Virus record (IMG/VR): IMGVR_UViG_3300046004_000413
Location: 1-30,392 of that record
Length of the DNA: 30,392 nucleotides
Source of the DNA: a virus
Reading direction: 5' to 3' (one strand)
Position 1 is the first letter of the stretch. Each line of letters starts with the position of its first letter. Below are positions 1-30,392 of the stretch, one piece after another. A model generated the notes under the pieces. The model had not been told where the DNA came from and made no database searches. It worked only from the letters and a program-made list of their open reading frames with translations. Position numbers and translations under genes: made by a program.

Positions 1-496
1 TTTGTTTTTGGGAAATTTGCTCCTTCTGCTGGAGTGAATTCTACATCGATATCACGGCCATTCATCAAATCAGTGATGTCACCATAATCTGGATCAGATA
101 CAATTGATAATAATTCTGTGTAGATTTGTTTTCCGAATCCCCAGAACTTAACTCCTTCAGACTCTTTTCCTCGGACGATAACAGGAACATATGTTCTCAT
201 TTTAGGTTCGATCTTACGACCCATTAACCACTCATCTTTGTCGCCAGTCTTTTTAAGTTTTTCTGCAAACTCTACGATTGGATCTGCATTGCCAAATGAT
301 ACTGGAGATAACATTGATCTCTTTGCAATGTCGTAATGAAAATACAATTCTAAGAATGGATTGTCTTTTCTGTGTACATATGGTACAATTCTTACTCGGG
401 TTTTACCTGCTTCAGGTTTCCACAAATTTTGTTTTTTGTCATCAGCTTTGTTCAACTGATTTAACTTCGCCTTTATAGCGTCGAGATTTAAAGCCA
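1..496 (-). CDS. 32: Single-stranded DNA-binding protein, T4 gp32-like (3' end outside window)
   Basis: Translating the minus strand from the ATG at 496 gives about 165 codons open to the window edge, so the C-terminus is missing. The product begins MALNLDAIKAKLNQL and continues with RVRIVPY, NPFLELYFHYDI, SPVSFGNADPIVEFAEKLK, KFWGFGKQIY and DPDYGDITD. These match the core of gp32-type SSBs of marine T4-like phages. The protein coats ssDNA and coordinates replication and recombination. No cysteine occurs in the visible part, so the zinc site of T4 gp32 appears absent. An AAAAGG ribosome-binding site lies about 6 bases before the ATG. It is downstream of three small genes and of the polymerase and nuclease-like genes, suggesting a DNA-metabolism group behind the baseplate genes. 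Family call is from recalled motifs, not a search. Confidence 0.88.
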
Positions 497-550
497 TTTT
501 TTGCCTTTTGTTAATTGGTTAATAATATATTTGTTTACTTATTAATTATA

Positions 551-560
551 ATATAAATAA
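551..560 (-). promoter_or_regulatory. Leader AT element upstream of the gp32-like gene
   Basis: The plus strand reads atataaataa, so the coding strand reads TTATTTATAT. It is a variant of the leader element found upstream of ten other genes here. It lies 54 bases before the ATG at 496, in the 104-base gap after the gene ending at 601. The rest of the gap is AT-rich with no clear terminator hairpin. A promoter role is inferred from position and recurrence only. Confidence 0.35.
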
Positions 561-600
561 TAAATGGGTTAATTCAAAGTTAATTGTTAAGTTTTTTTAA

Positions 601-924
601 TTATATCATTCCTGAGAATATTAATCTCAAAACTTCGTTTACATCAGTATCATCCCCTTCAACCCGAACTACATCGCCAACATTAAATTCTTGGCCATTA
701 CTACTATCATGGAATGTATATTGATAGTCATGATTTCCTATTTTCTCGATATCAATTTCTACTTTTTTGCCGCGAAACGATACCATCAATGTTTGATTAT
801 CCATTGTGAAATTAGATTGATAATCGGTATCTAATTCTGTTTTCAAATTTCGTAAGATACGGTGTTCTGGAGTATTTGGCGATTTAAAGTCGTCTTCGTT
901 CAATAAGTTTTTTAATTTAATCAT
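601..924 (-). CDS. Hypothetical protein with possible capsid-targeting N-terminus (107 aa)
   Basis: I do not recognise this family. The 107-aa product starts MIKLKNLLNEDDF. The first 6 codons match those of the next gene upstream (1439-972), and the leader and ribosome-binding site are nearly identical too, through a 60-bp duplication. The LNE at residues 8-10 fits the (L/I)-x-E recognition pattern of T4-type prohead proteases, so the N-terminus could be a short propeptide that takes the protein into the capsid, as in T4 internal proteins. That is inference. The body is mixed polar with a likely beta-strand region (residues 45-75) and no cysteine or transmembrane segment. AAGGA precedes the ATG at 924 by 5 bases. 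Likely transcribed from the element at 943-952. Confidence 0.7.
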   Translation of the reverse strand: MIKLKNLLNEDDFKSPNTPEHRILRNLKTELDTDYQSNFTMDNQTLMVSFRGKKVEIDIEKIGNHDYQYTFHDSSNGQEFNVGDVVRVEGDDTDVNEVLRLIFSGMI

Positions 925-967
925 GTAATCCTTAATAATTTAATATAAATATCAGTTCCAAGGAATT
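908..967. repeat. 60-bp direct repeat, copy A (leader + RBS + first codons)
   Basis: This stretch matches 1423-1482 at a fixed offset of 515 bases, with two mismatches (927 and 963). On the coding strand it contains, in order, the sequence that forms the stop of the upstream gene in the other copy (TGGAACTGA), the AT element, the AAGGA ribosome-binding site, the ATG and about six codons (MIKLK plus one). In this copy TGGAACTGA is not used as a stop, because the upstream gene already ends at 972. Confidence 0.9.
943..952 (-). promoter_or_regulatory. Leader AT element (ATATTTATAT) upstream of the 107-aa gene
   Basis: The plus strand reads atataaatat; the coding strand reads ATATTTATAT, followed by TAAATTATTAAGGA and the ATG 18 bases downstream. 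It is identical to the elements at 1458, 12370, 12977, 15531 and 24639. Its position in short intergenic leaders suggests a late-promoter core. The opposite strand carries the T4 late motif TATAAATA, so direction is not settled by sequence alone. Confidence 0.5.
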
Positions 968-971
968 TGGT

Positions 972-1439
972 TTAACTAGTTTGTATTTGATTGATTCGCT
1001 CTTTTTTTCTAGCTACCTCTTCTTTCTTTTGTGCTATGACACCATATCGGTCCATATATGTACCATTCTGCAATTCTACTTCCCTACTAGATATTTCTGA
1101 TTCTAATTGTTTAATTTGACGCTGCAATGATTTAATAGTCTTAATATCCTCTGGGCGTAGGACACCTACTTCTTTACGCTCCCAATATAATTCTGGTGGA
1201 TTACCTACTTCAACTTTTGTAATACCTTTATCATCATGATACGCAAAATAAGGACGTCCATGCTCTGTATGTCCAATTAACCCGTCGTTTTGATTAATTA
1301 TTGATTTTAAAAAGTCAGCTTGTTTTTCACTTTTAAAGATACCATTATTATTTTTAACCAATCCTAATACAGACATTCTTAAATCAATAGAATTTTCAGA
1401 TAAACTAATTTTATTTAGTAATTTTTTTAATTTAATCAT
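972..1439 (-). CDS. Hypothetical protein with C-terminal coiled coil (155 aa)
   Basis: No family recognised. The 155-aa product begins MIKLKKLLNKISLSEN, sharing its first residues and leader with the downstream 107-aa gene. Residues about 30-85 are mixed alpha/beta with a YFAYHDDKGITKVEVG stretch. From about residue 95 the sequence is charged and heptad-like (IKTIKSLQRQIKQLESEISS, then KKEEVARKKERINQI), which predicts a coiled coil and therefore probable oligomerisation. AAGGA lies 5 bases before the ATG. A packaged internal protein is possible: LSE at residues 13-15 could be a protease site. The evidence is only the N-terminal pattern. Confidence 0.7.
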   Translation of the reverse strand: MIKLKKLLNKISLSENSIDLRMSVLGLVKNNNGIFKSEKQADFLKSIINQNDGLIGHTEHGRPYFAYHDDKGITKVEVGNPPELYWERKEVGVLRPEDIKTIKSLQRQIKQLESEISSREVELQNGTYMDRYGVIAQKKEEVARKKERINQIQTS

Positions 1440-1482
1440 GTTATCCTTAATAATTTAATATAAATATCAGTTCCAAGAAATT
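1423..1482. repeat. 60-bp direct repeat, copy B (leader + RBS + first codons)
   Basis: Partner of 908-967. In this copy the coding-strand TGGAACTGA gives the last codons (W, N) and stop of the 128-aa gene ending at 1467, so the repeat spans a gene end, the AT element, the ribosome-binding site and the start of the next gene. Because the stop is functional only here, this copy looks like the parent and 908-967 the derived one. Confidence 0.9.
1458..1467 (-). promoter_or_regulatory. Leader AT element (ATATTTATAT) upstream of the 155-aa gene
   Basis: Plus strand atataaatat, 18 bases before the ATG at 1439. It abuts the TGA stop (1467-1469) of the preceding gene. Same sequence and spacing as 943-952, as part of the 60-bp duplication. 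Confidence 0.5.
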
Positions 1483-1853
1483 CGTTTGAAAAATATCAGG
1501 TCAATAACGCGGTATCCGGTGTCATCTGTAAGTATAAATGAATTTTGATATACGGTCCAATCTAATTGATATGTTTTATCTAATACACCGTTATTTACGG
1601 TTCTAATAACCTCATTAAGGGCATTAACAGTGTATAAGGTATTAGTTTCTTTTTTACGATGTATACTTATAGTATTTTGACCTCTCCTTGCTGTTTCATT
1701 TGCATTATATGTGCAATACAAATTATCAGATACCTCTGCATTTGAAAATACAAATATACGGCGTTCTGGTATTTCGTAATTGTGTTGAATATATTCAGAT
1801 ACTATGTTTATATCTGATCGGTGTGCAAATGTGCAAAGTAGTTGTGTTTTCAA
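1467..1853 (-). CDS. Conserved-looking hypothetical protein (128 aa), TTG start
   Basis: The product reads MKTQLLCTFAHRSD near the N-terminus and contains NTISIHRKKETNTLYTVNAL at its centre. I have an impression of similar short proteins in marine T4-like phages but no function to assign. The start is a TTG at 1853 that overlaps the TGA of the upstream nuclease-like gene (TTGA arrangement), with GAGG about 8 bases before it; there is no other methionine to use. The overlap implies translational coupling with the upstream gene. The fold is probably mostly beta in the C-terminal half (LDWTVYQNSFILTDD). No membrane segment. Confidence 0.7.
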   Translation of the reverse strand: MKTQLLCTFAHRSDINIVSEYIQHNYEIPERRIFVFSNAEVSDNLYCTYNANETARRGQNTISIHRKKETNTLYTVNALNEVIRTVNNGVLDKTYQLDWTVYQNSFILTDDTGYRVIDLIFFKRISWN

Positions 1854-3148
1854 TTCATGGCCTCTTCGGTTATATCGTCAATTGGAAATATTGTTTTTTC
1901 TATAATACGTATTTTGCCGGCGTCAGTAACTGCGTATCTAAAGTCTCTAGTAATATTAATATGATTATATCGGAATATAATAAATGTTAAATTATTTCCG
2001 ACAACTTCATTTACTGCTTCTTGTATATCAACATCTAATAATTCAGGATTCCGTACATATTTTAATCGGCGAAGTTCAGTATTAATATACATTAAGTTTC
2101 TACTTTCGTCTCGTATTGGATGTATTGTGAATGAGGTACCTTCGGGCGAATTAATTGGCTCAATCGACATTTCAATTGGTTCTTGATTTGGTCCTCGTAA
2201 TATTATATTAGTATATCCGGATACATCTGAATTTAATTTATTTGCCTCTTGATAAAACCGATCTATCCATAGTTTATCTTTTAAATTTAAATTTCCAGCT
2301 AAAATAAATTCTTTACGAGAATCTAAATATGAAATTGCATCCATTAATGGTTGATCTAGTAACTTATCTAAATTAAATTTAGGTTTGTCAATACCACGTA
2401 ATTGTGTTATCCTTTGAAGTGTCGTTGTAATTTCATTCCAAAACTTAAATCTAGTAACAGTACCTTTAGTTCCTAATCGAATCGATGCATTTTTTTTCTT
2501 AGGATTACTGTAATCTTTTAATTCATATTGATTGCCATTAAATAATAAATCATATGAGGTAGTTCCACCTTGTGCCTCAGCTCCTTTAAACATTGCGGCT
2601 AAAAGTATTTCTCCTTTACCCATACCATCTGGCTTTAGATTAAATAATTCCTTAGAAATGCCGGCATTTAAATTTATAGAATTTAAAATATTTTCATTGA
2701 TAGTATCATATGAATATAACATATTAACAAATTCATCAGCCAAATCATAATTTAAATCCTGCAATAATTTTTTTGTAATCTCATCAGCTTCAACTGGTAA
2801 TTTAATTAAAAACTCTCGCAGATCTTCTGTTCGATCATGATCGTATTCTGTACTATATAATACATTTGGGTTAGTACTTATTACGTTACTATGTTGTTCA
2901 TTCCATCTAGTTAATGCAGCCCGTAATACTGAATTATTTGTAACTACGGATAGATCTGACAGATTATTTGATTCTAATAAATGTTGTTTGTTATTTTTTG
3001 CATGTTCGACTATTTGGCGAGCGTGTTCTGGTGTCACATTACATGTTTCTAGAAGTACATTATATAATACCTCATAATCACCAGCAACTGCTGGGTATCC
3101 TTTTGGTAATCGATAACACCACTCAGTTAAAATTGAATCTATGTTCAT
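1850..3148 (-). CDS. PD-(D/E)XK nuclease-like protein (432 aa)
   Basis: The central region carries a plausible PD-(D/E)XK core: GMGKGE (residues 175-180, helix glutamate E180), then SYD (D200), then ELK (E209-x-K211), followed by a basic, glycine-rich SIRLGTKG (222-229). The order and spacing E...D...ExK are those of this nuclease superfamily, so a Mg-dependent DNA-cutting activity is likely. The family within the superfamily is not recognised. The N-terminus (ILTEWCYRLPKGYP) resembles the start of several structural or hypothetical proteins of marine T4-like phages. The start ATG overlaps the polymerase stop (ATGA, 4-base overlap) without a clear ribosome-binding site, so translation is probably coupled to the polymerase. 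The two may act together in repair or end processing. Virion association is an alternative given the position. Confidence 0.65.
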   Translation of the reverse strand: MNIDSILTEWCYRLPKGYPAVAGDYEVLYNVLLETCNVTPEHARQIVEHAKNNKQHLLESNNLSDLSVVTNNSVLRAALTRWNEQHSNVISTNPNVLYSTEYDHDRTEDLREFLIKLPVEADEITKKLLQDLNYDLADEFVNMLYSYDTINENILNSINLNAGISKELFNLKPDGMGKGEILLAAMFKGAEAQGGTTSYDLLFNGNQYELKDYSNPKKKNASIRLGTKGTVTRFKFWNEITTTLQRITQLRGIDKPKFNLDKLLDQPLMDAISYLDSRKEFILAGNLNLKDKLWIDRFYQEANKLNSDVSGYTNIILRGPNQEPIEMSIEPINSPEGTSFTIHPIRDESRNLMYINTELRRLKYVRNPELLDVDIQEAVNEVVGNNLTFIIFRYNHINITRDFRYAVTDAGKIRIIEKTIFPIDDITEEAMN

Positions 3149-4467
3149 ATTGTAATAGTTTTCATTTTATTATAATTATTGCCAACTTGTATTTTCACCG
3201 GAAAGTTACCCGTTTCTATTACCGTTTTGATTGCCGGTATGATGTCTTTCGCTTCGTGTGTCGGAACATCTAATAGTATGGAATCATATGTATATAAAAC
3301 TATGCAAGTTTCCCGATCTTGCAAGAGAGCCTGAACTGCGAGAAGCTTCTGTACAGATACCTCAGTTTCAGTGGCTTGCAAATAGTAATTAAATAGCTTG
3401 TTTGCTGTCATATTTTGTACTGATTCGTTTGTTATTTTTCTTTGCAATATAGGTGTTTTTACATGGCTCTTTGCTTTCCATTGTCGCCATAGATCATAAA
3501 TAAAATCATTTACCTTTTTAAAAAATGGAATTTCTAAGAATTCCTTGTCAATTCCGCCATAAAGCAACCGGAATGTTATCTGTTTGCTTTGTTCATATTG
3601 TTCGGTCGTTAACTCAGTAGTATCAAAATAAAATTTACCAAAATATTCATGCACTGATCCTGTTGGCAATTCATATCCAATTAATCGAGCAATCAATCTA
3701 ACATGATATGCATCAAAATCCATCTCAACCAATGCTCCGCTGTCAAATCTAGTAATAAAGGCAGCTCGAGTGCCATCCTCCTTATTCATTGCCGCATAAT
3801 TGAATCCTCGATATGCGTTACTAGGTCGACCGGTTGTTGTATGATAATTATAATTTGTATACACTTTATTTACAGTCCGTAATTCTGGCATTCTAAAGTC
3901 GGCTGTTACTTGCAATCCAACTTTTTCTATCTCAGCAAATACTTGTGGATATACTTTATTAAACTGCAAATATGATTCCGTAAGTTTAACGTTAATACAC
4001 ATTGGCCATGCATATTTTCTAATCTTCTGACACATTGCTAAATGTTGCATTATCGGTATCAGGGTATTCACATTTGGTAACGCAGTATGTCGTCTCCAAT
4101 AAAATTGATGGGCTGGTGTATAATAATGAGTTTCATCATATGATTCATTATATGTATACCACCACAATGTTTTTACATCCCATACGGCGGTGTTACCTCC
4201 CATTTGAAGCCATTGCTTCTTATCATATATAAAGATGTCTGTTAAGTCTAAGAATTGTTGCAGGTGTTCGGAAAAACCTTGTATTTGTTCAGTATGCCGG
4301 ATCGGAACAATACGTTCTACTCCATCTTCAGTATACACATAGATACACGATATATTATTAACCGATGCATGGCATTGTGAATCAGCCAAGATTGGAACTA
4401 ATAATATTTTGCGATTTTGTATATACTGAAATAATGCGTCTAATTCTAATTTAGTATCCACTATCAT
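3145..4467 (-). CDS. Family A DNA polymerase, compact (440 aa)
   Basis: Residues 205-400 carry the family A landmarks in order. TTTGRPS (210-216) matches the TGRLSS arginine motif. Motif A is EMDFDAYHVR, with D250 equivalent to E. coli Pol I D705 and R257 to R712. Motif B is SKQITFRLLYGG, with K295, F299 and Y303 equivalent to K758, F762 and Y766. NYYLQ has N360 and Q364 equivalent to N845 and Q849. Motif C is YTYDSILLD, with D395 equivalent to D882. Both catalytic aspartates are present. Departures are H255 for E710, Y291 for R754, and Y-D-S for the usual H-D-E. The N-terminal 180 residues are too short for a normal exonuclease domain and show no intact DEDD set. T4 uses a family B enzyme, so this is a different replication solution or a specialised repair or translesion enzyme. 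It lies between baseplate genes and a nuclease-like gene. Confidence 0.85.
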   Translation of the reverse strand: MIVDTKLELDALFQYIQNRKILLVPILADSQCHASVNNISCIYVYTEDGVERIVPIRHTEQIQGFSEHLQQFLDLTDIFIYDKKQWLQMGGNTAVWDVKTLWWYTYNESYDETHYYTPAHQFYWRRHTALPNVNTLIPIMQHLAMCQKIRKYAWPMCINVKLTESYLQFNKVYPQVFAEIEKVGLQVTADFRMPELRTVNKVYTNYNYHTTTGRPSNAYRGFNYAAMNKEDGTRAAFITRFDSGALVEMDFDAYHVRLIARLIGYELPTGSVHEYFGKFYFDTTELTTEQYEQSKQITFRLLYGGIDKEFLEIPFFKKVNDFIYDLWRQWKAKSHVKTPILQRKITNESVQNMTANKLFNYYLQATETEVSVQKLLAVQALLQDRETCIVLYTYDSILLDVPTHEAKDIIPAIKTVIETGNFPVKIQVGNNYNKMKTITI

Positions 4468-4505
4468 ACACCAATATAATAAGGAAACTTTTCCAGAAAT
4501 CCAAG

Positions 4506-5117
4506 TTATGAATTAATGTCTTTTGGAACCTTGAAATCTATATCAGTGTATAATTCAATTAGATTTGTAAGTTTCCCAGAAATTCCAGGAAGGGTAGTTT
4601 CTGCTAGCGTAATTTGACTTAGATTTTTTGTTCGAACACCTTTTTTAAATATGCCAGCAACTGTTTCATCATTTATTGGACCAGCAATTTGCCATTGTAT
4701 ACTAGCTGCAGTATATACTGTAGGATCAACTCGTTTTGATTGCCATAAAGTATATGTTCGAGAATCAATTTCAAATATATAGGTGTCATTAACTTTTTTC
4801 ATGAAATATCTAGTAACAGAACCAATCATTCGTTGTTGTTCTGTAATTGTAATTGTAGTAGCAGACGGTAAATAATACTTTGTTATTATGTCTGATTTTA
4901 GGTTTCGATAAACAACATTATCCGTTCTAGTTTTTACTAATGCAATTAATTTACGTGATGTTTTTGAGTTCCATACAGATCCGGTGTATATTTCATTGGT
5001 TATATATTGATGATACGGTCCACTATATTCTACGTTGTCCTCAGTCATAAAGGTTCCACCGGCAGTATATAAATCTACTGTTATCTCATCAATTGTATAT
5101 TTTAATTTGTTTCTCAT
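4506..5117 (-). CDS. Putative baseplate-associated structural protein (203 aa)
   Basis: The N-terminus contains DLYTAGGTFMTEDNVEYSG followed by YHQYITNEIYTGSVW. This tyrosine- and glycine-rich opening recurs, in my recollection, in uncharacterised structural proteins of marine myoviruses. The C-terminal half (IFEIDSRTYTLWQSKR, then VYTAASIQWQIAGP) looks like a beta-rich segment. No enzymatic motif is visible. The ATG lies one base after the hub stop, so it is probably co-translated with the hub and may be a baseplate component. Function is inferred from neighbourhood only. It is the last structural gene before the polymerase group. Confidence 0.65.
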   Translation of the reverse strand: MRNKLKYTIDEITVDLYTAGGTFMTEDNVEYSGPYHQYITNEIYTGSVWNSKTSRKLIALVKTRTDNVVYRNLKSDIITKYYLPSATTITITEQQRMIGSVTRYFMKKVNDTYIFEIDSRTYTLWQSKRVDPTVYTAASIQWQIAGPINDETVAGIFKKGVRTKNLSQITLAETTLPGISGKLTNLIELYTDIDFKVPKDINS

Positions 5118-5118
5118 A

Positions 5119-7575
5119 TCAACTCAAGCTTGGTCTCATTATGCATCGAACTAATGTTGTCCAGGCACCTTCTGATCCGACCGTATGTGTTATACCTATA
5201 ATACTAAACACAGTATTTACCGTGTATCTAGATGGCAACGCTTCAAATTTTAATACATCACCATACCGCAATCCACTGATTCCATCTATAGTAAATTCAG
5301 CATCAAATGGAAATATTGGCGCTGTCAGTTGTTGGGATGTTTCTATACTGTCAGTTGGGTACTTAACATATGTTGTTAAAACTTTGTACATTGCTTGAGA
5401 TTGCTCCGGAATCATTGGTGCTAATCCTAAAGCAAATCTAGTCTGTTGCAAATTATCTAAATTTATGGTATGCTTTTTTTTATAATTATCAATCATAGCA
5501 TTAACTACATCTGGGTCTTTTGCATTATACATGAAGTTCATATATGGTGCAATATCTTCTTCTGAAATATCATCACTACTATTTGCAACATATGCTAAAT
5601 TCTTAGCATTTTCTGGTAACTGTGCTTTCAATGAAAAATCCCGAACTATTGTGCCGAATGGATGATTTGCAAACATTGGTACCGAATATGGAACGACATT
5701 TACATATGCATTATCTTCAATAGTTTTTAGAAACTTAACATCCGTGTATAACAATTTAGATTGAATGGTTGGATGAGTCATTAATTGCATTAAAATGGCA
5801 CCTCCAGTTGCATATGTAATTGCACCGGTTATTAATGACATGAATGTTTTTAACGTGAATGATTTGCTTCCTCCTGCAGTTAATCCGCCACCAGCTGAAT
5901 CACCGATTAATTTGCGTTGTATCCATTCCATGTTTATGAAAATTCTAGATGGTTTAAACACAGTGATATCAGTAGAAGCACCAGTTGCGGTTCCTTTAGT
6001 AGATGTTAATTTAGATGTAATCCCTGGCCAGGTCGGGTCTATAGTTTGTATGTCTTTATAATATGTTAGATCCCCATATGAATTAACATTTCCAGGCTTT
6101 CTGGGATCAAGTGGCATCAATAGTATATCATTTGGAGTGCATGATGTTAACTGTTCATAATAATTACTAGAACATTCTCGATCATCACATTCAATCTTAG
6201 CAGCTGAAATGTTTCCTTTTATCTTAGTTATTACTTCTGTATTAATAAATTCAATTAATGCTCCTAACGTAATATACCGATTAAAATTAGAATCATTAGT
6301 ATCATATGATTTAACTAGATCGATGCTAGCTGTTGGTTTCAGCACCGGATTCTTTGGCGGTGTAGGTATGTTACCGATTCCAGTTGCTACCGCTAATGCC
6401 GTCGCTGTTACACTCGCAGTTACCGCAGCATTAAATTGTGCAGTTGCAGCCGCATTTTCTGCTAATATCTGCGCGTTTTGTTGTTCGAATAATGCAACAG
6501 ATGTTACATCGACAGTTTGTGGATATGAATTTCCGAATAATAAAAATCTATCGGTATTATCATTATAGTTGGTTAATGGGATAATTGAACTAGTAGCAGT
6601 AGTGGTATTTTTTTTTGAAGTAACCCACGCATCTAATTTAGTATAAAACTCAGTTTTAGCTTTAGCTGCGGGTGAAGTAGGAGAAGTACCGGGTGCTGGT
6701 AGTTCTACTTTATTTCCGGTATCAATGCCTGCGTTGAGTGTATCTGTTGTTTTTTCTTTTTGTTTAGCAGCTTCTTCTTCTTCTGGTGTTAATGTTTTTA
6801 ACCACATAGATACATCAGTGTATACGTTGCTAGTACCAGTTAATAATATAGTAGCATCAACCGTACCATTTGTTTGGTATGAAAAATCAAAAGATGTTAT
6901 TAATCCATAAAATCTAAATTCATTCATTCGACGTAGATCTGTTGTTAGTTCAACCAATCCTAAGTCCCCAGATGGCTCATATAATTCCTGCAATTTTTTT
7001 GATTCTGGAATAATATCGGGTGATAATAATGCATCAGTTATAATGGTTTCCAGGCCTGATGCTATTTCTATTTTAACATTCCGGCCAGGCCGAAACCAAA
7101 TTTCTTCTATTTCATCTAGATCACGTTGTGGATTCGGAATTGATATAGCAATAGTTGCTTTATTTAATAAGCCCATGGAATGATCACCAATTTGAACATC
7201 AACTGATGTGATGAATGGTGCTATACGACTTGAACGATCTAGTTGTTTGTCTCCAGGTTTTAATTCAGCTCTGCCTGCGGTGTTAAATATAATAGTAGAT
7301 GGGTTTGAATATTTAGTGTCTGATAAATAGCCGTCTGGCCCAGAAGGTAAATACCGACCGGATCGTACATTAGCGCCTCCCAATACCCCATGTTCTAATT
7401 TAACTATTGCAGTATCCGAATATGTAGATCCAGAATATGCAGTTAATTGCACATTGGCAATTTTTTCTAGCATATATTGTAAATCTTTATCGGATCTAGT
7501 AAATCCAGATAATCCGCGAGCATTTAATTCTGCTTGTAAATTAGGATCTACCTGTGAATAGAATATGTTACTCAT
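5119..7575 (-). CDS. Baseplate central hub protein, gp27-like (818 aa)
   Basis: The N-terminal part has a hub-type beta domain (RSSRIAPFITSVDVQIGD, then ATIAISIPNPQRDLDEIEE and WFRPGRNVKIEI). The C-terminus ends with GISGLRYGDVLKFEALPSRY and GAWTTLVRCIMRPSLS, typical of the last barrel of phage hub proteins. The hub joins the tail tube to the spike and forms the base of the DNA channel. At 818 aa it is about twice T4 gp27. The extra length comes from a low-complexity Ala/Thr/Pro stretch (roughly residues 265-410), including TGNKVELPAPGTSPTSPAAK, and a central insertion. The ATG overlaps the stop of the LysM-like gene (ATGA). The hub assignment is good by motif and position; equivalence to gp27 specifically is inference. 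Confidence 0.72.
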   Translation of the reverse strand: MSNIFYSQVDPNLQAELNARGLSGFTRSDKDLQYMLEKIANVQLTAYSGSTYSDTAIVKLEHGVLGGANVRSGRYLPSGPDGYLSDTKYSNPSTIIFNTAGRAELKPGDKQLDRSSRIAPFITSVDVQIGDHSMGLLNKATIAISIPNPQRDLDEIEEIWFRPGRNVKIEIASGLETIITDALLSPDIIPESKKLQELYEPSGDLGLVELTTDLRRMNEFRFYGLITSFDFSYQTNGTVDATILLTGTSNVYTDVSMWLKTLTPEEEEAAKQKEKTTDTLNAGIDTGNKVELPAPGTSPTSPAAKAKTEFYTKLDAWVTSKKNTTTATSSIIPLTNYNDNTDRFLLFGNSYPQTVDVTSVALFEQQNAQILAENAAATAQFNAAVTASVTATALAVATGIGNIPTPPKNPVLKPTASIDLVKSYDTNDSNFNRYITLGALIEFINTEVITKIKGNISAAKIECDDRECSSNYYEQLTSCTPNDILLMPLDPRKPGNVNSYGDLTYYKDIQTIDPTWPGITSKLTSTKGTATGASTDITVFKPSRIFINMEWIQRKLIGDSAGGGLTAGGSKSFTLKTFMSLITGAITYATGGAILMQLMTHPTIQSKLLYTDVKFLKTIEDNAYVNVVPYSVPMFANHPFGTIVRDFSLKAQLPENAKNLAYVANSSDDISEEDIAPYMNFMYNAKDPDVVNAMIDNYKKKHTINLDNLQQTRFALGLAPMIPEQSQAMYKVLTTYVKYPTDSIETSQQLTAPIFPFDAEFTIDGISGLRYGDVLKFEALPSRYTVNTVFSIIGITHTVGSEGAWTTLVRCIMRPSLS

Positions 7576-7871
7576 CTTGCGTTATTTACATTATTTATTA
7601 TTTGTTGCACATTGTTCATTGATGGTATTCTCAATGTAGAATTTATTGGTACTACTAATGTTCCTTTACCTAAACCATTAACTGATGCAATTAACCACCA
7701 CAATGTAGCAGTACCATAAAATGTATTAGCTAATCTATCCAAACGTTCTAATGATGTTGTTTGTATATATACATCATCAGTTGATATTGGTTGAACTGGT
7801 ACTATAGTTGTTGATATGCGACTTTTGTCAGTCGGAGTTTTTATTATTCTAGCGGTTGCGTATCTGTTCAT
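7572..7871 (-). CDS. LysM-like baseplate protein, gp53-type (99 aa)
   Basis: Residues 41-84 (LERLDRLANTFYGTATLWWL, then VPINSTLRIPS) match the LysM-type motif found in small baseplate proteins such as T4 gp53 and XkdP-like proteins. It has the D-x-L-A-x-x-x-Y-G start, the tryptophan pair and the P-x-x-x-x-L-x-I-P end. Such proteins link wedges to the hub or tube rather than bind cell wall. Length is close to the bare domain, shorter than T4 gp53. It sits between tube cap and hub and overlaps the hub start by 4 bases. The ribosome-binding site is weak (AAGA). Confidence 0.75.
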   Translation of the reverse strand: MNRYATARIIKTPTDKSRISTTIVPVQPISTDDVYIQTTSLERLDRLANTFYGTATLWWLIASVNGLGKGTLVVPINSTLRIPSMNNVQQIINNVNNAR

Positions 7872-7900
7872 GATTTTATATTCTTAAATTAAATAAGGGC

Positions 7901-9550
7901 CTATGGTAAATCTGGCGGTACAACACCTGTTGTTCTACTAGCTTTTTGTCTACGTTGACGTTCTGACATTAGATCGGAGTTGCCTAATGAATCACTTAAC
8001 CAATTGTCATCCCCTCTTGTTGCTTCGCCGACTTTGTCAAACTGTTTAGCTAATGTATAGAATCTACCGTTTTTCTGTGGTAAATCATCTCCAATAACAG
8101 TGAATGTACATGATACCGACACCTTATGTGGGGTTTGCATCATGTTAGGGTCATCTTCGAGATTAATTTCCCAGGTTGTATCAGTGTCGTGTAATGTGTA
8201 TGATAATGATGTTAATAATACTGGAGTTTGCTTAAATAAATCTCCAATTGTTATTCTCATCCATGGAGCTTTAAGTGCTATGCTATCTAATGTATAAGTA
8301 GGAGCAGTATATCCGGCTAATGCATTTAATTTTCTCCAAATTGGTTGCATTTCATCTCGGTCTGTTGCATATACTGTGAAGTCTAAATTTAAATCTCGGC
8401 CAAATCCAGTATATTGCCAATTTGGATCAGCTCTACCAATCATTGTTACCGGTGTCCAATTGGCATTAAATGAATCTGATAAACTATTAATAGTTGCCCG
8501 AAATACCATAATGTCATCAGGCTTTGCTAATGGATCAGCATTAGTTAATCCAGGACCGGTCATATAAAATTTAATAAAATCCTGTGTTATACCTAATTTA
8601 TTTAATGCGCTACCAATTTTACCTGATCCGAATATTGCTGATGGTTTCCATAAATATGCATTATCTAGATCTCGTTTTCCAAAATCAATAACACTAACTC
8701 GGTCGCCTCGGAACGGAGTTATTATTTCATTCAAACGTTTCGTTGGGGCAAATTCACCTACTAATTTGTCTGTTGTTGGATCATAACTAGTTATTACCCA
8801 TTGTTTAGCAACATGGGATCTAGCAGTGAAATCAGCTCGAAGTGCATATAGATTATCCTGATCTCCCCATCCATACCCGGACTTTCCGCCACCGTTTAAA
8901 TTAAATACAGAATATGCTCCTACTGGTGATGCAGAAGCCGCAGCATATGCACCTGCTTTTTTACTGCCTCGGGTTAATGCACTAACTCCATCTAGGCGAA
9001 TATTTGTTAAATTCTTAGCAGTTTCTTTTAATACCCGACGAGCTCTAAAATCTGAATATAATACTCCTGGGAATGGTTTTAATTGATCTAAGGTTAATGT
9101 TGAATATTGTGGCATAGGTACGGGTGCCGTCAGGCCTGATCCTACCGATTGAATAACGGATTGTCCAATTTGGGAAACTTGTGGTATTCCTAAACCGCTA
9201 GCAGCACTTAATACTGCGGAACCAATTGCATTAGATAAAACGCCTTTTCCAGTTATATTGGTACTCGCGGCAGTTGGAGCTTGCCATAATCTCCATTCTT
9301 TATTTATTGATGCAAATTGTAGGTCTGATTTTGTATATGAGCCAGCTGGTAGGGAATCTAAGGTTTGATCCGTTAATATACCAGGAATTGGTGGTTGATC
9401 TGCTGTGTTAATAGTTGGTGCCCAATCTTCAAATACACTGTGTACAAATTGTGTGTTTTGTATAGATGTTGGATTCGTATATATTACATCAGGTAATATA
9501 TTAAATGGTGCTGTGAATTGCGAGCCGGCTGATAATGTTGGGTTACTCAT
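7901..9550 (-). CDS. Baseplate tail-tube junction/cap protein, gp48/gp54-like (549 aa)
   Basis: Residues about 345-475 carry a tube-like beta domain: FRATINSLSDSFNANWTPVT, GRADPNWQYTGFGRDLNLDF, then PWMRITIGDLFKQTPVLLTS and WEINLEDDPNM. Proteins with this domain cap the baseplate hub and nucleate tube polymerisation. The N-terminal 330 residues are rich in Gly, Ser and Ala and look like an extended or inserted region; the C-terminal tail (RQRRQKASRT) is basic. The gene directly follows the tape measure and precedes the LysM-like and hub genes, the expected place for a gp48 or gp54 equivalent. AAGGA precedes the ATG by 8 bases. The choice between gp48 and gp54 cannot be made here. Confidence 0.68.
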   Translation of the reverse strand: MSNPTLSAGSQFTAPFNILPDVIYTNPTSIQNTQFVHSVFEDWAPTINTADQPPIPGILTDQTLDSLPAGSYTKSDLQFASINKEWRLWQAPTAASTNITGKGVLSNAIGSAVLSAASGLGIPQVSQIGQSVIQSVGSGLTAPVPMPQYSTLTLDQLKPFPGVLYSDFRARRVLKETAKNLTNIRLDGVSALTRGSKKAGAYAAASASPVGAYSVFNLNGGGKSGYGWGDQDNLYALRADFTARSHVAKQWVITSYDPTTDKLVGEFAPTKRLNEIITPFRGDRVSVIDFGKRDLDNAYLWKPSAIFGSGKIGSALNKLGITQDFIKFYMTGPGLTNADPLAKPDDIMVFRATINSLSDSFNANWTPVTMIGRADPNWQYTGFGRDLNLDFTVYATDRDEMQPIWRKLNALAGYTAPTYTLDSIALKAPWMRITIGDLFKQTPVLLTSLSYTLHDTDTTWEINLEDDPNMMQTPHKVSVSCTFTVIGDDLPQKNGRFYTLAKQFDKVGEATRGDDNWLSDSLGNSDLMSERQRRQKASRTTGVVPPDLP

Positions 9551-9566
9551 TTATTTATCCTTTATA

Positions 9567-11336
9567 TTATGCAAATCGCTCGTTTAAGTTAACACCGCCG
9601 GATTTTATTGCTGCTACTATCATTGCGCCTACTTGTAACATTGTGTTTGCTAATTCTTTATCGCTTCCGGTATTTGTAGTAGCTGATTTGTCAAATAAGT
9701 TTGTCCCAGCAATTACAGTATCTTTATTATTTAATTGTATTGCCCCTTCTGGTCCCATTAATGTGCGAGTACCGTAACCACTTGGCGGCGATAATATATC
9801 TTCACCTGTCGTCACCGGGAGTCCAGCTGGTTGAACCTTATTCATATCACCGGATCGTGTACCTGTGATCCCACTGAGAACCTTGACACCTAGTTCTTTT
9901 GCGCTAAGTACTTGATTTAAGCCCTGTGCAACATTTGCCAGGTTACCTATAGTTTGAGCGCTAGGGAGCGTGTCCATGGTCTTATCACTAAATCCGGTTT
10001 TTCTAATAGATTTTAGATTTGCTTCGCGGGCACCTTTAACAGTAGCTTCCATATCAGGAACTAATTTTTTTACCAATACATCAGTAAGAATTTGTATTTC
10101 AGTAAGAATTTTTTGGTCAATAGTTCTAGTATCTAAGCCGCCGATTAATTTTTCCATGTCATCATCAGTTGCTCCTAATGATTTTGCTGCTTTTAATAAT
10201 GCGTCACCAGTTTCATCAAATAATGCTTCTCCGCCAGGTAGTTTTTCTAAGATGGATTTTTTTTGCAATGCTCGTGCTAATGCAGCTTCATCCATTCCTA
10301 ATAACTCTGACATTTGTTTTCTGGCAAATAAATTGTTTTCTAGAGTTTTACCTTCTTGTTCTAGAATAGTATTTAAGACATTAGCTTGTTTACTGGCATC
10401 TCCTTGCAATGTTGCTTCTCGATATGCATTAGTTAAACTCTTACCTCGTAAATCGGACCGAGCTTTATCGTTTCCAACTAAACGTCGACCGCTTAATAAT
10501 TGATATTCTAATTCTTGACCGATACTAGATTCGATATTTAATAAATTATCTGCTGTCTTTTTAAGATCACCCATTTTAAATCCTAGTTTGCTAGCTTTTA
10601 CGATTGCTAGTTCTAGATTTCCCGGCATTTTTCCATATTGTAATTGTACATCCTCTGATGTTTCAGCAATTCCTTCTGAAATCATTTTAAACGACCCCAT
10701 CATTCCCGTAGAATCTTCAATTGCTTTAGATAAATTATATTGAGATATTAATGATTCTTGGGCATCTTTTCCGCGTTGCATTGCAAACCCGGTATATTTT
10801 TCTGCTTGCTCTTCAGATAGTCCCAGATTTGTGGTCATTACTTGTTGTATTCGAATCAGACCTTTATATTCTTCAGATCCAGCTGCTGTCATTTGATCTA
10901 GGGTTGGCAACATTTTTTTAATATTGCTAGCATATCCATTAATTTGGGCGCTAGATAATTTAAGATTTGTAGCAATATCCATTAATTTGCTGCCTAATTT
11001 CGCAGCTGTAATACTATTAATCCCAAATGATTTATTAAGTTCTTTATTTCTAGTTTCTAAGACGTATGTTTGTTGTTGAGCAGCTACTATGGTATCAGTA
11101 AGACCTTTTAATCCATTTAAATATACATCAGTGCCTTTAGCGATTTCTGACTGTTGTGTAAATAATTCTGCGTAGGCGTCTTTCAATGAGATAACTGCAG
11201 CTGCCCCTATGGTAAATTGCGCCGCGCTTAGCGCTAGATCTGCAACTGCACCAACAGCTGCAGTTATTGGCGGTTTCTTAGCGCCATGTCTAGTTTGTTG
11301 TTTAAGCCGAGCTATTAATTGAGTATGAATATCCAT
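9567..11336 (-). CDS. 29: Tail tape measure protein, gp29-like (589 aa)
   Basis: A long, mostly helical protein with Ala-rich hydrophobic segments near the N-terminus (VADLALSAAQFTIGAAAVIS, residues 30-49) and extended coiled-coil-like stretches, as expected for a tape measure. The C-terminus has the pattern MGPEGAIQLNNKDTVIAGTN (about residues 528-547), which I recall from tape measure proteins of marine T4-like phages. At 589 aa it is almost the size of T4 gp29 (590 aa), predicting a tail of about T4 length. It lies immediately after the chaperone pair, the canonical order. The ribosome-binding site before the ATG at 11336 is weak. Confidence 0.85.
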   Translation of the reverse strand: MDIHTQLIARLKQQTRHGAKKPPITAAVGAVADLALSAAQFTIGAAAVISLKDAYAELFTQQSEIAKGTDVYLNGLKGLTDTIVAAQQQTYVLETRNKELNKSFGINSITAAKLGSKLMDIATNLKLSSAQINGYASNIKKMLPTLDQMTAAGSEEYKGLIRIQQVMTTNLGLSEEQAEKYTGFAMQRGKDAQESLISQYNLSKAIEDSTGMMGSFKMISEGIAETSEDVQLQYGKMPGNLELAIVKASKLGFKMGDLKKTADNLLNIESSIGQELEYQLLSGRRLVGNDKARSDLRGKSLTNAYREATLQGDASKQANVLNTILEQEGKTLENNLFARKQMSELLGMDEAALARALQKKSILEKLPGGEALFDETGDALLKAAKSLGATDDDMEKLIGGLDTRTIDQKILTEIQILTDVLVKKLVPDMEATVKGAREANLKSIRKTGFSDKTMDTLPSAQTIGNLANVAQGLNQVLSAKELGVKVLSGITGTRSGDMNKVQPAGLPVTTGEDILSPPSGYGTRTLMGPEGAIQLNNKDTVIAGTNLFDKSATTNTGSDKELANTMLQVGAMIVAAIKSGGVNLNERFA

Positions 11337-11353
11337 GGTTAGATCTTATTTAT

Positions 11354-11363
11354 TAATAAATAT
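11354..11363 (-). promoter_or_regulatory. Leader AT element variant upstream of the tape measure gene
   Basis: The plus strand reads taataaatat, so the coding strand reads ATATTTATTA, 17 bases before the ATG at 11336. It is a variant of the recurring leader element and shares the ATATTTAT core. It abuts the end of the downstream chaperone frame at 11364. Confidence 0.35.
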
Positions 11364-11654
11364 TTATCTACGTGATTTTGCTCTAGCAGCCGCGGCTAGT
11401 TGTTGGGTCCTAATCTCTTCAGCCGCGGCTTCTTTTTCACCGATAATTTTATTAACTTTTTTAATCCAAAAATCACGAAGAAAAATGGGCATATTGTATA
11501 TAGTTTCCCAGTCCCATCTTCCATCGCCCCACCATATTAAATTGAAAATAGAATCGTGTAATTGTACTCGGTCTGCTGGTTTAAAACCAAAAAAGGTCTG
11601 CGCCAAAACGAAAGCCAGAAGAGAAAGTGCTCCCATCTTCACCTTCGAACTCAA
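11364..11654 (-). CDS. Downstream frame of tail-assembly chaperone (likely frameshift product)
   Basis: This 96-codon frame overlaps the end of the 252-aa chaperone gene by 74 bases in the +1 (equivalently -2) frame. The part beyond the upstream stop is 72 residues: DSIFNLIWWGDGRWDWETIY followed by NMPIFLRDFWIKKV and an Ala/Arg/Glu-rich helical tail. The D-W-E-x-x-Y-x-M-P-x-x-L-R segment looks like the T part of G/GT chaperone pairs. The nominal start is a TTG at 11654, and an ATG at 11636 has AAGGTG before it, so independent translation cannot be excluded. More likely it is made as a 324-aa fusion with the upstream frame. It lies directly before the tape measure, where such frameshifts occur in most long-tailed phages. 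T4 gp51 is an alternative comparison by position. Confidence 0.68.
   Translation of the reverse strand: MSSKVKMGALSLLAFVLAQTFFGFKPADRVQLHDSIFNLIWWGDGRWDWETIYNMPIFLRDFWIKKVNKIIGEKEAAAEEIRTQQLAAAARAKSRR
11581..11594 (-). other. Candidate programmed +1 frameshift site
   Basis: On the coding strand the last codons of the upstream frame are CTT TTT TGG TTT TAA, and the next base is A. A P-site TTT can slip +1 onto TTT while the stop TAA waits in the A site, continuing as AAA CCA in the downstream frame. The geometry resembles the RF2 CTT-TGA site. A second site lies 6 bases upstream: a run of six T allows +1 or -2 re-pairing at TTT before TGG. Both give the same downstream protein. No measured slippage; inferred from sequence and gene position. 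Confidence 0.6.
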
Positions 11655-12339
11655 ATGTTAGATCTAAACCTGGCATATTGGTAAACATGTAGTTTCTAAA
11701 TTTCTTGGCATCGATTGACATAAAGTCATATCGGATAAAGTCTTCAATTGATACAGATTTTCGATCACCGTTAACTTCTCGTATTGCTAATTTTAATGTG
11801 TCACTAATTTTATCAGAATCAGATTCATTTTTAACCCATGTAAATTTAATATGTGTAGTTTCGTTAACTTCGTAATCAAATTCACCATTTCTATCAGATA
11901 CGAGATCGAATGGTTTATTTTTTAGTTTGTCTAATGCAACAACGCGAGTTAATACGGTATTAGTTTTTGGATCTGTTACGGTTACTGGATATTCTGCCCC
12001 ATATGCTAATATTCGAGCATGCACAATTAATCCATCTTTATCGACTGGAGATATATCCGAAACATTGATTTCTGTAATAATAATTGATTCAAGTAGTTTA
12101 TCGAATACAACTCCTTCTCTGATATATGATGCGTTGGTTAATATATCTTCATCATATGCTGTCATATATCGCATTTCCAATTTACCAGAACTTAATGGAT
12201 GTGTTTCTGGATATAATTTGCCTTGGCTTGCTAAATTTACTATAACAGTAGGTAATTTACTTCGTTGTTTGTTTTCAAAATTTTGGCGTGCTAAATTGAT
12301 AATGTTCTGATTATCTACGCGGTCTGTTAACTTCGACAT
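11581..12339 (-). CDS. Tail-assembly chaperone / T4 gp26-type protein (252 aa)
   Basis: The opening LPTVIVNLASQGKLYPETHP (residues 29-48) and KLEMRYMTAYDEDIL (53-67) match the family that includes T4 gp26 (T4 baseplate protein family), in which a strand with G-x-L-Y-P is followed by a mixed domain. Here the gene lies between tube and tape measure and is followed by an overlapping second frame, so I read it as the G-like chaperone that coats the tape measure before tube assembly. A T4 gp26-like hub-assembly role is the alternative. AAGGA lies 8 bases before the ATG. It follows a terminator and a leader AT element, so it probably starts a new transcription unit. Confidence 0.75.
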   Translation of the reverse strand: MSKLTDRVDNQNIINLARQNFENKQRSKLPTVIVNLASQGKLYPETHPLSSGKLEMRYMTAYDEDILTNASYIREGVVFDKLLESIIITEINVSDISPVDKDGLIVHARILAYGAEYPVTVTDPKTNTVLTRVVALDKLKNKPFDLVSDRNGEFDYEVNETTHIKFTWVKNESDSDKISDTLKLAIREVNGDRKSVSIEDFIRYDFMSIDAKKFRNYMFTNMPGLDLTFEFEGEDGSTFSSGFRFGADLFWF

Positions 12340-12369
12340 ACTTCTTTCCTTATAACTTATTTCTATTTA

Positions 12370-12379
12370 ATATAAATAT
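12370..12379 (-). promoter_or_regulatory. Leader AT element (ATATTTATAT) upstream of the chaperone gene
   Basis: The coding strand reads CGCATATTTATATTAAA, 10 bases after the terminator T-run (TTTTTTACTGTACG) and 30 bases before the ATG at 12339. Its place between a terminator and the next ribosome-binding site argues strongly for a promoter. Confidence 0.55.
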
Positions 12380-12388
12380 GCGTACAGT

Positions 12389-12410
12389 AAAAAAGGGGCT
12401 TCTCGCCCCC
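12389..12410 (-). terminator. Intrinsic terminator after the tail tube gene
   Basis: The coding strand reads GGGGC-GAGAA-GCCCC followed by TTTTTT: a 5-bp GC stem, a 5-base loop and a U-tract. It lies 24 bases after the tube stop, so it ends the abundant tube transcript. Confidence 0.88.
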
Positions 12411-12434
12411 ATTTACTATGTATAGTGTTTTTGA

Positions 12435-12956
12435 TTAGAAATTTAACAATGCCCAGTCATATCTTAATGTCATTTCAATTGTTACAACATCTTCTGTTGA
12501 CCAATCTAATGAACCAAAATTAGAATCCATAATATAAGTTCCGTTTAAGATCCATTCTTCAACAATTTCGCCTAATGGAGATAATTGTCGTAAATATACT
12601 TGTTTTTTATAAAATGAAGAATATCCATCACGACCTGTTGCTGATTCATGGTGCAATCTTACCCATTCCATTACTGATTGAGCTCCAGATGGTACAATTG
12701 CATCATACAATGTAACTGCGATAGAATTCCATACAGATTTACCCTTAACATAGCGTTGAGTATTAATGTGGTCTAATGCAATTTCACCATTTGCCATTGA
12801 CGGCTTAGCTGACGCTTTAATTAAATAAGCAGGTATATCACCTAAAGACATAATAAATTGATGTTGTTTTTTTGGTTCCCAACTAGTAGAAACTCCAAAC
12901 ATATCATTATCACTTATGTATCCTAGGTTCGGGTTTATTTGATCTTCTAATGCCAT
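12435..12956 (-). CDS. 19: Tail tube protein, gp19-like (173 aa)
   Basis: The 173-aa product is close to T4 gp19 (163 aa). It has the family layout: HQFIMSLGDIPAYLIKASAK (residues 32-51), then VKGKSVWNSIAVTLYDAIVP (70-89), a central MEWVRLHH, and the closing FGSLDWSTEDVVTIEMTLRY (147-166). This subunit stacks as hexamers to form the inner tube through which DNA passes. It follows the sheath gene, the universal order in contractile tails. AAGGA lies 8 bases before the ATG at 12956; an out-of-frame ATG five bases upstream is a decoy. It is flanked by terminators on both sides, so it is probably a monocistronic unit, which suits a high-copy protein. Confidence 0.93.
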   Translation of the reverse strand: MALEDQINPNLGYISDNDMFGVSTSWEPKKQHQFIMSLGDIPAYLIKASAKPSMANGEIALDHINTQRYVKGKSVWNSIAVTLYDAIVPSGAQSVMEWVRLHHESATGRDGYSSFYKKQVYLRQLSPLGEIVEEWILNGTYIMDSNFGSLDWSTEDVVTIEMTLRYDWALLNF

Positions 12957-12976
12957 TTCATAGTCCTTGTATTTTT

Positions 12977-12986
12977 ATATAAATAT
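12977..12986 (-). promoter_or_regulatory. Leader AT element (ATATTTATAT) upstream of the tube gene
   Basis: The coding strand reads GCTGATATTTATATAAAAATA, 20 bases before the tube ATG and 8 bases after the T-run of the sheath terminator. Same terminator-element-RBS order as at 12370. Confidence 0.55.
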
Positions 12987-12994
12987 CAGCAAAG

Positions 12995-13025
12995 TAAAAA
13001 AGGTAGAACCGAAGTCCTACCCTTT
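12995..13025 (-). terminator. Intrinsic terminator with UUCG tetraloop after the sheath gene
   Basis: The coding strand reads GGTAGGAC-TTCG-GTTCTACC then TTTTTT. This is an 8-bp stem (one G-U pair) closed by the very stable C(UUCG)G tetraloop. It lies just after the sheath stop at 13045. Confidence 0.92.
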
Positions 13026-13044
13026 TATTTAATTAATTGTAATT

Positions 13045-15507
13045 TTATTGAGGAAAACTTGCCCCAGTTGGTTGAATATTGAAATCCAATATAATAAATT
13101 CAGCCGTACGAGTCGGTTGAAGGAATATTTGACCATATAATATATTTTGATCAATTAAATCCGATGTATTATTTGTAGAATCCATAACCACTTTAAATGC
13201 AGATAATCCTTGTTGAGTTCGTACTTGTTCTAGGTATGGGTTCACAATCGATAAGAATCTTGTTCTAGTTGCAGTTGTGTTTTGTTCGAATACCAAGTAA
13301 CGAGTTGATGATGCAATAAATTTCTTAACAGTGATCAATAAACGACGCACATTAACACGATCTAATGCACTTGGTCTAGCTTGTAGTGTCTTTTGACCCC
13401 AAATTACTACTCCGTCGTTAGGGAAGTTAGCAATAGGGTTAACACGAGCTTCATATAAGGTGTCCCGATTTGCTTGTGATAGTGCTTGATATGTCGATGA
13501 TACTGATGTCAATCCACCTCTCGTTAAACCTGCCGGGGCATACCATGGCGCTGCTACGGAATCATTAAATGCTAATACTCCTGGAACAACTACTGATGGT
13601 GGAACCCATGTTGGAACATTGTTTGCTGGATTAACAACTCTAACCCATGGCCAATAAGTTGCAGCATAATTACTATCTAAAGTTGTTACTTGATTTACTA
13701 CGGTATTAATACTATCTTTTAAAGCATTTGAATCCATTACATAGAATGTATCTTGTCTTTGTTGACATAGGTTACGAGCGGCAGAAGTAACTACTGGATG
13801 CAAACTATCAATGATTCCTGGTATTACCAACATATTCATATCATAGTAATCAGTATTAGCTAACAATGCAAATGCTTTATTATAAGCCAATGTACCTGCG
13901 GTGGTTGCGCCACTGCAATCAAATCCAAAAGTGTTTGCTGCGGTTAAATTTGCACCAGAGTATTTTTTAACGTTTGGTTTAACTCCATCAAATCCACCTT
14001 GCAACGGTACCATAAATTTACGAGTACCAAATGCAACGTTAGATGTAAATGTTCCTGCTGTTAATGCTGACTCCAATGAACCAGAATACACGGTAGTTGG
14101 AGTTGGATAGCCTGAACCAGAATCTTGAAGCATATCTCCTAAATAGAAATCAACATTGCTTCCTGCAGTAGAACCTGATGATGGAACTGGTGCTAGGTAA
14201 TTCAAGTTGTTAACATTTGTATAATCAAATCCAAAATAGTTATTGCTACTATATGATGTTACAACTTGTGATGTACGATATGTGGTTGCTGTCAAGTTTA
14301 AACTTCCAGATGCATTAGGCATTGGACTATTCATTGCACGGAAACCAAATGGTACCAATGTTTTATCATTAGTTTTAGTTGCTACACCAGTATCGACACT
14401 AACTCGAATAAAATTAGATAGATTTGGATAATCACCTTCAACACGAATATCTCCAGCATCTGTTACTGTTTGATAACGATCACCAATTACTCTGGAAATA
14501 TATTTTGGAGAATCTGGATCTAGGTTTACATTTAAGAATGTTTCAATAGTATCCGGGGATGCATCTGTGTCTTGAGATGAATATGGTGAGTTTGGTATAT
14601 TTGCGGTGTTTACGCGTCGTACCTCAACTGTGAATGTACCATAGCCATTTGGATCAGATACTTCGGATGCTGGACGTATATCCCGTATACCTACCTTAAC
14701 CTCAGCATTAACTGATGTTCCGTGCGACAATGTATAGAATTGAAATAAGTTTTTAGTAACACTTCCAATTTTCTGTGAAGTGATCCATGGTGTTCCTGCG
14801 GTGTTATAATCTTGAAGGAATTCATAGTTACTTAATATAGCTAGCGACATTGATACATTGCCTAGGTTATTAAATAAACTAGCAGCACCTGCATTTTCAT
14901 ATTGAACATATACTGGGTAATCTACTGTCTTAGGAGAAGCACCAAATACTTTGTTTACATACTTGTTGCTTGATTCAACAATTGAACTAGATATAGCAAC
15001 ACCATTTGCTACTAAGAATGAACCATCAAATCCAATTGCATCATCTGGTCCTGCTGCATATGAGCCGGATAATTTAATTGCAAATGAACCAGAGCCAGCA
15101 TCTAATAATACTGAATCAGCTAATACCGCAGTTGCGCCATCAGATGTTACTGGTTGAGATGGGTGTAGTAAATGTGTTACTACTTGTACAGATCCTGACT
15201 TTGCAATAACCGCTAAAGCTCCAGATGTTAATTTGTATCCATTTTCATACAGTAAACGTGTTACTGTCATTACATTACCGCCTTGATTAAAGTAATCATT
15301 AACAACGAATGGTACATATGAATCAGTTGTGTATGATCCAAATATCGATGTAAATTCGCCAAATGATGTTACTTGGGTTGGTATTAGTGCAGGACCTTTC
15401 ACTGTTGATCCTACGATTGCTGCTCCAATTTGGGCAACGCCTCCTGCTAAAAACGATTGATCTACTTCATTCGTAAATACGCCGGGAGAGACTATTCTTT
15501 CTGCCAT
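13045..15507 (-). CDS. 18: Tail sheath protein, gp18-like (820 aa)
   Basis: The start AERIVSPGVFTNEVDQSFL is the classic contractile-sheath N-terminus. The C-terminal domain (RVNVRRLLITVKKFIASSTR, then RTRFLSIVNPYLEQVRTQQG and DLIDQNILYGQIFLQPTRTA) is the conserved core that forms the sheath mesh. The sheath contracts to drive the tube into the cell. At 820 aa it is longer than T4 gp18 (659 aa), the extra length being Ser/Thr/Gly-rich surface domains in the middle (about residues 120-500). AGGAG lies 9 bases before the ATG. It is followed by a UUCG terminator and preceded by a leader AT element at 15531, so it is probably its own transcription unit. Confidence 0.95.
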   Translation of the reverse strand: MAERIVSPGVFTNEVDQSFLAGGVAQIGAAIVGSTVKGPALIPTQVTSFGEFTSIFGSYTTDSYVPFVVNDYFNQGGNVMTVTRLLYENGYKLTSGALAVIAKSGSVQVVTHLLHPSQPVTSDGATAVLADSVLLDAGSGSFAIKLSGSYAAGPDDAIGFDGSFLVANGVAISSSIVESSNKYVNKVFGASPKTVDYPVYVQYENAGAASLFNNLGNVSMSLAILSNYEFLQDYNTAGTPWITSQKIGSVTKNLFQFYTLSHGTSVNAEVKVGIRDIRPASEVSDPNGYGTFTVEVRRVNTANIPNSPYSSQDTDASPDTIETFLNVNLDPDSPKYISRVIGDRYQTVTDAGDIRVEGDYPNLSNFIRVSVDTGVATKTNDKTLVPFGFRAMNSPMPNASGSLNLTATTYRTSQVVTSYSSNNYFGFDYTNVNNLNYLAPVPSSGSTAGSNVDFYLGDMLQDSGSGYPTPTTVYSGSLESALTAGTFTSNVAFGTRKFMVPLQGGFDGVKPNVKKYSGANLTAANTFGFDCSGATTAGTLAYNKAFALLANTDYYDMNMLVIPGIIDSLHPVVTSAARNLCQQRQDTFYVMDSNALKDSINTVVNQVTTLDSNYAATYWPWVRVVNPANNVPTWVPPSVVVPGVLAFNDSVAAPWYAPAGLTRGGLTSVSSTYQALSQANRDTLYEARVNPIANFPNDGVVIWGQKTLQARPSALDRVNVRRLLITVKKFIASSTRYLVFEQNTTATRTRFLSIVNPYLEQVRTQQGLSAFKVVMDSTNNTSDLIDQNILYGQIFLQPTRTAEFIILDFNIQPTGASFPQ

Positions 15508-15530
15508 TAATATACTCCTATGTTTTTTTA

Positions 15531-15540
15531 ATATAAATAT
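15531..15540 (-). promoter_or_regulatory. Leader AT element (ATATTTATAT) upstream of the sheath gene
   Basis: The coding strand reads CCGCATATTTATATTAAAA, 23 bases before the ATG at 15507. The ten bases upstream of TATTAAA match the chaperone leader at 12370 (CGCATATTTATATTAAA). Confidence 0.55.
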
Positions 15541-15559
15541 GCGGTAAACTGGTCAAAAC

Positions 15560-15829
15560 TTATTCCGCGGCAGTGAATGTGCCATCTTCGATATTGATTT
15601 GACCATCACCGTAACGATCTTTTAATCGAGTTAATAGTTCAGACTCTTCTGTTCTTAGTTCTTGGAACTGGTCAATCAATCGTTGTTTCTCAGTTTCAAT
15701 CTCTTTAAGTTGATACGTTACTGCATATTCTTCTATCGTAACAGATCCGAGTATGCTAGCATTTTGTGCAAATTTTGATCTTAATTCTTGAATTGAATCT
15801 AGATGCTCTTTGTCTAATTTCTTTGTCAT
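15560..15829 (-). CDS. Small coiled-coil protein (89 aa)
   Basis: No family recognised. The 89-aa protein is highly charged, with heptad-like hydrophobic spacing over residues 10-72 (EHLDSIQELRSKFAQ, then LKEIETEKQRLIDQFQELRT). It ends in an acidic YGDGQINIEDGTFTAAE tail. It is probably a long helical hairpin or coiled coil. AAAGG precedes the ATG by 6 bases. It lies between the fibre-like and sheath genes. A role as an assembly factor or minor tail component is a guess from position. Confidence 0.7.
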   Translation of the reverse strand: MTKKLDKEHLDSIQELRSKFAQNASILGSVTIEEYAVTYQLKEIETEKQRLIDQFQELRTEESELLTRLKDRYGDGQINIEDGTFTAAE

Positions 15830-15868
15830 TGTAACCTTTGTTTTATTATAATGAATTTATGTGAGGAA

Positions 15869-15928
15869 TCAAACCTTTTTAGGCGATGTGGATTGATCTG
15901 ATCCAGTTGGTGGCGGAAGAGGTTGAGG
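15869..15928 (-). other. In-frame open extension after the stop of the 597-aa gene
   Basis: Directly after the TAA at 15931-15929, the same frame stays open for 19 codons: PQPLPPPTGSDQSTSPKKV, then TGA at 15871-15869. The proline-rich, Ser/Thr/Lys composition looks like a genuine C-terminal tail rather than random AT-rich spacer. It may be a readthrough extension, a remnant of a longer gene cut by a recent stop mutation, or chance. No other gene occupies this 99-base gap convincingly. Confidence 0.35.
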
Positions 15929-17722
15929 TTATTTTCTGCTGGAAAATGTTGCTGCAAATGTACCTGATGATATTGATGGACTAATTGAACTCCATGATCC
16001 CGATAAATACGAACTAGCAAACAATACGTCATATGATGTAATAGCTTCTCTTGTTGACTCAGCTACAAGGAAATACTGATTAAACGCAGTTAACCATTTA
16101 TTATAATTTATATTAGATGTAATTATAGTATCCGCGATAGTAACAATTCTAAAATTGCCGACTAATTCTGTTCGGGTAGAGTTTGTTGTATTAATAGCTG
16201 CGAATGGTTCAATTTTTTCATAGCTAGATGAACTACTCGGAGCTGATGACGCATATAACGTTAATCCTCGAGTAAATTGATATTGCAAGTTAATAGTTTG
16301 ACCATATGGTAAATAGCTTGGGTTTATTGTTGATGTAACTGTGCCGGCATATCCGGTAGTTGCAATTTCCGTTGGCCAATTATAAAAAATGATTGACGTT
16401 GGATTGATTGGATCTACGTTTCTTCTTGTAAGTGCGGTCCAGGCAGTCGGCTTTGTATCACCAGGCAATGTTTCTGACAATCCATATAATACATCTTGTT
16501 GGTTAATGTATAATGCAGTTCCAGAATTAATTCCGGCGCCATAATAATATACCGGGGCCGTTAAATCGTATGTTGTTAGTTCGGGTGCTCGATCGCCGAC
16601 TAGTTTATAACTAACTTTAGTGTAGTCTGATTCAATAATTGGTTTACTAGTTGATACCGTGGGCAACGTTACATTTTCCCGATTGGCTTCTAGTTTTGTC
16701 AAATTTGCAAATTCAGTGTCAACTGTGGATTGTATTACATCGATATCCATTGTAATTGTCGATGCATCAATTTCTCCTCGTTTTACAGCCGTAATTGTAT
16801 TTTTCAATACTCCCTTTGTAGCACGGTTAGCAGATTGAATTGCTGCGGTACGATAATTCGAATCTAGTTTTTGATTGTTGTTTATAGTAGTTAAATAAGC
16901 ACCTAATTCCGTAGTAGTCGTATCAATCAACTGTGCGGCTGATGCAAAGGCTGGATCATATTCAACAACTTCCGTAGAAGCAAAATCATCAAATACTAAG
17001 CCATCATTATTAACAATGTGTTGATATAATATAGATTTTGCGGCTGCCATATCTGTTACATCTCCATGGCTATTAGTTCTAGTTCCGAGAAGCATGACTG
17101 CTGCTAGCTCGACGGTTGAATCAATATATGTTGAAAATGCTTGGGCTGTAAATGCTTCTTCTGAATCTGTTAATGATGCTTCGATAAAATCTTTTGTTAG
17201 TATTTCAGTCCTAGTATTTTCGTTGGTATAAAATCCAAATGCCGGCATCAGTGTATCAATTACATAGTCTATAGCATCTGTGTAAAATTCATATACACCG
17301 TGTTCTACTGCTGCTGCTGCTAGAGTGGTAATAGGTGATATAATATTCTCAGGGCCACTGATAAAGCCTTTTAATTCGCCTTCAAATGCTAGACCAGTAA
17401 TGCTATCTGTTCCTCCTGTGATTACAACTTGATCTGATTCGGTTAATTCAATTGGAAATTGAAAACGGCCTAAGGTGTCAGTTGTTACAGATACTCCAGC
17501 TGCAGTTACAGTTGCACCATTTAATGGACCATCGATTCCAGCACCACTAGTTCCTGATGCTGCAGCACTTCCAGGAGCTCCACCAAATGCTGTATTCATT
17601 ACGAACCAATCTCGTTGCATTCTTTGTTGATTTTCCCATAGGAAACGACGTTTTTGTTCGTGTAATGGTAAACTAATAATTCCTTGTTGTTTAATAAATT
17701 GTTGCCATGTTAATAGTGCCAT
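15929..17722 (-). CDS. Putative virion surface/fibre protein with Ig-like N-terminal domain (597 aa)
   Basis: Start chosen at the ATG of MALLTWQQFIKQQG (17722). The frame stays open 43 codons further upstream, but that part runs back into the preceding fibre gene and reads unlike protein. The N-terminal 45 residues hold a charged helix (LPLHEQKRRFLWENQQRMQR). Residues about 60-130 resemble a carboxypeptidase-regulatory or Ig-like domain (GPLNGATVTAAGVSVTTD, LGRFQFPIELTESDQVVITG, SPITTLAAAAVEHG). The middle is helical and Thr/Ala-rich; the C-terminal 200 residues are Tyr/Ser/Thr-rich beta, as in fibre tips. No enzymatic motif. It follows the giant fibre gene, so it may be its partner or an attachment protein. 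Function not established. No clear ribosome-binding site. Confidence 0.72.
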   Translation of the reverse strand: MALLTWQQFIKQQGIISLPLHEQKRRFLWENQQRMQRDWFVMNTAFGGAPGSAAASGTSGAGIDGPLNGATVTAAGVSVTTDTLGRFQFPIELTESDQVVITGGTDSITGLAFEGELKGFISGPENIISPITTLAAAAVEHGVYEFYTDAIDYVIDTLMPAFGFYTNENTRTEILTKDFIEASLTDSEEAFTAQAFSTYIDSTVELAAVMLLGTRTNSHGDVTDMAAAKSILYQHIVNNDGLVFDDFASTEVVEYDPAFASAAQLIDTTTTELGAYLTTINNNQKLDSNYRTAAIQSANRATKGVLKNTITAVKRGEIDASTITMDIDVIQSTVDTEFANLTKLEANRENVTLPTVSTSKPIIESDYTKVSYKLVGDRAPELTTYDLTAPVYYYGAGINSGTALYINQQDVLYGLSETLPGDTKPTAWTALTRRNVDPINPTSIIFYNWPTEIATTGYAGTVTSTINPSYLPYGQTINLQYQFTRGLTLYASSAPSSSSSYEKIEPFAAINTTNSTRTELVGNFRIVTIADTIITSNINYNKWLTAFNQYFLVAESTREAITSYDVLFASSYLSGSWSSISPSISSGTFAATFSSRK

Positions 17723-17751
17723 ATTTTTATTTCTAATATAATAAGTGTTTC

Positions 17752-17761
17752 TAATAAATAT
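17752..17761 (-). promoter_or_regulatory. Leader AT element variant upstream of the 597-aa gene
   Basis: The plus strand reads taataaatat; the coding strand reads ATATTTATTA, 29 bases before the ATG at 17722 and adjoining the fibre-gene stop (17763). It shares the ATATTTAT core with the other leaders. Confidence 0.4.
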
Positions 17762-17762
17762 G

Positions 17763-20700
17763 TTAAGACAAAGATCCAGATCTCCAAGCTCCACCCAACC
17801 AAACATATATTTTATAATCTGCGCCGGTTTGTCCAAATACGACTTCTCCATCTTTTCCGGTGTATGCAGGTGTACCAGAAGAGGTAGGAGATACTATGAG
17901 TGAACCTGACATTAGCAATGAACCGGAAATGGTAACACTGCCGGCTGCTGCTACAAGCAGATTGTGTTGTATTGAATTATCAGGGTCTCCATCTCCTACA
18001 ATAAATGCACCTCGATCGGATATAGGTTTATTCCCCATACCTACTACTGATTGATACCAACCTAGGGCTTCAGTAGTGTTTCCTGCTGCGTGAGAGTACT
18101 CTCCCATGGTTTTAGTATCAACACCTTCTGTATGTGAATAGGTACCTAAAGACACATCTGCAGCGGTTGGATTGGCATTTCCATAAACACCTATACGTAC
18201 TCTACCAAAATTTGTAGATGTAGTAACTGTGGTATCAACTAACGTTATTTGTGTTAATGATGACGTAAATGCTGAGGATGATACTTCGAATAGGTACGTA
18301 TTTTGTGTATTGTTAATAGGATCAAGATCACCACTTTTATCAGAAACTACTGCAAATCCACCAACACCAAACTGCCCTGTTTGATCACCATATATTGGCT
18401 CTAGATCAATAACACCAGCTGTTATGTGAGCATTCATTCGATATGCAGTGTACCCAGCTGTTGTGCTTTCACCTTCTGCGTGTGAGTGATCACCATAAGT
18501 AGTACCTTGGCCTTCTGCGTGGGAAGCGTATCCATACGCATAACCATTACCTTCTGCGTGTGAGTATGCACCGTATGCTTGGCCACCATCACCTTCTGCG
18601 TGTGAGTATGCACCGTATGCTTGGCCACCAGTACCTTCTCCGTGTGAGTATGTGCCCAGTGCGGTTGTAGTATAACCTTCCGCGTGAGCTCCGTATCCTC
18701 CCCATACACGATCTCCAGAGTTGCTGAAGTTAGTAATACTGCCAATGATGGCTGTACTAGTAAGAAAACTAGTGTCAGTTACGTGAACTATAGTATTTGT
18801 CCCATCAAATGAACATGATGCAACTGTTAAATTAGCATAAATGTAGTTAGTGTCATATTGTGAATCATCTACCCCTATTATATATCCTGTGTCAAATAGT
18901 CCAGCGCTGGATAAGTCTCCGTATGATGAAGAAATTGTAAATACACCAGGTGTTAACATTTCAGCGTAATAGCCGGAGGCGTTGCCGGTTGTTGTGCTTT
19001 CACCTTCTGCGTGTGAGTATTGACCCTGCGCTAATGTATTTATACCTTCTGCGTGGGAATATAGACCCGATGCGACTACACCATCTCCGTTATGTAATGA
19101 TCTAGATGCCGTATTGTATAATAATTCAGTGGAAGCTGCATATCCAAAAGTTCCCCCGTCATTGAATTGAATGTTTCCTTGTGCTCCGGCTGCTCCACCA
19201 GGTGCCCATGATGCAGATAATGCTTGTGTTGCAAATGATGCAGATAATGCTTGTGTTGCAAATGATGCAGATAATGCTTGTGTTGCAAATGATGCAGTTC
19301 CTGTGAATTGAGCTGTACGCCAATCGAGTATAACAGTTCCAGTAACATTCTTTAGCTGTCGATTGTTCCAATCAATTGATTGCGATGCAGCAGTATCCAA
19401 TAATGTTCTAGAACCCCAATTTATTGATTGCGATGTAGCACTATCATATGCAATTCTATTTGTCCAATCAATCGATGTTTTACCGCCAGCATCTTGCAAG
19501 AGTCTTTCTTGCCACCGGAGTGATGGTTTGCTGCCAGTATCGTTTAATATACGAATATTCCAATCAACCGAACCTGATGTATTTGTATCGTTTAATGTTC
19601 GACCACCCCAACTTATCGATTGAGATGCCGCAGTATCCGTTAACGATCGATTTCTATAATTAATCCCTATTACCCCTGCAGCATCGTACATTATACGATT
19701 ACTCCAATCTAAAGAAGATTCGTTAGTAATATCTTTAAGAAGACTTGTGCTTGTGTTTAATATCTCTACGCCACTATTAACTATAGATAAGGAACCAGTT
19801 ACTGCTAATGATCCTGTTATTCGGGCCGAACCAGTATATGGAAAAGTAGTGTCAGGAGCATATGATGCACTTAGTGCTTGTGTTGCATATGATGCACTAG
19901 TTGCGAATGATGAACTTGTTGGTACTCCATTTTGCCAAATGCCGGCATTATATACTAGTGCTTGACCATTTGTAGGACTTAGAATAGTAACATCTGTTAA
20001 GTCATCTAAATTGCTTAACGCTATTCCTCCTCCACTACCTTGCCCACTACCTCTGAATAAACCTCCATTTATTATAGAATTAGTTGCAGTATCAGTTATA
20101 TTAGATGCATTTCCTTTTAATACTAAGAACCCTACAAATGTTGTAAAATCAAAAGTATCACCTTCAGTAAATGGGTCTGTCGGTAGATATTGAAGTGCAT
20201 TTAATAAAGATGTGTATCGGGCTTGACCGTAGTAAACATATAGTACTCCAGTTTTTGGATCTGCGAATACACGTTGAATTGACCAGTTACCACTACCTAC
20301 ACTATGCAATACACCATCACCGTCTCTATCATATTGTGTAGGATCAACAACTGTATAAAAGTTTCCTGCATTAGTATCAAACTCAATAGCAGATCCGGAT
20401 CTTTGAACACGAGCTAAGCTAGCAGTTGCTTGTGATGGTGTTGTTATTTGTGACGGAAATTCAGGATTATTTTGATAAAAACCACCATGTATAAAAGAAG
20501 TACCAGCTCCGACAGATAATCTTAAACTACCTGCTTGACCCGTCAACCCATATCCTGACATCTTTAGTGGCCCAAATGCATCTACGAAATTTGATATTTG
20601 TGATATTTGATCGTATGCTGTTTGAACTCCTCCACCAAATGCAGATACTTGTGTATAGTCAAAATGACCTACTGCTCCTAGTGGTATGTAGTCGTGATAC

Positions 20701-21563
20701 TGTTGTGATGTAAATCTAGTTGATTGTTGTTGTAAAGCTCCGGTATTATCAATGTATAGGTATGTTACTTGTTGAGTTGCAATATTTGTTATACTCTGTG
20801 TGATTGAGTTCCACGTGACATACTCTATCATAGGCGAAGCTTCAGATCCGGTTGTTGCATTATGTTCGGCTATAATACCACTACCAGGAGAAACAAAAAC
20901 GTTGCTTCCGCTATATGTAACGGCACCGCCGTATAATAATCCAGTTTCTAAACTACCTTCAATCCATTTCCACTTTACAAGATTTCCATTTTGACGAACA
21001 TATAAATCATACCCTAATGCTGTATTAGAACTACTTTGAAATAAAACTGTTGAATCTAAATCTGAACCCGATGGGTCTGGATCTTGTGTTGGGTCTAGCT
21101 TTAAACTACCAGATAATATAATTTGCTGATTAAGTGAGTTAACATATGATGCTGATACCGCATTCAATACATAGCTAGCAGTTTGTGCTGTTTGCGCATA
21201 TGAAGCCGTTACAGCATTTGTGGCCCAAGACGCAGTACCAAATAAAGATCCGGTAATGCTTCCTTGAACTCGCAATGACCCGGTAATCTCAACATCACTT
21301 TGTCGAGAAATTGGATTTGACCCAGTCCATTTTGAAGAAACAATTCCAGTTAATTGAGAACCATCGCCTATAAAAGATCCGGTGAAAGATCCTGTGGCAT
21401 ATGATGCAGTGAATGCATTGAATGAGCTTGTGGTTACAAATGAACCGGTGTTTATAGTAGTGCCACCACCATTCAATGAGTATGATGCTGTTACTGCATA
21501 ACTTGCTGATATATTATATAAAGAACCGGTTTGTAATTGTCCCGGTTTAAACTGTCTTGCCAT
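17763..21563 (-). CDS. Giant repeat-built tail fibre/adhesin with YadA-like head repeats (1266 aa)
   Basis: The start is the ATG at 21563 (MARQFKPGQLQTGSLYN), which shares a base with the stop of the previous gene (TAATG) and has GGAAGGTGG 6 bases before it. The N-terminal region is full of ASYA, TASYA and GSF repeats typical of trimeric phage fibres. About residues 610-750 hold eight or nine repeats of roughly 19 residues built on a D-W-x-x-R-x-L-x-D pattern. Then come three exact ATQALSASF repeats. SHAEG-type repeats of 12-14 residues occur at about 830-857, 958-1041 and 1141-1171, as in the left-handed rolls of YadA-like heads and of the proteins carrying the peptidase G2 chaperone domain. 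The C-terminus has RGAFIVGDGDPDNS followed by a GSLLMSGSL stretch. Probably a host-recognition fibre attached at neck or baseplate. Substrate unknown. Confidence 0.82.
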   Translation of the reverse strand: MARQFKPGQLQTGSLYNISASYAVTASYSLNGGGTTINTGSFVTTSSFNAFTASYATGSFTGSFIGDGSQLTGIVSSKWTGSNPISRQSDVEITGSLRVQGSITGSLFGTASWATNAVTASYAQTAQTASYVLNAVSASYVNSLNQQIILSGSLKLDPTQDPDPSGSDLDSTVLFQSSSNTALGYDLYVRQNGNLVKWKWIEGSLETGLLYGGAVTYSGSNVFVSPGSGIIAEHNATTGSEASPMIEYVTWNSITQSITNIATQQVTYLYIDNTGALQQQSTRFTSQQYHDYIPLGAVGHFDYTQVSAFGGGVQTAYDQISQISNFVDAFGPLKMSGYGLTGQAGSLRLSVGAGTSFIHGGFYQNNPEFPSQITTPSQATASLARVQRSGSAIEFDTNAGNFYTVVDPTQYDRDGDGVLHSVGSGNWSIQRVFADPKTGVLYVYYGQARYTSLLNALQYLPTDPFTEGDTFDFTTFVGFLVLKGNASNITDTATNSIINGGLFRGSGQGSGGGIALSNLDDLTDVTILSPTNGQALVYNAGIWQNGVPTSSSFATSASYATQALSASYAPDTTFPYTGSARITGSLAVTGSLSIVNSGVEILNTSTSLLKDITNESSLDWSNRIMYDAAGVIGINYRNRSLTDTAASQSISWGGRTLNDTNTSGSVDWNIRILNDTGSKPSLRWQERLLQDAGGKTSIDWTNRIAYDSATSQSINWGSRTLLDTAASQSIDWNNRQLKNVTGTVILDWRTAQFTGTASFATQALSASFATQALSASFATQALSASWAPGGAAGAQGNIQFNDGGTFGYAASTELLYNTASRSLHNGDGVVASGLYSHAEGINTLAQGQYSHAEGESTTTGNASGYYAEMLTPGVFTISSSYGDLSSAGLFDTGYIIGVDDSQYDTNYIYANLTVASCSFDGTNTIVHVTDTSFLTSTAIIGSITNFSNSGDRVWGGYGAHAEGYTTTALGTYSHGEGTGGQAYGAYSHAEGDGGQAYGAYSHAEGNGYAYGYASHAEGQGTTYGDHSHAEGESTTAGYTAYRMNAHITAGVIDLEPIYGDQTGQFGVGGFAVVSDKSGDLDPINNTQNTYLFEVSSSAFTSSLTQITLVDTTVTTSTNFGRVRIGVYGNANPTAADVSLGTYSHTEGVDTKTMGEYSHAAGNTTEALGWYQSVVGMGNKPISDRGAFIVGDGDPDNSIQHNLLVAAAGSVTISGSLLMSGSLIVSPTSSGTPAYTGKDGEVVFGQTGADYKIYVWLGGAWRSGSLS
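18550..18633. repeat. Tandem 42-bp repeat within the fibre gene (2 copies plus diverged flanks)
   Basis: Units 18550-18591 and 18592-18633 are nearly identical, with diverged copies on either side. Each encodes 14 residues of the type AYGAYSHAEGxGGQ. Such near-identical units are expected to recombine and change the fibre's length. Confidence 0.88.
19210..19297. repeat. Tandem 27-bp repeat within the fibre gene (3 exact copies)
   Basis: Units begin at 19210, 19237 and 19264, followed by a 7-base partial copy. Each encodes the nine residues ATQALSASF. The copies are identical at the nucleotide level, so the array is recent or is being homogenised. Confidence 0.93.
19310..19730. repeat. Degenerate ~57-bp coding repeats (D-W-x-x-R units) in the fibre gene
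   Basis: Eight or nine imperfect units encode about 19 residues each around D-W-(S/N)-N-R-(I/T)-L-x-D, for example SIDWTNRIAYDSATSQ and SINWGSRTLLDTAASQ. They are conserved as protein more than as DNA, unlike the 27-bp array next to them. Confidence 0.78.
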
Positions 21564-22786
21564 TATGTCCACCTTCCATTAATAATTATCACGTCACTAG
21601 GATCAATGGTGTATCCTAACGTGGCTGTATTAAAGATAATGGTTTGAGTTGTTATATCACTCGGTGTCCATGTGTATGCAACTTTATCAATGTATTGACC
21701 ATTGATGTACACATTAAATTCATTTTTAGTAGCAATTGTCAATGTTACCGGATTAACTGCTACGGCAGCAGCAACCGTCACTGTTGTTGCGTTTGAGTAT
21801 GTTGCTTGTTGATCTGTTAAGTTTGTCAAATATGCAAATGTTGCTGCGTTAATTGATGTGGTTGATCCTCCACCATTAACGAGTATACTACCTCCACTTG
21901 ATATAATAGCTTGCGATTGTAAGATTTGTGCTGGTACAATTGTACTTGAAAATATATCACCGCCAACATCAATTACTTGTTCGAATGTTACTTTCTTAAT
22001 TGAATAATTTTTTCGAAGAGTTGATATTCTAGTTTCTTGAGCTGATAACAAAGTTCCTTGCACTGTTAATGGAGCAGTTGCTCGTACTAGTCGATCTTCA
22101 CCAACCGTATTAACTGTTTCAAAACTAAATTGTCCTAATGTTGTTGGAAATTTATTTGATTCATTTCCCCAAGCAAACCGACCATATGGTAATATCTGAT
22201 CAACTAAATCATTTAATTGACTTGTAAAATCACACCAAAGCATCATATCATATTCGATAGTTACATATTTAGGAATATCAATTACATAGATTTTTTCTGA
22301 TGGTTGCGGTTCATTGGTAGGCATTGGGAATAACTCATCTTCATATCGATTACGTTGATTATATTTTGATCGATACACTAATTGATTGTTGCTATCTCCT
22401 CTGTTAACATCTAAGGTACGTTGTGTGTCTCGCTCTGCTGCCGAGTTTCTTTTTAACATGATGATTGGAGATTGTAACATTCCTTTTTCATCACGTAAAT
22501 AACCTAATCTTCGAACATTGTCCCATTTCTCGCCGTTGGCAAATATAACTGGCACCGGAATTAATTTTCCATTCGCAGTTACTTGTGGACGCATTTCGGT
22601 TTCAATATATGATTTTATTGCATAATCAATATCATACAATGTTCTCTGCGCAGTTCGTATTACATCATCATCTCGTCTAGTTTGTTCAGCTCTGTTTAAA
22701 ATCAGATCATTAGTAATACCTTCCGTGCGAGCCGGGTTAGGTTTATTAGTTTTACGATCGATATTATCTCTGTTCAATCTAGGCAT
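21563..22786 (-). CDS. 15: Tail sheath terminator/stabiliser, gp15-like, with C-terminal extension (407 aa)
   Basis: Residues 80-260 match the T4 gp15 layout. IFANGEKWDNVRRLGYL stands where gp15 has YASKEHF. VTIEYDMMLWCDF followed by LNDLVDQILPYGRF (191-204) matches MIYELSIFTRYEDDMFQIVEQILPY. Then comes the RATAPLTVQGTLLSAQE strand region. The protein caps the tail end that docks to the neck. T4 gp15 is 272 aa; here about 120 extra C-terminal residues form a Thr/Ala-rich linker and a small beta domain (NVYINGQYIDKVAYTWTP, ending VIIINGRWT). AAGGA precedes the ATG by 5 bases. Order gp13-gp14-gp15 agrees with T4. Confidence 0.8.
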   Translation of the reverse strand: MPRLNRDNIDRKTNKPNPARTEGITNDLILNRAEQTRRDDDVIRTAQRTLYDIDYAIKSYIETEMRPQVTANGKLIPVPVIFANGEKWDNVRRLGYLRDEKGMLQSPIIMLKRNSAAERDTQRTLDVNRGDSNNQLVYRSKYNQRNRYEDELFPMPTNEPQPSEKIYVIDIPKYVTIEYDMMLWCDFTSQLNDLVDQILPYGRFAWGNESNKFPTTLGQFSFETVNTVGEDRLVRATAPLTVQGTLLSAQETRISTLRKNYSIKKVTFEQVIDVGGDIFSSTIVPAQILQSQAIISSGGSILVNGGGSTTSINAATFAYLTNLTDQQATYSNATTVTVAAAVAVNPVTLTIATKNEFNVYINGQYIDKVAYTWTPSDITTQTIIFNTATLGYTIDPSDVIIINGRWT

Positions 22787-22788
22787 TC

Positions 22789-23310
22789 TTATCCTTTATA
22801 TGCTGGCGACAAATTAGTGCCTCCTCTACGTATATTTGTTATATTTTGTGCGGTTTGACGAGTTGCATGAGAATCACATAGTACTGATACACTGTATCCA
22901 TGACCGGTTCCATTTGGCCATGTTTCTGGATTTTTACCAGCAAAGTATTGGTTAGCATCCACATTATCTAATTCATAATATTCATTGTCCCAAAAAACAA
23001 TATCACCCACTTCCGGGAAAAACATTGCTCGTTCTAATATATCTCTGGAAATTCCAAATTGTGCAGTACGTGTATATGAATGACCATAATCATCCATTGT
23101 TGCTGTTTTTGTTTCTTTAGTAATTAAACATGGAATTAAAATAGAATTGTAATATGATTTAGATTCCGACTCACCATATATATTTGAATCACTTGAAGCT
23201 ACTAAGAGCTTAAAAAACTCAATTTCAGTATCTACAACCGAATTTAATAATTCAGAATTTATTGCTGCTAAGAATTTTGCGTCCCGCATTCCCCCAAATA
23301 ACGCACACAT
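22789..23310 (-). CDS. 14: Neck protein, gp14-like (173 aa)
   Basis: The segment FFPEVGDIVFWDNEYYELDN (about residues 96-115), followed by VDANQYFAGK, parallels the T4 gp14 stretch [20 protein letters not shown] with VEPYDPFYQLG. An ISRD-type strand precedes it. The gp14 ring forms part of the neck joining head to tail. At 173 aa it is shorter than T4 gp14 (256 aa), suggesting a minimal core. AGGAGG lies 8 bases before the ATG at 23310, the strongest ribosome-binding site in the connector region, and fixes the start. It ends one codon before the gp15-like gene. Confidence 0.78.
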   Translation of the reverse strand: MCALFGGMRDAKFLAAINSELLNSVVDTEIEFFKLLVASSDSNIYGESESKSYYNSILIPCLITKETKTATMDDYGHSYTRTAQFGISRDILERAMFFPEVGDIVFWDNEYYELDNVDANQYFAGKNPETWPNGTGHGYSVSVLCDSHATRQTAQNITNIRRGGTNLSPAYKG

Positions 23311-23350
23311 TAGTTTTCCCTCCTAAAATAATAGTATAATATATCCCATT

Positions 23351-24622
23351 TTACCATAACCCACTTCCTAATAATAATATAAATGGTACGAGCGCACCAA
23401 CATAAATTTTCAATGGAACCCTGCCTAATATTTCATTCATTTGAGTTGATTCAGCATTTTGTCTTGTTATCATTGCCTCGCGGGTCATTTTATCTAAAAA
23501 TTCCCGTAGCTGGGTAATCAATGTATCTTTTTCTGCCTGTCCCTGAGATACCAGTTCTGAGCCATTTAGTGTTACTTCTGCATTTGGAATTGGCACTGAG
23601 CTATATTTTCCACGGACGAATCCTAACATTTCTTTTGCGATTGCGGCGCCGTATTTAATAATCCAAGCACGGCCCATATCATTAATGCTACTGTATGATT
23701 GATATGTATATGGTATATTAGATGCGTCACTTACGACCGACTTAAGAAGGGCTGTATTACCAAATAAGACGGAGTCATTATTTTTATCTTCTTCTAATAT
23801 ATATTCAAACCAAACTTGACCATAAAATATTGCGGATGATTGACTTCCAGATCCCGCAGTTGGTATTGGCCAGAATTTAATATCATCGCCATGTATCTCA
23901 AATGTGTAATGAGACTTACGTATTTGGTCATTGAATTCAATTGCCTGCAATCTCAATAAATCTGCGTGAATTGGCATCATCATGAAACTAATTGAAGGTG
24001 AAAATCCTCCAAAGTTAAATGAATCTAATAATTGTTGAGAACCTAATCCTGTGCCTACAAATGGATCAAAGTATCTAACAATTGCTGGCGGTGGATTATG
24101 AAGTACTCTTTTTATTTCTACTGAACTAGTATTTGTTAACACCAATCCAGTCGAAGCTGACACAGCTGTTCGTATACTATAAGTTTGTTGGCCCGGAACC
24201 ATATCTACTCGAGCTTTACGCCATTTTACAGTACCACCACTATCTGCCTCAGTTCCATACGCTTTAGATAATTTAGAAATATATCCAAATGAATTTCCAA
24301 CCATTGAATCAGTGAAACTAGACCCAGATAAAAACCCAGCATTTTTTTGTATACCAAGTGTACTCATCAAATTGTTAACAATGTTAACCTGATTAACTTG
24401 ATTTGAATATTCCATTACAGCAGCTTCAAATGCTGTGTAGAAATTAATATCTTGTAGTTCCACATCCATAATTGGATAGCCAATATGTTGTGCTGCATAT
24501 TTAGCAAAGCTATCTGCTTGAGATTGGAACAATGGATCAGTATCAAAAAAGCCGAACGGTGTAGATCCCGTTGTGAATGAAGAGCTCCCTGGCCATATCG
24601 GTTTATTTTGACTGTAATCCAT
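23351..24622 (-). CDS. 13: Neck/head-completion protein, gp13-like (423 aa)
   Basis: Residues 40-75 (YAAQHIGYPIMDVELQDINF, then YTAFEAAVMEYSNQVNQVNI) have the opening expected of a head-to-tail connector: a helical domain with a conserved E-Y-S. A central beta region (QTYSIRTAVS, HYTFEIHGDDIKFWPIPTAG) and a C-terminal helical region (MGRAWIIKYGAAIAKEMLGF) follow. The call rests on this pattern and on the gp14- and gp15-like genes that follow. It is longer than T4 gp13 (309 aa). AAGGA precedes the ATG at 24622; a leader AT element lies at 24639. Confidence 0.7.
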   Translation of the reverse strand: MDYSQNKPIWPGSSSFTTGSTPFGFFDTDPLFQSQADSFAKYAAQHIGYPIMDVELQDINFYTAFEAAVMEYSNQVNQVNIVNNLMSTLGIQKNAGFLSGSSFTDSMVGNSFGYISKLSKAYGTEADSGGTVKWRKARVDMVPGQQTYSIRTAVSASTGLVLTNTSSVEIKRVLHNPPPAIVRYFDPFVGTGLGSQQLLDSFNFGGFSPSISFMMMPIHADLLRLQAIEFNDQIRKSHYTFEIHGDDIKFWPIPTAGSGSQSSAIFYGQVWFEYILEEDKNNDSVLFGNTALLKSVVSDASNIPYTYQSYSSINDMGRAWIIKYGAAIAKEMLGFVRGKYSSVPIPNAEVTLNGSELVSQGQAEKDTLITQLREFLDKMTREAMITRQNAESTQMNEILGRVPLKIYVGALVPFILLLGSGLW

Positions 24623-24638
24623 TATTTATTCCTTTTAT

Positions 24639-24648
24639 ATATAAATAT
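24639..24648 (-). promoter_or_regulatory. Leader AT element (ATATTTATAT) upstream of the gp13-like gene
   Basis: The coding strand reads ACGATATTTATATATAAAAGG, 16 bases before the ATG at 24622, in the 31-base gap after the PhoH gene. The ribosome-binding site begins only a few bases after it. Confidence 0.5.
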
Positions 24649-24653
24649 CGTTA

Positions 24654-25310
24654 TTAATCATTTAGGCGATTCAAAATGTCATCTAAAGCTTCATGACGAT
24701 GGTTATCTAGTAAAATAATTTCATTGACCCATTTTGAATCCCGTAGTTTAGGAACTTCGTGAGTTGCTGAGTCGTTTTTAAATTTTAAATCTACCTGATA
24801 CTTATCGCCACATAGAATCATGATACTATCTTTACCTAATCGAGACAATACCATTTTCAATTGTTCTTTTGTTAGGTTTTGAAATTCATCTACAATACAA
24901 ACTGCGGCGTCAAATGTTCTTCCGCGGAAGTGAGCTAATGAAACTAGTTCAATGGTTTCTTCCTTTTCCATTTTTTCTAGGAGTTCTGGTTTATTATACA
25001 CTTTACGCATATTGCTACGAATTGGTACTAGCCAGGGCTCCATTTTCTCAGTTAAAGATCCCGGCAAGAATCCGGTATCCTCATTTGACACTGTTGGTCG
25101 AGTTATTATAATTTTATTAACTCTGCGTTTAAAAAACATATCTAATGCAATTTGAACTGCTAGCAAGGTTTTACCCGATCCAGCTTTACCTAATATAAAA
25201 TTGAATGGAGTTTCAATTATTTTTGCTTTTGCTTCTTTTTGTTCTTCTGAAAGAGTGATTGAAAATTTAATATCGTTCTTCGGTGGAGTTTTGTCTGTAT
25301 TAAGTGCCAT
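24654..25310 (-). CDS. phoH: PhoH-family ATPase (218 aa)
   Basis: Walker A is GKAGSGKT (residues 41-48) and Walker B is VCIVDE (137-142). The PhoH-specific blocks IIITRPTVSNEDTGFLPG (67-84), FRGRTF (128-133), DEFQNLTKEQLK (141-152) and CGDKYQVDL (167-175) are all present. PhoH ATPases are common in marine and T4-like phages; an RNA- or phosphate-stress-related role has been suggested but the phage function is unknown. At 218 aa it is the bare ATPase domain, without the N-terminal PIN domain of PhoH2 types. It lies among head and neck genes, so it is expressed late. The ribosome-binding site is weak (AAACAAGTTATTATG), a leader shared with the bS21 gene. Confidence 0.94.
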   Translation of the reverse strand: MALNTDKTPPKNDIKFSITLSEEQKEAKAKIIETPFNFILGKAGSGKTLLAVQIALDMFFKRRVNKIIITRPTVSNEDTGFLPGSLTEKMEPWLVPIRSNMRKVYNKPELLEKMEKEETIELVSLAHFRGRTFDAAVCIVDEFQNLTKEQLKMVLSRLGKDSIMILCGDKYQVDLKFKNDSATHEVPKLRDSKWVNEIILLDNHRHEALDDILNRLND

Positions 25311-25326
25311 AATAACTTGTTTTAAA

Positions 25327-25602
25327 TTAAAATAATTTGGTAAGCGTAGATTGTTGCAATGTTACATCTTTTAATGTGTCAATTTTTCCCATGGCCATTT
25401 GTCGGATTGCTTGGAATGTTTCACGGGGCGGATACGGGGTCATGACCTTAATTGTAATCAATTCTTTATCCGGACCTAGGTCTGTTTCGATATGTACCAT
25501 TAGAACCAGTCTAATAGCTCGTAACCGGTCCAATACATCTACTAAACGACCATCATATCGAATTATAGCTTGCATTGAGTATTTATTTCTGTCAACTGCC
25601 AT
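25327..25602 (-). CDS. Hypothetical protein, possible ferredoxin-like fold (91 aa)
   Basis: No family recognised. By eye the 91 residues fit beta-alpha-beta-beta-alpha-beta: MQAIIRYD, then RLVDVLDRLRAIRLV, MVHIETDLGP, LITIKVMTPYP, ETFQAIRQMAMGKI and DVTLQQSTL. That order suggests a ferredoxin-like (ACT or RRM-type) domain. No catalytic residues stand out. AAAGGA lies 6 bases before the ATG, and it follows a terminator and leader AT element, so it starts the connector transcription unit together with PhoH 16 bases downstream. Confidence 0.72.
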   Translation of the reverse strand: MAVDRNKYSMQAIIRYDGRLVDVLDRLRAIRLVLMVHIETDLGPDKELITIKVMTPYPPRETFQAIRQMAMGKIDTLKDVTLQQSTLTKLF

Positions 25603-25615
25603 TTATATTCCTTTA

Positions 25616-25625
25616 GTATAAATAT
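25616..25625 (-). promoter_or_regulatory. Leader AT element (ATATTTATAC) upstream of the 91-aa gene
   Basis: The coding strand reads GCACAAATATTTATACTAAAGG, 13 bases before the ATG at 25602 and 8 bases after the T-run of the capsid-gene terminator. Confidence 0.5.
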
Positions 25626-25633
25626 TTGTGCAG

Positions 25634-25665
25634 TAAAAAAGGGATAACATTTCTGCTATCCCTTT
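25634..25665 (-). terminator. Intrinsic terminator after the major capsid gene
   Basis: The coding strand reads AAAGGGATA-(10 bases)-TATCCCTTT running into TTTTTT and ACTG: a 9-bp stem and a U-tract. It lies 26 bases after the capsid stop. Confidence 0.9.
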
Positions 25666-25690
25666 GAGAGTTAATTAATTAAATTATTAA

Positions 25691-27331
25691 TTATAAAGAG
25701 TTCAATCCGTGTACATACACTTTACCATAGAATTCTGGTCTAACCACTTTCTTCGCGTAACGTGTCATAACACCTTTACGTGGAGTGAAGTTAACTGGAT
25801 CATATACTAATGGTGTCATGATTAAAGGAATATATGGACTAAATACAGCACCTGTTTCTAGGAACTGCGCTCCACGGAATCCCATAAGGATTACATTCTC
25901 TTTCATGTATGGGTTCTTATAAACTGTGTAACGATTATTAATCGCACCAATTTTTTGAACACCCGCTGCAAATTCCATTTTAGTACCATCTGTATCTGCT
26001 GCAAATCCTGGGATAGACTCAAGGATAGTTGCTACTGCAGGACTAGTTACTAAGAAGTTTGCACCACCTCTTAAAGTTTTTTGGTGAATCTTGTTAGATA
26101 CTTTTTGAAGTTTAGTACCAAGAGTTTGGAACCAACCACCTTGTGTATTATAGAAACCATCACCATTTGCTCCAACTGAACCAGCTGCTGCTTGAGTGAA
26201 TCCACTTCCATTCCACACATTGTTATTATATGCTGACCAATACTCAGTAGTTGGAGCTGCAGAAATCAACATGTCCAAGATCTCTAAATCAATTTCCATT
26301 GATACGTATTCAGACAACATTGAAGTTAATTCTGCTTCTGCATCAATTGAGTGATATGCATTTAAATCTTGAGCAAATTCTGGAGTCCATACTGCTTTCA
26401 ACTTACGTGTCTTAGCAACGATTGGCTCTGATTGCATTTCCAAATTAATTTCTGGAATATCAATATCAGTATTATATCCATTTCCAGCTTTACCTAAGTT
26501 GTCTTCAAAGTCACCTCTAGTAATGTCAGTTGGTTGTTTGCTATATTTAACTGTTAATGAGAAAGATCCAGTCGTTACAGCAGATCCTGTGATAATAAAA
26601 TCAATTGACCCATTAGTTGTAGTATTCAATGTAGTAAATGCTGCATAATTTGCTAATGGAGTAGATCCAGAAACCAATGCAAAAGAACGAATTGCAGTAA
26701 CATCTAAACCTGGTAAAGATGAAGTGGCAACAGTAATTCTTTTGTAAGAACCTAAGTTATTAGTGAAATCACCATCATAATTAACTGATGCTGATGTTGC
26801 TATAGAACCAGTAGATATAGTAGCAGCAGTACTAGATGTTTCGTTAATTGAATAACCAAAACGACCTGCGCCATAAAGACCACCTGATGGATCTACCGTT
26901 GTAGTAGTAACACCAAACATAGAGTCATCTGCATTTGGAGTTCCAAATGGATCACCTACTCTACTATTGTTGTCATCATCAAATCCTGGTTGAGCTGTAC
27001 CATACTTAAAATCTAAATAGAAAATAAGTCCTGATGGTAAGTTCATTGGTTGAACTGATACGAATTCTTTTGCAGCAAACTCAGCAAAGATACGACGTAC
27101 CAATGGTAGAGCAACTCCAGCCCACTCTTCAGATCCAGCAGTTGTACCTGTAGAAGAAGCTTCTTTTACTAATTGTCTTGCTTGGTTTTCAAGCAATGTA
27201 GCCATTCCGGCCTTTTCTGTTTCGCCTCTAAGGCCTTCTAACAATCCAGTCTTTTCCCATTTAGATACTTTTGCTAACGCAGCAGATCTTTGAGAATTGT
27301 CATTTGATTGTAGTAAATTTGACATATTCAT
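25691..27331 (-). CDS. 23: Major capsid protein, gp23-like (546 aa)
   Basis: ALPLVRRIFAEFAAKEF followed by VQPMNLPSGLIFYLDFKYG (residues 74-111) is the signature segment of gp23 (T4 has VQPMNSPTG). The C-terminal part (RYTVYKNPYMKENVILMGFR, then PYIPLIMTPLVYDP and RYAKKVVRPEFYGK) is also typical. It forms the hexamers of the head. The N-terminal helical region is probably removed on maturation: QLVKE before A58 fits the prohead protease site (T4 FLTE before A). Size is close to T4 gp23 (521 aa). Residues about 155-270 form a Ser/Thr-rich surface insertion. AAGGA lies 9 bases before the ATG at 27331; an alternative in-frame ATG is two codons in. Followed by a strong terminator. Confidence 0.95.
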   Translation of the reverse strand: MNMSNLLQSNDNSQRSAALAKVSKWEKTGLLEGLRGETEKAGMATLLENQARQLVKEASSTGTTAGSEEWAGVALPLVRRIFAEFAAKEFVSVQPMNLPSGLIFYLDFKYGTAQPGFDDDNNSRVGDPFGTPNADDSMFGVTTTTVDPSGGLYGAGRFGYSINETSSTAATISTGSIATSASVNYDGDFTNNLGSYKRITVATSSLPGLDVTAIRSFALVSGSTPLANYAAFTTLNTTTNGSIDFIITGSAVTTGSFSLTVKYSKQPTDITRGDFEDNLGKAGNGYNTDIDIPEINLEMQSEPIVAKTRKLKAVWTPEFAQDLNAYHSIDAEAELTSMLSEYVSMEIDLEILDMLISAAPTTEYWSAYNNNVWNGSGFTQAAAGSVGANGDGFYNTQGGWFQTLGTKLQKVSNKIHQKTLRGGANFLVTSPAVATILESIPGFAADTDGTKMEFAAGVQKIGAINNRYTVYKNPYMKENVILMGFRGAQFLETGAVFSPYIPLIMTPLVYDPVNFTPRKGVMTRYAKKVVRPEFYGKVYVHGLNSL

Positions 27332-27364
27332 GTTGTTTTTTCCTTTTTTCTTTTTTTTTAAATG

Positions 27365-28360
27365 TTATAGCAATCCTGCTAATTTTTTCCATCTTTCAGC
27401 TTGTGCAAATCCTTCTGTAATCACGTTAGTCTTTTTAGGAGCCGTTGTTGTAGTTGGTTTAGATGCATACGATTCTTTTACTACTCGTTTTTTAGTTGGA
27501 CGATTAAAGCTTTCAGCTAGTGTACTAAATACTAATTTTACTTCTCTTGTATTAGCAGCGCGATCAAAGTTTTCAATTACTTTCATTTTTTGACCTTCTG
27601 ACAATTCAAAATTACGGAACAATTTGTTTGTGTAAAGAAGTTTTGCATTCAATAGATTAACTTCGTTGATGATAGATTTCAATTGACGAACTGTTTTATA
27701 AGCTTCTTCCAATTCTTCTTTTGCGTCATCAAGTTCGGTTGTATCTTCTTCTGGCTCTTCCATTTCTTCTTCTTCACGTAGGATAGATTCAATAATTTCG
27801 TCAATGCTAGCATCATCTGATTCTTCTAGGTCTGAGTATTTTTTCATTGAATCGTCTTCACCTTCCATTGTAAGATCATCTTCTGCAGCTGCATCCATTT
27901 CAGGTTCCATATCGCCTTCTAGTTCGCGAATGATTGATTCTAGATCTAAATCTCTTTCATCATATCCTTCATTGTACTCATCTTGCATTTCCTCGTCAGA
28001 TTGTGGTTCTTCCATTGGTAACTCTTCAGCACCCATTTCCGGTTCCATCTCATCTTCTGCGCCAGCCATGCCAACTTCGAAATCGTATGTGTCACCACCT
28101 ACTTCAGCTGACAAATCATTGTCAACCCAATTAAAATCTCCGCCTTCTTCTTCAGCACCCATATCACCCATATCATCCATTGCTGGCTCTTCAGCTGGCA
28201 TTTCTTCACTATCAAGTTCATTCTCGATTTGATCTGAAATCATACGTTGGATTCTTGGAGCGAACGCTTCTTGAAGGGCGATTTTTGCGTTTGCAACAGC
28301 AGTTTCTTTAACAGCACGTGCATCGGCGATCGCTTCTTTTAGCAAATCTGATTTTGCCAT
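27365..28360 (-). CDS. 22: Prohead core scaffold protein, gp22-like (331 aa)
   Basis: The protein is extremely acidic over residues 45-215 (runs such as EEMPAEEPAMDDMGDMGAEE), flanked by helical segments, as in T4-type scaffold proteins. The C-terminal third (ELEEAYKTVRQLKSIINEVN) is coiled coil and ends in the basic, capsid-contacting tail (PTKKRVVKESYASKP, then AERWKKLAGLL). It forms the inner core around which gp23 assembles and is degraded by the protease. LLKE before A10 and VITE before G are candidate cleavage sites. AAGGAG lies 8 bases before the ATG at 28360. It has a long leader with a 7-bp inverted repeat. Position just before gp23 matches T4. Sequence identity to gp22 is not expected to be high, so the call rests on composition and order. 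Confidence 0.85.
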   Translation of the reverse strand: MAKSDLLKEAIADARAVKETAVANAKIALQEAFAPRIQRMISDQIENELDSEEMPAEEPAMDDMGDMGAEEEGGDFNWVDNDLSAEVGGDTYDFEVGMAGAEDEMEPEMGAEELPMEEPQSDEEMQDEYNEGYDERDLDLESIIRELEGDMEPEMDAAAEDDLTMEGEDDSMKKYSDLEESDDASIDEIIESILREEEEMEEPEEDTTELDDAKEELEEAYKTVRQLKSIINEVNLLNAKLLYTNKLFRNFELSEGQKMKVIENFDRAANTREVKLVFSTLAESFNRPTKKRVVKESYASKPTTTTAPKKTNVITEGFAQAERWKKLAGLL

Positions 28361-28437
28361 AGTTTGTTCTCCTTAAATTTTTTTTTTGGAAATAAGATTA
28401 TTTGAAATCTTAATAGAATATTTTAAATAATGTATAG

Positions 28438-28462
28438 ACGCTATATAAGGTTGGAATAGCGT
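28438..28462 (-). promoter_or_regulatory. Inverted repeat in the scaffold gene leader
   Basis: ACGCTAT (28438-28444) and ATAGCGT (28456-28462) form a perfect 7-bp stem with an 11-base loop, within the roughly 108-base leader between the AT element and the scaffold ATG. It lacks a U-tract, so it is not a terminator. The loop on the coding strand (TCCAACCTTAT) contains CCTT, which could pair with the AAGG of the gene's own ribosome-binding site. A regulatory role is only a possibility. Confidence 0.45.
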
Positions 28463-28468
28463 ATTCTA

Positions 28469-28478
28469 GAATAAATAT
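28469..28478 (-). promoter_or_regulatory. Leader AT element variant (ATATTTATTC) upstream of the scaffold gene
   Basis: The coding strand reads GCTTATATTTATTCTAGAA, 21 bases after the T-run of the bS21 terminator but 108 bases before the scaffold ATG, an unusually long leader for this window. Confidence 0.45.
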
Positions 28479-28499
28479 AAGCAAGTTTGAAAAACCAGT

Positions 28500-28530
28500 A
28501 AAAAAGCCCCAACTTTTTAGGAAGGGGCTT
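28500..28530 (-). terminator. Intrinsic terminator after the bS21 gene
   Basis: The coding strand reads AAGCCCC-(13 bases)-GGGGCTT followed by TTTT and ACTGG. The 7-bp GC-rich stem and U-tract lie 22 bases after the bS21 stop at 28553. Confidence 0.9.
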
Positions 28531-28552
28531 TAATAGTAAAATATTTTAATAA

Positions 28553-28798
28553 TTAATTTGCGTGCAAGTTTCTTACATATTGCATAAACACGGCTGCTTG
28601 ATGTTGTTGTCGCTTTTTAACACTAGGTTTAATAAATTCCTTTCTATCTCTAGATTCTTCTACTATTCCGGCATTTTTTACTTTGCGTTTCCAGCCTTTA
28701 ATTGCATACCCTAAATCTTCTTTAGATGTGCCAACTACTTTAACTGCCATTGCGTTGCCTGGAATGATAGCTTGATGTTGTTTTTGTTTTTTACTCAT
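28553..28798 (-). CDS. rpsU: Phage-encoded ribosomal protein bS21 homologue (81 aa)
   Basis: Residues 17-81 read as a complete small bS21: MAVKVVGTSKEDLGYAIKGW, then KRKVKNAGIVEE (37-48), RDRKEFIKPSVKKRQQHQAA (50-69). These parallel bacterial bS21 blocks (A-L-R-R-F-K-R, K-A-G, R-R-x-x-x-x-K-P). The KPSVxKR form is the one I associate with Bacteroidota bS21. In bacteria bS21 sits on the 30S platform near the anti-Shine-Dalgarno helix and assists initiation; the phage copy could replace the host one to favour viral mRNA. The first 16 residues (MSKKQKQHQAIIPGNA) are an extension. An internal ATG at 28750 with AGG 8 bases before it would give a 65-aa bS21 of normal length, and the upstream ATG has no clear ribosome-binding site, so either start is possible. 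It lies between head genes and has its own terminator. Confidence 0.85.
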   Translation of the reverse strand: MSKKQKQHQAIIPGNAMAVKVVGTSKEDLGYAIKGWKRKVKNAGIVEESRDRKEFIKPSVKKRQQHQAAVFMQYVRNLHAN

Positions 28799-28816
28799 TA
28801 TAACTTGTTTATTTAT

Positions 28817-29353
28817 TTATACGATTGGATTATTAGTTGGTGCTGGTGCGGCCGCTCTTTGTGGCCTAGGTGCCTGAGTAGGTGCTGGTTGTGGTGCTTG
28901 AGCTTCTCCTCGAACATTGAAACGGAAATGTTTAATTTCGGGCTTCTGTGAAACATATCCTTGAATACGTTGTGAATCACGGGCTGGATCGTCTCCTAAA
29001 CGAAAATAGAAATACCCAACCTTACCTGATTCTGATACTTTTTTATTAATAACAGTAAATCCTTTTTTCTCAGACCATTGTTGAATATCTGCTGCAACTG
29101 CTTGTGCCTCCGCTGGATCTCTTAATACATATTCAACTCCGCCCCGGTAGTCAGTCATATGATTAGTAAGTTGAGCTTCATCTATTTCATCTGCTTCAAT
29201 AAGTCCAGCAGCTTTCATTGCCTTTCCATATTTCTGTACAGCAGCCGCACTTTTCTCTATTTCTGGGGCAGTTAATATTTTAGGAGTTTTTGTTGGCATT
29301 GTTTGTTCTTGCAATCCAAAAAATTCTTTATATAGTTTTTTAATTTTATTCAT
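28817..29353 (-). CDS. Hypothetical head-region protein with Pro/Ala-rich tail (178 aa)
   Basis: No family recognised. The N-terminus (MNKIKKLYKEFFGLQEQTMP) resembles a short basic-amphipathic propeptide; GLQE at 13-16 fits the prohead protease pattern, so it may be packaged and trimmed. Residues 70-145 form a plausible alpha/beta domain (GGVEYVLRDPAEAQAVAADI, KGFTVINKKVSESGKVGYFY). The last 30 residues are Ala/Pro repeats (APQPAPTQAPRPQRAAAPAP), as in flexible linkers. AGGA lies 6 bases before the ATG at 29353. It sits between the protease group and bS21; a minor head or internal protein is the best guess. Confidence 0.7.
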   Translation of the reverse strand: MNKIKKLYKEFFGLQEQTMPTKTPKILTAPEIEKSAAAVQKYGKAMKAAGLIEADEIDEAQLTNHMTDYRGGVEYVLRDPAEAQAVAADIQQWSEKKGFTVINKKVSESGKVGYFYFRLGDDPARDSQRIQGYVSQKPEIKHFRFNVRGEAQAPQPAPTQAPRPQRAAAPAPTNNPIV

Positions 29354-29397
29354 CCTGTTCCTAATATAATATAATTATTTTTTTTGTAATAACCAAA

Positions 29398-29775
29398 TTA
29401 ATCCATATCATAGTAACGGCTCAATCCTTGACCGATATTTTCATATGAAATACTTAAACGTTCTTGCAATCTAGACATTTCTTTTGCTGTCTCTTCGAAC
29501 ATTTTATAATCTTCTTCAATTCGCTTGAATCCTTTTTTGTGTTCTACAGATTCGAACCAATCGCCACTTTCAGTCATTACTCTTTGACCTTTATCAACGA
29601 TGTCTCTAACTCGTTCACATAGTTCTTGCAAATTATTTTTTCCATAAACTGATTCGCCTAGGGCTGAGAAGTTCTTTACTGACTCTAGAAATTCTGTCTT
29701 TTCTTGGCGAGTCATTTTAGGTGCCTCTTCGCCAGTAATCATTTCTAATATTATTTTTAAATTAGGTGTCTTCAT
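29398..29775 (-). CDS. Hypothetical small helical head-region protein (125 aa)
   Basis: No family recognised. I place the start at the ATG at 29775 (MKTPNLKIILEMITGEEAPK) because AGGA lies 6 bases before it and it begins one base after the protease stop. The same frame also opens at 29802 inside the protease gene, which is less likely. The protein is almost wholly helical and charged (MTRQEKTEFLESVKNFSAL, then HKKGFKRIEEDYKMFEETAK and MSRLQERLSISYENI). It could be a core or assembly protein made with the protease. ILE at residues 9-11 is a weak match to the protease site. Confidence 0.72.
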   Translation of the reverse strand: MKTPNLKIILEMITGEEAPKMTRQEKTEFLESVKNFSALGESVYGKNNLQELCERVRDIVDKGQRVMTESGDWFESVEHKKGFKRIEEDYKMFEETAKEMSRLQERLSISYENIGQGLSRYYDMD

Positions 29776-29776
29776 A

Positions 29777-30379
29777 TTATATCCTACATTTTCCATCATC
29801 ACATAATATTGATGTAATGATACTGTTTACTTTGTTGTATTTGTTTGATGTATTTGTTTTATCTACCGATTCATGCATTTGTGATGGTCTCATAAATGCT
29901 CCTTGTGTTGATGGGTTAGAAACAAAGTCCCAACATATCAATTCAAAGTCTTCTTGGACTTCTACAGTTCCTTCACTTCTTAGTTCTTTAACAGATCCTA
30001 ATCCGCGAGATGATATACCCAATGTTATTCCTGCTTTGAATAATTCCTTAAGAATTTTACCGCTAGGAGTATCTAGTATCTGTACAGCTCCTTTTAAATC
30101 ATTGCCTTCCCACCATATTTTTAATATATTATGGGATACATTGTTTAAGTTGACAACTGATGAATCTGGGTGATCCAGTTCGCCTAATGCTCTATGTTGA
30201 TCGATATACTCTACTTGATATCGACTACATTCACGCATTAAAATATTTTTTGGATATATTCTACCGTTCTGATTCTTAGCTCCAGACCGCTGTAATATAC
30301 CCTGTACAACAAACCCGCCAGGAATGCCATACTTATCCCCGCTTGACTCATTTAATGAGCCTATAGGGCGGAAAGGCAT
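29777..30379 (-). CDS. 21: Prohead maturation protease, gp21-like (200 aa; start may lie outside window)
   Basis: KNQNGRIYPKNIL (35-47), ALGELDHP (64-71, catalytic-type H70) and GISSRGLGSV (121-130, catalytic serine at 123 or 124) match T4 gp21, which has NRNKRLYPKRIL, ALGELNHP and GVSSRGLGS. WDFVSNPS (150-157) closes the domain. The enzyme is activated in the prohead core and cuts scaffold, capsid and internal proteins after Glu. The ATG at 30379 has no visible ribosome-binding site and the frame remains open to the window edge, so a few N-terminal residues could be missing. Immediately followed by the 125-aa gene. Head gene order protease, scaffold, capsid agrees with T4, but with three extra genes between protease and scaffold. 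Confidence 0.92.
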   Translation of the reverse strand: MPFRPIGSLNESSGDKYGIPGGFVVQGILQRSGAKNQNGRIYPKNILMRECSRYQVEYIDQHRALGELDHPDSSVVNLNNVSHNILKIWWEGNDLKGAVQILDTPSGKILKELFKAGITLGISSRGLGSVKELRSEGTVEVQEDFELICWDFVSNPSTQGAFMRPSQMHESVDKTNTSNKYNKVNSIITSILCDDGKCRI

Positions 30380-30392
30380 ATAATCGACTATA

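Follow-up and report, generated by a model that had tools for sequence, protein, structure and literature searches.

Likely +1 frameshifting at a conserved YTT TGG site in a gp26/gp51-family tail assembly chaperone gene of T4-like phages

The stretch of viral DNA analysed here, hereafter the window, comprises positions 1 to 30,392 of IMG/VR record IMGVR_UViG_3300046004_000413 (30,392 nt). Its minus strand carries, in this order, a tail tube protein gene (gp19-like; 12435..12956; phrog_4542 tail tube, E 1.6e-20), a pair of overlapping frames (12339-11364) and a gene for a 589-aa protein (9567..11336). The preliminary description had delimited the pair correctly at 11364-12339 while omitting its strand. 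The zero frame (11581..12339, minus strand) starts at an ATG at 12339 preceded by an SD-like AAGGA, encodes 252 aa and ends in GAC CTT TTT TGG TTT TAA, with its TAA stop (11581..11583) two codons past TGG. On the same strand, the open +1 frame runs from 11654 to its stop codon (11366-11364) and contributes a C-terminal domain (TAC-C; 11364..11588) of 74 codons (GFKPADR...) plus stop, which is rich in tryptophan (FFGFKPADRVQLHDSIFNLIWWGDGRWDWETIYNMP). The two frames meet at the putative shift site CTT TTT TGG (CTTTTTTGG; 11587..11595), and a gap of 27 bases separates the end of the +1 domain from the next gene. The family search returned no match for the 589-aa product of that gene, which by position is probably the tape measure protein; a tape measure is annotated at the equivalent place in the phages immuto and SP-15. 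The start of this probable tape measure gene (11336, minus strand) is devoid of an SD-like sequence, unlike most genes in the window, where SD starts are used by 14 of 23 genes against a background of 11%. Elsewhere in the window, 21572-17763 (minus strand) encodes a tail fibre-like protein of 1,269 aa with repeated YSHAEG-type motifs.

The zero-frame protein, here termed TAC-N (the short chaperone), matches the Pfam family T4_baseplate (PF12322, the gp26/gp51 family) with 36.1 bits at a curated cut-off of 24.5, as well as phrog_150 ('baseplate hub'). Together with the order of tube gene, frame pair and probable tape measure gene, the PF12322 match supports the earlier assignment of the region as a tail assembly chaperone locus. 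Structures of the N- and C-domains were modelled separately, from homologous loci. The N-domain model (pLDDT 87.9) resembles predicted gp26/gp51-like proteins, and its best solved match, a weak one, is the HK97 tail assembly chaperone 2ob9 (Z 5.7, rmsd 8.5 over 91 residues). The C-domain model is helical (pLDDT 87.5), with invariant FFG, R, G, Y, P and R residues, and VIA-align 2 retrieved no informative solved match for it. A few members gave weak matches to phrog_634 in this domain. Direct homology of the C-domain to the tail of T4 gp51 was considered and rejected, as no profile match was obtained.

Scans of IMG/VR yielded a first set of 101 non-identical loci with both parts, the window among them, which further scans enlarged to 248 loci, including three public phage records and one metagenome bin. 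The search required both parts to be recognisable, and loci that have lost the second domain would thus be under-represented; locus counts carry no correction for phylogeny. The second domain occupies the +1 frame in 101/101 loci of the first set and 248/248 of the enlarged set, never in the −1 frame or in frame, and the slippery site is conserved in 242/248. In the first 70 close loci, entropy upstream of the site peaks at zero-frame position 3, whereas past the stop it amounts to 1.13, 0.78 and 0.34 bits at +1-frame positions 3, 1 and 2, respectively. Because the variable codon position flips there, the coding frame switches at the site. The same loci invariably carry T as the first base of the zero-frame stop (70/70), though a TTC codon there would leave the +1-frame protein unchanged; since this stop-enabling T is invariant, the short form is apparently selected too. 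A single family match, by either PF12322 or the profile of the window family, was found in each of six cultured phages of the +1 type, LR756508, Atu_ph07 and five long environmental contigs (13 in total). Judged from these comparisons, selection acts on both frames and, at the nucleotide level, on the site itself; the frame relation is fixed, and the gene is present in one copy rather than two. The constant frame relation and the flip in codon phase bear out the programmed shift into the +1 frame that had been predicted from the window, and also support its description as a shift of an uncommon direction.

Conservation at the junction centres on YTT TGG, which occurs in 242 of the 248 loci. 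The most frequent motifs are TTT TTT TGG (159 loci), CTT TTT TGG (69) and TTT CTT TGG (9), followed by ATT TTT TGG (3), CTT CTT TGG (1) and GTT TTT TGG (1); the six exceptions read TTT CTT TAC (3), TTT TTT TTC, TTT ATT TAC and AAC TTT CTA. Codon choice at the site departs from that found elsewhere. Its Leu codon is CTT in 61/61 close loci, as compared with 146/1414 (~10%) elsewhere, and its Phe codon is TTT in 69/69 loci of the close set and 99/99 of the first full set, as compared with about 80% elsewhere. Within the close group, both TTT and TTC occur in 9 of 12 conserved Phe columns, those at −24 and +3 being the only others without variation; among the conserved Asp, Tyr, Asn, Glu and Lys columns, every one varies in its codon. 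The Phe codon at −24 from TGG (11613-11610, minus strand) is TTT in 70/70 close loci and is followed by C in 68/70. The T-run of the site, which the preliminary description had listed as a second site, is thus nearly invariant. Its favoured site was the TTT-TAA-A context, where a release-factor-dependent slip would allow perfect UUU to UUU re-pairing in the window. That context is not conserved (TTT TGA, TTT TAG, ATT TAA and GTT TAA also occur): the stop is TAA in 117, TGA in 83 and TAG in 48 of the 248 loci, lies anywhere from 2 to 11 codons past TGG (3 to 11 in the distant group), and in the distant group is preceded by codons other than TTT, so that slippage at the stop is highly improbable. 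The alignment of homologous loci proposed earlier as a check therefore upheld both frames and the T-run but not TTT/TAA. The homopolymer of 6 to 7 T could also invite transcriptional slippage, or reflect a sequencing or assembly error. The +1 relation nevertheless recurs across all 248 distinct loci as well as in genomes of cultured phages, and is retained where a C interrupts the run (TTT CTT TGG and CTT CTT TGG), which disfavours polymerase slippage; we give this explanation hardly any credence.

From these comparisons, we consider it very probable that one gene produces a tail assembly chaperone pair by a +1 shift at CTT TTT TGG. Most ribosomes would remain in the zero frame and synthesize the 252-aa gp26-like TAC-N, while a fraction would shift at this site, with the slowly decoded Trp codon UGG in the A site. 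The tRNA in the P site, paired with UUU (in variant loci with CUU, in an RF2-like manner), would re-pair on the overlapping UUU, leaving GGN as the next codon, and continued reading in the +1 frame would yield a 324-aa TAC-NC fusion. The variants CTT TGG and CTT TAC are explained by this scheme, because RF2-type re-pairing from CUU to UUU is possible there; ideal +1 re-pairing is absent in the locus with TTT ATT TAC and in Listeria phage LIS04 (TTT TTT AGT). The predicted +1 junction peptide in the window is FGADLFGFKPADR, which places Gly at residue 251 (LFGFK), while a slip at the stop predicts Trp there (LFWFK; peptide LFWFKPADR). The fusion length of 324 aa in the preliminary description hence stands, with Gly instead of Trp at residue 251. 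By analogy, the fusion may be made in low ratio to the 252-aa form. Its W-rich helical domain would probably bridge the tape measure and the tail tube subunits, as in lambda gpGT. The slow decoding of UGG, the exact P-site codon, the efficiency of the shift and the chaperone function of the products are what we infer here, as is a shift of +1 over −2.

A −2 shift on this U-run, of the kind known from phage Mu, would lead to the identical frame. The P-site UUU would move back two bases, giving a 325-aa fusion with an extra Phe (predicted junction peptide FGADLFFGFKPADR). Most of the sites permit this movement as well, and the third base of the first codon, which the −2 re-pairing needs, is invariantly T in both groups. 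The required pairing fails, however, in Streptococcus phage SagM-GXN1 (GAA TTC TTT CGT) and in LR756508 (AAC TTT CTA), which still show the +1 relation and where +1 re-pairing from UUU to UUC is possible. In addition, few −2 cases are known (PMC5009743), and an upstream duplex adjoining the E site promotes +1 shifting while weakening −1 shifting (PMC6321510). We thus favour, on the pairing potential of the sites, a +1 shift with YTT in the P site and TGG in the A site, and regard the −2 shift as unlikely.

The C-domain might instead be made as a separate protein through internal initiation in the +1 frame, without any frameshift, e.g., at an ATG within the loop of an upstream hairpin (AGGUGA-N2-AUG; ATG at 11636-11634, minus strand). 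Most close loci do carry AGGTGA and a nearby ATG, and the annotation of T4 gene 26 includes an internal form, 26'. Yet the T of the loop ATG is missing in 16/70 of the first close loci, the SD-like bases lie in the stem, and the nucleotide conservation centres on YTT TGG, which is dispensable for starting translation. Moreover, 14/101 loci of the first set have no ATG, GTG or TTG in the +1 frame between the upstream stop and the site, and in four loci the +1 frame upstream of the site is just three codons long. Candidate +1-frame starts in the remaining first-set loci vary from locus to locus, although rarer codons could conceivably serve as starts. A strong start of its own for the second frame, which the preliminary description had named as evidence against a fusion, is therefore not conserved, and internal initiation appears very unlikely.

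The +1 layout extends to cultured phages: Microcystis phage Mel-JY01 (AAC TTT TTT TGG), Flavobacterium phage immuto (AGC TTT CTT TGG), Rhodothermus phage RM378 (TCC TTT TTT TGG), Bacillus phage SP-15 (GAA TTT TTT CAC), Listeria phage LIS04 (GAG TTT TTT AGT) and Streptococcus phage SagM-GXN1 (TTC TTT CGT). Annotations of these genomes either omit the second frame or list it as a hypothetical protein, small or separate. A −1 relation was seen by eye, in single genomes and with weak profile support for the C-domain, in the jumbo relatives Atu_ph07 (CAT TTT TTC GCA), RAS14 and LR756511. From these three sequences, the gp26/gp51 family appears to have undergone a change in shift direction.

We found no classical downstream stimulator in the close group, where the mean folding z is about 0 at +6..+66, and no SD at the RF2 spacing upstream of the shift site. 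In the distant group, downstream folding z is weakly negative (e.g., at +30..+90). In one cluster of loci (L112, L126, L332, L333 and others), RNAalifold pairs the slip site with upstream purines, which may be due to chance. A conserved hairpin does occur upstream, at −57..−34 from TGG. In the window it reads GAAGGTG(AAGATGGGAG)CACTTTC (11623..11646, minus strand) and exposes an SD-like GGGAG in its loop; each of the 113 close loci has GAAGGTG(10-nt loop)CACCTTC or a variant of it, a few with broken outer pairs. Among 3,000 seven-pair stems in −200..+100 it ranks best, with 98% of cells paired in the 113 close loci. Compensatory changes on both sides affect 4 of the 7 stem pairs, a value reached in 0 of 500 shuffles, and the stem uses codons that are rare elsewhere (Thr ACC in 90/93 and Phe TTC in 97/113 close loci). 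A purine tract closes the 3′ end of the loop, with GGAG in 107/113 close loci.

The pattern sought in the distant group was shaped after the close group had been seen, and the corresponding numbers are partly post hoc. There, GGAGG lies within −75..−9 in 67/129 loci; in 62 of these 67 the tract sits in the loop of a stem of four or more pairs, the 62 loci accounting for 41 distinct hairpins. Counting unique contexts and ignoring kinship, 85% of the GGAGG tracts in −60..−20 are closed by at least five pairs, compared with 22% of those at other positions of these loci; the excess is smaller under a broader loop definition. The SD-like tract, the nearest conserved one, is located 27 to 40 nt upstream of the P site, outside the range of known SD stimulators, which act at 8 to 11 nt for −1 shifts and next to the E site for +1 shifts (PMC6321510). 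A role of the hairpin in the shift is plausible because, in E. coli extracts, +1 frameshifting is stimulated and −1 frameshifting attenuated when a stable hairpin lies upstream, adjacent to the E site (PMC6321510). The conserved hairpin described here probably modulates the frameshift. More tentatively, and as a possibility a little short of likely, the hairpin may represent a new kind of stimulator that tunes the ratio of short to long chaperone via the 16S rRNA tail, a trailing ribosome or a protein. The spacing fits the collision and SD-pausing models unequally well in the close and distant groups, and a CsrA-type function is a further candidate for the GGA loop. No general signal is known for +1 shifts (PMC10885494), and the portions of the literature covered by our search contained no description of such a hairpin.

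In its layout, the locus resembles a chaperone pair of the lambda G/GT type, here in phages related to T4. As with lambda G/GT, it is placed between the tail tube gene and the (here probable) tape measure gene and would specify a short form and a frameshifted long form with a small second domain; lambda, however, shifts −1 (PMC5009743), whereas the predicted shift here is +1 at YTT TGG. RF2 (prfB; CUU UGA) likewise combines CUU or UUU in the P site, a following U and +1 re-pairing, but has a stop codon in the A site and an SD about 3 nt upstream, in place of which this locus has a sense UGG and a hairpin 27 to 40 nt upstream. The +1 frame is likewise reached in the chaperone genes of phage Mu, by a −2 shift, and of haloarchaeal HSTV-2, by what is very likely a +1 shift (PMC5009743). 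In Vandenendeviridae, the chaperone gene has a poly-T site (GTTTTT) and a usually mis-annotated downstream frame, but shifts −1 (PMC12846349). A 2016 review describes the G-T frameshift as widely conserved among phages with long tails, T4 being the exception (PMC5009743).

T4 has two PF12322 genes, gp26 and gp51, which are separate and on opposite strands, in contrast to the one gene found here. Both products belong to the same family as the zero-frame protein, and the extra C-terminal stretch of gp51 sits where the +1 domain does. T4 thus seems to make the equivalent two forms from paralogues. A 2022 study by Vladimirov, Gautam and Davidson (Virology 566:9-15) is said to concern the same chaperone gene family, and its title reportedly points to a non-frameshift mechanism for T4-like phages, so that the earlier remark that no shift is known for gp26 calls for caution. 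A passage in PMC12846349 cites this work in connection with poly-T signals for −1 shifts in the TAC-N genes of T4-like phages. Since the 2022 study covers T4-like chaperones, the novelty of the frameshift itself is uncertain.

Collectively, these comparisons suggest that the gp26/gp51 family is encoded as one frameshifted gene in many T4-like phages, with a +1 shift here and apparently a −1 shift in some jumbo relatives, and that the two-gene state of T4 is an alternative to it. Such a one-gene arrangement helps to explain the small 'hypothetical' frames that directly precede tape measure genes. The hairpin with its SD-like loop offers a clear candidate, amenable to testing, for a novel class of +1-shift stimulator.
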